Source of the DNA: Candidatus Thiopontia autotrophica
GTDB taxonomy: Bacteria > Pseudomonadota > Gammaproteobacteria > GCF-002020875
Reading direction: 5' to 3'
Length of the DNA: 64,000 nucleotides
NCBI GenBank assembly: GCA_014384675.1
Contig: JACNFK010000015.1
Span: forward strand, 1 to 64,000
Shown here: positions 1 through 64,000 of the stretch, in pieces
Layout: each line of letters opens with the position of its first letter
Position numbering within the stretch: the stretch's first letter is position 1
Program-made: the position numbers and the translations under genes
The notes under the pieces: generated by a model
Told to the model about the DNA's origin: nothing
Databases searched by the model: none
Seen by the model: only the letters and a program-made list of their open reading frames with translations

Positions 1-98
1 CCCACGATCCGAAACTGAGTTGAAAATTCTACCCTTATCCGTCAGGCAGTGCCATTCGGATTTTAAATAGGTAGAAAATTATTGAGAGGTCATCAAAC

Positions 99-1406
99 TC
101 AATGAGACATCAATGATTCAATCTCGGCAACGCTCCTGGGGGCCCCCTCGGTTATAACCTCGCACCCCTTACTGGTAATCACAACATCATCCTCGATGCG
201 AATACCAATCCCCTGCCATTTCCTGGCAACCCCTTTCATCCCTTGCGGGATATAGATCCCTGGCTCAACTGTCATCACCATCCCCGGCTCCAGTTGACGC
301 CACTTGCCACCCACCTTGTATTCACCAACATCATGAACATCCATTCCTAGCCAGTGGCTGGTCTGATGCATATAGAATCTCTTGTACTCCTCATCCTTGA
401 TTAAACTGCTAAGATCACCTTTCAGAATTTTCAGCTCCAACAACCCCCTGGTTACAGCCCTTACAGCGGCACGGTGGGGAGCATCAAAACGTCTGCCCGG
501 GCGCATCTGTCTTATTGCTGCTTTTTGTGCTGCAAGAACAACCTCATAGAGCTGACGTTGCACCGTAGAAAAACGGCCATTTACAGGAAATGTGCGAGTA
601 ATATCTGCAGCATATCCATCATACTCTGCTCCCGCATCAATCAATACCATCTCACCATTCTGGAGCTGCTTGCTGTTTTTTATGTAGTGAAGCGTACAGG
701 CACTATTTCCACCTGCCACAATCGAATCATAGGCCACAGTCCGTACCCCATGAGCTGAAAACTCGTGAAGAATCTCCCCCTCGACCTCTGACTCAGATAT
801 CTCCGGACGGCAATATCTCATTGCCCTGCGATGTGCTGCAACCGTAATAGCTGCAGCTTTTTTCATAAGACGAATCTCTGCAGCTGACTTAATCAGGCGC
901 ATCTCATGCAAGAGCGGATCCAGCAACTGCACCGTCTGCGGAGTCACAATACCGGCACGACTCTGCTGGCGAAATAATCTCAACTGCTTGAGCAGGCCCC
1001 GCTCAATCGTGCTCTCCTCACCCAGATTGAAATAGAGGTACTGTACTCCTGCAAGCAGATCCGGCAGTTTTTCACTCCATTGCCCAATAGGCCATGCCTC
1101 TGTCATCCCCATCTCTGAAACAGCACGCTCTGTCCCCAGCCTCTCGCCCGTCCACTGCTCTTGCTCTCGATCTCTCTCCTGACAGAACAGCATCCATGAC
1201 CCCTTACTGCCGCTCTTCTTGATAACCAGAACCGCATCCGGCTCTGCAAACCCGGTCAGATAATAGAAGTCACTCTCAGGATGGTATGAATACTCAACAT
1301 CTCGGTTGCGCATGTGATGTGGAGCTGCCGACAGAATAGCAATGGAGTCAGGCTTCATCTTTCTTAACAGCTGCCTGCGACGGCCTGCAAATACATTCTG
1401 GTTCAT
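99..1406 (-). CDS. pepP: Xaa-Pro aminopeptidase (aminopeptidase P)
   Basis: Cytosolic metallopeptidase that removes an N-terminal residue preceding proline. At 435 aa it has the family's usual length. The N-terminal third is the creatinase-like non-catalytic domain. The C-terminal pita-bread domain shows all dinuclear-metal ligands in order: Asp in VLIDAGAEYDG and in ADITRTF, His in HQTSHWLGMDVHD, Glu in VEPGIYIP, Glu in RIEDDVVIT. It lies 8 bp downstream of the UPF0149 gene, the usual gammaproteobacterial neighbour, and is probably cotranscribed with it. The 98 bp between it and the window edge hold nothing recognisable, so any continuing operon (often ubiH) lies outside. Confidence 0.96.
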   Translation of the reverse strand: MNQNVFAGRRRQLLRKMKPDSIAILSAAPHHMRNRDVEYSYHPESDFYYLTGFAEPDAVLVIKKSGSKGSWMLFCQERDREQEQWTGERLGTERAVSEMGMTEAWPIGQWSEKLPDLLAGVQYLYFNLGEESTIERGLLKQLRLFRQQSRAGIVTPQTVQLLDPLLHEMRLIKSAAEIRLMKKAAAITVAAHRRAMRYCRPEISESEVEGEILHEFSAHGVRTVAYDSIVAGGNSACTLHYIKNSKQLQNGEMVLIDAGAEYDGYAADITRTFPVNGRFSTVQRQLYEVVLAAQKAAIRQMRPGRRFDAPHRAAVRAVTRGLLELKILKGDLSSLIKDEEYKRFYMHQTSHWLGMDVHDVGEYKVGGKWRQLEPGMVMTVEPGIYIPQGMKGVARKWQGIGIRIEDDVVITSKGCEVITEGAPRSVAEIESLMSH

Positions 1407-1414
1407 GATATTTC

Positions 1415-1996
1415 TTAGTGAATAGTCTCGTTTAGTGGCAGGGAGCCAATCGGGCTCTTTACGGAATTGCTCCCCTCATACAGAAGCATGGTACCAATAC
1501 GTACATGCTCAACCACCTGCAGGAAATCCATCTCATCCTCCTCATCCCCATGGTCATCCTCTCCCTCGATGAAACTGGCACGAGATATCTCCATCAGGTC
1601 TTTCAGAAACTCCTGTTGCACCTCACTCTCCTGAAAATCCTCACTGGCTGATGCAATACCGTATCCATATAGAAATCCCTCACACCATGCAGCCAGAGCT
1701 TCGGTACGCACATCAAGGGGCTCATCTTCCGGCAGAAACAGCTCAAACTGCAGCTCGTCACCATTCAATTGCTGAGCCACATCAGCAACCATCCTGGCTA
1801 TCATGGCAACATCCTCTCGGGCCTGCAGATTAGCCTCGTCACGCTCTCCAACAACCTCCTTGAGCCAGCCAATCTCATCCTCTGCATGGCCAGACATCAG
1901 ACGACCACAGAAAGAGCCATGAAGCTCTGCCCCATCCATTGCGAGTGATAAACGTCTTAATGCATCACTAACATCATTGTATTGAATCTTTTCCAT
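1415..1996 (-). CDS. UPF0149 / YgfB-YecA family protein
   Basis: 193-aa acidic protein of the UPF0149 (YgfB) family, an all-helical cytosolic protein of unclear role usually encoded just upstream of pepP, as here. Visible family features are LHGSFCGRLM near residue 25 and a conserved WCEGFLYGYG block around residue 105. The C-terminus is rich in Asp and Glu. It lacks the SEC-C zinc-binding tail found on some relatives. It is the first gene of a leftward pair with pepP. Confidence 0.9.
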   Translation of the reverse strand: MEKIQYNDVSDALRRLSLAMDGAELHGSFCGRLMSGHAEDEIGWLKEVVGERDEANLQAREDVAMIARMVADVAQQLNGDELQFELFLPEDEPLDVRTEALAAWCEGFLYGYGIASASEDFQESEVQQEFLKDLMEISRASFIEGEDDHGDEEDEMDFLQVVEHVRIGTMLLYEGSNSVKSPIGSLPLNETIH

Positions 1997-2043
1997 CCCC
2001 CCATTCTCTCAAATACAGAGAACTGCGCAACTTTCAGGAGGCT

Positions 2044-2072
2044 CTGATTAAGTCACTTCGTGACCCAATCAG
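2044..2072. repeat. Short inverted repeat (hairpin) upstream of UPF0149
   Basis: CTGATT-aa-GTCAC-ttc-GTGAC-cc-AATCAG: an 11-bp-arm hairpin interrupted by one symmetric 2-nt mismatch, in the divergent gap between UPF0149 and the coiled-coil gene. There is no T-tract, so it is not a classical terminator. It may be an operator or a DNA structural element. Confidence 0.5.
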
Positions 2073-2094
2073 ATCTCCCTTACAAGTTATTTTA

Positions 2095-2151
2095 TGGGGG
2101 AAGGGTTATAATTCAGCATATTACAACAACATCTATAGAGCCCTTCCCCCA
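2095..2151. repeat. 11-bp perfect inverted repeat with 35-nt spacer
   Basis: TGGGGGAAGGG at the left and its exact complement CCCTTCCCCCA at the right, separated by 35 AT-rich bases. It sits about 40 bp upstream of the promoter of the coiled-coil gene. It could form a long-loop hairpin on either strand or be paired binding sites. No protein-coding content is seen in this gap. Confidence 0.5.
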
Positions 2152-2192
2152 AACCCCCATCCCATTAATCTTTTTCAGATATTCTTTCACTA

Positions 2193-2221
2193 TTGAAGAT
2201 TTATTACGATCACTCTATAGT
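2193..2221 (+). promoter_or_regulatory. Sigma-70-type promoter giving a near-leaderless mRNA
   Basis: TTGAAG, 17-bp spacer, TATAGT. Transcription would start about 7 nt further on, within three bases of the ATG at 2231. No Shine-Dalgarno sequence precedes that ATG (the sequence there is TCCTCCCATT). This arrangement decides the start used for the next gene. Confidence 0.6.
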
Positions 2222-2230
2222 CCTCCCATT

Positions 2231-2485
2231 ATGGCCAAGAAAAAAACCACAAAAAAGAGTTCTGCGGGTGGAAGCCAGTGGCAGCCGGAGATCAAAAATC
2301 TGGAGCACAGAATCGGCGAACTGATTAGCCTCTGTAATACCTTGCGTGAGGAGAACGGAGATCTGCGTGGAAAAATACAGGACGTCATCACAGAGCGTGA
2401 TGAGTTGGTGGAAAAAAATCAACTTACAGTCAAGAGTGTTGAATCCATTCTCTCATCTGTAAAAATACTGGAAAAACAGTCATGA
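2231..2485 (+). CDS. Small coiled-coil protein, TIGR02449/ZapB-like
   Basis: 84-aa protein with a Lys/Ser-rich head (MAKKKTTKKSSAGG) followed by a single predicted coiled coil of about 60 residues (heptads through LEHRIGELISLCNTLREEN and beyond). It matches the small TIGR02449-type proteins encoded immediately before zapA in many gammaproteobacteria, and plausibly acts with the cell-division ring. A longer frame opens at 2060, but that upstream part is not protein-like and the promoter lies inside it, so the ATG at 2231 is chosen. Its stop overlaps the zapA start by 4 bp. Confidence 0.82.
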   Translation: MAKKKTTKKSSAGGSQWQPEIKNLEHRIGELISLCNTLREENGDLRGKIQDVITERDELVEKNQLTVKSVESILSSVKILEKQS

Positions 2486-2796
2486 CCAAAAGTACACCAG
2501 TAACCATCAGCATTCTGCAAAAAGAGTACAAGATCTCCTGTCCTCCAGAAGAGCAAAACTCACTTATTGAGTCAGCGTCAATCGTTGACAAGAAAATGCG
2601 CGAGATAAGAAAACAGGGGAAAAGTGTTGGTCAGGATCGCATTGCCATAATGGCGGCACTCAACATTGCTCATGAACTACTGCATAATCACTCTGATCAG
2701 CAGCAGGGTGCAGTTGACGTGGCGGATGAACTGGTTCGCCTGCGAGGCCAGGTGGAGGCTGCACTTCACCAAGGCAAGCAATTAGAGCTTGAATAA
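2482..2796 (+). CDS. zapA: Cell division protein ZapA
   Basis: 104-aa ZapA, which bundles FtsZ protofilaments at midcell. The N-terminal globular part (TISILQKEYKISCPPEEQ) and the conserved helix with DRIAIMAALNIAHELL are clear, followed by a C-terminal coiled coil. It is translationally coupled (ATGA) to the upstream coiled-coil gene. The zapA - 6S RNA - fau order is the standard proteobacterial arrangement. Confidence 0.95.
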   Translation: MTKSTPVTISILQKEYKISCPPEEQNSLIESASIVDKKMREIRKQGKSVGQDRIAIMAALNIAHELLHNHSDQQQGAVDVADELVRLRGQVEAALHQGKQLELE

Positions 2797-2829
2797 TTAC
2801 CCAAACAGGTGTAGCTTATATACCTATAG

Positions 2830-3025
2830 ATTTTGGTGTCTACTGTAGTATTTGATCACCGGGACTCGATCCTTGATCCTTAACTCACGACCCTGGGAGC
2901 TAATTTTATTAAAGGCGTGTGCAGGTCCGATTATCGGAAAGCCTAAACCTTTAGTTCAGGCTCCCCTCCTTGAACTCTATGGTTCAGGGACGTTGGCCCG
3001 ACCGGTACATACGGTAGACACCACC
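2830..3025 (+). ncRNA. ssrS: 6S RNA
   Basis: About 190 nt between zapA and the 5-formyl-THF cyclo-ligase gene, the canonical ssrS locus. The ends close in a perfect stem (TGGTGTCTAC at 2834-2843 with GTAGACACCA at 3014-3023). The interior is the long imperfect helix with a central bubble expected of a 6S RNA that mimics an open promoter and sequesters sigma-70 RNA polymerase. Ends are approximate; the identification rests on synteny and the closing stem. Confidence 0.88.
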
Positions 3026-3039
3026 CTACACTCCCCCTC

Positions 3040-3627
3040 ATGAAAGCCACCGCCACTCTCCGTAATAAAATCCGCGAGAAGAGACGTGCTCTTCCTGAAG
3101 CGGTGCGCCAGGCCAACTCGGCAGAGCTCTTTGGCCACTTGATCAACCACCATGTTTTCAAGCGTAGCCGCAGAATTGCAGGATTTATTGCCAGTGACGG
3201 GGAACAGGATCCCGAGCTAATTATTGATCGAGCTATTCACGATGGTAAGGAGTGTTTTCTCCCTGTCTTGAACAGACTGCATGGCAACAGATTATGGTTT
3301 GCTCCACTCCATGAAGATAGCAATCTTGTTATCAATAAATATGGGATTCCGGAACCGGAGATATTTCCTCCAAAACCAACTCCAACCTGGACCCTTGATC
3401 TTGTGCTTACCCCACTTGTAGCTTTTGATTCAGCTGGAGGACGCATAGGGATGGGCGGCGGATATTATGATAGAACCTTCTCTCATCCAAAACGCTCGAG
3501 CAATAGCAGGCGTCCATTTCTGCTTGGAGTGGCCCACTCATTCCAGGAGGTTAAATCAATAAAAAAAGAGCCGTGGGATATTCCACTTGACGGCATTGCC
3601 ACAGAGAAAGGGGTTACTGTTTTCTAA
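3040..3627 (+). CDS. fau: 5-formyltetrahydrofolate cyclo-ligase
   Basis: 195-aa enzyme (ygfA/fau/MTHFS) that converts 5-formyl-THF to 5,10-methenyl-THF with ATP. The basic N-terminal start KNKIRE-like (LRNKIREKRRALPE) and the signature GGRIGMGGGYYDRTF near residue 140 are visible. It is probably cotranscribed with 6S RNA, as in E. coli. Its last codons and stop are embedded in the left arm of a 46-bp perfect palindrome, which may act as its 3' boundary. Confidence 0.94.
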   Translation: MKATATLRNKIREKRRALPEAVRQANSAELFGHLINHHVFKRSRRIAGFIASDGEQDPELIIDRAIHDGKECFLPVLNRLHGNRLWFAPLHEDSNLVINKYGIPEPEIFPPKPTPTWTLDLVLTPLVAFDSAGGRIGMGGGYYDRTFSHPKRSSNSRRPFLLGVAHSFQEVKSIKKEPWDIPLDGIATEKGVTVF

Positions 3628-3661
3628 TTAGTTTATAGCCATAAACTAATTAGAAAACAGT
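3616..3661. repeat. 46-bp perfect palindrome at the fau 3' end
   Basis: Two 21-nt arms that are exact reverse complements (left arm 3616-3636 begins ACTGTTTTCTAATTAG; right arm 3641-3661), separated by the four bases AGCC. The fau stop codon lies in the left arm. There is no T-tract, so Rho-independent termination is unlikely, but the RNA hairpin would be very stable. The rest of the gap to 3828 is very AT-rich, with repeated AATATTG motifs and no gene. Confidence 0.9.
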
Positions 3662-3828
3662 ATGGTAATATTTGCATTTAAAATCAGGAACTACTTATTT
3701 TATTTAGCTTATTATTAATAAACAATATTGATTACAATAATATTGACTTATTGATTGAATAATATATTGTTGCCGCAAGTCTGTTAATACAGGCTTATTT
3801 TCTTAACTACATAGAGAGGTTATTCGAT

Positions 3829-4050
3829 ATGTTTGATAATGCATTTTCTACCGTTGGTAGCGTTGTACGTGGACTTACTGGATTGTTAATGTCATTAATC
3901 GGGCTCGGCCTTTTAATCGAGGTTGTATTTGGTGCAGGGGCTCTTGGAATGCCCGGAGTTGTTGGGGGCATCGGCAACGTTGTATCCCAGTTCAGTGGAG
4001 TTAATGGTTTAATTACACTGATTGTACTTGCAGCATTACTTAACAGATAA
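3829..4050 (+). CDS. Small Gly-rich membrane protein
   Basis: 73-aa hydrophobic protein I do not recognise. It has two predicted membrane segments (about residues 14-40 and 55-72) and Gly-rich stretches (VVGGIGNVVSQFSGVNGL). A good ribosome site (GAGAGG, 8 nt before the ATG) supports the start. The tail pattern GNVVxxxxGxxGLxxLxxLAALLNR resembles that of the next gene, so the two look like a divergent pair. Function unknown; channel-like or pore-forming peptides are one guess. Confidence 0.65.
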   Translation: MFDNAFSTVGSVVRGLTGLLMSLIGLGLLIEVVFGAGALGMPGVVGGIGNVVSQFSGVNGLITLIVLAALLNR

Positions 4051-4064
4051 TCATCTTTAAGTAG

Positions 4065-4085
4065 ACCCCCCTCTTCGGAGGGGGT
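4065..4085 (+). other. GC-rich UUCG-tetraloop hairpin between two small genes
   Basis: CCCCCTC-TTCG-GAGGGGG, a 7-bp stem with a UUCG tetraloop in the 59-bp gap between the two small membrane-protein genes. It lacks a T-tract, so it is more likely an RNA-stabilising or processing hairpin, or a leaky terminator, than a full stop. Confidence 0.6.
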
Positions 4086-4109
4086 GTTACAGACAAAAAG
4101 GCAGACACC

Positions 4110-4409
4110 ATGAACAGTTCACCGATAAAAGAGACTATCAACCGTGCCACCTCATGGTTAAAAATTCTTACCGATTTTGGTGTCATGCTTATAATCACCT
4201 TCATAATTATTGATATTCTGTTCCCGGGGACAACCGGCATTATTGGAAACCTTACAGAAATAGTTCAAACCGCAACCGGATCAACTGCTGATACCACTAC
4301 AGCCGCTAAATCTGGCTCTGAAGTTATCACAAACGGCAACAGTGATCGTGGACTGGTTGGACTTGTTGCTCTATTACTATTTTTATTTCTGCTACGCCGC
4401 GACAAATAG
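4110..4409 (+). CDS. Small membrane protein, partner of the preceding gene
   Basis: 99-aa protein with an N-terminal amphipathic part, a strong membrane segment (VMLIITFIIIDILF, about residues 30-43), a Thr/Ala/Ser-rich middle, and a second hydrophobic segment ending LLLFLFLLRRDK. The IGNLTEIV...GLVGLVALL pattern echoes the preceding gene. I do not recognise a family. AAGG precedes the ATG. It converges with yaaA. Confidence 0.6.
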   Translation: MNSSPIKETINRATSWLKILTDFGVMLIITFIIIDILFPGTTGIIGNLTEIVQTATGSTADTTTAAKSGSEVITNGNSDRGLVGLVALLLFLFLLRRDK

Positions 4410-4428
4410 ATATTTTCACCTGACTCAA

Positions 4429-5205
4429 TCAGGGTCGGGCGGACTCTTTTCGCAAAAACAGTAACTGACCACTATCTGATCCCTCTTCCGAGAAGCGATA
4501 TCCTGCGGCAGAAAAATCTTGCAACTGTTCCGCTCTATCCAGACGATTACGAATAACAAAATCACACATCATTCCACGTGCCTTTTTGGCATATATGCTA
4601 ATAATTTTATACTGGCCATTTTTCTCATCCTTGAAAACAGGAGTAACTACAGGATAATCCAGCATCCCATCCACGGACTTGAAGTACTCGCTGGATGCCA
4701 AATTAATGATCTCCCCACCAGATATCTCTACATCACGATTAATCAATGAGGCACTCTCTCCACGCCAATAATCATACAAGTTATCCCCCTTACGATTTTT
4801 AAGCCTGGTACCCATCTCTAATCTGTGTGGCTGAATCATATCAAGAGGGCGCAACACCCCATACAACCCAGAGAGGATTCTTAAATGGGCTTGAGCATAA
4901 TCAAAGTCTCTCTGCTCAAACGCTGTGGCAGCCATGCCTGCATATACATCACCCCTAAAGGCAAGAATCGCCTGTTTGGATCGTTGCTCTGAGGTGTCTG
5001 TTGTCCACCGTCTGTAACGTTCAAAATTCAGACGAGCAAGATTGTCACTTAATTTCATTAATCTCTTCAGATCACTCTCACTATACTGCTTCATAATTAA
5101 GGCAATGTACTCAGCCTTCCCTATCAGCTCTGGTTCCGAGAAGCCTATATCTGGTGCCACCTCTTCAAATTCAAGTTTTTTGGCTGGTGAAATCAGTAGT
5201 AACAT
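4429..5205 (-). CDS. yaaA: Peroxide stress protein YaaA (UPF0246)
   Basis: 258-aa YaaA family protein, which in E. coli limits free intracellular iron and DNA damage under peroxide stress. Full-length match: start MLLLISPAKKLEFE, RWTTDTSEQRSKQAILAFRGDVY near residue 70, GLYGVLRPLDMIQPHRLEMG near 115, and YAKKARGMMCDFVI near 205. It follows the 5205-6338 gene with a one-base overlap, so it may be the last gene of the MoxR/VWA operon. Confidence 0.93.
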   Translation of the reverse strand: MLLLISPAKKLEFEEVAPDIGFSEPELIGKAEYIALIMKQYSESDLKRLMKLSDNLARLNFERYRRWTTDTSEQRSKQAILAFRGDVYAGMAATAFEQRDFDYAQAHLRILSGLYGVLRPLDMIQPHRLEMGTRLKNRKGDNLYDYWRGESASLINRDVEISGGEIINLASSEYFKSVDGMLDYPVVTPVFKDEKNGQYKIISIYAKKARGMMCDFVIRNRLDRAEQLQDFSAAGYRFSEEGSDSGQLLFLRKESARP

Positions 5206-6338
5206 TATTTTTGCAACGTCTCCAGATTAGCTCTTATCAACTCAAACAGCGGAGTCAGCTTTTTTCTGATAGAGCGCCCCACAGCTCCACTGTGCAGAAC
5301 CATCCTAAATGAAACCTCCTCCCTGACACATGAGAGCAACATAACTGCCTGCATCATGTCCCGATATTCTGAATGGCTCTGTAACAGTTCCGCAACGGCC
5401 TTGATACTGCCATCATCAATCCACTCTCCAACCTGCAACTGACAGAGCTCCAGCGATCTCTCCTCAGTTGCAGGTATTCCGATATCAGAAAAGAGGGCAC
5501 CAATGGCATTCATAAGGGCGTAAACAGAATCCTCATTTGCCACCTTGCCAAGTAACTCTATGGCCAGAGCGATAAATGTCTGCCCCTCGGAGGAGACAAT
5601 GGTAATCATGGTTTTTGCAGCACTATTGCCACTATCAGACAGAGCTGCACACCCATCAACAATCTCCTGGTACCGAGGATGTGGCGCAACCAGATCAGGC
5701 AGTGACAAGGGGTTAGCCTGCAGAAATGCCACCTGATAAATACCCTTCCCACGCTCCTGACTTCGTCGCCATATCCGCTCAATCTGACCATCATCAAGTA
5801 GGCCGTCCTGCAGTAACAGGGACAAAATCAACAGCACCTCCTCTGTATCAGTAACAAACGCCAGATGCTCAACAAGAAACTGAGCGATCTCTCTACCCAG
5901 GCTACTGTTCACCACACAGGGGTGGCGCAACATATGCGTACCCTGCTCTGCCTGTTGTACCGTATTGGTAACAGTCCACCAGACATTATGTGCCAACTCA
6001 ACATTCAGCCCCGAGGAGTTGGCTACCGCAACAACCGCTTCCGGATCGCCCAACAGAAGAAACTTGCCAAGATGCACCCCTCCCGTCTGCCCCATGCGAC
6101 TCCACCGTTTAATATAGTTAGGATAACCCCCACTACTACCCAGAACATGTTCCGACAACATCTCACGAACATACCTCAGGTATTGATCATTATTACAGTT
6201 TGGAGAGAGCGGGATTGATGCCTCACCATTAGGCGTCAGTGCATACATTGTCATATGCGCCTCATCCAGACGGATAGCCTTGGGGCTGTTGTGCAGCATC
6301 ACCTGAATACGCAACTGGTCTTCACTGGATAACGACAT
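5205..6338 (-). CDS. Unknown protein coupled to a MoxR/VWA pair (possibly DsrS-like)
   Basis: 377-aa, mostly helical, soluble protein without signal peptide or membrane segment. The start ATG at 6338 overlaps the VWA stop as TGATG, a classic coupling signal. The C-terminal half reads like HEAT-type helical repeats. I do not recognise a firm family. It faintly recalls DsrS, a cytosolic protein of the dsr gene cluster of sulfur oxidisers, but that is memory-based and unverified. Being third in a MoxR-VWA operon suggests a client, adaptor or target of the ATPase pair. Confidence 0.7.
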   Translation of the reverse strand: MSLSSEDQLRIQVMLHNSPKAIRLDEAHMTMYALTPNGEASIPLSPNCNNDQYLRYVREMLSEHVLGSSGGYPNYIKRWSRMGQTGGVHLGKFLLLGDPEAVVAVANSSGLNVELAHNVWWTVTNTVQQAEQGTHMLRHPCVVNSSLGREIAQFLVEHLAFVTDTEEVLLILSLLLQDGLLDDGQIERIWRRSQERGKGIYQVAFLQANPLSLPDLVAPHPRYQEIVDGCAALSDSGNSAAKTMITIVSSEGQTFIALAIELLGKVANEDSVYALMNAIGALFSDIGIPATEERSLELCQLQVGEWIDDGSIKAVAELLQSHSEYRDMMQAVMLLSCVREEVSFRMVLHSGAVGRSIRKKLTPLFELIRANLETLQK

Positions 6339-7543
6339 CAGTTCAACTGGATCCTCTCTCCCCACGGCACACACCCTCTACCCTTGATCAGCCATATCAC
6401 CGGCAACTGTGGTGGATCTGCCGGGAACTTCCCCTCAGCATCAGTAAAGTAGAGCAAAATATCAGGCTGACTATCCTGTTGCTCAAGCCACCGAAAAACC
6501 GGGTTGAAACTGGTCCCTCTTCCACCCTTTATCAACTCAGATTGAACCTCCATAGGCTCCCATGGCTCGAATCTGACGGGCTCTCCAACAATCTCTTGAT
6601 CACTCATCAACAGTGTAACCCCTGCACGAATCTGCCCCTTCAGGCCATTAATCTCGGAGACAAACTCCCCAATCTCGTCAATACTCACTGAGCCGCTGGT
6701 ATCAATTGCGACCACAACATCAAGCTGCCCGCTTCTCAGGGATGGAAAAATAGCCCCGCTTCCCCTGCGTGATGAGGGACGGAGGTAACTGTAGTCATCT
6801 CGCGCTCGTGCTGTCATATAGTGAGCCAACATCATTCTCCATGGCAACCGAGGCTGGAGAAAGTGGTCAACCATCCTTGCCATGGCACCGTCCAGCTTGC
6901 CTGCCTGCATTGCCTGCTGTGCCGCCCCGGCGAGATGTTGCTGCCACTGGGTCTCCAGAGAATTTCTCTCCATTTCACCGAGAGGGGGTGGACGACCCGA
7001 GGCACCACTATAACCCCAACCGGAATTAGGTGTGCCAGAACCATGAGCATCGGAAGCATCCAGCTCAGAATCTGAACTGTCTGAAGTATCATCATGGTTA
7101 TCATATAGATGCTGATCCAGTGTCTCCCGATCGTCATCCTCATCCAGCATTGGATATATCTCCTCTGCCGTCATCCCGTCAAAACTTTTCAGATATAGAA
7201 CATCGTCTGGTGGAACCATATCCTCACCAATCAACATGGCATTTATGGCAAAGTCACACGCCACATCCCAGCGGTGTCTGTTTCTATGTTGACGGCGCGA
7301 AAAATGGGATAGCGCACAGTGCAGCGCATCATGAGCCAACATGAACTGAACCTGTTTGGATGTCAGCGCAGAGATATATTCAGCATTGTAATAGATAGAA
7401 CGTGCATCTGTTGCTGTGGTTTTACACCAGCCTGGTGATGCCTCAACCAGCGGCAGACGCAATACAAGTGCCCCTAAAAATGGGCGCTCCAGAATCAATC
7501 TGGTACGTGCTGCACTCAACTTTGTATCAACTACCTCACTCAT
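6338..7543 (-). CDS. VWA-domain protein with DUF2201-type N-terminus
   Basis: 401 aa. The N-terminal domain carries AHDALHCALSHFSRR, where the usual HExxH metallopeptidase motif of this family reads HDxxH. An acidic linker (DEDDDRETLDQ and DSSDSELDASD) follows. The C-terminal von Willebrand A domain has an intact MIDAS (DTSGSVS). Such proteins pair with MoxR AAA ATPases in metal-cofactor insertion or protein remodelling. Start and stop overlap both neighbours (ATGA with the MoxR gene, TGATG with the downstream gene). Confidence 0.88.
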   Translation of the reverse strand: MSEVVDTKLSAARTRLILERPFLGALVLRLPLVEASPGWCKTTATDARSIYYNAEYISALTSKQVQFMLAHDALHCALSHFSRRQHRNRHRWDVACDFAINAMLIGEDMVPPDDVLYLKSFDGMTAEEIYPMLDEDDDRETLDQHLYDNHDDTSDSSDSELDASDAHGSGTPNSGWGYSGASGRPPPLGEMERNSLETQWQQHLAGAAQQAMQAGKLDGAMARMVDHFLQPRLPWRMMLAHYMTARARDDYSYLRPSSRRGSGAIFPSLRSGQLDVVVAIDTSGSVSIDEIGEFVSEINGLKGQIRAGVTLLMSDQEIVGEPVRFEPWEPMEVQSELIKGGRGTSFNPVFRWLEQQDSQPDILLYFTDAEGKFPADPPQLPVIWLIKGRGCVPWGERIQLN

Positions 7544-8583
7544 TCGTAGAGCATCACATCAGCGATCGCTTTCGCCCACTCTCCAAATTGTGGTACCGCA
7601 AACAGTTTCTCCCCAACCGCACGATGCAGATCAGAGACCAGCATTACCCCCATCTCACGCTGAGGAAAACGGCCAGCATAATCAAGAACATTGCCGAGCA
7701 CACTCTCAAGCCTGTCGCTATCCCTTAACTTGATTGCACGGCCCACCAAGGCTGTTGCAACTGCATACTGCAGATCAATCTCCTTGGGGACATCAGCACC
7801 CTCTCCTGAAAGAATCATATCGAGATCAGGAAGGTTATGAAGATTTTCTATAAATGCCGCCAATTCAATGCCTGCAGCATTTCCCACACATCCCTGCAGC
7901 GCACCTCTCAACAACTCGCTGTTGGGCTCAAACTTGTTAAGTGCACGGTGGGCAAACTCCCAGGAGCGCGGAGATGGAAAAGCAACAGGATTATGGGCAG
8001 GATCAAAATCAAAAAGTAGCTCTGGTCTAAAACGGAGAAATGATATAACCCTCTCATCAACACCACTCTTCCAAGCCCAGCTAACCCAGTCATCAAGATT
8101 TACATCCACCTCATAATGGGAAAATCGATTCGCCAGAGGTGCCGGCATGGTATAGGTAACCCCCCTATCCCCCTGCCGATTGCCTGCCGCAAATATGGCC
8201 CAGCCATCTGGCACTCTATACTCGCCAAGCCTGCGATCGAGAATAAGTTGGTATGCTGCCGCTGATACTGTGGGTGGTGCAGAGGTTATCTCATCAAGAA
8301 ACAGAATGCCGTGCTCACCATGACGAGAGGCATCAGGCAACAGAGCAGGAATAGACCACTCTACCAGGCCATCCTTGTTAAATGGGATTCCTCGCAGATC
8401 ACTTGGCTCCATCTGTGAAAGTCGTATATCTACTACACGTCCATTCCCGCTCTCGGCTATCTGCGCCACCATCTGGGACTTGCCGACACCAGGCGGCCCC
8501 CATAGCATTACAGGTGTATGGTGGCCAGAGTCGGCACTTTGATACTCACGCTCCAGAATGGAGAGCAATTGTGCAGGTCTCAT
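7540..8583 (-). CDS. MoxR-family AAA+ ATPase
   Basis: 347-aa MoxR-type ATPase with Walker A GPPGVGKSQ (about residue 30), Walker B ILFLDEITSA, sensor region AAGNRQGDRG and an arginine-rich C-terminal lid. It is first gene of a leftward operon with the VWA protein and an unknown protein, forming a chaperone-like module that matures or activates other proteins. The substrate cannot be told from sequence. 63 bp separate it from the ilvA stop. Confidence 0.92.
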   Translation of the reverse strand: MRPAQLLSILEREYQSADSGHHTPVMLWGPPGVGKSQMVAQIAESGNGRVVDIRLSQMEPSDLRGIPFNKDGLVEWSIPALLPDASRHGEHGILFLDEITSAPPTVSAAAYQLILDRRLGEYRVPDGWAIFAAGNRQGDRGVTYTMPAPLANRFSHYEVDVNLDDWVSWAWKSGVDERVISFLRFRPELLFDFDPAHNPVAFPSPRSWEFAHRALNKFEPNSELLRGALQGCVGNAAGIELAAFIENLHNLPDLDMILSGEGADVPKEIDLQYAVATALVGRAIKLRDSDRLESVLGNVLDYAGRFPQREMGVMLVSDLHRAVGEKLFAVPQFGEWAKAIADVMLYE

Positions 8584-8646
8584 CTAACTATTCTCGCTAT
8601 CATTAAATTGGCAGAATATCATACCAATTTAGTGAGGCTTTATCGA

Positions 8647-10158
8647 CTAACTCAAAAAGAGCTTATAGACGGGATTCTCTGTCTCTTCCCAGTAGTGATA
8701 CCCAAGATCATCAAGAAATTTCTGGAAATCTGCACGCTCTTCAGACGGCACCTGAACCCCGCACAGAACACGACCAAATGCTGCGCCATGGTTTCTGTAA
8801 TGAAACAGACTGATATTCCAGGTACGGCCCAGATTGGTTAAAAACTGCAATAGTGCCCCGGGGCGTTCCGGAAATTCAAAACGATAGAGAATTTCATTAT
8901 CAATACCAGACTGACGCCCCCCAACCATATAACGGACATGCAGTTTTGCTGCCTCATTGTCAGATAGATCCTCAACCGGATACCCCTTATCAACCAGACG
9001 TGAGATCAGATGATGTGGATCTTCTCCAGTGCCAAGCTGCACCCCAACAAAGATATGGGCATCTGCCTGGTCGGCATAACGGTAATTAAATTCAGTAATT
9101 TGACGTTTTCCAAGCAACTTGCAAAACCGTTTGAAACTGCCAGGACGCTCTGGAATTGTTACTGCAAGAACAGCCTCTTTGCGCTCCCCAATCTCTGCAC
9201 GCTCAGCCACATGACGCAAACGATCAAAATTAATATTGGCACCACTATCCACCGCAATCAGTGTCTGCTTCTCTACACTATTCTGTTCTACATATTTTTT
9301 TAGCCCAGCTACAGCAAGTGCACCCGCAGGTTCGGCAATTGACCTGGTATCGTCAAAAATATCCTTGATAGCAGCACAGATCTCATCAGAGCTGACCAAC
9401 ACCACCTCATCCACCAGTTTGCGTGCCAGCCTGAAGGTCTCCTTGCCGATCTGTTTAACCGCAACACCATCAGCAAAAATACCAACCTGATCCAGCACCA
9501 CCCGACGCTTGCTCTTCAGTGCATTATGAAGTGTTGGCGCATCTTCAGGCTCAACTCCTACTACACGAATATCCGGGTAGAGATATTTTAGATAAGCTGC
9601 CATACCGGCAATCAGTCCGCCGCCACCAACCGGGATAAAGACTGCATCAATCCTGCCCGCATGTTGACGCAGAATCTCCATTGCAATAGTTCCCTGCCCG
9701 GCAATCACCTCAGGATCATCATATGGATGAACCAGCGTCAGCCCCTTATCCTCAGAGAGCTCCAACGCCTTCTGGTAGGCATCATCATAGGCATCACCAA
9801 ACAGAACTGCCTTGGCACCATACTTGCGCACCGCCTGCACCTTGATCTCGGGCGTAGTCTTGGGCATCACAATCGTCGCCTTAACACCCATCTGCTGAGC
9901 AGAGAGTGCGACCCCTTGCGCATGGTTGCCAGCAGATGCTGCGACCACACCACGCCTTAACTCCTCATCACTAAGGCTAGCCATCTTGTTATATGCACCA
10001 CGCAACTTGAAAGAGAATACCGGCTGCAGATCCTCTCGCTTAATCAGCACATTGTTTCCTAAACGCTCGGACAGGCCACGCGCCTCTTCCAGTGGTGTCT
10101 CTCGTGCCACATCATAGACACGCGCCTTAAGTATTTTTTCAATATATTTTTTTGGCAT
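8647..10158 (-). CDS. ilvA: Threonine ammonia-lyase, biosynthetic
   Basis: 503-aa PLP enzyme converting threonine to 2-oxobutanoate for isoleucine synthesis. The PLP lysine is in SFKLRGAYNKM (about residue 50), the phosphate-binding loop is GGGGLIAGM, and SAGNHAQGVA is present. Two tandem ACT-like regulatory domains occupy residues 330-503 (AVTIPERPGSFKRF and FEFPERPGALLQFL), which marks the long, isoleucine-inhibited biosynthetic form rather than the short catabolic one. It diverges from rpiA across 73 bp. Confidence 0.96.
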   Translation of the reverse strand: MPKKYIEKILKARVYDVARETPLEEARGLSERLGNNVLIKREDLQPVFSFKLRGAYNKMASLSDEELRRGVVAASAGNHAQGVALSAQQMGVKATIVMPKTTPEIKVQAVRKYGAKAVLFGDAYDDAYQKALELSEDKGLTLVHPYDDPEVIAGQGTIAMEILRQHAGRIDAVFIPVGGGGLIAGMAAYLKYLYPDIRVVGVEPEDAPTLHNALKSKRRVVLDQVGIFADGVAVKQIGKETFRLARKLVDEVVLVSSDEICAAIKDIFDDTRSIAEPAGALAVAGLKKYVEQNSVEKQTLIAVDSGANINFDRLRHVAERAEIGERKEAVLAVTIPERPGSFKRFCKLLGKRQITEFNYRYADQADAHIFVGVQLGTGEDPHHLISRLVDKGYPVEDLSDNEAAKLHVRYMVGGRQSGIDNEILYRFEFPERPGALLQFLTNLGRTWNISLFHYRNHGAAFGRVLCGVQVPSEERADFQKFLDDLGYHYWEETENPVYKLFLS

Positions 10159-10231
10159 GGCTCACAGTATACTTGTACAAAACCAGACAGCAAACAGACA
10201 TTACATAAAACAGAACATGGAGAAATAGAAT

Positions 10232-10897
10232 ATGACTCAAGATGAGATGAAAAAGGCCGTTGCCGAGGCAGCACTGGAGCATGTAGTACCAGGAGAGATT
10301 ATTGGGGTGGGCACAGGCTCAACCGCCAACTTCTTCATTGATGCTCTGGCCACTATAAAAAATCAAGTTAAAGGGGCTGTAGCCAGCTCTGAGGCCACAG
10401 CAGAACGTCTGCGTGGACATGGTATCGAGGTATTGGACCTCAACTCTGTCAGCAACATGTCTATCTATGTGGATGGCGCAGACGAATCCAACAGCCAACT
10501 CCACCTAATCAAGGGGGGTGGTGGTGCACTGACCCGTGAAAAAATTGTGGCAGCAGTTGCAGACAAATTTGTCTGTATCGCCGACGAGAGCAAACTGGTA
10601 GATGTAATGGGTGATTTTCCCCTTCCAGTCGAGGTGATCCCAATGGCACAGAGCTATGTTGCCCGCGAGATCATCAAACAGATTGGTGGACAGCCTGTAC
10701 TACGTGAAGGATTCACTACAGACAATGGCAACATCATCATTGATGTCCGCAACCTCAAAATCATGGAACCTACAGTGGTTGAACAGAAGCTAAACAATAT
10801 TGTTGGCGTGGTCACCAATGGGCTGTTTGCAATGCGTCCAGCCGACGTGCTGTTGTTGGGAACACCTAACGGGGTGCGTGCCATCAACCCTGAATAG
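10232..10897 (+). CDS. rpiA: Ribose-5-phosphate isomerase A
   Basis: 221-aa enzyme interconverting ribose-5-phosphate and ribulose-5-phosphate. Signature stretches are [35 protein letters not shown] and the C-terminal [15 protein letters not shown] lies 8-11 nt before the ATG. The divergent ilvA/rpiA arrangement is common in gammaproteobacteria. No clear terminator follows; the next 110 bp lead into the small-RNA region. Confidence 0.96.
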
Positions 10898-10935
10898 ATT
10901 CATCAAGTAAGCTCTATTCATGGTTGGAGATTGCT

Positions 10936-10963
10936 CTAGAGCCCGAAAACTAGAGCCCGAAAA
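10936..10963 (+). repeat. Tandem 14-bp duplication
   Basis: CTAGAGCCCGAAAA twice, head to tail, between rpiA and the first small-RNA promoter. Two copies only, with no palindrome. It may be replication slippage or a binding site. Confidence 0.75.
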
Positions 10964-11009
10964 CAACCCAATTCTGCCCTTCAAATAATCATAAAATAAT
11001 TTACGAACG

Positions 11010-11041
11010 GTCATCATACAGTAACATTGGTTTAGCATAAT
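11010..11041 (+). promoter_or_regulatory. OmpR-type operator and -10 for small RNA 1
   Basis: GTCATCATACAGTAACA (11010-11026) is a direct repeat with 11-bp period. It is followed after exactly 9 bp by the -10 hexamer CATAAT (11036-11041). No recognisable -35 exists, as expected for an activator-dependent promoter. The same layout occurs at 11185, 13572 and 13873 (the last two on the minus strand), including the promoter of the adjacent OmpR-like regulator. Confidence 0.72.
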
Positions 11042-11047
11042 GGTCCC

Positions 11048-11178
11048 ACGATTTGAGGTGGACTCCTAATTGTCCCTCCTCCTCCTCGGACTCTCCGGAT
11101 AAACCTCAAATCTCAGGCCCTTCTCCCATAGATTGGCCTGAGACCCGTCAGTTATAGATATCACTGGCGGGTTTTTTT
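11048..11178 (+). ncRNA. Candidate small RNA 1 with CUCC-repeat loop
   Basis: No open frame. Three consecutive stems: GATTTGAGGT (11050-11059) with ACCTCAAATC (11103-11112), perfect 10 bp; TCAGGCC (11113-11119) with GGCCTGA (11135-11141), perfect 7 bp; then a terminator. The first stem opens just after the predicted start. Its large apical region holds GUCCCUCCUCCUCCUCGG, which is complementary to Shine-Dalgarno sequences, and the second loop also holds CUCCC. A C-rich anti-SD loop suggests a trans-acting translational repressor. Target and Hfq dependence are unknown. Confidence 0.72.
11143..11178 (+). terminator. Rho-independent terminator of small RNA 1
   Basis: ACCCGTCAGT (11143-11152) pairs with ACTGGCGGGT (11163-11172) with one G-U pair, followed by a run of seven T. 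Confidence 0.88.
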
Positions 11179-11184
11179 ATGTCC

Positions 11185-11216
11185 GTAATCATCTGGTAAC
11201 AATGTATTGATACTGT
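11185..11216 (+). promoter_or_regulatory. OmpR-type operator and -10 for small RNA 2
   Basis: GTAATCATCTGGTAACA (11185-11201), a direct repeat with 11-bp period, then 9 bp, then the -10 hexamer TACTGT (11211-11216). It aligns without gaps to the operator at 11010 and starts 7 bp past the T-run of the first terminator, so small RNA 2 is a separate transcription unit. Confidence 0.7.
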
Positions 11217-11221
11217 GGGGA

Positions 11222-11306
11222 TGTTGTATGTAGCAATACAACAAGTTTCATGATACTTCCTTTGAAGCGACATTGCCTGCCCTGACTATGATGGGCAGGC
11301 TTTTTT
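11222..11306 (+). ncRNA. Candidate small RNA 2
   Basis: About 85 nt. It begins with a perfect 8-bp stem (TGTTGTAT 11222-11229, ATACAACA 11236-11243), then a roughly 30-nt unpaired stretch containing CTTCCTTTG, then a terminator. No convincing open frame. It lies immediately downstream of small RNA 1 under an equivalent operator, an arrangement reminiscent of the tandem OmpR-controlled OmrA/OmrB RNAs of E. coli, though the sequence is not similar. Its 3' end runs antisense over the stop codon of the histidine-kinase gene. Confidence 0.66.
11275..11306 (+). terminator. Rho-independent terminator of small RNA 2
   Basis: GCCTGCCC (11275-11282) pairs perfectly with GGGCAGGC (11293-11300), loop of 10, followed by six T. 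The minus strand has no T-run after this stem, so it serves rightward transcription. Confidence 0.88.
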
Positions 11307-12678
11307 ATGCGACAGCCGGATGCTCCGCACTGTCAGTTGGAATGATCAGGCTTGCAATCACACTACCTCCACTCCTGTTTCTTAAGGAGAGGTGCATTCC
11401 ATGAAGCTCGGCAAGCTGTCTGGCAATGGCCAGCCCAAGGCCGCTACCAAGATGTGAGTTACCTCTGGATTCATCCACCCTGTAGAATGGCTCAAACACA
11501 GTCTCAAGTAGCTCCTCTGGAATGTTGTCACCACCATTTTTCACCTCAACCTCAAGGTGTGATATTTGGTCACCTCTCTCCTTATGACAATAGACAGTGA
11601 CCTCATGATCTCTCCCGAACTTGATGGCGTTCTCAATCAGATTACCAACCACTCTGCGGATTGCCGTTGAATTGGTCTTGATATGACAACATTTTCCCTG
11701 AGTGAAATTGATTGGTGTAGTGGAGGTTGCATATTGCTTGATCACACCATCTATAAGAACACCAAGATCAACCATCTGTATCTCTGATGACAGTGCGGCC
11801 TCTCCAAAATCCATTGAGCTGTCGATCAACTCGTCCATTACCTTGATGTCACTCTCTATCTTCTCAACCAGATCAGTATTATCTGGGCTTCTCAATAGCT
11901 CCAGATAGACCCTTATCCTGCTTAAGGGGGTACGCAGATCATGTGAAACCCCTACAAGAATGGTTGTCCTGTTCTTCAGTAGTGTCTGAATTCGTGAGGA
12001 TAGCCTGTTTATATTCTTGATTAGGGATCGAATCTCTTTCGGGCCTTTTTCCTGAACAACACAGCACCCGTCTGGATGTTCAGTTTTGCCAAGATCATTT
12101 TCCAGGTCCCTTATTGGCTGGGTAATTTTCCTGGATGCCAGAACGGTCCCAGCCAGAGTAAATATTGTCCACAACACAAACAACAGAATTATGGACCAGC
12201 CAAAGTGAATGTGTGACCTCTTCTCACTGAAACCAATACGAATTACTTCACCATCCACATCAAGATCAACCCAATGGTAAGTTTCACCACTCTCTTCTAC
12301 AGAGGTCAGTATTGAAAAATCACTACTATGAACTTTATCCCGAAGCATATCCCCGAGGTGGATCAAATATGGGTCAAATGAGACCATACTCTTCAGTGGG
12401 TTGCGATGGTCACCAAGAGTCAGCTTATTAGTTTCCAGTATAGATTGTACATAATCACTATCTCTTGATGTTCCATCTTTGAACCGATGGATAGAGCGTG
12501 CCGAGTTAATCAGAAGATCAGAAAAATCCCTGGCAGACTGGTCAACACTAGGATGAACAACAAGGGCTATGAATAGCAAGCCATTCAGAATAGCAACAAT
12601 AAAAATTGTCCCTGCAAATATCAATGAACTTTGGCTTATTATTGAGCAGTTTTCCAGGCATCTCTCTAAGCGTTTCAT
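11305..12678 (-). CDS. EnvZ-like sensor histidine kinase
   Basis: 457-aa inner-membrane kinase. Transmembrane segments lie at about residues 18-41 and 160-180 and enclose a periplasmic sensor domain of about 115 residues. A HAMP segment follows, then the H-box GVSHDLRTPLSRIRV, which closely resembles EnvZ. The ATP-binding N-box is NLIENAIKFG and the G-box GSGLGLAIARQLAELHG. The start overlaps the response-regulator stop by 4 bp. The ligand is unknown. The periplasmic domain does not look like EnvZ, so the signal may differ. Confidence 0.93.
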   Translation of the reverse strand: MKRLERCLENCSIISQSSLIFAGTIFIVAILNGLLFIALVVHPSVDQSARDFSDLLINSARSIHRFKDGTSRDSDYVQSILETNKLTLGDHRNPLKSMVSFDPYLIHLGDMLRDKVHSSDFSILTSVEESGETYHWVDLDVDGEVIRIGFSEKRSHIHFGWSIILLFVLWTIFTLAGTVLASRKITQPIRDLENDLGKTEHPDGCCVVQEKGPKEIRSLIKNINRLSSRIQTLLKNRTTILVGVSHDLRTPLSRIRVYLELLRSPDNTDLVEKIESDIKVMDELIDSSMDFGEAALSSEIQMVDLGVLIDGVIKQYATSTTPINFTQGKCCHIKTNSTAIRRVVGNLIENAIKFGRDHEVTVYCHKERGDQISHLEVEVKNGGDNIPEELLETVFEPFYRVDESRGNSHLGSGLGLAIARQLAELHGMHLSLRNRSGGSVIASLIIPTDSAEHPAVA

Positions 12679-13385
12679 TTGGTAACTTTATCGAGACTAA
12701 AGCGGTATCCAAATCCCCTGATTGTTATCAGAAAATCTGGGGAAGATGGATCATCCTCAATTTTTTTTCTCAGGCGATTGATACGAGCATCAATACTGCG
12801 ATCCATTACATCCTGTTCATACGCATGTATCTGAGTCACAAGATAGTCTCTACTCAGTACCCTGCCCACTTTATCAAGAAAGATCTGCAATAAAACCGTA
12901 TCTGCTGGACTAAGGTCAACCTCTTCACCATCTCTGACTAAGATATGTGATTCACGATTAAATTTGTTCTTTCCAAAGACCACCACTTTCTCTTCTCTAT
13001 TCTGTTTTACCAGCAGTGACTCTCTGCTGCGGATCATTGCCTTGATTTTCTCCAGCAGCTCTCTTGGATCAAAAGGTTTTCTTAGGTAGTCGTCACCACC
13101 GCTTTGAAGACCAGCAACAACATCGTCTGTTCTGGTAAGGGCAGATACGAATAGAATTGGTATGGTATTTCCAGATCCACGAATGTGGCTAGCGACATCC
13201 AAGCCACTACCATCAGGCAGCATTACATCAAGTATTATCAGCGCAGGATTCTCCCTGGATAGAATATCCTCTACCTCAGAACCATACTCTGTCAAGATCA
13301 CTGCAAAGTTGTTTTCTTCAAGAAGAGTGCGGACAGCACCAGCCAATCCACAGTCATCCTCAACGATAAGAATTTTTTTATCCAT
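12675..13385 (-). CDS. OmpR-family response regulator
   Basis: 236-aa regulator. The receiver has the acidic pocket EDD (residues 9-11), phosphoacceptor Asp53 in LIILDVMLPDGSG, and the KP motif in RKPFDP. The winged-helix output domain has the OmpR-like recognition region DRSIDARINRLRKKIEDDP and ends GFGYRFSL. The ATG at 13385 is chosen because GGAGG sits 6 nt upstream and MDKKILIVEDD is the proper domain start; an in-frame extension to 13448 lacks support. It is transcribed from a promoter near 13546 carrying the GTAACA direct repeat, so autoregulation is likely. The leader is about 150 nt. Confidence 0.93.
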   Translation of the reverse strand: MDKKILIVEDDCGLAGAVRTLLEENNFAVILTEYGSEVEDILSRENPALIILDVMLPDGSGLDVASHIRGSGNTIPILFVSALTRTDDVVAGLQSGGDDYLRKPFDPRELLEKIKAMIRSRESLLVKQNREEKVVVFGKNKFNRESHILVRDGEEVDLSPADTVLLQIFLDKVGRVLSRDYLVTQIHAYEQDVMDRSIDARINRLRKKIEDDPSSPDFLITIRGFGYRFSLDKVTK

Positions 13386-13540
13386 GCCCATCCTCCATCC
13401 AGCGCTATAAAGCACCTTCATGGTTCCCTTCCCCTGAGGGTAGTTCATAAAAACCTAATGTAAAGATTTTATTGAATATTAATGTGTCTTTGACCAATAT
13501 CCATATTCGTTATAGATATAAATCAATAAATCACAATGTA

Positions 13541-13572
13541 ATAATAGCGATTGTTTGTTACCAAACTGTTAC
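13541..13572 (-). promoter_or_regulatory. Operator and -10 of the two-component operon
   Basis: On the minus strand GTAACAGTTTGGTAACA (13572 to 13556), a perfect 6-bp direct repeat with 11-bp period, then 9 bp, then TATTAT (13546-13541). Spacing is identical to the small-RNA promoters. It is the most symmetric of the four sites, and plausibly where the regulator controls its own expression. Confidence 0.75.
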
Positions 13573-13664
13573 CACAACCAACCAAAACCCAACATATGGT
13601 TTATCTATTGAGCGCTCTATCAACCCATTCGATGGCCACAAACAGGCCGAACTGCGTGTTTTCT

Positions 13665-13808
13665 CTACAACGATATCCCAAGAATAACGAATGGGTGAAT
13701 GGCTAAAATTGCAAACATCGAGAACATAAGCAGGGCAGCCAGAACAACCAACCTTTCACTAATGGGATCAAGTAGTGCCTTGAAACGGTTTTTACCTGTT
13801 TTTTTCAT
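13665..13808 (-). CDS. 47-aa single-span membrane protein
   Basis: Starts MKKTGKNRFKALLDP, then a hydrophobic segment from about residue 20 to the end (RLVVLAALLMFSMFAILA and onward). AAGGA lies 7-8 nt before the ATG. It has a basic cytoplasmic N-terminus and one membrane span. It has its own promoter carrying the two-component operator at 13873-13842. Its size and regulation recall small feedback or connector proteins of sensor kinases such as the 47-aa MgrB of E. coli, but there is no sequence similarity I can point to. It lies immediately upstream of, and in the same direction as, the two-component operon. Confidence 0.7.
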   Translation of the reverse strand: MKKTGKNRFKALLDPISERLVVLAALLMFSMFAILAIHPFVILGISL

Positions 13809-13841
13809 AATCAATCCTTGTCTATGAAAATTTCAGACCAC

Positions 13842-13873
13842 AGTCTAATCTATGACTGTTACCGCATGATGAC
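13842..13873 (-). promoter_or_regulatory. Operator and -10 for the 47-aa membrane protein
   Basis: Minus strand GTCATCATGCGGTAACA (13873 to 13857), then 9 bp, then TAGACT (13847-13842). The first 8 bases and the last 7 are identical to the small RNA 1 operator or nearly so. The predicted start near 13835 leaves a 27-nt leader containing the AAGGA ribosome site. Confidence 0.72.
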
Positions 13874-13930
13874 CATATATAGATATATCCGTGAGCCTGA
13901 ACACCACTTTTGACAATAACTCGAGATGCC

Positions 13931-14284
13931 CTAGACAACGAGCATTTTTACGATGCCGAGGTCTATATCCTCATTTTGGTTATCGCAGAACACCTTCTTT
14001 ACCTGGCTCAAGAGCGGCAAAACCTCTACAGGATCAACGGAACAATAGACCTTATTATGTACACGCCTGGATTGAATTACGCCAGCTTTTCTTAGAGTCT
14101 CAATGTGCTGGGATATGTTGCTTTGGGTGGTACCAACAGATGCCAGAACATCACTAACTGTTTTTGCTTGATCACCCAGATAACAGAGTATCTTCAGTCT
14201 GGTTGGATGGCTCATGGCCTTTAATACGTCAGAAACTCTCTCCATCTCTGTTGCATTTAGTAGCATTTCAGTTTTATCTGTCAT
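13931..14284 (-). CDS. ArsR-family transcriptional regulator
   Basis: 117-aa winged-helix repressor: VLKAMSHPTRLKILCYLGD, a recognition helix in TTQSNISQHIETLRKAGVI, and a wing ending VHNKVYCSVDP. Cys residues at roughly 34, 80 and 99 could sense thiol, sulfide or metal, but the CxC metal motif of ArsR/SmtB is absent. The ATG at 14284 with GGGTGA 5-10 nt upstream is preferred over a GTG at 14293. It is cotranscribed with the upstream 103-aa gene (14 bp gap). A 10-bp inverted repeat upstream of that gene is a likely operator. Confidence 0.88.
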   Translation of the reverse strand: MTDKTEMLLNATEMERVSDVLKAMSHPTRLKILCYLGDQAKTVSDVLASVGTTQSNISQHIETLRKAGVIQSRRVHNKVYCSVDPVEVLPLLSQVKKVFCDNQNEDIDLGIVKMLVV

Positions 14285-14298
14285 GCCTATCACCCAAG

Positions 14299-14610
14299 CT
14301 AACTAGACAGATAACCATCTTTTGGATCACTGACGCCACGCATGCTGGGAAAGGTCTGCTTCTCAAATTTTTCTGCAATTCTGCGTATGCAGATGACACA
14401 CCCCTCTTTGCCCAACAACACATCAGAAAATTTCTTGTTTACTTTATGCCCAAACTGATCTGAAATCTCCACCTCTTCTTTCGTGGGTAGTACACGAGCC
14501 TTTAGGCCGAACTGATTCAGCACATTCCAAAAATCAACAAACCCCTCAATATCATATCCTGCAGCTCTCATCTCACTCCTCCTCAACACAACAAAATCCT
14601 TAACAGTCAC
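14299..14610 (-). CDS. Unknown 103-aa cytosolic protein
   Basis: Not recognised. Mixed alpha/beta composition with no membrane segment. Notable are a VLLGKEGCVICIRRIAEK stretch holding a CxxC pair near residue 75 and a C-terminal SMRGVSDPKDGYL. It is first gene of a two-gene unit with the ArsR regulator, so it is probably part of the regulator's sensory or response circuit; a redox or metal role for the CxxC is a guess. Confidence 0.62.
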   Translation of the reverse strand: MTVKDFVVLRRSEMRAAGYDIEGFVDFWNVLNQFGLKARVLPTKEEVEISDQFGHKVNKKFSDVLLGKEGCVICIRRIAEKFEKQTFPSMRGVSDPKDGYLSS

Positions 14611-14668
14611 TCATTACAGCGCTCGATCGAGTAACATTGCTTCTCATGGTATGATAAGAATTACGTAT

Positions 14669-14698
14669 ATGTCAATTAGCACAACTCTTAATTGACAT
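14669..14698. promoter_or_regulatory. 10-bp perfect inverted repeat, likely ArsR-type operator
   Basis: ATGTCAATTA (14669-14678) and TAATTGACAT (14689-14698), 10-bp spacer. Each arm contains a TTGACA -35-like hexamer pointing outward, so a dimeric repressor bound here would block both the leftward unknown/ArsR operon and a rightward transcript toward the 43-aa frame. An AT-rich inverted repeat of this size suits an ArsR-family dimer. Confidence 0.6.
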
Positions 14699-14751
14699 AG
14701 CTCATGATAGTTGTTTGCAATGACCAATCAATCTACACAAGGGATTGCAAG

Positions 14752-14883
14752 ATGGGGGATTACAAGCAGTTATTGAGTGACCAGTCTGACTTATTGGTTG
14801 ATCTTTCAGTCATCAGGAATAGATGTAACAGGGGTTCCTTTACAATCCCTCAGATGGTGAATGAGCTGAGGTTAAGCTGGTAA
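14752..14883 (+). CDS. Possible 43-aa small protein
   Basis: Begins MGDYKQLLSDQSDLLVDL and ends TIPQMVNELRLSW. GGGATTG precedes the ATG with acceptable spacing. It lies divergent from the ArsR unit, on the other side of the shared inverted repeat. Balanced composition, no membrane segment, no recognised family. Short enough that chance cannot be excluded. Confidence 0.35.
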   Translation: MGDYKQLLSDQSDLLVDLSVIRNRCNRGSFTIPQMVNELRLSW

Positions 14884-14905
14884 TAGAGATCGTAAAAATC
14901 CCTAC

Positions 14906-15079
14906 TTAACGCACATTAAATAAAGATGTGAGGGTTCCACTGAGCCGGGACTCATCTCTTTTTTTCGACAATTCTCTGTAGCTCTCCTGCTTTTCTCTAT
15001 TTTCAGCAAATATTTTCTCAAGCTGTTTTTTGAGCGCAGCAGACTGCTCTGTATTGGCGTGGCGTCCCTGAATATTCAT
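14906..15079 (-). CDS. 57-aa charged helical protein
   Basis: Begins MNIQGRHANTEQSAALKK; the middle is a highly charged helix (KQLEKIFAENREKQESYRE) and it ends TSLFNVR. AAGGAA lies 7-12 nt before the ATG, giving good translational support. No recognised family. The leader upstream folds into a hairpin burying GGAGGAGG. Confidence 0.55.
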   Translation of the reverse strand: MNIQGRHANTEQSAALKKQLEKIFAENREKQESYRELSKKRDESRLSGTLTSLFNVR

Positions 15080-15110
15080 CTCTATTTCCTTTAGCTAGGG
15101 ATTAAACTTG

Positions 15111-15158
15111 GTGTCCCTCTCCACCAAAGTTTCTACGCCTCCTCCAGTGGCGGGACAC
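15111..15158 (-). other. Structured leader with buried GGAGGAGG
   Basis: GTGTCCC (15111-15117) pairs with GGGACAC (15152-15158), with a nested CCAC/GTGG stem. On the minus strand the apical part shows GGAGGAGG (15145-15138), upstream of the 57-aa gene. That octamer is perfectly complementary to the CCUCCUCC tract of small RNA 1. If transcription runs rightward instead, the loop is C-rich and the stem is followed by TTTT. The rest of the gap to 15298 holds nothing I recognise. Confidence 0.45.
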
Positions 15159-15297
15159 TTTTAACAATACACAATATTTTGAGGGAAGTTATGACAAACT
15201 AATGTGTCATAACCCAAGAAAACAGTCTGATACGACGGTCTCTTGCCAAGCCAGTGTCTATTTGCATGAGAGCCGGGGAGCCTTTGATTTAGTCATC

Positions 15298-18200
15298 CTA
15301 GAGCAGCACCTGCTCCATCCCGCCTCCATTTACCCTGTCCAGAAACTGCTGTTGCCACTGGTCACCATGCAGCTTTTTCACTATCTCAACCACCAGATAG
15401 TCTACTTTCAATCCCGTGCTCTCTTGATAACGGATCAACCCCTGCTGGCAAGATGGGCAGGAGGTGAGAATTTTTTCTACGCTGCTGAGCCCGCTGATAT
15501 CCTTTTTCAGCTCCTGCTCTTTTCTGAACTTCACCTGAGTTGCAATATCGGGACGGGTAACGGCAAAGGTTCCGGACTCGCCACAGCAGCGATCTGATAG
15601 CTGCACCTTAGAACCGGTCAGCCCCGATGCCACCTGGATTGAGTCAAACTGCTTCATTGGGCTATGACAGGGATCATGGAATAGATATTTTTCACTGTTC
15701 TCTTCCAGCTTGACCCCCTTCTTCAGCAGATATTCATGGATATCAAGCAGACGACAGCCGGGGAATATCTTCTCAAACTCGTACTGCATCAGCTGATCCA
15801 TACAGGTGCCGCAGGATACCAGTACAGTTTTTATATCAAGGTAGTTGAGGGTGTTGGCGATACGATGGAAAAGGATGCGATTACCCATCGAGATCTGGTG
15901 CCCCTTCTCCTCATCACCAGAGGCACGTTGCGGATAGCCACAACATAGATACCCAGGAGGAAGGACTGTCTGCACATCCAGCGCATAGAGCATGCTAAGT
16001 GAGGCCATCTCCACCTCCCCGAAAAGGCGCTCGGAGCCACAGCCAGGAAAGTAGAAAACTGCCTCTGACTCTGTTGATGTGGTCTCTGGGTTTCTTAACA
16101 CTGGGATATAGCGACGATCTTCTATGCCCAGTAGCGCTCTGGGGCTCTTCTGTGACATGCTCCCCGGCATAGGCCGATGGAAGAAGTGAACTACCTGACT
16201 CTTGATCTCCGGTTTGCCGGTTGTGGCAGGGGGACGCTTCTGTCGTTGCAGCAGCCCTGAGCCACGCATAAGCTGATGACCCAATCTCTGTAGTGCATAG
16301 CTCCATGTCACCAGCCCGGTACGCATAATCTTGATCAGACGGGGATCGGTTACATTGAGAAACTGCATAGAGATCCAACCTACCGGCTTGAACCACCGTT
16401 TGCGTTGACGTTTGAGGATGGTACGCATCTGTACAGTGACATCACCAAAATCAATATTGACCGGACATGGTGTTACGCAACGATGACAGATGGTGCAGTG
16501 GTCTGCCACATCATTCATCTCCTCAAAGTGGCGCAGCGAGATACCACGACGGGTCTGCTCCTCATAGAGCACCGCCTCAATCATCAGGCCAGTTGCAAGA
16601 ATCTTGTTACGTGGGGAGTAGAGCAGATTGGCTGCCGGAACATGGGTGGTACAGACCGGTTTGCACTTGCCGCAGCGCAGGCAGTCCTTGACCATCTGGT
16701 TGAGGCTACCCAGATCATTAGCCTCCAGGATCAGCGCCTCCTGTGCCAACAGCTGCAGTGAGGGGGTGTAGGCATCCTCCAGCCCGGAACCGGCCATGAG
16801 CTTGCCACGATTGAAGTGCCCCTCTGGATCCACACGCTCCTTGTACCCCTTGAAGGCATCAATCTCTTTCTGATTCAGATAATGGATCTTGGTCAGGCCG
16901 ATCCCATGCTCCCCCGAGATCACCCCACCCAGTGATTGGGCCAGCTCCATGATGCGGTCCACAATCCGCTCCGCCTCCTGCAGCATTTCATAGTTATTGG
17001 AGTGGACAGGAATGTTGGTATGGACGTTTCCATCACCTGCATGCATATGGGTGGCCACGAAGAGGCGGCGAGATTTTATCCTGGAGTGCAAGAGGTCAAA
17101 CTCGTCTCTTAATTTAACCATCTCCTGACCGGAGAATATCTCCTTTAAAGGATGCTCTATCTCTCTCTTCCATGAGACTCTGAGATCACGGCGTTGTAGC
17201 AATCTAAACAGTGTGCGTGATTCAGAGAGATCTGGATCGCGCTCAATTTGGAGAGACCCATAACTGTTATCCATATTCTGTAACAGCAGGCTCCAACGTG
17301 TTTTTATCTGATCTATCAGTTCATTTGCAGCACTCTGTTTCGAGACCAGAATCTGCTGATGCTCCTCACTGTTATCACCTTGTGCCGTATGTCTGTTTAT
17401 CTTCTTGATCAGCTCCTGAAGCTCATCAAGGCCACTCAGTTTGTTCTGGATAGATTGCTCAATATTTATCCGCTCTATACCATCCCCATAGTCAGCCAGG
17501 CGGTCCAGTGGAATTACCACATCCTCATTAATCTTGAATGCATTGGTATGGGCGGCAATTGCAGCTGTTCTGGATCTATCCAGCCAGAAATTTCTACGAG
17601 CCTCAGAGCTAACAGCAATAAATCCCTCTGCTCCACGCCTCTCTGCAGCATCAACCACAGAGTTAATTACATCCGTTAGCAGCTCATCACTCTCGCCACC
17701 AATATCGGCAAGCAGCACCATCTTTGGCAGATCTGGCCGCGCCGCCTTGGTGCTGTACTGGACAGCTTTCACATAACGCTCATCAAGGTGCTCTAGCCCA
17801 GATAGAACCACGCCTCTACTCTGCTTAATGATATCTATGGTTTCAACAATAGCAGGCACTGCTCTGTGCAGATCAGGATCAAAGAACTCGAGACAGAGGG
17901 TTCGTAGCTGCGGTGACTGTTTATGTAGCACAAACAGAGCTGATGTTATCAGTCCGTCGCAGCCCTCTTTTTGTGCACCCGGCAGACCTGCCAGAAATTT
18001 GTTTGTAACATCCTTGCCAAGTCCTGGCTTGCGCATCTGCTCTGATGGAATCTGCAGGATCTGTGGTTCACTCTTCTCTGTGATCCCATCTTTTTCAAAG
18101 AGCTGAATCCTGAATTCCGCATATGGCTGATCATGCAATTTCCCCAGATTATGGTTCAGCCTCTCTACCGCAAGCCACTCTGCCTGGGGTGTGACCATCT

Positions 18201-19113
18201 TCCAGGAAACAAGATTATCCAGTGTTGTGCCCCAGCGTACTGCCTTTTTGCCTCCGGCATTCATTGCAATATTGCCGCCAATGGTTGAGGCATCCTGTGA
18301 GGTTGGATCAACTGCAAAAGCAACTCCAGCAGCCTCTGCCGCCTCGCTTACCCTCCGGGTAACTACTCCAGACTCTACCTCGATGGTTGCTACAGGTTTG
18401 TCTACGCCCTGAATTTTGCGTTCAACAACCTGCCCCAGCTTCTCAAGTCGCTCAACATTGATAACAACACTATTGGCCTCAAGAGGTACGGCACTACCTG
18501 TATATCCTGTGCCTCCGCCTCGAGGAATTATGGTCAAAGCAAGATCAATGCAGGCCTCAACAACATCCCTGACCTCTTGTTCACTATCCGGGGTAACCAC
18601 CAGAAACGGAAGCTCTACACGCCAGTCTGATGCATCAGTAGCATGAGATACACGGGCAAGACCATCAAACTGAATATTATCTTTTCTGGTAATGCGAGAG
18701 AGTCTCTTGAGAGTGCGCCTGCGCATCTCGGCCTGACAGCTGACCCATGACCTGAACTCATCAACCGCCTCTCTGCTCTTCTCTGCCAATTGAAGCGCAA
18801 GCTCATTACCATCGGCGCGGCTTACAATCTGATCCAGACGATGGTTGAGTGCATCAACAAGAGCGTTACGTCGACCTACGTTCTCAATCAGGTCGTCCTG
18901 AATGTATGGGTTACGACGTACGACCCAGATATCACCCAACACCTCAAACAGCATGCGCGCAGAACGTCCCGTCTGGCGCTGCCCTCGCAGTTCATCGAGC
19001 ACATGCCACATCTCCTCTCCCAGAAAGCGAATAATAATTTCTCTATCTGAAAAAGATGTGTAGTTGTATGGAATCTCACGAATTCTGTGAGCTTGATGGA
19101 TGGTCCCAGTCAT
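15298..19113 (-). CDS. Giant FAD/4Fe-4S D-2-hydroxyacid-type oxidoreductase (DUF3683)
   Basis: 1271-aa fusion. Domains in order: N-terminal DUF3683 region (1-130); VAO-type FAD-binding domain (about 165-300, PRGGGTGYTGSAVPLE); FAD-oxidase C-terminal domain, with THMHAGDGNVHTNIP near 690 and GEHGIGLTK near 735; two 4Fe-4S motifs (CLRCGKCKPVC and CTICHRCVTPCP); then two CCG cysteine-rich domains (CCGYPQRASGD, CCGESGTFA). This equals a GlcD-GlcF fusion that would oxidise a D-2-hydroxyacid (lactate, glycolate or 2-hydroxyglutarate) and pass electrons to the quinone pool. The substrate cannot be assigned. Monocistronic. Confidence 0.9.
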   Translation of the reverse strand: MTGTIHQAHRIREIPYNYTSFSDREIIIRFLGEEMWHVLDELRGQRQTGRSARMLFEVLGDIWVVRRNPYIQDDLIENVGRRNALVDALNHRLDQIVSRADGNELALQLAEKSREAVDEFRSWVSCQAEMRRRTLKRLSRITRKDNIQFDGLARVSHATDASDWRVELPFLVVTPDSEQEVRDVVEACIDLALTIIPRGGGTGYTGSAVPLEANSVVINVERLEKLGQVVERKIQGVDKPVATIEVESGVVTRRVSEAAEAAGVAFAVDPTSQDASTIGGNIAMNAGGKKAVRWGTTLDNLVSWKMVTPQAEWLAVERLNHNLGKLHDQPYAEFRIQLFEKDGITEKSEPQILQIPSEQMRKPGLGKDVTNKFLAGLPGAQKEGCDGLITSALFVLHKQSPQLRTLCLEFFDPDLHRAVPAIVETIDIIKQSRGVVLSGLEHLDERYVKAVQYSTKAARPDLPKMVLLADIGGESDELLTDVINSVVDAAERRGAEGFIAVSSEARRNFWLDRSRTAAIAAHTNAFKINEDVVIPLDRLADYGDGIERINIEQSIQNKLSGLDELQELIKKINRHTAQGDNSEEHQQILVSKQSAANELIDQIKTRWSLLLQNMDNSYGSLQIERDPDLSESRTLFRLLQRRDLRVSWKREIEHPLKEIFSGQEMVKLRDEFDLLHSRIKSRRLFVATHMHAGDGNVHTNIPVHSNNYEMLQEAERIVDRIMELAQSLGGVISGEHGIGLTKIHYLNQKEIDAFKGYKERVDPEGHFNRGKLMAGSGLEDAYTPSLQLLAQEALILEANDLGSLNQMVKDCLRCGKCKPVCTTHVPAANLLYSPRNKILATGLMIEAVLYEEQTRRGISLRHFEEMNDVADHCTICHRCVTPCPVNIDFGDVTVQMRTILKRQRKRWFKPVGWISMQFLNVTDPRLIKIMRTGLVTWSYALQRLGHQLMRGSGLLQRQKRPPATTGKPEIKSQVVHFFHRPMPGSMSQKSPRALLGIEDRRYIPVLRNPETTSTESEAVFYFPGCGSERLFGEVEMASLSMLYALDVQTVLPPGYLCCGYPQRASGDEEKGHQISMGNRILFHRIANTLNYLDIKTVLVSCGTCMDQLMQYEFEKIFPGCRLLDIHEYLLKKGVKLEENSEKYLFHDPCHSPMKQFDSIQVASGLTGSKVQLSDRCCGESGTFAVTRPDIATQVKFRKEQELKKDISGLSSVEKILTSCPSCQQGLIRYQESTGLKVDYLVVEIVKKLHGDQWQQQFLDRVNGGGMEQVLL

Positions 19114-19149
19114 AGGAGCATATGATACCGCAGGGAGGGGAAGTCAAAA

Positions 19150-19186
19150 AATAAAAACGGCTTCTGAAATCTCTTTCGGAAGCCGC
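19150..19186 (-). terminator. Terminator of the leftward corrin operon
   Basis: Minus-strand stem GGCTTCCGAAA / TTTCAGAAGCC (19185 to 19158) followed by TTTTTATTTTTTG. It sits between cobJ and the start of the oxidoreductase gene, so it would end the 10-kb cobalamin transcript. The remainder of the 19187-19355 gap is AT-rich and geneless. Confidence 0.72.
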
Positions 19187-19331
19187 AATATTGCCCTTTA
19201 ATTATTATTATTGTATTTCGTCTTATTTTTCTTATTTTGCCGATACTGTCAGGTGTCCTCCAATATGCGGACAGCCAATATAATCATTAAGAAAACAGTT
19301 GTCAACCTATTGTTTTTATTATCGTTTTATA

Positions 19332-19349
19332 AGAATATCCTGATATTCT
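19332..19349. repeat. 18-bp palindrome after cobJ
   Basis: AGAATATC-ct-GATATTCT, perfect arms of 8 bp, 6 bp beyond the cobJ stop. It could be a weak 3' hairpin or a binding site. Confidence 0.6.
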
Positions 19350-19355
19350 GGTTAA

Positions 19356-20687
19356 TTACCTGGCCAGTCTCCCCCAACTATCCTTAAACATCTTCTCACA
19401 ATCAGTATTGAATGATTCCTCCCCCCTGACCAGCAGGATATGAAACAGAAGATCTCCATACCCATTCAAAAAATAGAGTCCTCGCTGATTATCCCCTCTT
19501 GTGGAGAACCATACCTGAGCAACCTCTGCCCAATTAATATGAAGATGGAAATTATCATGCTCCAGGTTTAGCCAATCACCACGCCGTTCAAATTCAAGAT
19601 TCTCAACCAACAGCTCTGATACTGCGCCGGCATCAGAGCGAACCACAACACGTAATTTTCCCCACTTCTCTGCAGATTGGAGAGCCTTGAGATGGTTTGC
19701 AGGGTCAACCATTGCTACCTCAAACAGGCCTGCCCTATCACCATCTGTCTGCATCTGTATAGCATCAAGGATCTCCCCCACCGGCCGCTTAAAATAGGTT
19801 GATGCCGCCCGCAAGGTGGCCTTTTGGTTTTCACTCAACCACTCTCGCACTACAGCCCCCCAACCATCAAGCCCCATACTTAACGAGTGGCCCGCCTTCT
19901 CTCCATCCCTAACATCACCAGTAAGAGCGTCATATTTATTTGAGTAGCCCCGCGGTGTCACCATCAGACCATGATTAACAGTAGTTGTATGGTTACCAAC
20001 AAGCACTGTGGTCAACATGCCAATTTTGTAGTCAGCCATTTTGGCTAGTGTAGTTATCTGGATATCTTCCAGTGCACGATATGCCGACTTGACTATAGCC
20101 ACGGGGGTTTCAGGATCCCGGTAACGCAGAAGTATTTTTTGAGCCTCGACAATCTGCTGGGTACGACGCCCACTCTTTGGGTTATAGAGGGCAACCACAA
20201 AATCACTGGAAGCTGCCGCCTCCACCCGGTTGGCAATGGTTGGCCAAGGGGTGAGCAGATCGGAAAGCGAGATCGAACAGAAGTCATGTGTCAGTGGCGC
20301 CCCAACCAGAGAGGCACAGGCAGATAGCGCTGTCACTCCAGGAACCACCTCAACCTTGATGTCGTCGTTACCCGGCATCCATCCAGACTGAAACAGAACC
20401 TCATAGGTTGGCCCTGCCATACCATATACACCTATATCACCTGATGAGATCAGGGCAACTGTCTTCCCCATTTTTGCATGCTCATAGGCCTCGATACTGC
20501 GATCAACCTCCTCGGTCATCCCCTTTTTGATAACCTCCTTGCCGTCCAGCATCCCTTTTACCAGTTTGATGTAGGTGGAGTACCCAATCACAACATCCGA
20601 CTCTTCAATGGCCTGACGTGCCCGGAGAGTCATGTTGGCTTGATCACCCGGACCAAACCCAACCATCAATATTTTTCCTCTGCTCAT
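19356..20687 (-). CDS. cobJ: Precorrin-3B C17-methyltransferase with HemS/ChuX-like tail
   Basis: 443 aa, about 190 longer than usual CobJ/CbiH. Residues 1-255 are a standard SAM-dependent corrin methyltransferase (GFGPGDQANMTLRA, ISSGDIGVYGMAG, VVPGVTALSACASLVGAPL, YNPKSGRR), the ring-contraction enzyme. Residues 270-443 form an extension whose stretch NFHLHINWAEVAQVWFSTRG resembles the heme-handling HemS/ChuX/HutX half-domain. It has no [4Fe-4S] cysteine motif like the CbiH60 extension. Last gene of the corrin operon; its start overlaps the cbiG stop by 4 bp. Confidence 0.9.
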   Translation of the reverse strand: MSRGKILMVGFGPGDQANMTLRARQAIEESDVVIGYSTYIKLVKGMLDGKEVIKKGMTEEVDRSIEAYEHAKMGKTVALISSGDIGVYGMAGPTYEVLFQSGWMPGNDDIKVEVVPGVTALSACASLVGAPLTHDFCSISLSDLLTPWPTIANRVEAAASSDFVVALYNPKSGRRTQQIVEAQKILLRYRDPETPVAIVKSAYRALEDIQITTLAKMADYKIGMLTTVLVGNHTTTVNHGLMVTPRGYSNKYDALTGDVRDGEKAGHSLSMGLDGWGAVVREWLSENQKATLRAASTYFKRPVGEILDAIQMQTDGDRAGLFEVAMVDPANHLKALQSAEKWGKLRVVVRSDAGAVSELLVENLEFERRGDWLNLEHDNFHLHINWAEVAQVWFSTRGDNQRGLYFLNGYGDLLFHILLVRGEESFNTDCEKMFKDSWGRLAR

Positions 20688-21829
20688 CCCTGTTCCTTTA
20701 TCTCAACAACAGATATCGTGGCATTTTTTCCATCCTTGCCACGATACTTGTATTTTTCTATCAGCAGGTCATCCATCGTGGTCTCTGCCGCCAATATTGC
20801 AGCAGCCTCTGCCACTGCCGGGGTACCCATGTATTTCATTACCACATCCGAGGGGTTTGGAACCTCGACCTCAGAGAGCTGCTCTGCAGAAAAGTAGGTA
20901 CACCTCCACCCATGGCTATCTGCCAATTGCAGGAGCGCAACCTCATCACTCTTCTTATCAATTGTTGCCATACCATCAACCTGATCATGGCTGGCATTTA
21001 TCTGTTTCAGAGCGTTAGAGAGTGCGGTCTCAACAGTTTCGAGCGGGGTATTACGATCACATCCAACACCCAACATTAATCTCCTGGGTGGGCGATAGAC
21101 AACCAGCCTCTCGTCCAACTGATCCCAAACAGCAGCTGGAATATCCTGATTTGTTACCCAGAGCAGCGACTTTATCTGGGTGAGATCAACATCCTCAAAA
21201 CTGTCAAACAGATGAATATTTGCAGGAAGTGCGCTATCCCTTCTCCACCAATCTCTGCTCCCCGCCTCTTGCACAAAAGCAATTGGCTCCTCGTTCACCA
21301 CATCCGCCGAGACCCGGGTTATGTTTATTTTGGGTGCCTCTATCTTCCACCCCAACTCACGACCAAGAATATCAACTGGGATGGTTTTCCCCACATCCGA
21401 TGCTGTGGTTACAACTGCTGTTGCCTGCAGTATGGATGCAATCTTTTCCGCATACTCGTTTGCCCCCCCAACATGCCCAGAGAGCACCGGAATAACAAAC
21501 TTGCCGGCATCATCAACCACCACGATGCCCGGATCCTCATCCTTCGATTTAAGGTGAGGCGCCGCAAGACGCACAACCGCTCCAAGAGAGACAAAAAACA
21601 GCAGTTGATCGAATGATTCCATCAAACTTGCCATCTGGGCACGCATGGCCCCCTGGTAGATAATCTTATTACAGTCAACTGACTCAACCTCTGACGCAAA
21701 CTTCCTGGAGGTTACGACAGTCAACTCCTCTATATCCGAGGAGACCATCTTGGCAGCCAGTGCAACCATCTGACTAACACCATGCTTGGTGATTGCAATC
21801 AGCGCTACCCGTGGCGATACCACACTCAT
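20684..21829 (-). CDS. cbiG: Cobalt-precorrin-5A hydrolase CbiG
   Basis: 381-aa protein that opens the delta-lactone of cobalt-precorrin-5A and releases acetaldehyde. The N-terminal part (VALIAITKHGVSQM, FFVSLGAVVRL, VIPVLSGHVGGANEYA) and the C-terminal CobE-like domain (MLGVGCDRNTPLETVETAL) are both present. The start at 21829, overlapping the cbiL stop as ATGA, is preferred over an ATG at 21841 that has no spacing for a ribosome site. CbiG is a marker of the early-cobalt (anaerobic) route. Confidence 0.92.
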   Translation of the reverse strand: MSVVSPRVALIAITKHGVSQMVALAAKMVSSDIEELTVVTSRKFASEVESVDCNKIIYQGAMRAQMASLMESFDQLLFFVSLGAVVRLAAPHLKSKDEDPGIVVVDDAGKFVIPVLSGHVGGANEYAEKIASILQATAVVTTASDVGKTIPVDILGRELGWKIEAPKINITRVSADVVNEEPIAFVQEAGSRDWWRRDSALPANIHLFDSFEDVDLTQIKSLLWVTNQDIPAAVWDQLDERLVVYRPPRRLMLGVGCDRNTPLETVETALSNALKQINASHDQVDGMATIDKKSDEVALLQLADSHGWRCTYFSAEQLSEVEVPNPSDVVMKYMGTPAVAEAAAILAAETTMDDLLIEKYKYRGKDGKNATISVVEIKEQG

Positions 21830-22584
21830 CTTTTTCTGCATCCTCTTTTGATCTCGCCTTTAACCCTGCCTGGATTCTTGACCAGAAGAAGAGAGAGGTA
21901 GTTAACCTTCTCTCCACGCAGGGTGCGGAGATCATGCACCACTCTCTCATCTGGCGCTCCTACACGCTCTACAAAGACAGAGCTCTCCAATAGCCCTCTG
22001 CTCTCAAGCATCTCTATCAGATCATCCATCAGTGGCTTAACCTTCATCAACACCAAACTATCGAAATCATCCAGCAACTTCTCTACTGTGGATACGCCGT
22101 ACCCTGCAGGCAGGATGGCCATGGTGTCATCAACCTCTGCAATCGGCAGCTGTACCGAGGCGGCAGCAGCATTAAATGAGGAGACCCCAGCAATAGTCTC
22201 AACCTCTACATTCTCATCCAGCCCCTTAACGCTCTTTGCCAGGTGACCGAAGGTAGAATAGGTGGATGCATCACCCTCAACCAGAAACAGTACATCCTTG
22301 CCCCTGTTGAGAATATCCAGAACCGTCTTAGCGGCCCGTAGCCAGGCCTTTGATAACTTCTCGAGATCATGAGTCATGGGAAAAACAAGTCTGGTATGCT
22401 CTTCTGGCATCTCCAGTCCTGAGCGCTGCACAATACCAAGCGCAAAACTGTCACTCTTTTCATTGCGTGCAGGATAGGTCCATACCATCTCTGGATTGCT
22501 CAACAACTCCCACCCTCTTCTGGTAATCAACCCCGGATCACCCGGGCCCACAGATACTCCTATCAGCTTTCCCTGCTTGCTCAT
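21826..22584 (-). CDS. cbiL: (Cobalt-)precorrin-2 C20-methyltransferase
   Basis: 252-aa SAM-dependent methyltransferase acting on C20 of cobalt-precorrin-2. Family landmarks: VSVGPGDPGLITRRGWELL at the N-terminus, VLFLVEGDASTYSTFGHLA near residue 95, and TIAGVSSFNAAAAS near 135. Named cbiL here because of the cobalt-first context (CbiX, CbiG, CbiD); cobI is the aerobic equivalent. It lies 14 bp downstream of cobL. Confidence 0.92.
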   Translation of the reverse strand: MSKQGKLIGVSVGPGDPGLITRRGWELLSNPEMVWTYPARNEKSDSFALGIVQRSGLEMPEEHTRLVFPMTHDLEKLSKAWLRAAKTVLDILNRGKDVLFLVEGDASTYSTFGHLAKSVKGLDENVEVETIAGVSSFNAAAASVQLPIAEVDDTMAILPAGYGVSTVEKLLDDFDSLVLMKVKPLMDDLIEMLESRGLLESSVFVERVGAPDERVVHDLRTLRGEKVNYLSLLLVKNPGRVKGEIKRGCRKR

Positions 22585-22598
22585 TCCACTACTCTCTA

Positions 22599-23897
22599 CT
22601 ATTTACTGTTCTGTTGTTTCCTGGCCGAGACGATCCATACCGGATTCTCTGCCTGCATTCGATGCATCTCCAGAATAGGAGAGCTGCGTGACGCCTGCAT
22701 CTGGGTTACATCCCACTCTGCACCCTCCTGCTTCAATACTGCTGTAACCTCTGCAAGATTCTCCAGAGTGACAAAGTTCATGACCAGCCACCCACCAGGC
22801 CTCATTCTATGTAAAATTTTTCTGACCAGAAGCTCAAGATTTCCACCACTGCCACCAATAAATACTGCGTTCGGATCCGGCCACCCATCAATTCCGGATG
22901 GTGCCTTATCAACCACAAGGGTGTAATTGGTAATCTGCAGACGTTTTCTGTTTTCACGTACATTCTCTGCATCAGCCTCATTCTTCTCAATGGCATAAAC
23001 ATGCCCGCCAGATGCAACTCTTGCAGCCTCAAGGCCAACTGACCCCGATCCAGCCCCGATATCCCATACCACACTATCTGCAGACAACTGCATTCTGGCC
23101 AGTGACAGAGCTCTTACCTCACGCTTTGTGATTAGCCCTCTGTCAGGCCTTCTCTGGGAATACTCACTATCCTCGATGCCAAACAGAGGAAGCAACGAAC
23201 TCTCCTCATCCAGAGAACTGTCCCTCCACAACAGCATGATATTCATATCCGAGAACTTCTGTTCTGCGCTATCTTCAATAGAGATTGGCCCCACCAGATT
23301 TTCACCACTCTGCAGCAGATTCTCTGCAACCGCCATCTGCCATCCGTTACTGAACCCCTCCATCAACATCATGCGTGCAACTCTGTCCGGACTGTTTGCT
23401 GAACTGGTAAAGACAATCAGCAGTTGCTCGCCTCTTATCTTTTGCAACAACTTGTAGAGACCATGCTCAGGATCCGGCTCCTCTACCCACTCCCCTGCAT
23501 CAGCACCATGGATGGAGCATATTGATGCAGACTGCCAGGCGATACCAAAACGTGAGCAGGCCACCTGTAGAGTGGAGATATTGGGAATAATTTCACACTT
23601 TTCCATACCAAGTTTTGACGCCAGATAGCTCCCTATTCCATGACAGAGAGGGTCCCCTGTTGCCAGCACTATAACTGATCTGGAATCATCAAGAGCATCA
23701 TCTATCCACTGAGGCACCTGACTGAATTTTCCTGTCATATTCCTCTGCTCCGATCCCTCCTTGAAATTATTGGAGAGCAGAGCAAGTAAGCGACTACCGG
23801 CAATCACCAGATCTGCATTGGCAATCAGCTGCTGCTGGCTTTCGGCAAGACCACTAAAGCCGTTATCCAGAACTCCGATCACTCTACATCTGTCCAT
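22599..23897 (-). CDS. cobL: Precorrin-6Y methyltransferase/decarboxylase (CbiE-CbiT fusion)
   Basis: 432 aa. The N-terminal CbiE half (about 1-200; VLATGDPLCHGIGSYLA) methylates C5. The C-terminal CbiT half (about 225-432) has a class I SAM motif WDIGAGSGSVGLEAAR and methylates C15 with decarboxylation of the acetate on ring C. The start overlaps the cbiD stop (TAATG). Fused CbiET is called CobL. Confidence 0.93.
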   Translation of the reverse strand: MDRCRVIGVLDNGFSGLAESQQQLIANADLVIAGSRLLALLSNNFKEGSEQRNMTGKFSQVPQWIDDALDDSRSVIVLATGDPLCHGIGSYLASKLGMEKCEIIPNISTLQVACSRFGIAWQSASICSIHGADAGEWVEEPDPEHGLYKLLQKIRGEQLLIVFTSSANSPDRVARMMLMEGFSNGWQMAVAENLLQSGENLVGPISIEDSAEQKFSDMNIMLLWRDSSLDEESSLLPLFGIEDSEYSQRRPDRGLITKREVRALSLARMQLSADSVVWDIGAGSGSVGLEAARVASGGHVYAIEKNEADAENVRENRKRLQITNYTLVVDKAPSGIDGWPDPNAVFIGGSGGNLELLVRKILHRMRPGGWLVMNFVTLENLAEVTAVLKQEGAEWDVTQMQASRSSPILEMHRMQAENPVWIVSARKQQNSK

Positions 23898-25003
23898 TAA
23901 TTTATCTCTTTGAAAGCTTGAGCAAGGGGGTTTCCATCAAAATCACAAACCAAAACCTTGATGGAGAATTTACCCGGATAGCGTCCCGACAGGGTTGCGA
24001 TAACCTTTTCTGCCAGGGCATGGTGGAACTGCGCCGTAAGACCAATCTCCTCCATACGCTCACTAGCGAAACGTGCAGTGTCTGCATCGCGAATCTCATC
24101 ACATATCTTCTGCTCTACCCCAAGTTTGGCAGCCAGATCTGCCAACAACCCTGTGTTGACTGCATTTCTGTTTGCGTGGGTAATAGTTTCACCCTGCGCC
24201 ATCTTGGTCAGCTTGCCAACCATACCTCCAATCACCACATGCGCTATACCCTGATCAACTACCGTATCAAGTGCATAACTCAGAAAGTCACCCATCTGTA
24301 CAAAGCAGGACTCATCCAGCTCAGGAAGTGATCTGATCACAAATTTTTCAGTACGGCCTCCGGTAGTCAGAACAACTGTATCCTGCCCTTGCCTTGCAGC
24401 CACCTCAATCCCCTGAATAACACTTGCCCTGAATGCTGCAGTCGAATATGGGTGAACAATTCCCGTTGTGCCAAGAATTGAGATGCCACCAAGAATGCCC
24501 AGACGGTGATTCAGAGTACGTTTAGCGCGCTCCTCACCATCCGGCACCGAAATTATTATCTCAATACCAGCTCTCTTCAATAGTGCTGAACCAACCTCAC
24601 GAATATTTTCCTCAATATTCTTTCTTGGGGTTGGATTAATTGCAGCCTTGCCGACCTCAAGCCCTAGTCCGGGACGAGTTACAGTACCTACTCCAACCCC
24701 ACCCAATAATTCAATAACCCCAGAACTACTCTCTAGTATCCTGACATCTGCTGTCATATGGGCCTTGTCTGTAACATCAGGATCATCGCCCGCATCTTTT
24801 ACCACCACCGCATGCGCACTATCCGGGGTTACCGCACCATCGATAACTGGAAAGAGAACACGTTCACCGTTTGGCAGAAGAGCCTCCACCTCATCAGGCA
24901 CCTCACCACTAATCAATCCAATTACTGCAGCACGTGCCGCAGCAGCAGAATTTGCCCCTGTGGTATATCCCTTGCGAGACCCCTTTTTCTTGTTACGCTG
25001 CAT
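23897..25003 (-). CDS. cbiD: Cobalt-precorrin-5B C1-methyltransferase CbiD
   Basis: 368-aa CbiD, which methylates C1 and is diagnostic of the anaerobic pathway. It opens with the family signature KGYTTGANSAAAARAA and contains GLEVGKAAINPTPRKNI and ILGTTGIVHPYS. The ATG at 25003 (MQRNKKKGSRKGY) is chosen over the frame's first ATG at 25054 because it matches the family start and overlaps the cbiC end by only 11 bp. Confidence 0.94.
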   Translation of the reverse strand: MQRNKKKGSRKGYTTGANSAAAARAAVIGLISGEVPDEVEALLPNGERVLFPVIDGAVTPDSAHAVVVKDAGDDPDVTDKAHMTADVRILESSSGVIELLGGVGVGTVTRPGLGLEVGKAAINPTPRKNIEENIREVGSALLKRAGIEIIISVPDGEERAKRTLNHRLGILGGISILGTTGIVHPYSTAAFRASVIQGIEVAARQGQDTVVLTTGGRTEKFVIRSLPELDESCFVQMGDFLSYALDTVVDQGIAHVVIGGMVGKLTKMAQGETITHANRNAVNTGLLADLAAKLGVEQKICDEIRDADTARFASERMEEIGLTAQFHHALAEKVIATLSGRYPGKFSIKVLVCDFDGNPLAQAFKEIN

Positions 25004-25676
25004 CTTTCCTCTGTGCTGCTTCTGCCAATGCAAGCAGCGCATGGAGCGCGGCAACCACCAGGGTTGAACCGCCCTTTCTTCCTCTGGTGATAATCCATGG
25101 CACCTCTGAGATCTGGCTCAGATCCTCTTTTGACTCCTCTGCAGAGACAAAGCCTACAGGCATACCAACAATAAGTGCCGGACGTACACCGTCCTCACGA
25201 ATCATCCGATTAACCTCAAGCAGTGCAGTTGGGGCGTTGCCAATTGCAACAATTCCCCCATCAATCAGGCCAAGACGATTGGCCTTGCGCATGGATTGCA
25301 CAGCACGTGTCGTATTCTCGCTACGCGCCTGCTCAATTACATCATCATCAGAGATAAACTGCTGCACTGTTACCCCAAAGTGGCCTAGTCGCGGTCTGGA
25401 GAGTCCAACGCATATCATCTCCACATCAGCCACCACTGATCCACCAGAGAGAATTGCCTGCAGACCGGCCTTTACCGCATCAGGGTGGAAACCGGTCAGA
25501 CCATTAAACTCGAAATCTGCAGTGGCATGGATCATACGGCGCACAACCTGCCACTGTTCACTATTGTAGTCTCGTGTCCCAGCCTCCTGATCCACAATCG
25601 AGAAAGAGTCATGTTCAATCTTCTGCCCAGCCTGGGTCAGCTGCTCGGTTACAATATTTTGTCTCTCTTTACTCAT
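24993..25676 (-). CDS. cbiC: Cobalt-precorrin-8 methylmutase
   Basis: 227-aa CbiC/CobH, which moves the methyl from C11 to C12 to give cobyrinic acid. Family blocks: VRRMIHATADFEFNGL near residue 45, GGSVVADVEMICVGL near 78, and PALIVGMPVGFVSAEESK near 170, followed by ITRGRKGGS. The ATGA overlap with cbiX upstream indicates coupling. Confidence 0.94.
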   Translation of the reverse strand: MSKERQNIVTEQLTQAGQKIEHDSFSIVDQEAGTRDYNSEQWQVVRRMIHATADFEFNGLTGFHPDAVKAGLQAILSGGSVVADVEMICVGLSRPRLGHFGVTVQQFISDDDVIEQARSENTTRAVQSMRKANRLGLIDGGIVAIGNAPTALLEVNRMIREDGVRPALIVGMPVGFVSAEESKEDLSQISEVPWIITRGRKGGSTLVVAALHALLALAEAAQRKDAA

Positions 25677-26422
25677 CTCTGCGCCTCAATTACTCTCTGA
25701 TCCAGCAGATCAAAGATCTCATTTTCAAATCCAAAATAGTTGCCTAATCCAAACTCAACCTCTGGAAACTCTTTTCTCAACTTCTCAACCTGTCCACGAA
25801 TACGCTCTATCAATGTTCCAGTAAAGAGATAGTAAGGAAGTATAGCAACATGGGTCATCCCGGCAGCCATCTGCCGCTGCACAACATCCTCCAGTTTTGG
25901 AGAGGTAATTCCAGTAAATGCCAGCTCAACCTGCTTAACCTCACTCTCCTCATATAACCAGCGCGCCATCATCGCCATCTCTCCATTGGCATGACGATCT
26001 GAAGATCCTCGTGCCAATAGCACCACCCCTGTCTTTGCCGGATCTGGCGACTCCATATCGGCCAACACATTGTGCAGAGAGCGTTTCAGAATATCCAGAA
26101 TTTTGTCATTTACCCCTAGATGCTTTGCATAACGGAACTCCCTGTCCTGGAATTTTTCTGCCGCCTCGCTGATAAACTCCGGAATCTCCTCCTTCACATG
26201 GCCTGCCGCATTAAGAATAAGTGGGACCACAATAATCTTCTCTGCAGATTGTGCCGCCTGCTCCAGCCCTTCTGCAATCAGAATATCAGCCAGCTCAATA
26301 AAACAGAGATCAATATCCCACTCTCTGTTGCGGTTACGCCACTGTCCGGCAAACTTCTCTATCTCCTGGTTACCGGCCACACTCCTTGAGCCATGACCAA
26401 CCAGCAATATCTTCTCTCTCAT
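25673..26422 (-). CDS. cbiX: Sirohydrochlorin cobaltochelatase CbiX (long form)
   Basis: 249-aa two-repeat CbiX that inserts cobalt into sirohydrochlorin. The first repeat has the catalytic-type motif LLVGHGSRS; the second repeat reads LLARGSSDRHANGE, with His replaced, as usual in CbiX-long. The ATG at 26422 is chosen since AAGGAAG lies 4-10 nt before it; the frame runs upstream without support into cobM. Its presence, with no CobN here, indicates cobalt insertion before ring contraction. Confidence 0.92.
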   Translation of the reverse strand: MREKILLVGHGSRSVAGNQEIEKFAGQWRNRNREWDIDLCFIELADILIAEGLEQAAQSAEKIIVVPLILNAAGHVKEEIPEFISEAAEKFQDREFRYAKHLGVNDKILDILKRSLHNVLADMESPDPAKTGVVLLARGSSDRHANGEMAMMARWLYEESEVKQVELAFTGITSPKLEDVVQRQMAAGMTHVAILPYYLFTGTLIERIRGQVEKLRKEFPEVEFGLGNYFGFENEIFDLLDQRVIEAQR

Positions 26423-26435
26423 GCTTCCTTGCACT

Positions 26436-27218
26436 CTACAGATCCTTAACTTTACGAAAACGGTGGTGGAAACCGGGATCATACAGTTTTGATTTCTTAA
26501 GTTCTGGCCACTCTCTGGCCCCCAATACCGGACTAACGACAATCATTGCCTGACTGGCAATCTTCTCTGCCTTGCATAGATCACGTATCTCACTTAGTGG
26601 ACCGCGTATAATTTTTTCTTCTCCCGGCCAACTCGCCTTTTGCACAACCATAACCGGGCTCTCTTCTGACCAGCCAGCAGCAACCAACTCACTCTGTACC
26701 TTCTTCAGCAGAGTAATCGAGAGAAAAATACATATAGTTGTGTGGTGTGCTGCCAACTCGGACAAAGATTCCCCTTCAGGCATTGGGGTGCGTCCCTCAA
26801 CCCGGGTGAGGATTACTGTCTGTGTCACCTCCGGCAGAGTTAATGTCTCTACCCCAGCAGCAACCGACGCCATGGCAGAGGAGACCCCAGGAATAACTGC
26901 GACCTCGATCCCGGCCCTGTCAAGTGGCTGCACCATCTCAACCAATGCACCATAGAGCCCTGGGTCACCTGTCTGTAGACGCACTACTGTCTCCCCACTG
27001 TGCGCCTGCTGGATAAGCCAGTCGGTAATCTCCTGCAGGGTCATCCCTTTGGAGTCTTGAATCTGACAACCATCCTTAGCCCAGCGCATTGCTGCCTCCG
27101 AGACTAGTGACCCTGCATAGAGAATTGCATCTGCTCTCTCTACCAGATCGCGTCCCTTGACAGTAATCAGATCTGGATCTCCCGGACCTGCCCCAACAAA
27201 CCATACCTTGCCACTCAA
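26436..27218 (-). CDS. cobM: (Cobalt-)precorrin-4 C11-methyltransferase
   Basis: 260-aa SAM methyltransferase of the CobM/CbiF type: VWFVGAGPGDPDLITVKGRDL at the start, VVRLQTGDPGLYGALVEM near residue 78, VIPGVSSAMASVAAGVE near 108. It acts at C11. The start overlaps the cobO stop by 4 bp, and 13 bp separate it from cbiX. Confidence 0.94.
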   Translation of the reverse strand: MSGKVWFVGAGPGDPDLITVKGRDLVERADAILYAGSLVSEAAMRWAKDGCQIQDSKGMTLQEITDWLIQQAHSGETVVRLQTGDPGLYGALVEMVQPLDRAGIEVAVIPGVSSAMASVAAGVETLTLPEVTQTVILTRVEGRTPMPEGESLSELAAHHTTICIFLSITLLKKVQSELVAAGWSEESPVMVVQKASWPGEEKIIRGPLSEIRDLCKAEKIASQAMIVVSPVLGAREWPELKKSKLYDPGFHHRFRKVKDL

Positions 27219-27754
27219 AACTCTATCCCCTGTTGGGCCTTGATACCGCTGTCTGCATAGGCATGTTTTACTTTTTTCATCTCTGTCACTGTATCTGCCA
27301 CATCAACCACCTCTTTGGCTGCATTCCTGCCTGTCAGAATAAGATGCATCCATCCTGGCCTCTCCTCTCGAATAAACTGCGCAATCTCCTCACCACTAAT
27401 CCAGCCGTACCCTGAGCAGTAATTGATCTCATCAAAAATGAGCAGATCAAATTCATGGGACCGTACCTTCTCCTTGCACAGCTCCCATATCTCTCTACTG
27501 GTCGCTATATCCTGTTCAGGATTTTTTGTATCCCAGGTGAAACCATCACCCAGAGCATGCCACTCGATATTCTCAAATTTCTTTGCTGCCTCCTGCTCAC
27601 CTGTTCTCCACTTACCCTTGATAAACTGGATTACACAGACCTTCATACCCCAACCTGCGGCACGAAACATGACCCCGAACGCACTAGATGACTTTCCTTT
27701 ACCTTCTCCAGTATGGACCAGAACAACCCCCTCTCTCTTGTCTCTGGACTTCAT
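27215..27754 (-). CDS. cobO: Cob(I)yrinic acid a,c-diamide adenosyltransferase
   Basis: 179-aa CobO/BtuR/CobA-type adenosyltransferase that attaches the upper adenosyl ligand from ATP. The P-loop is HTGEGKGKSSSAFGVMFRA; other landmarks are VCVIQFIKGKW and LLIFDEINYCSGYGWI. It overlaps the cobB stop by 4 bp and cobM by 4 bp, squarely inside the operon. Confidence 0.95.
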   Translation of the reverse strand: MKSRDKREGVVLVHTGEGKGKSSSAFGVMFRAAGWGMKVCVIQFIKGKWRTGEQEAAKKFENIEWHALGDGFTWDTKNPEQDIATSREIWELCKEKVRSHEFDLLIFDEINYCSGYGWISGEEIAQFIREERPGWMHLILTGRNAAKEVVDVADTVTEMKKVKHAYADSGIKAQQGIEF

Positions 27755-29046
27755 ACGGCACCAAACCAGCCGGCAACCTGTTCTGGAGCACTGGGGAAGT
27801 ACCAGTGAACATAGGATGCTCTTGTATTCATGAAATGGATTCCCCTATCACCACGACCTAATCTGAATGCCTCGGGCAGAGGCTTGCTCTCCTCTCTGGT
27901 CGAGTGGTGAAACTCATGCCCTCTTGCTCCGCCCTTCTCATCACGGTACCCAAGCGAGGCCAGTCGATCCTGCATTATTGTTGCAAAAGGAAGAGCCCCA
28001 GCCATTGGCCATCTCTTTTCATCATAATCTGTTAGCGACTCTCCCAACAATATCATGCCTCCACACTCTGCCAACAGATACCCTCCGGTCTCAACAAACT
28101 CTCGTATATCGCTCATACTATCCGATTCTGACAACTCCTCTGCAAAGAGCTCTGGATAGCCACCTGGCAACCACACTGCATCCACCCCCTGCGGCACTCT
28201 ATCACCTGCCACGGGGGAGAAGTAGGAGAGCCTGGCCCCCTGCCACTCAAGCCACTCCAGATTTGCGGGGTAGATAAAACAGCAGGCACCATCACTGGCC
28301 ACCGCAATTTTTTTATTCTTGAGCAGTTTTCCGGAGTCATACTCATCTACCTCAACAACACTACTCTTAGCTCTGCCCGTGTTGTCTGTAGCAGTATTGA
28401 ATATGGCTGACTCCACCCAATGAAAAGATGAGGAGAGGTCAGGCAATACAACCTCGTCCGGAGTCACCAATCCAAGATGTCGCTCTGGCAGTTCTGGTGC
28501 ACCCTTCTCCATCCATCCTCTTAGTGGTGGCAGTTGATACTCATCAAGGGCACTCTCCAACAGGCCGGCATGATGTAAAGAGCCCACCCTGTTGGCAATA
28601 ATCCCGCCAATAGTAACGCCATGTCGAGTAGCGAAATCGACAAAACCAGAGACCAGCGGAACAACTGATCCACTCATCCCCTTCGCATCCACAACAAGCC
28701 ATACCTCCAGCCCTAACTCTGATGCAAGATGGAGGGATGATCCATCCTCACCCACACCTTTGCGGCCATCAAATAGCCCCATCACACCCTCAACCAGAAC
28801 AAGATCCTTGTCTTGCTGCTGTGTGATAAGGCGTGCGGACTCTTCCGAACCAACCATATGGGTATCCAGATTGTAGGAGGTGAGACCGGTAATGGCTTTG
28901 TGCCAAAGCGGATCAAGAAAATCAGGGCCCGCCTTGAAGGGAGCCACAGAGATGCCCTGCTTTTTCAATGACTGCAGAAGGGCAAGGGTTACGGAAGTCT
29001 TTCCGCAACCCGATTGCACCCCTGCAACCAGAATTTTTTTAGCCAG
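27751..29046 (-). CDS. cbiA: Cobyrinate a,c-diamide synthase
   Basis: CbiA/CobB, ATP- and glutamine-dependent amidation of carboxylates a and c. The N-terminal DTBS-like domain has the P-loop GVQSGCGKTSVTLAL; the C-terminal glutaminase has the Cys in LAECGGMILLGE. The first canonical start, a GTG at 29019, would fall inside the P-loop and delete beta strand 1. The likelier start is a CTG at 29046, giving (M)AKKILVAGVQSGCGKT, overlapping the cbtA stop and preceded by GAGAG. 431 aa with that start. Confidence 0.88.
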   Translation of the reverse strand: MAKKILVAGVQSGCGKTSVTLALLQSLKKQGISVAPFKAGPDFLDPLWHKAITGLTSYNLDTHMVGSEESARLITQQQDKDLVLVEGVMGLFDGRKGVGEDGSSLHLASELGLEVWLVVDAKGMSGSVVPLVSGFVDFATRHGVTIGGIIANRVGSLHHAGLLESALDEYQLPPLRGWMEKGAPELPERHLGLVTPDEVVLPDLSSSFHWVESAIFNTATDNTGRAKSSVVEVDEYDSGKLLKNKKIAVASDGACCFIYPANLEWLEWQGARLSYFSPVAGDRVPQGVDAVWLPGGYPELFAEELSESDSMSDIREFVETGGYLLAECGGMILLGESLTDYDEKRWPMAGALPFATIMQDRLASLGYRDEKGGARGHEFHHSTREESKPLPEAFRLGRGDRGIHFMNTRASYVHWYFPSAPEQVAGWFGAV

Positions 29047-29048
29047 AA

Positions 29049-29759
29049 CTAGCTCTCGGAAGCAGACATCTTTTGCAGGAAGAGACCTGTCAGCCCTCCC
29101 AACACAACCCAGAACAGTCCGTTGGCAATAGCAGTTGCCTGAACAAACGCATCCGCAAGTGACTCAGGTGCCAGACCGGAGTACTCTGCAGGATGTGGAG
29201 CCCCAACCAGGTGCGGTACAACCAGCAGAATTACACCAATGCCTTTAATTAATATACTCTCCGCAAAAACCAGCATACCCAATCCAGCAATAGTGGCCAC
29301 TACCGTTGCACCCCACCATATCTGTCTGGATGCCAGATCAGCAGCAACAGTCCCCGGAATCTCTGGCAACAGTCCTAGTGATGGTGCAGCAAAGAAGGCT
29401 ATATATCCACCAAGCCCCCAGAGCAGGCCTTTCTTCAGACCGGACTGGTTCTTGAACATGATGGCTGCTGCCAGCAGTAGTGAAAAACCTATCCCTGCCA
29501 GAATATTTGCCAAAACCGTATAGCTGGTACGCTCTGCCCCATCCTTGGGCGCCCACCCCTCTTCCTCGGCAGCATCATGTGAATGGCTATGGGTATGGGC
29601 ATGGCCATCTGCTGATACTGCGGCACCTGGCTCCTCTGACACCTCATAGGTCTCAGCCTCAAGGATAATAGGTACAACCTGAAGACGCTGTACTGCAGAA
29701 AGCAATAGGCCTGCGAGAACCCCCGCAACTACTGCGGAAAAAATCATATTACGAAACAT
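29049..29759 (-). CDS. cbtA: Cobalt transporter subunit CbtA
   Basis: 236-aa membrane protein with about five transmembrane segments and a His-rich loop (SADGHAHTHSHSHDAAEE, residues about 45-62) likely to bind cobalt. It matches CbtA, the predicted B12-regulated cobalt permease partner of CbtB. The ATG at 29759 (MFRNMIFSAVVAGV) is chosen over the longer frame, whose upstream part overlaps cbtB. It directly precedes cbiA. Confidence 0.9.
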   Translation of the reverse strand: MFRNMIFSAVVAGVLAGLLLSAVQRLQVVPIILEAETYEVSEEPGAAVSADGHAHTHSHSHDAAEEEGWAPKDGAERTSYTVLANILAGIGFSLLLAAAIMFKNQSGLKKGLLWGLGGYIAFFAAPSLGLLPEIPGTVAADLASRQIWWGATVVATIAGLGMLVFAESILIKGIGVILLVVPHLVGAPHPAEYSGLAPESLADAFVQATAIANGLFWVVLGGLTGLFLQKMSASES

Positions 29760-29775
29760 TGTGAACTCCTTCAGA

Positions 29776-29967
29776 TCAGTGGCAGGGAAAAGCAAATGAG
29801 TGACGGGTATCGTGTGCCGCATTGTGCGCCACATCCGCCTGACCTTGCATAAACCCAACCGCAAACAAGATGGTTAGCCCCAGGAGGACTGCACCAACCA
29901 CTGCAGGAAGTTGACTGTTTTCTGAAACCGCACCGTGTGTTGATGCAATATGTGATGAACTACTCAT
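29776..29967 (-). CDS. cbtB: Cobalt transporter subunit CbtB
   Basis: 63-aa protein with one membrane span (VVGAVLLGLTILFAVGFM) and the CbtB-type C-terminal metal motif HNAAHDTRHSFAFPCH. The ATG at 29967 has AAGGAG 10-15 nt upstream. First gene of the corrin operon, immediately downstream of the cobalamin riboswitch. Confidence 0.9.
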   Translation of the reverse strand: MSSSSHIASTHGAVSENSQLPAVVGAVLLGLTILFAVGFMQGQADVAHNAAHDTRHSFAFPCH

Positions 29968-30021
29968 AAAATAAAACTCCTTGTTACCGTACTCTCCCGT
30001 ACGAGTGAAAAGACTCAATCC

Positions 30022-30175
30022 CTGGCCGGTCTCCGGACTTGCGACTCCACATCACACCTTCCCATCACCAAACTCATGACAGTGGTATTCTGTAATGCTT
30101 CAAAATCACCTACCGTTGCGGGGGCAGTATCGGAATTGCAGTAGTTGCGCACCGATTTCCCATTTAACTCCTGAT
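30022..30175 (-). promoter_or_regulatory. Cobalamin (B12) riboswitch
   Basis: Minus strand shows the conserved core GCCCCCGCAACGGTAGGTG, preceded by GGGAAATCGGTG and followed some 90 nt later by the B12 box AAGTCCGGAGACCGGCC (30040-30024). It lies 55 bp upstream of cbtB. Adenosylcobalamin binding should repress the whole 12-gene cbtB...cobJ operon, linking cobalt uptake and corrin synthesis to end product. No second riboswitch was found before the 38.7-44.5 kb cobalamin genes. Confidence 0.95.
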
Positions 30176-30317
30176 CTATTTGAACAAATGAGCAAGAGAA
30201 CCAACAATCGCCTCCCATTTTGTGGCCTAATCAAAAAATTGTCAATTTTCCTTTTCATAAGCAAACAACGCTTTGTCGTAGAACCGAACCCTGTTTCTCA
30301 TTTACAATCAACATAAT

Positions 30318-31088
30318 ATGACAAATCACAATTCCATTATTCTTATTGGTGCTGGAGAGATGGGTGGCGTATTTGCACGCGGATTCCTGCGAGCCGGCTA
30401 CACAGTCCATCCGGTTACCCGGGCAATCTCCATTGATGAGACCGCCTCATCCATACCTGATCCGGAGCTGGTTCTGGTGGCGGTGGCCGAGAATGACCTC
30501 CACCCGGTCCTGGAAACTATTCCGCCCCAATGGAGAGATCGTCTGGTACTGCTGCAGAACGAGCTGCTACCGCGTGACTGGGAACAGCACAGATTGCAAA
30601 ATCCGACCGTGATTTCCGTCTGGTTCGAGAAGAAGCGAGGGATGGATTTCAAGGTGATCATCCCCTCCCCGGTATTTGGTCCTCATGCAGAGAGGGTTTT
30701 CAATGCACTTGGAGAACTCGATATTCCAGTCAACGTACTAAGTTCTCAACCGGAACTGCTTCAGGAGCTGGTGCTGAAAAATGTCTACATTCTGACCACC
30801 AATATTGCCGGTCTGGTTACCGGTGGGACAGTTGGTGAGCTCTGGGAAAACCATCAACCATTTACACGGATCATCGCCAATGAGGTAATCGATCTTCAGG
30901 AGTGGCTGACAGGTGAGACTCTGGATAGAGAGGCGCTGATCTCTGGTATGGTAGAGGCATTTGAGGGTGATCTGAACCACAACTGTATGGGACGCAGTGC
31001 TCCAGCACGACTGGATCGTGCACTGCAAATTGCTGCAGAGGCTGACATTGAACTGCCCGAGATGAGAAAGATAAAGGAGAGCGCATAA
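30318..31088 (+). CDS. Rossmann-fold NAD(P)-binding protein of unknown function
   Basis: 256 aa. The N-terminal dinucleotide fold has IILIGAGEMGGVFARGFLRAG; then VLVAVAENDL and a domain that looks like the helical part of ketopantoate reductase/6PGDH-like enzymes (VYILTTNIAGLVTGG, NHNCMGRSAPARLDRAL). It reads as an uncharacterised relative of ketopantoate reductase; the substrate is unknown. It heads a rightward set of transporters and diverges from the B12 riboswitch. Confidence 0.75.
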   Translation: MTNHNSIILIGAGEMGGVFARGFLRAGYTVHPVTRAISIDETASSIPDPELVLVAVAENDLHPVLETIPPQWRDRLVLLQNELLPRDWEQHRLQNPTVISVWFEKKRGMDFKVIIPSPVFGPHAERVFNALGELDIPVNVLSSQPELLQELVLKNVYILTTNIAGLVTGGTVGELWENHQPFTRIIANEVIDLQEWLTGETLDREALISGMVEAFEGDLNHNCMGRSAPARLDRALQIAAEADIELPEMRKIKESA

Positions 31089-31096
31089 GCCAATCC

Positions 31097-32236
31097 ATGC
31101 ATAATCTAAACCCAAGTTACCCACAGGCACGCCGCGCCACCCTGATTGGCGGAGTCATCAACCTTCTATTAAGCATCATCAAGATGGTTATCGGGATTAT
31201 TGGCAACTCCCAAGCGTTGGTGGCCGATGGAGTTCACTCACTATCTGACCTTATCTCTGATGTAATGGTTCTCTATGCAACCAAGCATGGAGGCAAGGAT
31301 GCAGATGACAACCACCCATATGGACATGGTCGAATCGAGACCATAATTACCGTGGCTGTCGGAATACTGCTGATTGCTGTTGCCATCGGAATTTCAGCAG
31401 ATGCAATTGACCGTCTGTTCCATCCCGAACAACTATCCAGCCCCGGGATAATCGTGCTGTTTGCCGCATTGGTATCAATACTTGCCAAAGAGGGGCTGTA
31501 TCACTACACCCTAAGGGTGGCCACCCAGATTCGCTCCAATCTGTTGCGCGCCAATGCATGGCACCACCGTAGTGATGCACTCTCATCAATCGTGGTACTT
31601 GTTGGTGTTATGGGGACCATGTCAGGTCTCGAGTATCTGGATGCAATTGCCGCCATCGGCGTATCGCTGATGGTTGCCAAGGCTGGTGTGGAACTATCCC
31701 GGGAGAGCATCGAGGAGCTGATTGATACCGGACTCAAGCAGGAGGAGATCGATACAATCAAACAGACAATACAGGGTGTTGAGGGTGTGCGTGCAATGCA
31801 CCGCCTGCGCACCAGGAAGATGGGGGCAAATGCCATTATTGATGTTCACATACTGGTAGACCCCAAGCTAAGTGTCTCTGAGGGGCACCATATTGCTGAC
31901 CGTGTAGAGTCGAAACTCTATGAGCAGATTGAGGACATATCCGATGTAACCATCCATATCGATCCGGAGAATGATGAGGAGGTTACCCCGTGTCGAGCAC
32001 TCTCCATGCGTAGCGAATTGATGGAGAGAATGGAAGGGTGCTGGAAAGATGTCCCTGAGAGCAGGCTCATAAAGGATGTCACTCTCCACTATCTGAATGG
32101 AGAACTGGAGCTTGAGGTATGGATTCCACTTGGAACAATCGAGTCCATGGCACGAGCACAACAGCTCTCAGAGACTCTTAACAACTGTATTGTCGATGAC
32201 CCTGAGGTCAAACAGGTACGGGCCGTATATTTCTAG
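31097..32236 (+). CDS. Cation diffusion facilitator transporter
   Basis: 379-aa CDF-family metal/proton antiporter. Six membrane helices with the zinc-site motifs DGVHSLSDLISD (helix 2, Asp/His/Asp) and AWHHRSDALSS (helix 5), then a cytoplasmic domain with HRLRTRKMGANAIIDVHI and a C-terminal extension of about 80 residues. Zn, Fe or Co export is plausible; the HxxxD/DxxxD pattern suits Zn, Fe or Cd. It starts 8 bp after the Rossmann gene. Confidence 0.92.
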   Translation: MHNLNPSYPQARRATLIGGVINLLLSIIKMVIGIIGNSQALVADGVHSLSDLISDVMVLYATKHGGKDADDNHPYGHGRIETIITVAVGILLIAVAIGISADAIDRLFHPEQLSSPGIIVLFAALVSILAKEGLYHYTLRVATQIRSNLLRANAWHHRSDALSSIVVLVGVMGTMSGLEYLDAIAAIGVSLMVAKAGVELSRESIEELIDTGLKQEEIDTIKQTIQGVEGVRAMHRLRTRKMGANAIIDVHILVDPKLSVSEGHHIADRVESKLYEQIEDISDVTIHIDPENDEEVTPCRALSMRSELMERMEGCWKDVPESRLIKDVTLHYLNGELELEVWIPLGTIESMARAQQLSETLNNCIVDDPEVKQVRAVYF

Positions 32237-32248
32237 TGCTGTGACAAT

Positions 32249-33160
32249 ATGCTGAACATTCTTTTACCAATGGCTATATTGTTACTGGCTGGCACCCTCT
32301 GGCGCCCCCTGAAGCCAATGGGTCTGGATGCTGATACTACCCGCAAGGCACTTACCGGGCTGGTCTATATGCTGCTACTCCCGTCTCTGGTTCTGGATGT
32401 GCTATGGAAAGCACCACTTGGTATCGACTCATTCAAGATTGTGCTGATGGCTGCAGTCGGCGTCTTAACCAGTGTAGCTCTTGCCTCAATCATCTACCGT
32501 AAGGGACGGATAAACTCGCCGGCACGAGGGGCGATGATACTTGCCGCCTCCTGGGCAAATGTGACCTATCTGGGGCTACCAGTACTAGAGCAGACCTTTG
32601 GCAGCGAGTACCGCAGTGTCGCCCTGCAGTACGACCTTTTCGCAAACACTCCACTTCTGCTCACACTGGGGATATGGATTGCACAGCGCCATGGCTCAGG
32701 GCCAAACCACAACACTATTGTCGAGATATTCAGTGTCCCGGCTCTCTGGGCTGCCATTGCAGCAATCGCCCTCAATCTATACCAGGTGCCTGTTCCCACA
32801 GGGCTCGATACGGTTCTCAATATGCTTGGCAGTGCCGTGCCCCCATTGATGCTACTAGCATTGGGCATGGGGTTACGTTGGGACATTCTGCGCTGGAACC
32901 GTCTCCCTCTTCTACTCCCTGCAATAATCATCCAGCTGATGGCTATGCCCCTGATGGTCTATCTTATGAGCCAGACGATTGGGCTATCTGGAGACCTGCA
33001 GACAGCTGTGATTCTGGAGGCGGCAATGCCAACCATGGTTCTTGGTATGGTGATCTGTGACCGTTACAAGCTGGACAGTGCACTTTTTGCAGGTGCAACC
33101 ACCATCTCTACCGGCCTGGCTCTTTTTACCCTGCCAATGTGGTACAGCTGGGTCGGTTAA
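32249..33160 (+). CDS. AEC-family transporter
   Basis: 303-aa integral membrane protein with about ten hydrophobic segments of the auxin efflux carrier (AEC) superfamily, typified by GLVYMLLLPSLVLDV near residue 35, AASWANVTYLGLPVLE near 100 and EAAMPTMVLGMVICDRY near 260. Bacterial members export or import small organic acids such as malate or malonate. 12 bp downstream of the CDF gene, probably cotranscribed. Confidence 0.88.
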   Translation: MLNILLPMAILLLAGTLWRPLKPMGLDADTTRKALTGLVYMLLLPSLVLDVLWKAPLGIDSFKIVLMAAVGVLTSVALASIIYRKGRINSPARGAMILAASWANVTYLGLPVLEQTFGSEYRSVALQYDLFANTPLLLTLGIWIAQRHGSGPNHNTIVEIFSVPALWAAIAAIALNLYQVPVPTGLDTVLNMLGSAVPPLMLLALGMGLRWDILRWNRLPLLLPAIIIQLMAMPLMVYLMSQTIGLSGDLQTAVILEAAMPTMVLGMVICDRYKLDSALFAGATTISTGLALFTLPMWYSWVG

Positions 33161-33202
33161 GGCAAAATTCATACACACAATAAATCAACAAAGGAGAAAA
33201 CC

Positions 33203-34318
33203 GTGAAGGCAATCTTTAGCAAATCAATAGCTGCAACAATCGTGCTGGCCAGTTCTATTGCACTTACAGGGTGCGGTGAGGACAAAAAGAGTGAGACAAC
33301 ATCCTCTACCGAACCATTAAAAACCTACACCCTGCGCCTTGCACACACCTGGCCCACCAAATTCCCAATCTTCGGTGATGCAATCCACAGCATGGCTACA
33401 ATGGCCAACAAGATGTCCAAAGGACGCATCAACATCACCATCGACTCCAAGAACAAGCACAAGGCACCGCTTGGAATTTTCGATATGGTGAAATCTGGTC
33501 AGTATGACATGGGCCACTCTGGCTCCTACTACTGGAAAGGAAAAGTTCCGAATACCCTCTACTTCACATCCATGCCTTTCGGGATGACTGCCGTGGAGCA
33601 GTATGCCTGGTTCTACCATGGTGGCGGATTTGATCTAACCCAGAAGGTCTACGCACCCCACAACCTGGTCTCCTTTCCCGGAGGCAACACCGGAAATCAG
33701 ATGGGTGGCTGGTTCCAGAAGGAGATCAACTCCATTGAGGATCTTCAGGGGCTGAAGATGAGAATTCCAGGATTTGCCGGCGAGGTGCTGGCAAAGGTTG
33801 GGGCAAAACCGACCAATATCCCTGCAGGTGAGCTCTATACAGCACTGGAGCGTGGCACCATTGATGCGTTAGAGTGGGTTGGTCCCTCTCTTGATCTGCG
33901 GATGGGATTCCACAAGATTGCCCCCTACTACTATACTGGATGGCATGAGCCAGGCTCCGAGCTACAGTTCATGTTTAATAAGGAGAAATGGGACTCCCTC
34001 CCTGCCGATATCCAAGAAATCCTGCGCGTAGCAATGCGGGTAGCGGCATATGACATGTACACCCACTCCTACCATGAGAGCGCAGAGAACTGGGCCTCGA
34101 TGAAGAGTGAATACCCAAACATTCAGGTTAAGTCATTCCCTGCTGAGGTACTGCAGGCAATGAAGAGCGCCAATGACGAGCTGATTGCCGAGCGCGCTGC
34201 TGAGGACTCTCTTGCCAGAGAGATTATCGAATCACAGGCTGCCTATCTGAAAAAGGCACGAGCCTGGACCAAGATCTCAGACCAGAGCTACTACGAGACC
34301 ATGGAGGCATTGCAGTAA
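33203..34318 (+). CDS. dctP: TRAP transporter substrate-binding protein DctP
   Basis: 371 aa from a GTG start with AAGGAG 8-13 nt upstream. The lipoprotein signal ends at a lipobox (SIALTGC), so the binding protein is probably membrane-anchored. The mature part has TRAP landmarks LRLAHTWPTKFPIFG, DLQGLKMRIPGFAGEVLAKVGA and ALERGTIDALEWVGP. The C4-dicarboxylate or alpha-keto/hydroxy acid ligand is unknown. Its membrane partners dctQ and dctM lie 1.2 kb further on, separated by a restriction-locus relic. Confidence 0.93.
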   Translation: MKAIFSKSIAATIVLASSIALTGCGEDKKSETTSSTEPLKTYTLRLAHTWPTKFPIFGDAIHSMATMANKMSKGRINITIDSKNKHKAPLGIFDMVKSGQYDMGHSGSYYWKGKVPNTLYFTSMPFGMTAVEQYAWFYHGGGFDLTQKVYAPHNLVSFPGGNTGNQMGGWFQKEINSIEDLQGLKMRIPGFAGEVLAKVGAKPTNIPAGELYTALERGTIDALEWVGPSLDLRMGFHKIAPYYYTGWHEPGSELQFMFNKEKWDSLPADIQEILRVAMRVAAYDMYTHSYHESAENWASMKSEYPNIQVKSFPAEVLQAMKSANDELIAERAAEDSLAREIIESQAAYLKKARAWTKISDQSYYETMEALQ

Positions 34319-34320
34319 CC

Positions 34321-34548
34321 GGCTTGCAACAACCAAAGAAAAGGGGCCGCCTAAATAGAATTGACGGGTTACAAAAAGCCTTCTCCGGTCAGTTTGCTCC
34401 ACAAGATCCCAATGATGAACCAGCCACAGCCCTATTAGACCGCATAGCCAAAGAAAAAGAAGAGGCGGCAGCCAGGACCAAAAAGGCCAAGACAGCAAAG
34501 AAGAGAGTGAAGAAAAACAGAACAAGCACGAGGAGAGCCAGTTCATGA
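34321..34548 (+). pseudogene. C-terminal remnant of a type I restriction specificity subunit (HsdS)
   Basis: About 75 codons directly after the dctP stop. LQKAFSGQFAPQDPNDEPAT followed by ALLDRIAKEKEEAAA and a Lys/Arg-rich tail is the characteristic end of HsdS proteins (AFxGxLVPQDPNDEPAxxLLxRI). Both target-recognition domains are missing and there is only a TTG as possible start. The stop overlaps the fic start as ATGA, preserving the coupling found in hsdS-fic gene pairs of type I restriction loci. Decayed import. Confidence 0.82.
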
Positions 34549-35186
34549 ATGCTGATCGCTATGATGCTGCCGGCAACCCGGAGGCTGAGTTTGAGCCTGG
34601 GTCGAATGGCCTGGTTTTGAGAAACAAGCTGGGCATCAACCAGACGGATGAGATGGATGAGGTTGAGTTGGATCTACTGATTCAACTGTACGATGAGATT
34701 CCAGAGCAGGTAGAGGTTGATCAGCAGATTTCCATTGCCAATCTCAAGGCGTGGCACCATCGCTGGCTGGGCAATGTCTATGTTTGGGCTGGAGAGTGTC
34801 GAACGGTAAATATTGGCAAAGATGCATTTCAGTTTGCTGCAGCTGGGCAGGTTGCCCGACTAATGGATTTGCTGGAGCGCGACTATCTATCCCGTTACAC
34901 CCCATGTGCAAGTATGACCGATGAGCAGCTGATTGAGGCCATTGCAGTGGTTCATATCGAACTTATTCTGATTCACCCTTTTCGTGAAGGTAACGGTCGG
35001 TTATCACGTCTGCTGGCCAATGTAATGGCGATGCAGGCGTGCAAGCCGGAACTGGATTTTTCCCTCTGGGATGAGCAGAAGGAGAGATACTTTTCAGCGA
35101 TTCAGGCGGGGTTGGATGATGTTGAGCCGATGAAGGAGTTGGTCAGGCAAGTGCTACCCGATGTTTTGAGGCACGAAGATGTTTAA
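34545..35186 (+). CDS. Fic-family AMPylase-like protein
   Basis: 213 aa. The active-site motif is intact: HPFREGNGRLSR (about residues 145-156, HxFx[D/E]GNGRxxR), with the upstream helix WAGECRTVNIGKDAFQFA typical of the family. It should transfer AMP or another nucleotide monophosphate to a hydroxyl of a target protein. I see no [S/T]xxxE[G/N] inhibitory motif in its own N-terminus, so regulation may lie elsewhere (see the minus-strand frame at its 3' end). Fic genes commonly accompany type I restriction loci; here only the hsdS tail remains. Confidence 0.9.
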   Translation: MNADRYDAAGNPEAEFEPGSNGLVLRNKLGINQTDEMDEVELDLLIQLYDEIPEQVEVDQQISIANLKAWHHRWLGNVYVWAGECRTVNIGKDAFQFAAAGQVARLMDLLERDYLSRYTPCASMTDEQLIEAIAVVHIELILIHPFREGNGRLSRLLANVMAMQACKPELDFSLWDEQKERYFSAIQAGLDDVEPMKELVRQVLPDVLRHEDV

Positions 35187-35319
35187 CCCTCTTTTCCAAT
35201 ATCTGAATCGACACGCCTGTCTCAATTGCAGTGGAGCTGGCGAGGCTGCGCACACGGCGACTTACCGCCTTTTTCTGTGTCAGATAAGAGTTTGCTTGAG
35301 CCAGCGTTTTGTTGTTCAT
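35143..35319 (-). CDS. Possible 58-aa small protein with SSTAIETG motif
   Basis: Convergent with, and overlapping, the fic 3' end. Begins MNNKTLAQANSYLTQ and carries RSLASSTAIETG around residues 25-36. STAIE fits the SxxxE core of Fic-inhibitory helices, although the following residue is Thr rather than Gly/Asn. A TACAAT hexamer lies 7 bp before the ATG with no Shine-Dalgarno, so any mRNA would be nearly leaderless. It could be a Fic antitoxin-like protein or a leftover fragment. Confidence 0.45.
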   Translation of the reverse strand: MNNKTLAQANSYLTQKKAVSRRVRSLASSTAIETGVSIQILEKRVKHLRASKHRVALA

Positions 35320-35333
35320 AGTTTATATTGTAA

Positions 35334-35549
35334 ACCATTTTTGAGTATGCCGTCATCAACACTGGTGGCGTTGAAAAGGGTATAGATGCAGAAAGAAAAG
35401 AGACCTGGGATGCCGAAGTCAACTCAGAAGGACGTTGGCGCCAATACAAACAAAGCAGGGGTGATCTAACTCCGCATCCCCGGATGTATAGGTGGAGACA
35501 AGACCTATATTGTTCTCTGGTATCATCCCCTCCCTATGCCACCACTTGA
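35334..35549 (+). pseudogene. Open, start-less coding-like fragment
   Basis: A frame with no start codon that reads as protein for its first 45 codons (INTGGVEKGIDAERKETW, then EVNSEGRWRQYKQSRGDL). I do not recognise the family. Its position between the fic gene and dctQ suggests further debris of the inserted locus. The last 15-20 codons run into the dctQ start and look non-coding. Confidence 0.35.
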
Positions 35550-36048
35550 ACTGATCGAATCCCGTATCCAGCGCCTCTCACAGGGTATTGGCAGGGTCTC
35601 AGCTGTTCTGCTGTTGCTGTTGCTAGCAAACGTCTTCTACGATGTGGTGATGCGCTACCTGCTCAATGATGTCTCCATCGGAATGCAGGAGTTGGAGTGG
35701 CATCTCTATGCCTCGCTCTTTCTGTTGGGGATCTCCTACACCATGTCGCAGGATGGGCATGTTCGGGTGGATCTGATCTACGACCAGCTCTCTGCAAAGC
35801 GGCGTAGCCAGATTGATATCGTCGGTACGATTTTCCTATTGATCCCCTTCTGTCTGCTTATCACCTGGTATGGTATGGGCTTTGTTGCAGAGTCATATCA
35901 GCTGGGAGAGAGCAGTGGGGACCCTGGCGGTCTCCCCTATCGCTGGCTGATCAAGGCCATGATTCCACTCTCATTCCTGTTGCTGCTAATCAGCAGTGTT
36001 GGCTTTATGCTACGGAGCTGGCGGTTGGGGCAGGAGGGCGGGGCATGA
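35536..36048 (+). CDS. dctQ: TRAP transporter small permease DctQ
   Basis: 170-aa protein with four membrane helices, the accessory subunit of a TRAP transporter: VLLLLLLANVFYDVVMRYLL near residue 22, MQELEWHLYASLFLLGISY near 50, DGHVRVDLIYDQLS near 77. Its stop overlaps the dctM start by 4 bp. No Shine-Dalgarno sequence is visible before the ATG, perhaps because the insertion replaced the native leader. Confidence 0.92.
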   Translation: MPPLELIESRIQRLSQGIGRVSAVLLLLLLANVFYDVVMRYLLNDVSIGMQELEWHLYASLFLLGISYTMSQDGHVRVDLIYDQLSAKRRSQIDIVGTIFLLIPFCLLITWYGMGFVAESYQLGESSGDPGGLPYRWLIKAMIPLSFLLLLISSVGFMLRSWRLGQEGGA

Positions 36049-37334
36049 TTGGAATTCTGATGTTCCTGACTGCACTGCTGATGCTGCTGTTCGGATTCCC
36101 CGTTGCTTTCACCTTTGGTGGCATTGCCATGATTTTTGGAGTCCTCTCAGAAGGTATTCAGATTTTTGCCTTTATGCCCTTCCGGATCCAGTCGATCATG
36201 GAGAACTCGACCCTGATGGCGGTTCCCCTCTTCATCTTTATGGGGATCATGTTGCAGAAGACGGAGCTGGCGGAGCAGCTGCTGGAGTCTATGGCCAGGC
36301 TATTTGGCAAGGTCTCTGGCGGGTTGGCAATCTCAACCATACTGGTTGGAACTCTACTGGCCGCATCGACCGGTGTAGTGGGGGCCAGTGTGGTGGCGAT
36401 GGGGGTGATATCCCTTCCGGTGATGCTCAAGTACCACTATAACCGCCCCCTGAGTTGTGGAGTGATCTGTGCCTCAGGCACCTTGGGGCAGATCATCCCC
36501 CCATCTATCATCCTCATTATTCTTGGTGATGTAATGGGCATTCCGGTTGGAGATCTCTTCAGGGCTGCTGTCATTCCGGGGTTGGTGCTGGTGGGGTTTT
36601 ATATCCTCTATGTACTGCTCTATACCCATCTGGTTGAGGAGAGTGCTCCGGCGATTCCGTTTACGGAAGATGGGGTAACCAGCCGCCGGAAACAGTATCT
36701 CGATGCGATGAAGGCGATTATCCCTCCGATGATTCTGATCATTGTGGTACTGGGGTCGATCTTTGCCGGTATTGCCACCCCTACTGAGTCCTCTGCGGTT
36801 GGAGGGGTTGGAGCCATCCTGCTCTCCATCTTCTATCGAAAATTCTCTTTTGGTGCACTACTTGAAAGCGCCGAGGAGACGGTCAAGATCACCGCTATGG
36901 TCTTTGCAATCCTGATCGGGGCCACCGCCTTCTCGATGGCCTTCACCTATACCGGAGGAGATCTAGTTGTTGAGGAGTATCTACTTCAGTTGCCCGGGGA
37001 GAAGTGGGGATTTCTGATCTTCTCCATGCTCTTCATCCTGATTCTGGGATTCTTCATCGACTTTGTAGAGATCGCTTTTATCGTGGTTCCCATACTGCTA
37101 CCTATTGCAGAGATTCTTGGAATCCCCCTGCTCTGGTATGCAATCCTGATTGCGATGAATCTGCAGACCTCTTTCCTGACCCCACCATTCGGGTTCAGCC
37201 TCTTCTATCTGAAAGGGGTAGCACCGCCGGAAATTCAGACCACAGATATTTATCGCGGAGTGGCGCCGTTTATTCTGATCCAGATTGCGGTTCTGGGGTC
37301 AATTCTGCTGTTTCCTGGGATGTACAACCTCTAA
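36045..37334 (+). CDS. dctM: TRAP transporter large permease DctM
   Basis: 429-aa polytopic membrane protein (about 12 helices), the sodium-coupled transport channel of the TRAP system. Family landmarks are FPVAFTFGGIAMIFG, GASVVAMGVISLPVMLKY, SGTLGQIIPPSIILIILGD near residue 140 and TPTESSAVGGVGAILLSIFY near 245. Partner of DctQ and the upstream DctP. Confidence 0.95.
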   Translation: MIGILMFLTALLMLLFGFPVAFTFGGIAMIFGVLSEGIQIFAFMPFRIQSIMENSTLMAVPLFIFMGIMLQKTELAEQLLESMARLFGKVSGGLAISTILVGTLLAASTGVVGASVVAMGVISLPVMLKYHYNRPLSCGVICASGTLGQIIPPSIILIILGDVMGIPVGDLFRAAVIPGLVLVGFYILYVLLYTHLVEESAPAIPFTEDGVTSRRKQYLDAMKAIIPPMILIIVVLGSIFAGIATPTESSAVGGVGAILLSIFYRKFSFGALLESAEETVKITAMVFAILIGATAFSMAFTYTGGDLVVEEYLLQLPGEKWGFLIFSMLFILILGFFIDFVEIAFIVVPILLPIAEILGIPLLWYAILIAMNLQTSFLTPPFGFSLFYLKGVAPPEIQTTDIYRGVAPFILIQIAVLGSILLFPGMYNL

Positions 37335-37364
37335 ACCAAGATGGCAGGGGGCTACTTGTGTCCG

Positions 37365-37700
37365 TCAGGAGTTCATAATCTCCCAGGGACGACGGATCTC
37401 CTCAACCAATTCAGCAGGGCTGAAGTTACGGGATTTACGTGCAAACTCCTTGCCATCGAGAAAGATGATGATGGTGGGAACTGCAAAAACCGAGTACTGG
37501 CCGGAGATCTCCGGAGTCTCGGTGGAGTCGATGTAGTAGCGGCCGATCTCTGGGTAGTTCTGCTCAAACAGCTCCATCAATTTGGGACGGAGTACCTTGC
37601 AGACATTGCACTGCGGGGTACTGAAGTAGAGCAGAACTCCGGGCTCATTTTCCAGAACCTGATCAAGCATCTTCAGGCTTTTCAGGTTCTGATCAGACAC
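37365..37700 (-). CDS. Thioredoxin-like protein with CNVC site
   Basis: 111-aa thioredoxin-fold protein: VLLYFSTPQCNVCKVLRPKL holds a CxxC (Cys-Asn-Val-Cys) instead of the CGPC of thioredoxin, and the cis-Pro is in FAVPTIIIFLDG. No signal peptide, so cytosolic. The GTG at 37700 lies just after the ROK-kinase stop with GAGTAGGA in front; an ATG 9 codons later is possible. The unusual dipeptide suggests altered redox potential. Confidence 0.85.
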   Translation of the reverse strand: MSDQNLKSLKMLDQVLENEPGVLLYFSTPQCNVCKVLRPKLMELFEQNYPEIGRYYIDSTETPEISGQYSVFAVPTIIIFLDGKEFARKSRNFSPAELVEEIRRPWEIMNS

Positions 37701-37702
37701 TC

Positions 37703-38647
37703 CTACTCGCCACCTTCCTGGTCTTCCCATATCTCTTTATCAGACCAGAGCCAGGCAGCACCACGTACACCGCTTGAGTCGCCATGCTTGGCTTTCATGA
37801 GATCGGTTCTGACCTCATCAGAAAAGACATACTCTCCCCAGAGGTTTTTTACGTTGGGATAGAGGCGATCAATATTTGAGAGACCTCCGCCAAGAACAAT
37901 AACTTCTGGATCCATTAGATTAATCACCGTTGCAAGCCCTCGTGCCAGTTGATGTTCATATTTTTCCATGACCATGTTTGCATCATGCTCTCCCTGTTGT
38001 GCTCTATCAGCAATTTCATCTGCCGATAATGTGACTCCTGCTGTTCGATAATAACTCATCTGTAGAGCAGGTCCAGAGAGAAATGTCTCTATACAACCAG
38101 TTTTTCCGCAATAACATTCTGGCCCAGGAAGTTCCGATTTTTTTGGCCATGGGAGAGGATTATGGCCCCACTCTCCAGCAACTGCATTGACTCCGGTCAC
38201 AACCCGACCATTTATAACAATCCCCCCTCCTACACCTGTCCCCAGAATCACTCCGAACATATTATCAGCTCCCACGGCCGCGCCATCCACAGCCTCGGAG
38301 AGGGCAAAACAGTTTGCATCATTGGCCAGCCTGACAGGTCGTGCCAAGATCTCTTCAAGATCTCTATCCAGAAGATTGCCAATCAATGCAGTAGAGTTGG
38401 CATTCTTTACTAGCCCTGTAGCTGGTGATCCCGTACCAGGAATACCAACACCAACCGAGCCGTAAAGACCGCTCTGCTGTTCAACTGACTCCACAAGGTC
38501 ACGAATTGCCTCGACTGTTCCTCTATAGTCACCTTGTGGTGTAGAGACCCGCTGGCGAACCAGCTCCTCACCGCTGCGGCCGATGACTATGGCCTCTATT
38601 TTTGTGCCTCCAAGATCAATCCCGATTCTGCACTTAACCTCTCTCAC
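37703..38647 (-). CDS. ROK-family sugar kinase
   Basis: 314-aa ROK kinase. ATP-binding IGIDLGGTKIEAIVIG starts at about residue 6; then GIPGTGSPATGLVKNANS, NDANCFALSEA, GTGVGGGIVINGRV, and the zinc motif CYCGKTGCIETFLSGPA. It phosphorylates a hexose (glucose, fructose or N-acetylhexosamine); the specificity is not readable. The GTG at 38647 with GGAG 8 nt upstream is preferred over an earlier in-frame GTG at 38668. It overlaps nothing but abuts the thioredoxin-like gene. Confidence 0.9.
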   Translation of the reverse strand: MREVKCRIGIDLGGTKIEAIVIGRSGEELVRQRVSTPQGDYRGTVEAIRDLVESVEQQSGLYGSVGVGIPGTGSPATGLVKNANSTALIGNLLDRDLEEILARPVRLANDANCFALSEAVDGAAVGADNMFGVILGTGVGGGIVINGRVVTGVNAVAGEWGHNPLPWPKKSELPGPECYCGKTGCIETFLSGPALQMSYYRTAGVTLSADEIADRAQQGEHDANMVMEKYEHQLARGLATVINLMDPEVIVLGGGLSNIDRLYPNVKNLWGEYVFSDEVRTDLMKAKHGDSSGVRGAAWLWSDKEIWEDQEGGE

Positions 38648-38689
38648 CAGAAAAACTCCAGCTTGCACGTGGATGATTTATTAAGGTTC

Positions 38690-39706
38690 CTAAGCGACAT
38701 CACGTAACAGTTCGGCCCCGGATAGCGCACTCTCAAGGCGCTCCCACTCATTCGCGCTGCCAGGAAGACCAAAGCGGATAGAGGAACTCTCCTTAAACAG
38801 GCGTATCAGAACCCCCTGTTCAGCCAGACTGTTTGTGATAGCTGCCGCCTGGGGGGTTGTCAGCCACTGGAAAAGTGAGCTGCCGCCTTCTGGACTGAGA
38901 CCAGCAGATCTGAGCAACTCAGACAAACGCCCACTCTCGACAACAAGCCTGTCTCTCATCTCACTCTGCCAAGAGTGGTCACAGAGAACCTGTTTTGTTG
39001 CCCATTGGGCGGGATGGCTAAGTGACCATGGGCCCAGCAATCTCTCCATCCTCTCCAGAAAAATTGGTGTGGCAAAGACAAAACCTGAACGAATCCCGGC
39101 AAGACCAAAAAACTTTCCAAGTGAACGCAGAATAATTAACCCCGTTCTTGGTCTGTCAAGCATACAGAGACTATGTTCAGGGGTGGCATCCATAAATGCC
39201 TCATCCACAACCAGCCAACCTCCACGATCTGCCAGTTGCTGATGCCATCTCAGCAACTCCTCTCGTGAGAACAGCTCACCTGTCGGGTTATTTGGATTTA
39301 CCAGCACTAGCACATCAAGGCCTGGGAGTAATGATTCAATTTGGTCACTGCCTATTTTCAAGACCTCATGACCCGCCAATTCCCACCCTCTCATATGCTC
39401 CGAATATGATGGATCCAGAACGGCAACCCGGCTAAATGTTCTCAACCTCGGGAGTGTCTGGATGGCCGCCTGAGAACCTGCAACTGGCAGCAATGTCTCT
39501 GTTCCATAATAGTCAGCCGCAATTTTTAGTAGATCTGTATCTGATTCAGGCAGACGTTGCCAGACTTCTGCCGGAATAGCAGGAACACTCCAGCCATGTG
39601 GGTTTATCCCGGTAGAGAGATCCACCATCTCACTCTCATGAAAACCATAGCGCTCTGCCCAGTAGCGTCTGTTGCCTCCATGCTGAGGATGGTTTGCTCT
39701 ATCCAT
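38690..39706 (-). CDS. cobD: Threonine-phosphate decarboxylase (aminopropanol arm)
   Basis: 338-aa PLP-dependent aminotransferase-fold enzyme related to histidinol-phosphate aminotransferase. PLP lysine in ILRSLGKFFGLAGIRSGF; N-terminal HGGNRRYWAERYG and VDLSTGINPHGW, typical of CobD/CobC. It makes (R)-1-amino-2-propanol phosphate for the nucleotide loop. It overlaps the cbiB stop by 8 bp, consistent with joint function: CbiB attaches its product. Confidence 0.92.
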   Translation of the reverse strand: MDRANHPQHGGNRRYWAERYGFHESEMVDLSTGINPHGWSVPAIPAEVWQRLPESDTDLLKIAADYYGTETLLPVAGSQAAIQTLPRLRTFSRVAVLDPSYSEHMRGWELAGHEVLKIGSDQIESLLPGLDVLVLVNPNNPTGELFSREELLRWHQQLADRGGWLVVDEAFMDATPEHSLCMLDRPRTGLIILRSLGKFFGLAGIRSGFVFATPIFLERMERLLGPWSLSHPAQWATKQVLCDHSWQSEMRDRLVVESGRLSELLRSAGLSPEGGSSLFQWLTTPQAAAITNSLAEQGVLIRLFKESSSIRFGLPGSANEWERLESALSGAELLRDVA

Positions 39707-40634
39707 ACAATCTAAAAATCTCTGTAAAGGTGGCTATGGTCCACAAAACTGCAATCCACAATATTACACTTCTATTTACCAGGGAGAGGGTGCGACAGAT
39801 ATCTTCTCGCTCTGCTACCCTGCCAGCCCCGAGCATAGGCTTCTCCTCAATCTTTCCGTGATAGCTGGATTTTCCTCCAAGCTGGAGTTTCAATGCACCA
39901 GCACCGGAAGACATTACTGCCCCTGCATTAGGACTTTTACAGAGTGCCGCCTGCTCCTTCCAGCTTGAGAGTGCAGTGGATCTGTCTCCCAAAAGAGCAT
40001 AACTCACAGCCGTAAGACGTGATGGAATCCAGTTCATCAAATCATCAACTCTTGCCGAGAACCATCCAAAACCGAGAAATCTCTCACTCTTGTAACCCCA
40101 CATTGCGTCCAGAGTATTAACTGCCCTAAACAGAAGAGCTCCAGGCAGGCCGGCAACCACAAACCAGAAGATTGCCCCAAAAATTGCATCATTGCCGTTC
40201 TCCAGAACTGACTCCACAGTTGCAGCTACTACACCACTCTCATCAAGTTGGTCTGTATCCCTGCTTACAATCCATCCTACACGCTCTTGGGCCACCGGCA
40301 GATTCTGGTTATCCAGGGCGTTTCCAACCAACATGGCGTGAGAGACAAGACTGCGCCCCCCCATCACAAGGTAGAGTCCGGCAACCTGTATCGCCATACT
40401 CCAGTAACCATCCAGATATTGTGACAACAGCGCCAAAAACATTACCGGCATTACCATTGCAATCCATCCAACCACACCACAAACCCGAGTTGAGCGCTCC
40501 TCACCTCTGAACAGAATCTTCTCCACTCTACTGGCAATCCACCCGAACCCTACCAGAGGGTGAAATTTTTTCGGCTCGCCAAGCAACATATCAAGCAGAA
40601 ATGCGATTGTGACAATGATGGCAATCTCTAACAT
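39699..40634 (-). CDS. cbiB: Adenosylcobinamide-phosphate synthase CbiB
   Basis: 311-aa membrane enzyme with several hydrophobic segments joining aminopropanol phosphate to adenosylcobyric acid. Landmarks: LLDMLLGEPKKFHPLVGFGW near residue 10, EDICRTLSLVNRSVILW at the end, NAGAVMSSGAGALKLQLGG near 250. The ATG at 40634 (MLEIAIIVTIAFLLD) is chosen; the longer frame would run into the divergent cobQ start. Only 24 bp separate the two divergent starts. Confidence 0.94.
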   Translation of the reverse strand: MLEIAIIVTIAFLLDMLLGEPKKFHPLVGFGWIASRVEKILFRGEERSTRVCGVVGWIAMVMPVMFLALLSQYLDGYWSMAIQVAGLYLVMGGRSLVSHAMLVGNALDNQNLPVAQERVGWIVSRDTDQLDESGVVAATVESVLENGNDAIFGAIFWFVVAGLPGALLFRAVNTLDAMWGYKSERFLGFGWFSARVDDLMNWIPSRLTAVSYALLGDRSTALSSWKEQAALCKSPNAGAVMSSGAGALKLQLGGKSSYHGKIEEKPMLGAGRVAEREDICRTLSLVNRSVILWIAVLWTIATFTEIFRLYG

Positions 40635-40658
40635 TCGGCTATCGTATAATGAGCAGAG

Positions 40659-42125
40659 ATGAATTTCACCATAATGATTCAAGGTACAACCTCAGATGCC
40701 GGAAAAAGCATCATTACTGCCGGCCTCTGTCGCCTGCTCCATCGCAAGGGTCGATCTGTTGCCCCCTTCAAGCCCCAGAATATGGCCCTTAACAGCGCTG
40801 TAGCTATTGATGGTGGTGAGATTGGTCGTGCCCAGGCCCTTCAGGCAGTCGCAGCTGGGGTACCTGCAACAACTGATATGAACCCAATCCTGCTCAAGCC
40901 GACTACCGATATGGGCGCACAGGTTATCCTTCACGGCAGAGCAATTGGGAACCGTGATGCCCGTAGCTACCACCAACTCAAACCTGAATTATTGAATGAG
41001 GTTGTAGAAGCACACAGGCGACTTGCCGACAAATATCAGGCCATCATTGTCGAGGGGGCTGGTAGCCCTGCGGAGATAAACCTCAGAGAGAACGATATTG
41101 CCAACATGGGTTTTGCCGAGGCTATTGACTGCCCCGTTCTACTGGTAGCCGATATAGATCGTGGCGGAGTATTTGCCCATATTGTTGGGACCCTTGAGCT
41201 TCTCTCAAAAAGTGAACTGGATCGAATCAGGGGATTCATCATCAACCGCTTTCGTGGAGATATCTCACTACTGCAACCAGGCATAGAGTGGCTAGAAGAG
41301 CGAACAGGAAAACCGGTGATTGGAGTACTGCCATATCTACATGGGCTCCACCTCGATGCAGAGGATGCACTACAGCGAGATCAGACCACTAACGACGTAA
41401 GCAAGCTGAATGTCATCATCCCCGCACTACCGAGAATCAGCAACCATACAGATCTTGATCCTCTGCGCCACAATCCTGAGATAGACCTGCAAATTATTCC
41501 TCCCAATATCACCCCTCCTCCGGCTGATCTTATTATTCTGCCCGGTAGCAAGAGCGTTCGTTCCGATCTGCAGTGGCTTCGTGAACAGGGGTGGGAGTCT
41601 GCCATCCAGAAACACATACGCTACGGCGGCAAGGTGATCGGGATCTGTGGTGGCTTCCAGATGTTGGGAGAGAAGATCAATGACCCTGATGGGATAGAGG
41701 GTGAACCGGGGACAACAGCGGGGCTTGGACTGCTCCAGATGGAGACCGAGCTGAAGCCAGAGAAGCAGCTAAAAAATATAACCGGCAACCTGACGCTAGC
41801 AGCTGGAGATACCCCGTCAACAGCCACTGTTAAGGGCTACGAGATCCATGCCGGAATAACAACCGGAGAGGCTCTTAAACAGCCACTAGTCAGGTTACGA
41901 GGTGGTGATGCAGATGGCGCCATCTCGGATGATAATCAGGTTGCAGGGTGCTATATCCATGGATTATTTGACCACCCTGAGGCGTCAGAGTCGCTACTCA
42001 GATGGGCAGGAATGGATGATAGCTCTCATTCACTAAACATTGAGCAACTCAGAGAAGAGAGCCTGAACAGACTTGCTGACGAGATGGAGGAGCACCTGAA
42101 ACTGGATGGGTTATTAGATTTGTAA
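40659..42125 (+). CDS. cobQ: Cobyric acid synthase
   Basis: 488-aa CobQ/CbiP, glutamine-dependent amidation of carboxylates b, d, e and g of adenosylcobyrinic acid diamide. The N-terminal synthetase domain begins [21 protein letters not shown] and contains [20 protein letters not shown]; the C-terminal glutaminase has the nucleophile in [11 protein letters not shown] and the HGLFDHP motif. It is the only rightward gene of the late cluster, divergent from cbiB and convergent with cobS. Confidence 0.96.
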
Positions 42126-42192
42126 CTTCTGGAACCGTCCAGCAAGATAGACGGTAAGTATGGTGAGATCCCGGTTTGTTCAGGCTATTAAC

Positions 42193-42924
42193 TTATTCAA
42201 CAATCAACAGCAGCAACAACAGCGCCTCCATCTTCTCAACCATTGCCCCGGCTATATCCCCGGTTACTCCACCTAGCTGTTTAACTATCATCCAACGAAA
42301 CAGTAGCAGTGCAGTAGCGACAATCAACAGTGTAATCCACGACACGCCATAAAACAGGGCAGTACCCAATACTGCAATCTGTACCAATACCCCCAACAGA
42401 CGAGGAATATTGGATGAGATACCATCACCCATCCCGCCTGGACGAATGTATTTGGTGGTCTGGAAAAGTGTAATCAGGGCTGTTCTGGCCAGAATAGGTG
42501 GCCAGATCAACATCATCCACTCTCCACCTTCCAGTAGCGCCATGATTGCGCTCCACTTGACCAGTAGCAGCAGAACAATTGATATCACCCCCATAGGGCC
42601 CGATGTTGGATCTTTCATTATCTCCAACATCCGCTCTCGATTTCCCATTCCACCAACCCATGCGTCGGCACTGTCAGCCAGCCCATCCAGGTGGAGCCCT
42701 CCAGTCAGGAAGACCCATAGAACCAGGATCAGTGATGCCTGGAGTGGCAGAGGAGATGTTGGTAACAAGGATGCGAGCAGCAACAGCAGCCCGCCAATAG
42801 TTGCCCCCACCAGTGGGTAGAAGAGGATAGAGTAACCACGGTTTTGTGGCGTCGGTTCAACCACCACAGTAATCGGAATCCTGGTTAGCAGTTGAAAGGC
42901 AATTATGAGCGGCTGCATGGTCAA
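42193..42924 (-). CDS. cobS: Adenosylcobinamide-GDP ribazoletransferase (cobalamin synthase)
   Basis: 243-aa polytopic membrane enzyme joining adenosylcobinamide-GDP and alpha-ribazole. Family landmarks are FQLLTRIPI near the start, FLTGGLHLDGLADSADAW near residue 80 with its Asp-rich motif, and ILARTALITLFQTTKYIRPGG near 140. The CobS, CobT and CobU genes lie together with small gaps, forming the nucleotide-loop assembly unit. Confidence 0.95.
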   Translation of the reverse strand: MTMQPLIIAFQLLTRIPITVVVEPTPQNRGYSILFYPLVGATIGGLLLLLASLLPTSPLPLQASLILVLWVFLTGGLHLDGLADSADAWVGGMGNRERMLEIMKDPTSGPMGVISIVLLLLVKWSAIMALLEGGEWMMLIWPPILARTALITLFQTTKYIRPGGMGDGISSNIPRLLGVLVQIAVLGTALFYGVSWITLLIVATALLLFRWMIVKQLGGVTGDIAGAMVEKMEALLLLLLIVE

Positions 42925-42930
42925 GTTGGG

Positions 42931-43980
42931 CTACCCCTCAGAGACCCCTGCCTCGCCAAAGGTGGCCATCTCCCCATGCAGCTGACACGCCTGCTGCAAG
43001 ATGGGAACAGCAACTGCGGCACCACTCCCCTCCCCCAGTCTCATCCCCAGATCCAACAGAGGGTTCGCATCCATGGCATCAAGTACCTTGCCATGCCCCT
43101 GCTCTGCAGAGCGGTGGGAGAAGATTAGCCACCCCCTGACAGCTGAATTGATTCTGACCGCAGCAAGTGCCGCAACCGATGTTATGAAACCATCCACAAG
43201 TACCGGCACCCCTGACTGTGACGCCTTGATGTATGCGCCTGCCAGAGCAGCAACCTCAAATCCACCCAGATTTTGCAGGATATCCATTGGACTACCCAGA
43301 TTGTCTTTATGGAGTTCAAGCGCCTGCTCTATAACCTCACCTTTGCGGGAGACCCCAGCGGAATCAAGTCCGGTCCCTGCACCAACAACGGATGCGCCAC
43401 GCTCTCCAAGTAGTGCGGCCGCTACCGCAGAAGCTGATGTGGTGTTGGCTATCCCCATCTCGCCACCTATGTAGATATCTGCCCCCTGTCCGGCCGCACG
43501 CTCCACTGCCTCTCTCCCCACCCCAAGGGCACGCTCCAGCTCACCTCTATCCATTGCCGGCGCCTGGGCAAGATTTTTTGTCCCTGATGATATTCGGGCA
43601 TCAACAACCCCACCAAGTGGTTCCAGTGAACCTACAGTCCCCACATTAACCACCTCAAGGGTTGCACCCAGGCTGTTTGCCAAGACACTAATTGCTGCCC
43701 CTCCACGCGAGAAGTTACGTACCATCTCTGCCGTCACCTCTTGCGGAAAGGCTGACACCCCCATCTCCGCCACCCCATGGTCTGCAGCAAAGATGGTGAT
43801 GAATGGGTTCTTAATTGCGGGTTTTACCCTCCCCTGCATTGATGCCAATCTGATTGCCAGAGATTCCAGTCGACCCAGTGCACCAGGTGGTTTGGTCAGC
43901 TGTAGCTGGCGCTCTTCCGCCTGTTTTTCGGACTGCCTGTCAACCTGCTGAACCGGAGACTCCCACCAGTTATTACCCAT
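42931..43980 (-). CDS. cobT: Nicotinate-nucleotide-dimethylbenzimidazole phosphoribosyltransferase
   Basis: 349-aa CobT, activating the lower-ligand base to alpha-ribazole phosphate. KPPGALGRLESLAIRLA, ITIFAADHGVAEMGVSAFP, NFSRGGAAISVLA, GEMGIANTTSASAVAAALL and a C-terminal LGMRLGEGSGAAVAVPIL containing the catalytic Glu are all present. Complete. 6 bp upstream of cobS. Confidence 0.96.
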   Translation of the reverse strand: MGNNWWESPVQQVDRQSEKQAEERQLQLTKPPGALGRLESLAIRLASMQGRVKPAIKNPFITIFAADHGVAEMGVSAFPQEVTAEMVRNFSRGGAAISVLANSLGATLEVVNVGTVGSLEPLGGVVDARISSGTKNLAQAPAMDRGELERALGVGREAVERAAGQGADIYIGGEMGIANTTSASAVAAALLGERGASVVGAGTGLDSAGVSRKGEVIEQALELHKDNLGSPMDILQNLGGFEVAALAGAYIKASQSGVPVLVDGFITSVAALAAVRINSAVRGWLIFSHRSAEQGHGKVLDAMDANPLLDLGMRLGEGSGAAVAVPILQQACQLHGEMATFGEAGVSEG

Positions 43981-43982
43981 CT

Positions 43983-44495
43983 TTATCCCTTTAATGTTTG
44001 TGGCAGACCGGCAACTACCAGAGTTACTCTATCGCAGATAGCTGCCAGTTTTTGGTGAAGCCTTCCTGCTTCATCACAATATTTTCGTGTCAGTGCATCC
44101 ATCGGCACCACCCCCATACCGGTCTCGTTACCAACCAGCAGTGTGGTTCCCGGCAGTTCTGGAAGAGTCTTTACAAGTAAACTGACCTCTTGCTCCAACA
44201 CCATTTCGTCTTCCTGCAGAAGCAAATTGGTTAACCATAAGGTTAGACACTCAACCAGGATGGTACGCCCATCCCTGGCCTCCTGTAGCAATACTGATGA
44301 GAGCCGTATTGGCTCTTCTATCAACTCCCACTCAGGTGATCGGCTCTGCTGGTGGTGAACGATCCTGTTTTTCATCTCACCATCACCGGCAGTCGCAGTT
44401 GCCAGATAGAGAAGGCTCTCTCCTCTATCCAGTGCCACTCGCTCTGCATAGCTACTTTTTCCTGAGCGGGTGCCGCCCAGAATCAGTTCTCGCAT
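43983..44495 (-). CDS. cobU: Adenosylcobinamide kinase / guanylyltransferase
   Basis: 170-aa bifunctional CobU/CobP: phosphorylates adenosylcobinamide and transfers GMP. P-loop LILGGTRSGKSSYAE; the guanylylated-His region is IVHHQQSRSPEWELIEEP; LVECLTLWLTNLL and VGNETGMGVVP follow. First gene of the cobU-cobT-cobS unit; no riboswitch precedes it. The 80-bp gap to the divergent pilin-like gene holds nothing recognised. Confidence 0.95.
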   Translation of the reverse strand: MRELILGGTRSGKSSYAERVALDRGESLLYLATATAGDGEMKNRIVHHQQSRSPEWELIEEPIRLSSVLLQEARDGRTILVECLTLWLTNLLLQEDEMVLEQEVSLLVKTLPELPGTTLLVGNETGMGVVPMDALTRKYCDEAGRLHQKLAAICDRVTLVVAGLPQTLKG

Positions 44496-44575
44496 GTGAT
44501 ACTCTTGAACCTGAATCCATCTCTCATCCGCAGAATCATAACCTATTTTTCATCCAGTAAAACCATATACCAGAC

Positions 44576-44992
44576 GTGCCATACTCACTACCTAGATCAC
44601 CCTCCAGCCCCATATACAGGGGAAGCACTCTGGTTATCAGTCTGTTGCTGTTGACCCTGATGAGTATGCTTGGGTTGGGGGCGATGCAATCTGCACAACT
44701 TGAAGAGAAGATGGCATCAAACTTCCGTTATGGAGTAGCAGCATTTCATGCCGCTGAGGCAGGACTACAACAGGCGATTGAAAACCATGCCAACAATCAG
44801 GTGGTCGCTACTATTTCTGGAACAGTTGGAGATGGTGAATTTAGTGCATCCGTTACCGAATCATCCAGCATCTATACTGTAATCAGCGACGGGGCTCACT
44901 CTTCATCCGGAGCACGTCAACAGTTAACGATGGTGCTGTCCGGTGCAGTTGGCTCAAACCCAACAGTCAACAGCTGGAGCCATGATGAATAG
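44576..44992 (+). CDS. PilX-like pilus assembly protein
   Basis: 138 aa from a GTG start without visible Shine-Dalgarno. Prepilin-like N-terminus: a short basic leader, Gly-Ser then TLVISLLLLTLMSMLGLGAM, and the PilX-type sequence QLEEKMASNFRYG followed by AFHAAEAGLQQAI. The C-terminal part is shorter than most PilX proteins and has no cysteine pair. Likely a minor pilin of a type IV pilus or a pseudopilin. It overlaps the ATPase gene start by a few bases; the usual minor pilin operon (pilV, pilW, pilY1) is absent here. Confidence 0.8.
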   Translation: MPYSLPRSPSSPIYRGSTLVISLLLLTLMSMLGLGAMQSAQLEEKMASNFRYGVAAFHAAEAGLQQAIENHANNQVVATISGTVGDGEFSASVTESSSIYTVISDGAHSSSGARQQLTMVLSGAVGSNPTVNSWSHDE

Positions 44993-46463
44993 TTCACCCT
45001 TTTTATGCCAACTTATTGATGGTCAAACGGTCACCGGAAAACTACATGGTATAGATGCTGAATCCAAATCTGTGCATTATCATGATGACCATTCAAACCA
45101 AATCAGCCAGCTCGATTTCCACTCAATAAGTCACCTTTATCATCATCAACCATGCCCGGGGGAGATGACAGTCTCATTTCATCTGCGATTTAGTGATGGC
45201 TCAACCCTGAGCTCTTCTGCCGAGCATTACAAATCTGATTCGTCTGGAGACCATCTATATGATGTAGGAGAGTCACATAACGGGGTTCATCTATTTTTGC
45301 CAACTGGAAGCCTGCACCAGCTTTCTGTGGACTCATCAAAAGAACATCAAACGGAAAAAAACATACAGGGTAAAAAGATCATTGCTCTGGTTAGAGAGAT
45401 GATTGTGGAGGCCATTGAAAAACGCGCCTCTGATATACACCTCAAACCACTGCAAACAGTAGTTGAAGTCCGTTACCGGGTAGATGGCTCCATGCAACTT
45501 GCACACCGTATCAATCGTAACCACTATTCTGCCATCGTTAGCCGCATAAAAATTCTTGGCAATATGGATATTGCCGAACATCGCCTGCCACAGGACGGGG
45601 CGTATCATCTCTCGGTTAATAACAGGGGGGTAGATCTGCGTATATCCACTGTTCCCACCCTGGAGGGCGAGAGTGTAGTCATTCGCATTTTGGACCCCAA
45701 AACAGGGCTACGAAAAATATCCGATATTGGCTTCAGGTTTGGTGATGAACAGCTCTTTCGCAGAATGCTGCAACAGAAGAATGGTTTGATCCTGATCACT
45801 GGACCAACAGGGTCCGGAAAATCCACCACCATGTATGCTGCCATGGATACCCTGCGGGAACGTGCTCTCAATATCATAAGTATTGAGGACCCAGTAGAAT
45901 ACCGCATGGATCGGGTGAGACAGATTGAGGTCAATGAGGTTGCCAACAATACTTTTGCAAAAAATCTGCGGCATATCCTGCGCCATGACCCCGATGTAAT
46001 CCTCATTGGTGAGATTCGAGATCAAGAGACCGCTAAAATTGCCCTGCAGAGTGCATATACAGGACATCTTGTGCTGAGCACACTTCACACCAGAGATGCC
46101 CCCAGTGCCATAACAAGGCTGCTGGAGATGGGTATGGAGCCTTATATGCTCAAGGACACCCTGATTGGTGTCCTCTCTCAAAGATTAGTCAGAAAACTAT
46201 GTGACCAATGCCATGGAGAATCTCCAGACAGAGCGCATTGTCACCACTGCAACAGAAGTGGATTTTATGGAAGAACCCCTATTTATGAACTGATCAAAGT
46301 GAACTCCCTGATTCGAGAACAGATCAGAGATGGCATTACTGCAGACGAGATTCGTGCCACTGCCCTGGAAAATGGTATGGTTTCAATGGAGCTCCACGCT
46401 ACAGAACTTATTGACCAAAAAATCACAACCGCTCAAGAGAGCAATTATCATGAACCATCCTGA
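44985..46463 (+). CDS. PilB/GspE-type assembly ATPase with unusual N-terminus
   Basis: 492 aa. Residues about 130-490 are a complete secretion/pilus extension ATPase: IHLKPLQTVVEVRYRVDGSM, Walker A ITGPTGSGKSTTMYAAMD, Asp box ISIEDPVEYRMD, Walker B VILIGEIRDQETAKIA, His box LVLSTLHTRDAP, and a tetracysteine zinc finger (CDQCHGESPDRAHCHHC). The first 120 residues are not the usual GspE_N domain but two beta-rich segments each opening with a DG turn (LIDGQTVTGKLHGID; RFSDGSTLSSSAEHY), resembling the DUF6982-type domain. The second of two adjacent ATGs has better ribosome-site spacing. Confidence 0.88.
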   Translation: MNSSPFLCQLIDGQTVTGKLHGIDAESKSVHYHDDHSNQISQLDFHSISHLYHHQPCPGEMTVSFHLRFSDGSTLSSSAEHYKSDSSGDHLYDVGESHNGVHLFLPTGSLHQLSVDSSKEHQTEKNIQGKKIIALVREMIVEAIEKRASDIHLKPLQTVVEVRYRVDGSMQLAHRINRNHYSAIVSRIKILGNMDIAEHRLPQDGAYHLSVNNRGVDLRISTVPTLEGESVVIRILDPKTGLRKISDIGFRFGDEQLFRRMLQQKNGLILITGPTGSGKSTTMYAAMDTLRERALNIISIEDPVEYRMDRVRQIEVNEVANNTFAKNLRHILRHDPDVILIGEIRDQETAKIALQSAYTGHLVLSTLHTRDAPSAITRLLEMGMEPYMLKDTLIGVLSQRLVRKLCDQCHGESPDRAHCHHCNRSGFYGRTPIYELIKVNSLIREQIRDGITADEIRATALENGMVSMELHATELIDQKITTAQESNYHEPS

Positions 46464-47298
46464 CCAATCCATTTACCGTGCAGTCTCCAATGCCCTTGAG
46501 GAGGATATTCAATCAGGAGACGTTACAGCTCAATTAATACCTGAAAAGACCATGGCAACTGCAACCATTCTTACCAGAGATGATATGGTGCTATGTGGTA
46601 GAGAGTGGGTTGATGAAAGCTTTCATCAGCTTGACCCATCCATATTGCTAACGTGGAATATGGAGGATGGAGCAGCTGTCTCTGCCAATCAGATTCTAGT
46701 AACCATACAAGGCTCTGCCCGAGCACTATTAACTGCAGAGCGTACTGCAATGAATTTTCTGCAGACACTCTCTGCCACGGCAACCATCACCAGACAATAC
46801 ACCGAACAGATAGCAGAGAGCCATGCAGAGATCCTTGATACCAGAAAGACCATTCCCGGGATGAGAGAAGCGCAGAAATATGCTGTGCATTGTGGCGGAG
46901 GTACCAATCACAGAATGGGTCTCTATGATGCCTTTCTGATAAAAGAGAACCATATTGCCGCCTGTGGCTCAATCAAGAGTGCTGTAGAGCGTGCGCGAGA
47001 AATCTCCAGCAACGAGAAGATTGAGGTCGAGGTTGAATCAATTAATGAACTGAATGAGGCTGTTGCTGCTGAGAGTGATGTCATCATGCTGGATAATTTT
47101 TCTCTGCAACAGATGAGAGAGGCCGTATCACTAAACAGTGGTCGTGCACTACTGGAGGTTTCAGGAAATGTCTCTCTGGAGCAGTTAAAGGATATTGCCG
47201 ACACCGGCGTTGACTATATATCTATAGGAGCACTCACAAAACATGTCCACGCTATTGATCTATCCATGAGATTATCGATAGACTCCGGATTATCCTAA
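46450..47298 (+). CDS. nadC: Nicotinate-nucleotide pyrophosphorylase
   Basis: 282-aa quinolinate phosphoribosyltransferase of NAD synthesis. Landmarks: ALEEDIQSGDVTAQLIPE, AERTAMNFLQTLSATATITR, ILDTRKTIPGMREAQKYAV with catalytic Arg/Lys, CGGGTNHRMGLYDAFLIKENH, and VMLDNFSLQQMREAV. The ATG at 46450 lies inside the end of the ATPase gene (14-bp overlap), so translation may be coupled; pilin/ATPase genes near nadC are common in gammaproteobacteria. Confidence 0.96.
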   Translation: MNHPDQSIYRAVSNALEEDIQSGDVTAQLIPEKTMATATILTRDDMVLCGREWVDESFHQLDPSILLTWNMEDGAAVSANQILVTIQGSARALLTAERTAMNFLQTLSATATITRQYTEQIAESHAEILDTRKTIPGMREAQKYAVHCGGGTNHRMGLYDAFLIKENHIAACGSIKSAVERAREISSNEKIEVEVESINELNEAVAAESDVIMLDNFSLQQMREAVSLNSGRALLEVSGNVSLEQLKDIADTGVDYISIGALTKHVHAIDLSMRLSIDSGLS

Positions 47299-47801
47299 CG
47301 TTTTTTTCTCTGAAACAGATCAGTTCTACGGCTGACCAGCCTGTCCAGAAACAGCATCCCATCCAGATGATCCACTTCATGCTGGATTGCCCTGGCCTCA
47401 TAGCCTTCACTCTCATATTCATGAAGTTCGCCAGATTCATCCTGTGCGGCAAATTTTATCTGAGTGGCACGAATCACATTGCCCGTATAGTCAGGTACAG
47501 ACATACAGCCCTCACGCCCAAGCTCAAAACCATCCCACTCGGTAATCTCTGGATTTACAAGCACCATCCTCCCCTGGTTGGGAACAGGTCTCTTCTTTTT
47601 TCCTCTGGTCATTCCAGTCAGATCCACAATACATATTCTCTGTAACCTCCCCACTTGAGGAGCGGCAATACCAATACCTCCAGGCTGGCTACGCATGAAG
47701 GTATCAAGCTCTGTTATAAACCGGGCCAACTCCTCATCAAAAGAGTCAACCGCCTCACACTCCTGCTTCAGACGGCTATCGGGATAGGTCAAAATCTCCA
47801 T
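47295..47801 (-). CDS. def: Peptide deformylase
   Basis: 168-aa iron metallo-enzyme removing the N-formyl group from nascent proteins. Motifs: GIGIAAPQVGRLQ (motif 1), EGCMSVPDYTG (motif 2, metal Cys) and QHEVDHLDGMLFLDRL (motif 3, HEVDH). The ATG at 47801 is preferred over a TTG three codons upstream. It is not linked to fmt here. It converges with nadC and follows the GcvR-like gene with 1 bp between the coding regions. Confidence 0.95.
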   Translation of the reverse strand: MEILTYPDSRLKQECEAVDSFDEELARFITELDTFMRSQPGGIGIAAPQVGRLQRICIVDLTGMTRGKKKRPVPNQGRMVLVNPEITEWDGFELGREGCMSVPDYTGNVIRATQIKFAAQDESGELHEYESEGYEARAIQHEVDHLDGMLFLDRLVSRRTDLFQRKKR

Positions 47802-47802
47802 A

Positions 47803-48321
47803 TCAACCAATCAAGGTCTCAATCTCTTCCACACGAAAATCAATTGATTCAGACAGAGGCTCCAGGGCCCGATGGACAGCATCCACGCCAGCACCTGCTA
47901 TCCCTTCAATCATAAGAATATAGATTGGCTTTTCTGCAGCACCCCCAACCTGTGAATCCAGATCTGTAATATCAAAACCGGACTCTGCCAATACCCCTGT
48001 CACTTGGGCCACAATACCTGGACGATCAGCACCATAAACCACCACCCGAAGATCTGGAATTGAGTGCTGATGCAATCCTGGCTCTATCTTGTCAACATGC
48101 AGATGAAGCCCCAGCTCCTCGGTTACCGGATGCACAGTTTGACACAGCTGTTTCTCATCGCCATCCATCTCTACCATCATCATGATGGTGAAGTTACTGC
48201 CAAGCCGCATCATTGAGGTCTCACCAAGAGACCCCCCAGCCTTGAACAGTGCCTCTGTAATCTGAGCCACAATTCCTGGCTGATCCTTTCCTACCAACGC
48301 CATCATGTACCAATTTTTCAT
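47803..48321 (-). CDS. GcvR-like ACT-domain regulator
   Basis: 172-aa protein with two ACT domains (MMALVGKDQPGIVAQITEAL at the start; VVVYGADRPGIVAQVTGVL near residue 95), as in GcvR, the glycine-cleavage-system repressor accessory protein. No DNA-binding domain, so it would act through a partner or as an amino-acid sensor. The ATG at 48321 (MKNWYMMALVG) fits the family; an upstream in-frame start overlaps pgeF. Confidence 0.88.
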   Translation of the reverse strand: MKNWYMMALVGKDQPGIVAQITEALFKAGGSLGETSMMRLGSNFTIMMMVEMDGDEKQLCQTVHPVTEELGLHLHVDKIEPGLHQHSIPDLRVVVYGADRPGIVAQVTGVLAESGFDITDLDSQVGGAAEKPIYILMIEGIAGAGVDAVHRALEPLSESIDFRVEEIETLIG

Positions 48322-48332
48322 ACTCTCTTCCC

Positions 48333-49040
48333 CTACTCCAGCCATATCAGTGTTGCCAACCGTCCTGTATTTTCATCTCTTCGATAGGAGAAGAACCGCT
48401 CACTATCTGTGAATGTATCCCACTCGCCACCATAAACCGAATATATGCCAAGCTGTTGAAGCTGCTGACGAGCAAGACCGGTCATTGATGCCAGCCATCT
48501 TCCACCATCTGATGGCACAAACATCTCCTCAGCCTCCTCACTATGCCGACAAAATATCTCCCTAACCTCATCACCAATCTCATAGGAGTGCTGTCCGATT
48601 GACGGTCCAAGCCACACCATTAGCTCATCACCATCATTCTGGAACTTTGAAACACCCTGCTCAATAATCCCGGCAGCCAACCCTCTCCATCCTGCATGAA
48701 TAGCTGCGATTCTATCCCCCAGTCTGTTGGTGACAATAATTGGCATGCAATCGGCTGTAAGAACAGCACATACAACTCCTCTCATGGAGGTCCAGGAACC
48801 ATCCGCCTCTGCTATCTGGCTCTCTGCAGGCAATTCTACAACTGCTGTTTTGTGAACCTGATTCAACCACCAAGGATCATGCGGCAATCCAAGTCGATTT
48901 TGTAGATTTTCTCTGTTCTTCTTTACCGCAACCGGATTATCCCCTACATGAGTTGCCAGATTGCCGCTCTTGCGTGTGGTTGTCACTGCTCTAACTCCAT
49001 CTGGAGCTGGCCAATCTGGCTCTACATCAACAATCGTCAC
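48333..49040 (-). CDS. pgeF: Laccase-domain protein PgeF/YfiH
   Basis: 235-aa multicopper-polyphenol-oxidase-like protein, now regarded as purine nucleoside phosphorylase/adenosine deaminase-type and linked to peptidoglycan editing. The His-Cys-His site is visible: LNQVHKTAVVEL, LTADCMPIIVTN and AIHAGWRGLAAGI. It overlaps the rluD stop by 4 bp, a conserved pairing in gammaproteobacteria. Confidence 0.94.
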   Translation of the reverse strand: MTIVDVEPDWPAPDGVRAVTTTRKSGNLATHVGDNPVAVKKNRENLQNRLGLPHDPWWLNQVHKTAVVELPAESQIAEADGSWTSMRGVVCAVLTADCMPIIVTNRLGDRIAAIHAGWRGLAAGIIEQGVSKFQNDGDELMVWLGPSIGQHSYEIGDEVREIFCRHSEEAEEMFVPSDGGRWLASMTGLARQQLQQLGIYSVYGGEWDTFTDSERFFSYRRDENTGRLATLIWLE

Positions 49041-50017
49041 TGGGAGTTGATCTCTCTATCCTCACGAAGAATATCAATTATATTCACCATATCCTCAGGC
49101 AGGGGAGCCTCAAACTCAATCAACTCTCCTGACAGTGGATGCCTCAAACCCAAACGAGCCGCATGCAGAGCCTGTCTCTTGAATACACGAAGGGTCTCAC
49201 TCATCTCTTCAGAGCTACCTGCAGGGATCTGAAGACGGTGACCATAGACAGGATCTCCCAACAGGGCAAAACGGATGTGCTCCATATGAACACGAATCTG
49301 ATGAGTTCTCCCTGTCTCCAGGGAAAGTCTGACATGGGTATGTGAACGAAATTTCTCCATTACCCTGTAGTGGGTTACTGCAGGTTTACCATTCTCGACC
49401 ACAGCCATCTTCTTGCGATCCACACGATGCCTGCCAATTGGAGCATCAACTGTTCCGCCAGCGGTCATCACTCCCTTGCAGATAGCCTGATATTCTCGAC
49501 TCATGGACCTCTCCTGTAGCTGTCTCACCAAATCGGTATGTGCCTCCAATGTTTTGGCAACCACCAGAACTCCACTGGTATCTTTATCCAGACGATGGAC
49601 AATGCCTGCTCGTGGAACCTCCGCAAGGGTTTTATCATGGTGTAAAAGAGCGTTAACCAGAGTTCCCCCCCAATTTCCTACTGCCGGATGAACCACCATC
49701 CCTGCAGGTTTATCAACAAAGATGATTGAATCGTCTTCATGCAGAATATTCAGTGGGATTGGTTCAGCTACCCACTGTACCTCCTCCTCTCTCTCAGCCT
49801 GTAGCCTAACCTCTTCCCCGGTAGCCACCGAGTCTCTTGGACGTCTCTTCTCACCATCAATCAAAGCATCACCAGAACGTATCCAGGACTGCAATCTACT
49901 TCTGGAGAATTCCGGAAAGAGCGTCGCCAGAGCAACATCAAACCGTTTACCAGAAAGCTCCTCCGGGATGGTGGTATGATACTGATCAGACCCATTTGAG
50001 TTTTGTTGCGGATCCAT
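49037..50017 (-). CDS. rluD: 23S rRNA pseudouridine synthase RluD
   Basis: 326-aa synthase (pseudouridines 1911/1915/1917). N-terminal S4 RNA-binding domain (KRFDVALATLFPEFSRSRLQ) and the catalytic motif GIVHRLDKDTSGVLVVAK with the nucleophilic Asp; GRTHQIRVHM follows. It is divergent from bamD across 49 bp, the standard gammaproteobacterial arrangement. Confidence 0.95.
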   Translation of the reverse strand: MDPQQNSNGSDQYHTTIPEELSGKRFDVALATLFPEFSRSRLQSWIRSGDALIDGEKRRPRDSVATGEEVRLQAEREEEVQWVAEPIPLNILHEDDSIIFVDKPAGMVVHPAVGNWGGTLVNALLHHDKTLAEVPRAGIVHRLDKDTSGVLVVAKTLEAHTDLVRQLQERSMSREYQAICKGVMTAGGTVDAPIGRHRVDRKKMAVVENGKPAVTHYRVMEKFRSHTHVRLSLETGRTHQIRVHMEHIRFALLGDPVYGHRLQIPAGSSEEMSETLRVFKRQALHAARLGLRHPLSGELIEFEAPLPEDMVNIIDILREDREINSQ

Positions 50018-50066
50018 ATTCTTTTCGCTACCCTTCGTCCTTTCCTACTATTTTTTTACTATAACC

Positions 50067-50825
50067 ATGATTCGTAAACAGGCTCCATTCTCCTCCATCC
50101 TTCTACTGGTTTCCATCCTTGCTTCAGGTTTGTCTGGCTGCTCTCTTCTTCCTGAGCAAATTGATGTTACAGAGGACTGGTCTGCCAACAGATTCTACTT
50201 TGAGGCGCACGAAGCGATGACAAGTGGAGGCTACGAGAAGGCAATCGAGTATTTTGAGAAGCTGCAGGCCCGTTTCCCCTACGACAAACATGCTATGCAG
50301 GCTCAAATCGAGACCATCTACGCATATTACAAGTGGGATGAGTCTGCATCGGCTATAGCTGCTGCTGACCGTTTTATAAAACAGCATCCCCGTCACCCCA
50401 GTGTTGACTATGTCTACTATATGCGTGGCCTGGTAAATTACGATGAAGGGAGAACAATGTTGTCAGATATTGCCCTAACTGACCCAGCAACACGAGACCC
50501 CAAGGCGATGCGCGAGGCATTTCACTACTTCTCTAAACTGGTGACACGCTTTCCTCAGAGCAAGTACAGTGAAGACGCGAGAAAGAGAATGCTCTTTACC
50601 CGCAACAAACTGGCAGAGCATGAGCTACATGTTGCCAAATTTTATATGGATCGAGAGGCCTATGTTGCAGCCTCAAAACGTGCAAATTACGTTATTGAGA
50701 ACTTCCAGAAAACTCCTGTGGTAAGAGATGCTCTACTCCTGTTGGTTGATATCTACCACAAGATGGGAATGGAGGATCTGGCGGCAGATACTGAACGGGT
50801 TTATGCTGCAAATTATCCGGAGTAA
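50067..50825 (+). CDS. bamD: Outer-membrane assembly lipoprotein BamD
   Basis: 252-aa lipoprotein of the BAM complex that inserts beta-barrel proteins. The signal peptide ends in the lipobox LSGC (residue about 25). Five TPR-like repeats follow (YFEAHEAMTSGGYEKAIEYF, YVYYMRGLVNYDEGRTM and others). The gene is essential in proteobacteria. Convergent with nadE. Confidence 0.96.
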   Translation: MIRKQAPFSSILLLVSILASGLSGCSLLPEQIDVTEDWSANRFYFEAHEAMTSGGYEKAIEYFEKLQARFPYDKHAMQAQIETIYAYYKWDESASAIAAADRFIKQHPRHPSVDYVYYMRGLVNYDEGRTMLSDIALTDPATRDPKAMREAFHYFSKLVTRFPQSKYSEDARKRMLFTRNKLAEHELHVAKFYMDREAYVAASKRANYVIENFQKTPVVRDALLLLVDIYHKMGMEDLAADTERVYAANYPE

Positions 50826-50848
50826 CCGATTTACAGAGTCAAGCACAG

Positions 50849-52516
50849 CTAACGAGAGCGAAACCCTGATGTTATGGGGTAACGACGATCTCGTCCAAAT
50901 GCCCTGGTTGTAATCTTTGCCCCTGGAGGCGCCTGTCGTCTCTTGTACTCATTACCATTGACCATCCCAATTATGCGGTTGACTACTTCAGAACCGAAAC
51001 CGGCATCAATGATCTCTTCTGCACACTGCTCCTGCTCTATATAACGCTCAAGAATCTGATCAAGGATCTCATATGGTGGTAGCGAGTCTGAATCTTTCTG
51101 GTCTGGTGCCAGCTCAGCTGATGGCGGCCTGTCAATCACACGCTGTGGAATAACCTCATCTTGTCCACGCTCTTTGGCCTGTCGATTTCTCCACTCTGCC
51201 AACCGATAGACCAACAACTTGGATATGTCTTTGAGGGGAGCAAATCCTCCTGCCATATCCCCATACAGAGTGGCATAACCGACCGACATCTCACTCTTGT
51301 TTCCGGTTGTCAGTAACATTCGATTTTTCTTGTTGGCAATAGCCATCAGAATCACGCCCCGACATCTGGCCTGAATATTTTCCTCTGTGGCATCCACCCC
51401 ATATCCATCAAACTCATCACTCAAGGTATCCATAAATGCATCAAAGGTCTGCTTTATGGGAATAATCCGAAAATCAATCCCAAGTACATTTGCCTCTATC
51501 TCTGCATCCTCAACACTCATTTGTGCGCTGTAACGAGATGGCATAGCCACCCCCTCCACATTGTCAGCGCCAAGTGCATCCACCGCAATAGCGAGAGTCA
51601 ATGCCGAATCAATGCCACCAGACAGTCCGAGAACCACCCCGGGAAAACCATTCTTTCCCACATAATCTTTTACTGCCAGTATCAACGCCTGATATATCTC
51701 GGACAACTCCTGATCACCTTCTGGGTCATCCACAGAGTGTGCACTAAGACATAAATACTCCTCCGCACTATCATAGATATAGAGACCCTCTGTAAAAAAC
51801 TCCCCACAGACGATCTTCTCTCCCTCGCCATTCATCACAAAGGAGCCTCCATCAAAGATCAACTCATCCTGACCTCCAACCTGATTGACATAAACCACCG
51901 GAATTCCACTCTCCCCAATCCTCTTGCGGATAATCTCCTCACGATCTCCTCTCTTGCCTGCATGGTATGGGGATGCATTCAGATTAAGGACCAGATCAGC
52001 TCCCGCATTGGAAATCTGCTGCATAACCTTTTGGTGCCACAGATCCTCACATATCGTTATAGCAATACTTTTACCCTTATGTTCAAACAGAACAGGGGCA
52101 TCCCCCCGAGCAAAGTAACGTTTCTCATCAAACACCCCGTAGTTGGGCAGCTCCTGCTTACAGTAGCTCATCTCAATCTTTTGTCCACGCAATAACGTAG
52201 CAGCGTTATACAGCAGACCACTTCTGTCCCGCAGCGGGTGCCCAACCACCAGGCTGATCTCATCCGCCGCCTCTACCAGCTGTTGCATTCCATCCTCAAC
52301 CTGTTGCAGAAATCCCGGACGCAACAACAGATCCTCTGGCGGATATCCCGTCAGAGAGAGCTCCGGAAATAGAACGATATCTGCCCCCTCTCTCTTTGCA
52401 TGTTTTGCAAACTCAACCATCTGGTCAATGTTTTTCTGCAATGCTCCAACATGCGGATTGGTTTGTGCCAGCGCAATTACCAGGTTTTGGCTATTTTTGA
52501 TCGATTCTATGCTCAT
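50849..52516 (-). CDS. nadE: Glutamine-dependent NAD+ synthetase
   Basis: 555 aa. N-terminal nitrilase-type glutaminase (ALAQTNPHVGALQKN, Glu in LFPELSLTGYPPED, Cys in ITICEDLWH) supplies ammonia to the C-terminal synthetase domain (PP-loop LGLSGGIDSALTLAIAVD; LTTGNKSEMSVGYATLYGDM). The reaction is the last step of NAD synthesis. Together with nadC the window holds two steps of the pathway. Confidence 0.96.
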   Translation of the reverse strand: MSIESIKNSQNLVIALAQTNPHVGALQKNIDQMVEFAKHAKREGADIVLFPELSLTGYPPEDLLLRPGFLQQVEDGMQQLVEAADEISLVVGHPLRDRSGLLYNAATLLRGQKIEMSYCKQELPNYGVFDEKRYFARGDAPVLFEHKGKSIAITICEDLWHQKVMQQISNAGADLVLNLNASPYHAGKRGDREEIIRKRIGESGIPVVYVNQVGGQDELIFDGGSFVMNGEGEKIVCGEFFTEGLYIYDSAEEYLCLSAHSVDDPEGDQELSEIYQALILAVKDYVGKNGFPGVVLGLSGGIDSALTLAIAVDALGADNVEGVAMPSRYSAQMSVEDAEIEANVLGIDFRIIPIKQTFDAFMDTLSDEFDGYGVDATEENIQARCRGVILMAIANKKNRMLLTTGNKSEMSVGYATLYGDMAGGFAPLKDISKLLVYRLAEWRNRQAKERGQDEVIPQRVIDRPPSAELAPDQKDSDSLPPYEILDQILERYIEQEQCAEEIIDAGFGSEVVNRIIGMVNGNEYKRRQAPPGAKITTRAFGRDRRYPITSGFRSR

Positions 52517-52595
52517 TCTCTCTTACAACGATTATTCATGGCAGTTCGGTGACAAAATTGTAACAATACTCCACTAACTGACACAGAAGAAATAT

Positions 52596-53579
52596 ATGAC
52601 CACTGGCGTACTTATTACAAACTTGGGGACCCCTGATGATGCAACACCAGCATCTCTCAGACGTTATCTTGCAGAATTTCTGTGGGATCGCCGTGTTGTG
52701 GATATGCCTCGTCTGAAGTGGTGGCTGATTTTACATGGAATTATCCTCAGAGTTCGCCCCAAACGGGTAGCGAAAGCATATCAGAAAGTATGGACAGAAA
52801 ATGGCGGGCCACTACTGGTTATCTCTAAACGCCAGAGAGAGGCTATAGAGAAGAGGTTGGCAGACAAACTTGGATACAAAGTACCTGTTGCTCTGGGAAT
52901 GCGGTATGGCAACCCGTCAATATCATCAGCACTGGAGAGCCTGCGTCAACAGGAGGTCAGCAAGATCATCATCCTCCCCCTGTTTCCCCAATATTCGGCC
53001 GCCACTACTGGATCAACCTTTGATGCTGTCTCTCAAGCATTGCAACAGTGGCGGAACATTCCAGATTTAACCTTCATCAATAACTATCACAATAATCCTG
53101 GGTATATTGAGGCCCTGGCAAACTCCATCAATGACAAGTGGAAAGAGGGTGGGCGTGCAGAACGTATACTGCTCTCTTTTCATGGATTGCCACAACGCTA
53201 CCACGATGCCGGAGACCCCTATCGTGATCAATGCAATGCCACTGCCATTGCCCTGAACAAAAAACTTGGGTTGAGAGATGGACAACTACAGGTTGTATTC
53301 CAATCACGCTTTGGCAAAGAGGAGTGGCTAAAACCATATACTGAAGAGACCCTGAGGCTTCTTCCCGTTGAGGGCATCAACAAGATCGATATTATCTGTC
53401 CAGGATTCTCTGCCGACTGCGTAGAGACTCTTGAGGAGATTGCCATGCAGGACAGAGATCTGTTTATCGGTTCTGGTGGAGAGAGTTATCAATATATTCC
53501 AGCCTTGAATAATCGTCATGACCATATTGATGCGCTGACAGATATCCTTTTGGCTAACTGGGGAGAGAACAGGGTATAG
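52596..53579 (+). CDS. hemH: Ferrochelatase
   Basis: 327-aa enzyme inserting iron into protoporphyrin IX. Landmarks: LITNLGTPDDATPASLRRYL at the start, VALGMRYGNPSISSALE, LPLFPQYSAATTGSTFD, the metal-binding LLSFHGLPQRYHDAGDPY, and the C-terminal ICPGFSADCVETLEEI. No C-terminal iron-sulfur cluster cysteines are apparent. Confidence 0.95.
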   Translation: MTTGVLITNLGTPDDATPASLRRYLAEFLWDRRVVDMPRLKWWLILHGIILRVRPKRVAKAYQKVWTENGGPLLVISKRQREAIEKRLADKLGYKVPVALGMRYGNPSISSALESLRQQEVSKIIILPLFPQYSAATTGSTFDAVSQALQQWRNIPDLTFINNYHNNPGYIEALANSINDKWKEGGRAERILLSFHGLPQRYHDAGDPYRDQCNATAIALNKKLGLRDGQLQVVFQSRFGKEEWLKPYTEETLRLLPVEGINKIDIICPGFSADCVETLEEIAMQDRDLFIGSGGESYQYIPALNNRHDHIDALTDILLANWGENRV

Positions 53580-53584
53580 ACGAC

Positions 53585-54127
53585 ATGCATAACCATGACT
53601 CTATGCCTGTTGTTGCCGTAAGCCGCTGCCTTCTTGGAGATCCCGTACGATATGATGGCAAGGACAAAAAATCACAGAAGCTTATAGAGGAGATAGCCGG
53701 TCTGTTTTCCATACTTCCAGTATGCCCCGAGGTTGAGGCTGGACTGTCGATACCGCGCCCACCAGTACAGTTAGTCAAAGATGGCAATGGTATTATTTAT
53801 GTCAGAGGCCGAGATGATCAAACAGTGGATATCACCTCACAACTACATAGATTTTTCAGAAGATTTGATGAGGCCAACACCACCTTGAGCGGAGCCATTC
53901 TCCAGAACCGCTCTCCAAGTTGCGGGGTTGGAGATACTCCTCTGTTTTCACCATCAGGATCTGAACTCAACCAGGATAACGGAGTTTTTACTACATTTAT
54001 AAGATCACGACATCCTGACCTTCCTGTCTCAACTCCAAAACAACTAAACTCGGATGAGGCTATTCAGGAGTTCAGAGACGCTGTTTTCAGATATATTAAG
54101 CGTTCCACCGGCTCTGGCAGCCATTAA
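53585..54127 (+). CDS. DUF523 family protein
   Basis: 180-aa DUF523 protein: VVAVSRCLLGDPVRYDGKDK, LPVCPEVEAGLSIPRPPVQL and AILQNRSPSCGVGD, with conserved cysteines in all three (a pattern that suggests metal or FeS binding; function unknown). 5 bp after hemH, so probably cotranscribed. Confidence 0.88.
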   Translation: MHNHDSMPVVAVSRCLLGDPVRYDGKDKKSQKLIEEIAGLFSILPVCPEVEAGLSIPRPPVQLVKDGNGIIYVRGRDDQTVDITSQLHRFFRRFDEANTTLSGAILQNRSPSCGVGDTPLFSPSGSELNQDNGVFTTFIRSRHPDLPVSTPKQLNSDEAIQEFRDAVFRYIKRSTGSGSH

Positions 54128-54183
54128 TCTGTAGCACGCTCGAGCCCGGCTATGACTACCAAAGATTTTGCAGAGATTCCCTA

Positions 54184-54642
54184 CTAATAGAGTTCGCTAA
54201 GACGCCAAACCATCCCATGTCGCTTCATTATCAATACAGTTGGATCATCACCCAGATCACCTAATCTCACTAAAAACTGGTTTGGTGAATCAAAGAAGGC
54301 ATGATCAAGAGTATCGTATATTGAGACACCGGTTTCTCCCCGATTTGCTCCAGAGAGTCGATGTCTGATCCACTCTATAGTTACCGCCTGATCTACGGTA
54401 TAGGCGCTCATGGAGTTTGCTCCATCACGAAGCATTCTTGAGGCTAGCCCCTCATTATGATCTCTACTCTCGATCCGGAGGACTCTCTTGTAGTTCTCCT
54501 GCACCTGTTGCAGATCAATGTATTTACCAAGCTGGGACACATCATTGGCAACCAATGCATGATCAAATCGATAGAGACTATAGTATGGCAAAATACCGTA
54601 AAGGATAACGGCAAGAAAAAGTAATCGTACGATCCAACGCAT
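54184..54642 (-). CDS. DUF2939-like membrane-anchored protein
   Basis: 152 aa: an N-terminal membrane anchor (WIVRLLFLAVILYGILPYYS) followed by a periplasmic domain with YRFDHALVANDVSQLGKYID and DLGDDPTVLIMKRHGMVWRL, the layout of DUF2939 proteins. The second ATG (54642) is preferred because GAGGAG is then 9 nt away. Function unknown. Divergent from mobA. Confidence 0.8.
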   Translation of the reverse strand: MRWIVRLLFLAVILYGILPYYSLYRFDHALVANDVSQLGKYIDLQQVQENYKRVLRIESRDHNEGLASRMLRDGANSMSAYTVDQAVTIEWIRHRLSGANRGETGVSIYDTLDHAFFDSPNQFLVRLGDLGDDPTVLIMKRHGMVWRLSELY

Positions 54643-54725
54643 GATCATTAACTCCTCGGTAGATGTATAATTCTTATCTTAATTATTTTAGTTATTAACC
54701 TTACCACAGTATATACTCGCGCGCG

Positions 54726-55310
54726 ATGAAAGGAATTACCGGAATCATACTGGCTGGCGGCAGAGCCACACGTATGGGGGGAGATGATAAGGGTCTTACC
54801 ACTATCAACGGCAAGCCTATGGTGCAACACGTTATAGAACGTCTGACTCCGCAGGTAGGGACCATGATCATTAGTGCAAACCGCAATCAACGGTACTATG
54901 AGGCATTTGGGTACCCAGTAATATCTGATTACAACGACAAATTTGATGGTCCACTTGCCGGAATTGCCAGTGCCATTGAGATCACCGACACACCTCTCAT
55001 TCTGGTCACTCCATGTGATACCCCTCTGATTCCAGCTGATCTGGTCGAGAGGCTGTATGAATCTCTGCAACAGACAGATTCACCGATTGCTGTAGCCCAT
55101 GATGGAGAGAGGATGCAGCAACTCTGTTTTCTTGCTTCTCACCATATTATCGACTCAATCAAAGAGCGGCTAGCAGATAATGAGCGCAGGGTATACAGAT
55201 GGCTTGAATCATTGAATCCGGCAATCTGCAATTTCAACTCCACCATGCTGTTCTCAAACATCAATACACCTGAAGAGCAGTCTGCCATAGAGCAACAACT
55301 GCAGGATTAG
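54726..55310 (+). CDS. mobA: Molybdenum cofactor guanylyltransferase
   Basis: 194-aa MobA, attaching GMP to molybdopterin to give MGD for DMSO-reductase-type enzymes. GIILAGGRATRMGGDDKGL nucleotide loop at the start, VISDYNDKFDGPLAGIASAI near residue 65, and VTPCDTPLIPADLV. First of a tight mobA-mobB-moeA operon, implying that the organism uses molybdenum enzymes encoded elsewhere. Confidence 0.95.
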   Translation: MKGITGIILAGGRATRMGGDDKGLTTINGKPMVQHVIERLTPQVGTMIISANRNQRYYEAFGYPVISDYNDKFDGPLAGIASAIEITDTPLILVTPCDTPLIPADLVERLYESLQQTDSPIAVAHDGERMQQLCFLASHHIIDSIKERLADNERRVYRWLESLNPAICNFNSTMLFSNINTPEEQSAIEQQLQD

Positions 55311-55312
55311 CT

Positions 55313-55861
55313 GTGAACTCAAAAACATTAAATTCTCCAACACCACTACTGGGATTTGCCGCATGGAGTGGAACAGGAAAAACCACCCTGTTGAAGCAGA
55401 TTATTCCAATCCTGGTAGCAAGAGGAGTACATGTCGCTGCAATCAAACATACTCACCATGAATTTGATATCGACCAGCCCGGAAAGGATAGCTATAAATT
55501 GAGAAAATCTGGTGCCAGTCAGGTATTGGTTGCATCATCCAGACGCTGGGCCTTAATAAATGAAAATAGCGGAGATGCAACTGAGCCTGATCTTAAGCAG
55601 CTATTGCCAAAACTTGATCATGACAATATTGATCTAATTCTGATTGAAGGATTTAAGCATGAACCAATCCCTCGAATAGAACTGCACCGCTCTGTCACCG
55701 GCAAGCCACTACTGTATCCAGATGACAGCCAAATAATTGCTATCGCCATAAGTAATAACGAACAGATGAACCCTTCAATCCCGAGGCTAGATCTGGATAA
55801 TAGTGAACAGATAGCAGACTTTATAGAAACCAACGTACTTCACAGGAAACAGACAACATGA
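55313..55861 (+). CDS. mobB: Molybdopterin-guanine dinucleotide biosynthesis adaptor MobB
   Basis: 182-aa GTP-binding protein from a GTG start with AGGA 6 nt upstream. P-loop GFAAWSGTGKTTLLKQIIP; AAIKHTHHEFDIDQPGKDSYKL and LILIEGFKHEPIPRIEL follow. It assists MobA. It overlaps moeA by 4 bp. Confidence 0.94.
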   Translation: MNSKTLNSPTPLLGFAAWSGTGKTTLLKQIIPILVARGVHVAAIKHTHHEFDIDQPGKDSYKLRKSGASQVLVASSRRWALINENSGDATEPDLKQLLPKLDHDNIDLILIEGFKHEPIPRIELHRSVTGKPLLYPDDSQIIAIAISNNEQMNPSIPRLDLDNSEQIADFIETNVLHRKQTT

Positions 55862-57084
55862 CACCCAAGAAAGGACTCTTGCCCGTCAACGAGGCACTGG
55901 AAAAGATCTTCCAGGAAATTAACCCAACTGAAGATATTGAGACAGTTGAGGTAATGACAGCATTTGGCCGCACCCTGGGAGAAGAGATAGTTTCTCCAAT
56001 TAATGTTCCGTCCTATAACAATTCGGCTATGGATGGTTATGCAATTCAGGGGGCCGACCTGCCAGATAACGGTACAGTTACGCTTGAGGTGATTGGTTCA
56101 TCATTCGCCGGCACCCCCTTTGATGGAGTCATGCAGAGAGGGCAATCTGTCAGAATCATGACTGGTGCCAAGATCCCTGATGGTGCTGACACTGTCATCA
56201 TGCAGGAAAAGGCCACCAGGGAAGATGAACAGGTAACCTTCTCCAGCGAGGACAACCACACTCCGGGAGAGAATGTCCGTATGGCTGGTGAGGATATGAG
56301 AACTGGCGAGACAGTGCTCCATCCGGGAAAGAGACTGGGGGCTGCAGAACTGGGGATGATTGCATCACTTGGTTATGGCGAGGTCCAGGTCAAAAAGAGA
56401 ATCAGGGTAGCCTTCTTTTCCACCGGTGATGAGCTCTGCTCTGCTGGTGAACCATTAGGGGATGGGCAGATCTACGACAGTAATCGCTATACCGTATTCA
56501 GCATGCTCCGTGAGCTTGGGGTTGAGCTAATTGATCTTGGAATTATTCGTGATGAGCGTGAATTGATCGAACAGGCCTTTCAGGATGCTGCCGCTCAGGC
56601 CGATGTAGTCATAACCTCTGGTGGTGTCTCTGTTGGTGAGGCCGACTTCGTAAAAGAGACTCTTGACAGATTGGGAGAGGTTAATTTCTGGCGTATCGCA
56701 ATGAAACCGGGGAAACCACTCGCCTTTGGAAAGCTGAACAATGCATGGTTCTTTGGTCTGCCTGGCAATCCGGTATCAGCAATGGTCACATTCCTCCAAT
56801 TTGTCCGTCCTGCACTTAACCACCTGGCCGGAAAAGAGCGTGCTACCCCATTCCGCATCCCGCTACGCTGTAGTAATAAGCTGAAAAAACGCCCAGGTCG
56901 ACTGGAGTTCCAGCGTGGCATCCTGGAAAAAGGGGATAACGGCGAGACCGTAGTGCGTGGTGCCGGCCCTCAAGGCTCACATATTCTACGTTCAATGAGC
57001 ATTGCCGACTGCTTCATTGTGCTGCCTGAAGAGAATAGTGGTGTAGAAGCAGGAGAGTGGGTTGAGGTAGAGCCATTCCTTTAG
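55858..57084 (+). CDS. moeA: Molybdopterin molybdenumtransferase
   Basis: 408-aa MoeA that inserts molybdate into adenylylated molybdopterin. [33 protein letters not shown], the MoCF domain [38 protein letters not shown] and [14 protein letters not shown] are all present. Full length. Convergent with ssb (stops overlap by 4 bp). Confidence 0.96.
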
Positions 57085-57530
57085 AACGGTATATCGTCAT
57101 CCAGATCATTCATGGTTGGAGCTGTAGCCGCCGCTGGAGCCTGTTGCTGCTGTCCACCACCAGAGCTGCCACCGAAGTCAGCAGTGCCTCCACTACGGCC
57201 GCCCAACATCTGCATCTCACTAGCTACGATCTCCGTCGTATAACGGTCATTACCATCCTTGTCCTGCCACTTGCGGGTCTGTAGACGACCCTCAACATAG
57301 ACCTGCGCACCCTTCTTGAGGTACTCAGATACAATTTCAGCCAATCGATTAAAGAAGACAACACGATGCCACTCTGTACGATCCTGCTGCTCCCCGGTAT
57401 TCTTGTCTTTCCAGCTATCTGTTGTGGCGATGGATATATTCGCAATAGCTCGTCCATCAGCGGTATAACGCACATCCGGATCCTGCCCCAAATTACCCAC
57501 CAAAATTACCTTATTGACTCCTCTTGCCAT
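57081..57530 (-). CDS. ssb: Single-stranded DNA-binding protein
   Basis: 149-aa SSB: OB-fold beginning [20 protein letters not shown], a short Gly/Gln-rich linker, and the acidic C-terminal tip DLDDDIPF that recruits replication and repair partners. The usual ssb - MFS - uvrA neighbourhood of gammaproteobacteria is kept. Confidence 0.97.
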
Positions 57531-57587
57531 CTTCCTCTTCCCTCTTTAGTCCATTAACACAATACAATTTCCGATCCGTTCATGGTC

Positions 57588-58970
57588 TCATGCTGGAGCA
57601 AACGGTTCCAGTGATTTTCTATCCAAAATTTTCTCATCCACCTTGAGATAGGCAACTTCATCTTCGGCAATTACCACGGCCTCACTAACCCCGGGAATAC
57701 CTAATAGCTGTTGTGCCAGTATTGATGCCTGTAGTTGATCAATCTCCCCTACCCGTAAAAGCTGTGTCTTTACTGACTTGGGACGTTCCATACTGCTAGC
57801 CACTACCAGCCATAACAAGGCCAATCCACCAGAAGCAAGGAAAACCGGCGCAATCTCTACACCATCGGACCAACCAAGAATCCACCCGCCCAGAATACCC
57901 CCCATAAAGGCACCAAAAAACTGGGAGCTTGAATAGACCCCCATTGCTGTACCCTTTTTGTCTGCCGGTGCCATCTTTGAGATAAGTGAAGGCAGAGTTG
58001 CCTCCAAGAGATTAAACCCTCCAAAAAAGATGACCATAAAGATAATAATTCCCCACAGTGAATCAGACATCTGCCATAAACCGAACTGTGATATTGCCAC
58101 CAGCCCAATGGCGATAGAGAAGACCTCTTTCATTCTGCCCTTTTTCTCTGCCTGAATAATCATTGGTATCATGATCATCACTGCCACTAGAACCGCGCCC
58201 AGATAGACCATCCAGTGATCCTGCGGAGCCATACCACCATCTCTCAAACCGATAGGTATGACCACAAATATAGCTGTCAGAATCAAGTGAAGTACAAATA
58301 TGCCAAAATTAAGGCGAAGAAGTTGTGAGTCACCAAGCACTGCCCCAAATTGTGCCGGATCCGCCTCTGCGTCATGATGCATATGGCTATGAGTTGGGGT
58401 CGGAACAATACGAAACAGCATTACCAACCCAAAGACTGCCAATAGCGCAGTAATCCAGAAGATTCCTGATACACCTACCCAGCCACTGATGACGGGTCCA
58501 AGAATAATTGCTGCCGTAAATGAGGCACCAATACTCATCCCAAAAGTAGCCATGGCCCTTGTCCTGAACTCTTCACGAGTCAGGTCTGCCAATAGTGCCA
58601 TGGTAGCAGCGGCAATAGCACCAGACCCCTGAATCGCACGCCCTATGATAACTCCCTCGATGGTTGTTGCCATGGCAGCAACCACACTTCCAACCGCAAA
58701 CAGCATCAACCCCATGGCGATAATACGTTTTCTGCCAAATCTGTCGGAGAGCATCCCAAATGGAATCTGTAGTAGTGCCTGGGTCAGGCCATAAACTCCA
58801 AGCGCAACCCCCATCAACATTGGGGTAGCCCCCTCAAACTCCTCCGTATATAGCGAAAGTACCGGCAGCAACATAAATAGTCCCAGCATTCGCATCGAGA
58901 AAATTCCTGCCAATGATCCAGCTGCTCTGCGCTCAACTGGCAACATTCCCTCTCCCTCACCTTTCTTCAT
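57588..58970 (-). CDS. MFS transporter, YajR-like
   Basis: 460 aa with 12 membrane helices (MFS signature GMLSDRFGRKRIIAMGL between helices 2 and 3), a His-rich cytoplasmic loop (PTPTHSHMHHDAEAD, near residue 195), and a C-terminal ferredoxin-like YAM domain of about 65 residues (ASILAQQLLGIPGVSEAVV) as in E. coli YajR. The substrate is unknown. Divergent from uvrA. Confidence 0.92.
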   Translation of the reverse strand: MKKGEGEGMLPVERRAAGSLAGIFSMRMLGLFMLLPVLSLYTEEFEGATPMLMGVALGVYGLTQALLQIPFGMLSDRFGRKRIIAMGLMLFAVGSVVAAMATTIEGVIIGRAIQGSGAIAAATMALLADLTREEFRTRAMATFGMSIGASFTAAIILGPVISGWVGVSGIFWITALLAVFGLVMLFRIVPTPTHSHMHHDAEADPAQFGAVLGDSQLLRLNFGIFVLHLILTAIFVVIPIGLRDGGMAPQDHWMVYLGAVLVAVMIMIPMIIQAEKKGRMKEVFSIAIGLVAISQFGLWQMSDSLWGIIIFMVIFFGGFNLLEATLPSLISKMAPADKKGTAMGVYSSSQFFGAFMGGILGGWILGWSDGVEIAPVFLASGGLALLWLVVASSMERPKSVKTQLLRVGEIDQLQASILAQQLLGIPGVSEAVVIAEDEVAYLKVDEKILDRKSLEPFAPA

Positions 58971-59138
58971 CCAGACCTCCGGTAACTCTTCCTTGATAAC
59001 ATCTTTTTGTTGTTCTACCTATCTTCCACTCCAGATCAACCAATTTCAGTCAAATAGCAATAATAGGTCGAGCCAAAATAAAAGTTGAGCTATATTATCA
59101 GGTTTTCCGCTGACAAAAAGTCATATCTACAATAGACC

Positions 59139-61958
59139 ATGGACAAGATTATTATTCGCGGGGCTCGAACCCACAACCTAAAGAATATTGATCTCGATCT
59201 CCCTCGAGAAAAGCTGATTGTTCTGACCGGGCTATCAGGATCTGGCAAATCATCTCTTGCCTTCGACACCATCTATGCCGAAGGTCAGCGTCGCTATGTT
59301 GAGTCCCTATCTGCCTACGCCAGACAGTTCCTCTCGGTTATGGAGAAACCAGACGTAGACCATATAGAGGGGCTCTCACCAGCGATATCAATTGAACAGA
59401 AATCAACCTCACACAACCCCCGATCCACAGTTGGAACAGTAACTGAGATCCATGACTATCTGCGTTTGCTATATGCTCGTGTCGGCACTCCCCACTGCCC
59501 ACAACACGATACTGTACTGGAGGCACAACCAATCAGCCAGATGGTTGATCAGGTTCTTAATCTTCCTGAGGGCAGCAAAATAGTCCTGCTGGCTCCACTG
59601 GTTAGAGGGCGGAAGGGTGAACATCAACAACTTATCGAGGAGCAGCGTGCCCACGGTTTTTTAAGGGCCGTGGTTGATGGTGTAATCCACGATCTGGACC
59701 AGATGCCCGCTCTTGATGGAAAAAAGAGACATACCATAGAGATTGTTATAGATCGCCTGAAGGTACGACCCGATATCCGTCAACGCCTGGCTGAGTCACT
59801 GGAAACTGCCATTGCTCTCTCCGATGGTCTTGCATCAGTCTCCCTTATGGACAAGCCGGAAACCACTCTGCTCTCTTTCTCTGCTCACTATAGCTGTCCA
59901 GAGTGTGGCTATAGCCTGGAAGAGCTAGAACCACGTCTCTTCTCATTCAATAACCCTGTAGGTGCATGTCCAAGTTGTGAGGGGCTTGGCATTCAGCAAT
60001 ATCTTGATCCCGAGAGAATAGTCACCCATCCTGAACTCCCTCTGTCAGGTGGTGCAATTAGAGGATGGGACAGAAGAAATGCATGGTATCACCAGACCCT
60101 AAGATCCCTCTCCGACCATTATAAGTTTGATCTGGAGACCCCATTTAACCAACTCCCGAAAGATGTAGTAAAGATTGTTCTATATGGATCCGGTGATGAA
60201 ACAGTTGAGTTCAGCTACTTTAACAGCCGTGGTGGTGTTACCCGCAAAGAGCACCCATTTGAAGGCATTATCCCGAACATGGAACGACGCTACCATGAGA
60301 CTGATTCAAACTCGGTACGTGATGACCTCTCAAAATATATAAACAGCCGCCCCTGCCCAGAGTGTAACGGGAGCCGCCTACGGGAGGAGGCAAGGCACGT
60401 ATTTATTGACGGACACCCCCTGCATGAGATAAGTCGATTCTCTGTTGAAGATAGTGCCAACTTCTTTAACCAACTGAAACTGACCGGATGGCGAGGAGAG
60501 GTTGCCTCCAAGATCGTTAAAGAGATTTCACAACGCCTTGGGTTTCTGGTTAATGTTGGCCTCAACTACCTCTCTCTGGAGAGAAGTGCGGATACCCTCT
60601 CTGGTGGCGAATCCCAACGAATACGCCTTGCCAGCCAGATCGGTGCTGGACTGGTTGGAGTCATGTATGTACTGGATGAGCCATCCATCGGCCTGCATCA
60701 GCGAGACAACCAAAGGCTCCTCGACACTCTGATTCGTCTGCGCGACCTTGGCAACACCGTTATTGTGGTTGAACATGATGAGGAGGCCATCAAGACGGCT
60801 GACTTTGTGGTTGATATTGGACCAGGTGCCGGCACTCATGGTGGACAGATTGTGGCCCAGGGAACCCCAGATGATGTCATGAACAATCCAAACTCACTCA
60901 CTGGACAGTACCTCTCTGGATCACGCTCAATCAGACTACCAAAACAGCGGGTAACTGCATTCAGAGATAGACAGCTAGTCATTCACAAGGCCAGCGGCAA
61001 CAATCTAAAAAATATAACTCTTTCCATACCTGCAGGTCTCATGGTCTGCATTACTGGAGTGTCCGGATCCGGCAAATCGACCCTGATCAACGATACTCTC
61101 TACCGCGCAACCGCACAGCACCTGAATCGTGCAAAAGAGGATCCTGCACCCCATGAACACATTGATGGTCTGGAGCTCTTTGACAAGGTTGTCAATATTG
61201 ATCAGAGCCCAATTGGACGTACACCACGATCAAACCCAGCAACCTACACAGGTCTCTTTACCCCAATTCGTGACCTCTTCTCTGGCACAGAGGAGTCTCG
61301 TTCTCGTGGTTACACCCCGGGCAGATTCTCTTTTAATGTAAAGGGCGGACGCTGTGAGGCATGCCAGGGAGATGGAGTTATCAGGGTAGAGATGCACTTT
61401 CTTGCCGATATTTATGTCCCATGCGACGTCTGCAAAGGGAAAAGATACAACCGGGAGACTCTGGAAATAAAATATAAAGGCAAAAACATCCATGAAGTGC
61501 TGGAGATGACCGTTGAAGAGGCTAGAACCTTCTTTGATCCTGTTCCAACAATTGCCAAAAAACTGCAGACACTTATTGATGTTGGGCTGAGTTATATTCG
61601 TCTTGGGCAAAACGCCACAACCCTCTCAGGTGGAGAGGCTCAGAGAATCAAACTCTCACGTGAGCTCTCCAAACGAGACACTGGGCAAACTCTATACATT
61701 CTTGATGAGCCTACAACAGGGCTTCACTTTCATGATATCGAACAGTTACTACAGGTACTCCACCGACTGCGCGACCACGGCAATACAGTTGTGGTGATTG
61801 AACACAACCTTGATGTTATCAAGACTGCAGACTGGATTATTGACCTCGGCCCTGAAGGTGGTGATGGTGGCGGTGAGATTGTCGCCTGTGGTACGCCTGA
61901 ACAGGTGGCAAATGAGGCGTGGTCACATACTGGAAGATATCTGCGGGAACACCTTTAA
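59139..61958 (+). CDS. uvrA: Excinuclease ABC subunit A
   Basis: 939-aa UvrA, the DNA-damage sensor of nucleotide excision repair. Two ABC ATPase modules (Walker [19 protein letters not shown] near residue 30 and [16 protein letters not shown] near 640; signature [16 protein letters not shown] and [15 protein letters not shown]) and two zinc modules ([13 protein letters not shown] and [10 protein letters not shown] with [10 protein letters not shown]). Complete, no truncation. Faces the short CxxC gene convergently. Confidence 0.98.
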
Positions 61959-61961
61959 GCA

Positions 61962-62306
61962 CTACCCCACAGCCTCCTTGATGGCAGATATCAACTCCTC
62001 GACACTCTCAAACTTGTCCAGCTGATCTTTTGAGAAGAGAACTTTCATCCCGTCTGTTGTATCAAGAACTACCGGGTATTCATATTGCTCGGTGAACCTC
62101 TTCTCAAATTCATCCTTGTGAAGAAACTCAAGGTTGGCGTTTGAGGACTCTCTGAATTTTGCCCATTCACCCTTTTCACTAAATGCCCCATAGGTTAGGG
62201 AACATAGTGAACACTGATATGTTGATGGGCTTACTATCTTGTGTGCGGTATCGAAGATGGTGTTAAGTTTCCCACTATCCGCGTTATAGACAAATATCAC
62301 CTGCAT
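61962..62306 (-). CDS. Small CxxC protein of unknown function
   Basis: 114 aa. IFVYNADSGKLNTIFDTAHK at the start, then SPSTYQCSLCSLTYGAF with a CxxC pair and a C-terminal thioredoxin-like-sized remainder (VVLDTTDGMKVLFSKDQLD). A recurring uncharacterised bacterial family by eye, but I cannot name it. The ATG at 62306 is used (GTGAG 7 nt upstream); a GTG at 62318 overlapping the previous stop is the alternative. Coupled to the SAM hydrolase-like gene. Confidence 0.7.
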   Translation of the reverse strand: MQVIFVYNADSGKLNTIFDTAHKIVSPSTYQCSLCSLTYGAFSEKGEWAKFRESSNANLEFLHKDEFEKRFTEQYEYPVVLDTTDGMKVLFSKDQLDKFESVEELISAIKEAVG

Positions 62307-62314
62307 AATTGAAC

Positions 62315-63046
62315 TCACTCTGTAATGATCGAGACAGCTGTCCCAACCTCAATATCCAGCCTATCCCTGGCACTTCCCTGGTTGACTGCTATCTCTAGCA
62401 GACCAACCGAGTTGTCATACCAGAATGGCTCCCCAATTGCCCTGTCCGAAAAGGTGGCGCTGTTTCTCACGGTCACCCCATTTATAACTACTGTATCGTT
62501 CCCGCTCAATGATCCTGCTCTTACTCCTGTAATTGCATTACCGTAACGGTCAAGATAGATTACCTTATGGAGATTATGGCTGCCATTTCTGATGCTTGGC
62601 AGGATGGTCTCCATAATGTCACCATCAGATAGAGTATTTGATGAGATTTTGGCAGCAATTGGGGCAAACAGATCCCTGCCATGGAATGTATTAGAGAGAT
62701 GATCAGGCTCCCACATGATTTGAAAATATGAAACACTCTCTGCCCTTGCAGTAACCTGGTCGAAGATCCCATTTTCCGGACCAATAAACCAGTTTCCATC
62801 TGCATGGAGTACCACTGCCCTGCGCTTGCCCCCAACCCCGGGATCTACCACTGAGAGAAAGATTGTTCCCTTTGGAAAATATGGAACATGGCTAACCAGG
62901 AAGTGAGAAGCAGCCTCTATATTGAATGGAGCAAGGTCGGAGACCAGATCAACTATCTCTCCATCTGCACTGTGCATAAATAGTGCAGATCGCATCTGAG
63001 CCAGATAGGGGCTCCCAACACCAAAATCTGTAACAAGAATAATCAT
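62315..63046 (-). CDS. SAM hydroxide adenosyltransferase (DUF62)
   Basis: 243-aa DUF62 protein that cleaves S-adenosylmethionine with water to adenosine and methionine; relatives include fluorinase/chlorinase. Motifs: LVTDFGVGSPYLAQMRSALF with the substrate Asp, VVDPGVGGKRRAVVL, WFIGPENGIFDQV, FHGRDLFAPIAAKI, and YLDRYGNAITGV. Nothing suggests halogenase specificity. It shares a unit with the small CxxC gene. Confidence 0.9.
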   Translation of the reverse strand: MIILVTDFGVGSPYLAQMRSALFMHSADGEIVDLVSDLAPFNIEAASHFLVSHVPYFPKGTIFLSVVDPGVGGKRRAVVLHADGNWFIGPENGIFDQVTARAESVSYFQIMWEPDHLSNTFHGRDLFAPIAAKISSNTLSDGDIMETILPSIRNGSHNLHKVIYLDRYGNAITGVRAGSLSGNDTVVINGVTVRNSATFSDRAIGEPFWYDNSVGLLEIAVNQGSARDRLDIEVGTAVSIITE

Positions 63047-63088
63047 AGTGTCTGATGATATCGCGTTTTTTTATTTTCACCAGAAAAA

Positions 63089-63119
63089 GAAAAAGCCGGA
63101 TATCTATCCGGCTTTTTTC
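63089..63119 (-). terminator. Terminator of the alpha (rplQ) operon
   Basis: Perfect stem GCCGGATA (63095-63102) with TATCCGGC (63105-63112), T-runs on both sides, so bidirectional; on the minus strand it follows the rplQ stop by about 20 bp. Confidence 0.9.
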
Positions 63120-63139
63120 AGAACTTGTCAGGGATATTC

Positions 63140-63541
63140 TTAATCCTCTGAATCGTCCTCAATATCGTCATCCAGATCTACAACAGGACGGTCAACCAGC
63201 TCTACCATGGCCATTGGGGCCTTGTCACCAGCACGGAAACCGGCCTTGAGAATACGGATATAGCCTCCAGGACGCTCTGTATAGCGAGGACCCAGCTCGG
63301 TGAATAGTTTGGTGACCATCTCGCGGTCACGCATGCGGTTGAAGGCGAGACGGCGGTTTGCAACACTATCGGATTTGGATAATGTAATCAGCGGCTCTAC
63401 AACACGGCGCAGCTCTTTGGCCTTTGGCAATGTTGTACGAATCAGCTCATGCTGAATCAGAGAGTTGCTCATGTTACGAAACATAGCCTTACGATGGCTG
63501 CTGTTTCTGTTTAGTTGTCTACCACTATGACGATGACGCAT
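63140..63541 (-). CDS. rplQ: 50S ribosomal protein L17
   Basis: 133-aa L17 ([20 protein letters not shown] at the start; [29 protein letters not shown]-like [20 protein letters not shown]) with an acidic C-terminus. Follows rpoA by 50 bp and ends the alpha operon. Confidence 0.97.
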
Positions 63542-63591
63542 GATCTTATCCGTTTATTTATCTATATTATTCGCTATCTGACGAATTTTAA

Positions 63592-64000
63592 TTAAGCTGA
63601 CTCTTTCTCATCTCGAATGCTTGCTGGTGGCCAGTTCTCGAGACGAACACCAAGTGAAAGTCCGCGTGACGCCAACACATCCTTAATCTCATTAAGTGAC
63701 TTCTTGCCAAGATTTGGTGTTCTCAACAACTCGGTCTCGGTGCGCTGAATCAGATCACCAATATAGAAGATGGCTTCTGCCTTGAGACAGTTGGCTGAAC
63801 GTACAGTCAACTCCAAGTCATCTACAGGGCGCAACAGAACTGGATCTACCTCTGGCTCCGGCTCTACCCCTTCCTCATCTTCCTCTTCTGTATGCAGATC
63901 TACAAATGACTCCAGCTGAGTCTGCAAAATTGTTGCAGCACGGCGAATTGCCTCTTCTGGGTCAATAGTACCGTTGGTCCGCAGGTCAATAACCAGGCGA
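63592..64000 (-). CDS. rpoA: RNA polymerase alpha subunit, C-terminal part (cut by window edge)
   Basis: The coding region continues past the window. Visible: the end of the N-terminal assembly domain ([20 protein letters not shown]), an acidic linker ([19 protein letters not shown]) and the complete C-terminal domain ([40 protein letters not shown]) that contacts UP elements and activators. Last 135 residues seen. Confidence 0.97.

Follow-up and report, generated by a model that had tools for sequence, protein, structure and literature searches.

Organization of the locus

In the window, that is, the whole 64,000-nt stretch of DNA that was analyzed, the locus is flanked by rpiA and a large oxidoreductase gene. 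The stretch that carries it is AT-rich (39-44% G+C vs mostly 45-53% in the flanks), and no such stretch was found beside rpiA in the other genomes of the genus. The following features were assigned:

11010-11041, + strand: P1, promoter of RNA1 (GTCATC/GTAACA at 11010-11026, 9 bp, -10 CATAAT at 11036-11041)
11048-11178, + strand: RNA1 candidate with a putative start (hairpin 1, hairpin 2, and terminator at 11144-11178)
11185-11216, + strand: P2, promoter of RNA2 (GTAATC/GTAACA at 11185-11201, 9 bp, -10 TACTGT at 11211-11216)
11223-11306, + strand: RNA2 candidate of ~84 nt with a putative start (5' hairpin, short middle, and terminator at 11275-11306)
11305-12678, - strand: EnvZ-like sensor histidine kinase, 457 aa (Pfam HisKA and HATPase_c)
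12675-13385, - strand: OmpR/PhoB-family response regulator, 236 aa (Pfam Response_reg and Trans_reg_C)
13541-13572, - strand: P3, promoter of the regulator-kinase operon (GTAACA/GTAACA, 9 bp, -10 TATTAT at 13546-13541)
13665-13808, - strand: membrane micropeptide, 47 aa, MKKTGKNRFKALLDPISERLVVLAALLMFSMFAILAIHPFVILGISL (ATG at 13808, AAGGA ribosome site)
13842-13873, - strand: P4, promoter of the micropeptide (GTCATC/GTAACA, 9 bp, -10 TAGACT at 13847-13842)

The two central genes had been read as a two-component operon with an OmpR-type regulator, and the profile searches support an OmpR-family regulator and an EnvZ-like kinase: both regulator domains score above the Pfam gathering scores, and the kinase carries HisKA and HATPase_c. 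The regulator begins with MDKKIL behind a GGAGG Shine-Dalgarno sequence. The kinase has membrane segments at ~13-43 and 163-181 and an H-box at 246. Against the curated models, the regulator scored 179.6 with OmpR (cut-off 331), and the kinase, whose best model was EnvZ, scored 181.8 (cut-off 415); both are thus below the cut-offs for orthologues. The genus's main EnvZ/OmpR-like pair (C19) is nearer to these models (OmpR 303.6, EnvZ 215.8), both still under the cut-offs.

An OmpR-like regulator was present in all six genomes of the genus. No orthologue of the local regulator with more than 42% identity was found in 37 genomes, and none was close in the named genome contigs. In the tree it forms a long branch, which does not place it relative to the main OmpR pair. 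Its recognition helix reads SIDA rather than SIDV, with Ala where the other OmpR-like alignment rows have Val. For the kinase, the only orthologue found was a decayed one in the sister species G004 (49% identity over the sensor region, three stops).

Four tandem sites with a fixed distance to the -10 hexamer

The original prediction described four OmpR-type promoters of identical layout, and all four were recovered: GTCATCATACAGTAACA at 11010 (+), GTAATCATCTGGTAACA at 11185 (+), GTAACAGTTTGGTAACA at 13572 (-), and GTCATCATGCGGTAACA at 13873 (-). Each site is a 17-bp tandem repeat with an 11-bp period and head-to-tail half-sites, and exactly 9 bp separate it from a -10-like hexamer (CATAAT, TACTGT, TATTAT, and TAGACT). 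As predicted, a -35 element is missing, with no sigma-70 -35/-10 match at the four sites. The half-sites are GNAACA-like and one helical turn apart, as in OmpR-type sites, and all four share GTAACA as their downstream half-site.

In the window, GT[AC]A[TC][AC]-N5-GTAACA-N9-[TC]ANNNT occurs at these four places only. When up to two mismatches were allowed, GTMATC-N5-GTAACA was found 13 times against 7.1 expected, a mild enrichment; the strength of the sites therefore lies in how exactly they match, how they are spaced, and how they cluster. The 1.58-Mb genome contains five exact copies of GTMATC-N5-GTAACA, three of them within these 3 kb. A genome-wide scan with N9-TANNNT added and two mismatches allowed placed the four sites at ranks 1-4. 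With a leave-one-out matrix, no other position in the window matched the score of any omitted site. Two further candidates were rejected: the window site at 16487, which is inside a coding region and scores low, and the fifth exact GTMATC site of the genome, C34:97489, which has no -10 hexamer at N9.

A search of six genomes of the genus returned four instances of the exact pattern, three of them here; the fourth copy is in G004 and adjoins the decayed copy of the same histidine kinase. Because this sole other exact copy adjoins a kinase remnant, the comparison supports a tie between the site with its spacing and this two-component system.

RNA and micropeptide families

Both small-RNA candidates proposed earlier held up, with a G+C-rich hairpin and a run of T at the end of each. 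The folding energy was -54.2 kcal/mol for RNA1 (z -5.95) and -30.9 kcal/mol for RNA2 (z -3.6). The hairpin 1 loop of RNA1 is CUCCUCCUCCUC (11076-11087), closable by GUCC/GGAC; hairpin 2 has a C-rich loop unlike that of hairpin 1.

RNA1 belongs to a hairpin family that recurs across the genus and shows CCUCCUCCUC in its apical loop; intergenic members have z <= -2.7 vs mostly about 0 for matches in coding sequence. This CCUCC hairpin motif was absent from nearly all other genomes of the class that were searched; matches outside the genus were discarded as their sequence looks coding. Rfam searches were negative, both at gathering scores over this region of the window and at E<=1 with the RNA loci, and blastn of the two-RNA region against 95 genomes returned short chance matches only.

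The predicted small membrane protein of 47 aa belongs to a real family of membrane proteins of 34-48 aa, with relatives at G000:C34, G004:C54, and G000:C19. The micropeptide weakly resembles a membrane segment of PgsA. It had no match in Pfam, and the small proteins had none in PHROGs.

Promoters of the same geometry and the choice of regulator

Promoters with GAAAYA half-sites share the N9-to-(-10) geometry in the genus. When spacings of 4-14 were permitted, 14 of 17 GAAAYA matches were at exactly N9, including 7 of 7 in this genome, and the control scan gave one match. In this genus, the 9-bp spacing is a genuine rule of promoter layout. Two GAAAYA promoters flank the main EnvZ/OmpR-like pair, one adjoins an OmpR-like regulator in G005, and those at G000:C19, G000:C34, G004:C46, and G004:C54 precede a hairpin with a CCUCC loop, a relative of the micropeptide, or both. 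The GAAAYA promoters are probably under the main OmpR-like regulator. The spacing had been taken as a mark of a private regulon; since the geometry is common to the GAAAYA class, spacing alone cannot define one, and it is the half-site letters GTMAYM/GTAACA that set the four promoters apart.

The shared geometry and output types raise the alternative that the main regulator at G000:C19, or both regulators, control the four promoters, the local pair being a member of a larger regulon. The OmpR-like box at G000:C19:2380, GAAATTTTACTGTAACA, likewise ends in GTAACA, and cross-regulation is therefore possible. However, the two promoter classes have consistently different upstream half-sites, GTMATC here and GAAAYA there, and within the genus every exact GTMATC with N9 and a -10 hexamer adjoins this kinase or what is left of it, though every one of the six genomes carries an OmpR-like regulator. 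We consider this alternative rather unlikely.

PhoB boxes take the place of the -35 element. They consist of two 11-bp direct repeats with the consensus CTGTCAT (PMC2648988), which the GTCAT in two of the upstream half-sites resembles, and the present sites are also two 11-bp direct repeats at the -35 position. That the sites are phosphate-responsive PhoB boxes close upstream of the -10 hexamer is nevertheless improbable: their half-sites are GTMAYM/GTAACA, with the OmpR-type GTAACA downstream in each case, the local recognition helix DRSIDARINRLRKK is of the OmpR type and not of the PhoB type ERTVDVHIRRLRKAL, and there are no pho genes nearby. The C30 regulator, the nearest other regulator tested in this genome, is likewise OmpR-like and not PhoB.

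Chance likenesses or remnants without a common regulator, which the mild excess of two-mismatch matches and the matches of reversed-pattern controls might suggest, are already disfavored and highly improbable given the exact matches, clustering, fixed N9, leave-one-out scan, and copy beside the kinase remnant.

Comparison with known systems

The original prediction proposed a self-contained circuit of a kind not known from earlier descriptions. Its feedback elements do have precedents (OmrA/OmrB with ompR-envZ, and MgrB with PhoPQ). No precedent was found for the combination of elements or for either of the two families, hairpin and micropeptide, and the individual elements are precedented by OmrA/OmrB, alpha-r14 RNAs, and MgrB.

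OmrA and OmrB of Enterobacterales are neighboring small RNAs that are activated by OmpR and repress the regulator mRNA (PMC12692685). The present locus also has two adjacent small-RNA candidates that would answer to an OmpR-family regulator, with repression of that regulator by RNA1 a prediction. In contrast, the RNAs here adjoin the two-component operon, are dissimilar to each other, and include an anti-Shine-Dalgarno loop in RNA1; they match no small-RNA family in Rfam, and the local pair falls short of the curated cut-offs for EnvZ/OmpR orthologues.

The alpha-r14/SmelA075 RNAs of alphaproteobacteria have conserved apical anti-Shine-Dalgarno loops, CCUCCUCCC, on freely varying stems (PMC3927594, PMC10746234), and the hairpins here likewise combine conserved anti-Shine-Dalgarno apical loops with freely varying stems. 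They differ in the loop, CCUCCUCCUC(G), in having usually one such hairpin per RNA, in the bacterial lineage, and in their OmpR-type promoters; the alpha-r14 pattern of CCUCCUCCC in each hairpin loop is not seen here, as the hairpin 1 loop has CCUCCUCCUC and that of hairpin 2 is a different, C-rich one. The NmsR RNAs of Neisseria also lie in tandem and carry anti-Shine-Dalgarno motifs (PMC5362039), but they are nearly identical to each other, are subject to stringent control, and have no two-component system beside them.

MgrB, a 47-aa membrane protein of the PhoPQ regulon, feeds back on its kinase (PMC8404706). The micropeptide is likened to it by size and setting, being also a membrane protein of 47 aa and a predicted member of a two-component regulon; it differs in resembling a PgsA membrane segment, and inhibition of the kinase would be a guess.

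Proposed circuit and its implications

The locus is best read as an accessory two-component module of the OmpR family that activates itself, has its own half-site code, and has two small RNAs and a micropeptide as outputs; we put the probability of this whole explanation at about 0.6. Counting against it, the upstream half-site of P3 deviates (GTAACA), the minimum-energy fold of RNA1 is a variant with a split loop though the GUCC/GGAC closure is available, anti-Shine-Dalgarno loops can be expected to pair with the purine-rich starts of many genes, no relatives of RNA2 were found in 95 genomes, and the module is not known from any second intact copy.

In this module, the active EnvZ-like kinase would phosphorylate the regulator, which would bind GTMAYM-N5-GTAACA as a head-to-tail dimer. 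The half-sites sit where the -35 element is missing, and the bound regulator would recruit RNA polymerase to the -10 box 9 bp downstream. It would thereby activate its own operon, RNA1, the short terminator-ended RNA2, and the 47-aa micropeptide. Hairpin 1 of RNA1 would present the anti-Shine-Dalgarno CUCCUCCUCCUC and should block translation from G-rich start regions, including the regulator's own, with which the predicted pairing energy of the loop is -23.5 kcal/mol, ranking fourth among the window's 53 start regions. The micropeptide may exert feedback on the kinase or have its effect on the membrane. There is probably feedback within the module.

Because the same output types stand under GAAAYA promoters of identical geometry, the module looks like a parallel, insulated version of the main OmpR-like circuit with its own DNA code. 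More tentatively, it is possible that a genus-wide, previously undescribed scheme joins OmpR-family regulators and fixed half-site-N9-(-10) promoters to new families of CCUCCUCCUC-loop small RNAs and PgsA-like micropeptides; the window would then hold a compact second version, independent, with a shifted half-site code and with feedback at the RNA and membrane levels.

The CCUCC-loop hairpins and the micropeptides are families that are unannotated in the libraries searched and were found only through their shared promoters. Two-component systems that are duplicated or acquired must avoid promoter cross-talk. In this small genome, two OmpR-type circuits appear to share promoter geometry and output types and to differ in half-site letters, and DNA-level insulation between them is testable by a few promoter swaps.

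Architecture and uniqueness of the four tandem sites

The four tandem sites lay at exactly the originally stated coordinates when checked against the sequence. They and the other elements of the window are as follows.

2837-3021, +: 6S RNA (Rfam RF00013, 78.7 bits)
10936-10963: perfect 14-bp tandem repeat CTAGAGCCCGAAAA, directly after rpiA
11010, +: tandem site preceding candidate RNA1 (11048..11178, +)
11185, +: tandem site preceding candidate RNA2 (11223..11306, +)
11305..12678, -: EnvZ-like histidine kinase
12675..13385, -: OmpR/PhoB-family response regulator
13572, -: tandem site preceding the regulator-kinase operon
13665..13808, -: 47-aa micropeptide
13873, -: tandem site preceding the micropeptide
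14299-14610, -: ORF adjoining the module, of no convincing family
30007-30220, -: cobalamin riboswitch (RF00174, 103.5 bits)

All four sites had half-sites 11 bp apart, then 9 bp and a hexamer with A at position 2 and T at position 6; the downstream half-site was always GTAACA. They were the sole matches to GT[AC]A[TC][AC]-N5-GTAACA-N9-[TC]ANNNT in the 64-kb window, no other window position scored as well with matrices built from five known sites, each omitted in turn, and a genome-wide motif scan returned them as the top four matches in 1.58 Mb. A sigma-70 scan found no promoter at these sites, in agreement with the absence of a -35.

With two mismatches allowed, the motif alone was only mildly enriched in the window (13 found, 7.1 expected), and reversed-pattern controls gave similar counts. 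The exact pattern occurred four times in the six genus genomes (about 13 Mb): three times in the window locus and once in another genome (G004:C19:2259), immediately upstream of a decayed relative of the local histidine kinase that contains three stops and shares 49% identity across residues 27-210. This copy kept the site, the spacing and a -10 (CATGAT) next to the kinase relative, which links the site with the two-component system; no regulator gene was seen at the remnant. A G004 repeat (GGTGAGCTGAGCAG...GCGGCCGCGCTTATCA) was present both at the remnant (locus L147, 2170-2240) and downstream of rpiA (L170), and is perhaps linked to module movement.

Local two-component system

The kinase carries HisKA and HATPase domains, and the regulator receiver and Trans_reg_C domains. 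Among curated models the two lay near EnvZ and OmpR, with both scores far below the cut-offs, and the regulator formed a long branch without settled placement in the tree. Its recognition helix reads SIDA, versus SIDV in the other OmpR-like alignment rows; we take the variable position to be V203 of E. coli OmpR, near DNA, and treat it as a lead only. The region is AT-rich and missing beside rpiA in all five other genus genomes, and is read as an accessory module.

N9 spacing across the genus

The genus's main EnvZ/OmpR-like pair, here in the window's own genome, G000 (G000:C19; OmpR model, 303.6 bits), has the divergent promoter GAAATTTTACTGTAACA-N9-TATAAT, and its G005 counterpart is GAAATCATTCTGAAACA-N9-TAATAT. 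Searching the six genomes for GAAAYA-N5-GAAAYN, 4-14 bp and TANNNT gave 17 matches. In 14 of them, among these every one of the seven from G000, the spacer was exactly 9 bp long; the reversed control gave one match. Judged from these sequences, N9 spacing is a genus-wide rule. One G000 match and its G004 counterpart lie inside a coding region and may be due to chance. Genes behind these promoters include those for a FixG/CcoG-like protein, a cytochrome b/ferredoxin protein, c-type cytochromes and an MMPL exporter; the putative GAAAYA OmpR-type regulon with fixed N9 spacing covers G000 contigs C10, C14, C19, C24, C30 and C34.

The micropeptide has relatives on G000:C34 and G004:C54 (syntenic orthologues) and on G000:C19, all three behind GAAAYA half-sites, N9 and a -10. 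Invariant in the family are K6, D14, P15, E18 and the core LMF..FA. Across the class, residues of PgsA, that of G000 among them, repeatedly showed a weak resemblance to the micropeptide (best E about 0.004-0.01).

RNA1 and the hairpin family

The first hairpin of RNA1 can expose CUCCUCCUCCUC when GUCC/GGAC pairing closes an apical loop of 12 bases. Folding against shuffles divided the genus matches to CCTCCTCCTCG into two classes: intergenic matches, with z from -2.7 to -7.0, placed the motif in the loop at the hairpin tip, whereas coding matches mostly folded no better than shuffles. The window copy had z -2.8, and its minimum-energy fold splits the loop. Across the family the loop is constant and the stems vary freely; an Rfam search of the family gave no match. 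Members were located as follows.

G000:C19, G004:C46, G005:C104: behind OmpR-type promoters
G002:C155: CCUCCUCCUCC variant, behind an OmpR-type promoter
G000:C27, G004:C42, G001:C39: behind apparent sigma-70 promoters, read by eye

The members at these last three loci (G000:C27:46005, G004:C42:32285 and G001:C39:6364) form a conserved three-hairpin RNA with a CCCUCCUCCUC loop and a second loop containing UUCCCCCAAUUU, also without an Rfam match. At a contig end (L206, G000:C14:1-300), opposite strands carry a pair of CCUCCUCCUC-loop hairpins that face one another at a distance of about 120 bp.

The RNA1 loop is an anti-Shine-Dalgarno sequence. Its predicted pairing with the start region of the regulator gene itself (GGAUGGAGGAUGGGC) reached -23.5 kcal/mol, fourth among the window's 53 start regions. 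Pairing with a start region in ORF 14299-14610, where GAGGAGGAG is fully complementary to part of the loop, was predicted at -25.0 kcal/mol. The RNA2 terminator (11275-11306) reaches the stop codon of the kinase gene, which is transcribed towards it; any transcript running on past the kinase end would therefore lie antisense to RNA2 and RNA1.

Proposed circuit

A signal at the kinase would lead to phosphorylation of the regulator, whose dimer would occupy the tandem site in place of a -35, with polymerase at the -10 nine bases downstream, giving four outputs from regulator-controlled promoters. From the predicted pairing of the RNA1 loop with the regulator start region, negative feedback is predicted, resembling that of OmrA/OmrB on ompR-envZ (PMC12692685). 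Feedback on the kinase is a possible role of the micropeptide, in the manner of MgrB and PhoQ (PMC8404706); alternatively, it could act through its PgsA-like segment. The original observation is confirmed, and the interpretation given with it is supported in part and widened. Rather than a lone circuit, the locus looks like a compact version, with its own half-site code, of an OmpR-type scheme spread across the genus, which shares the N9 geometry and the output types.
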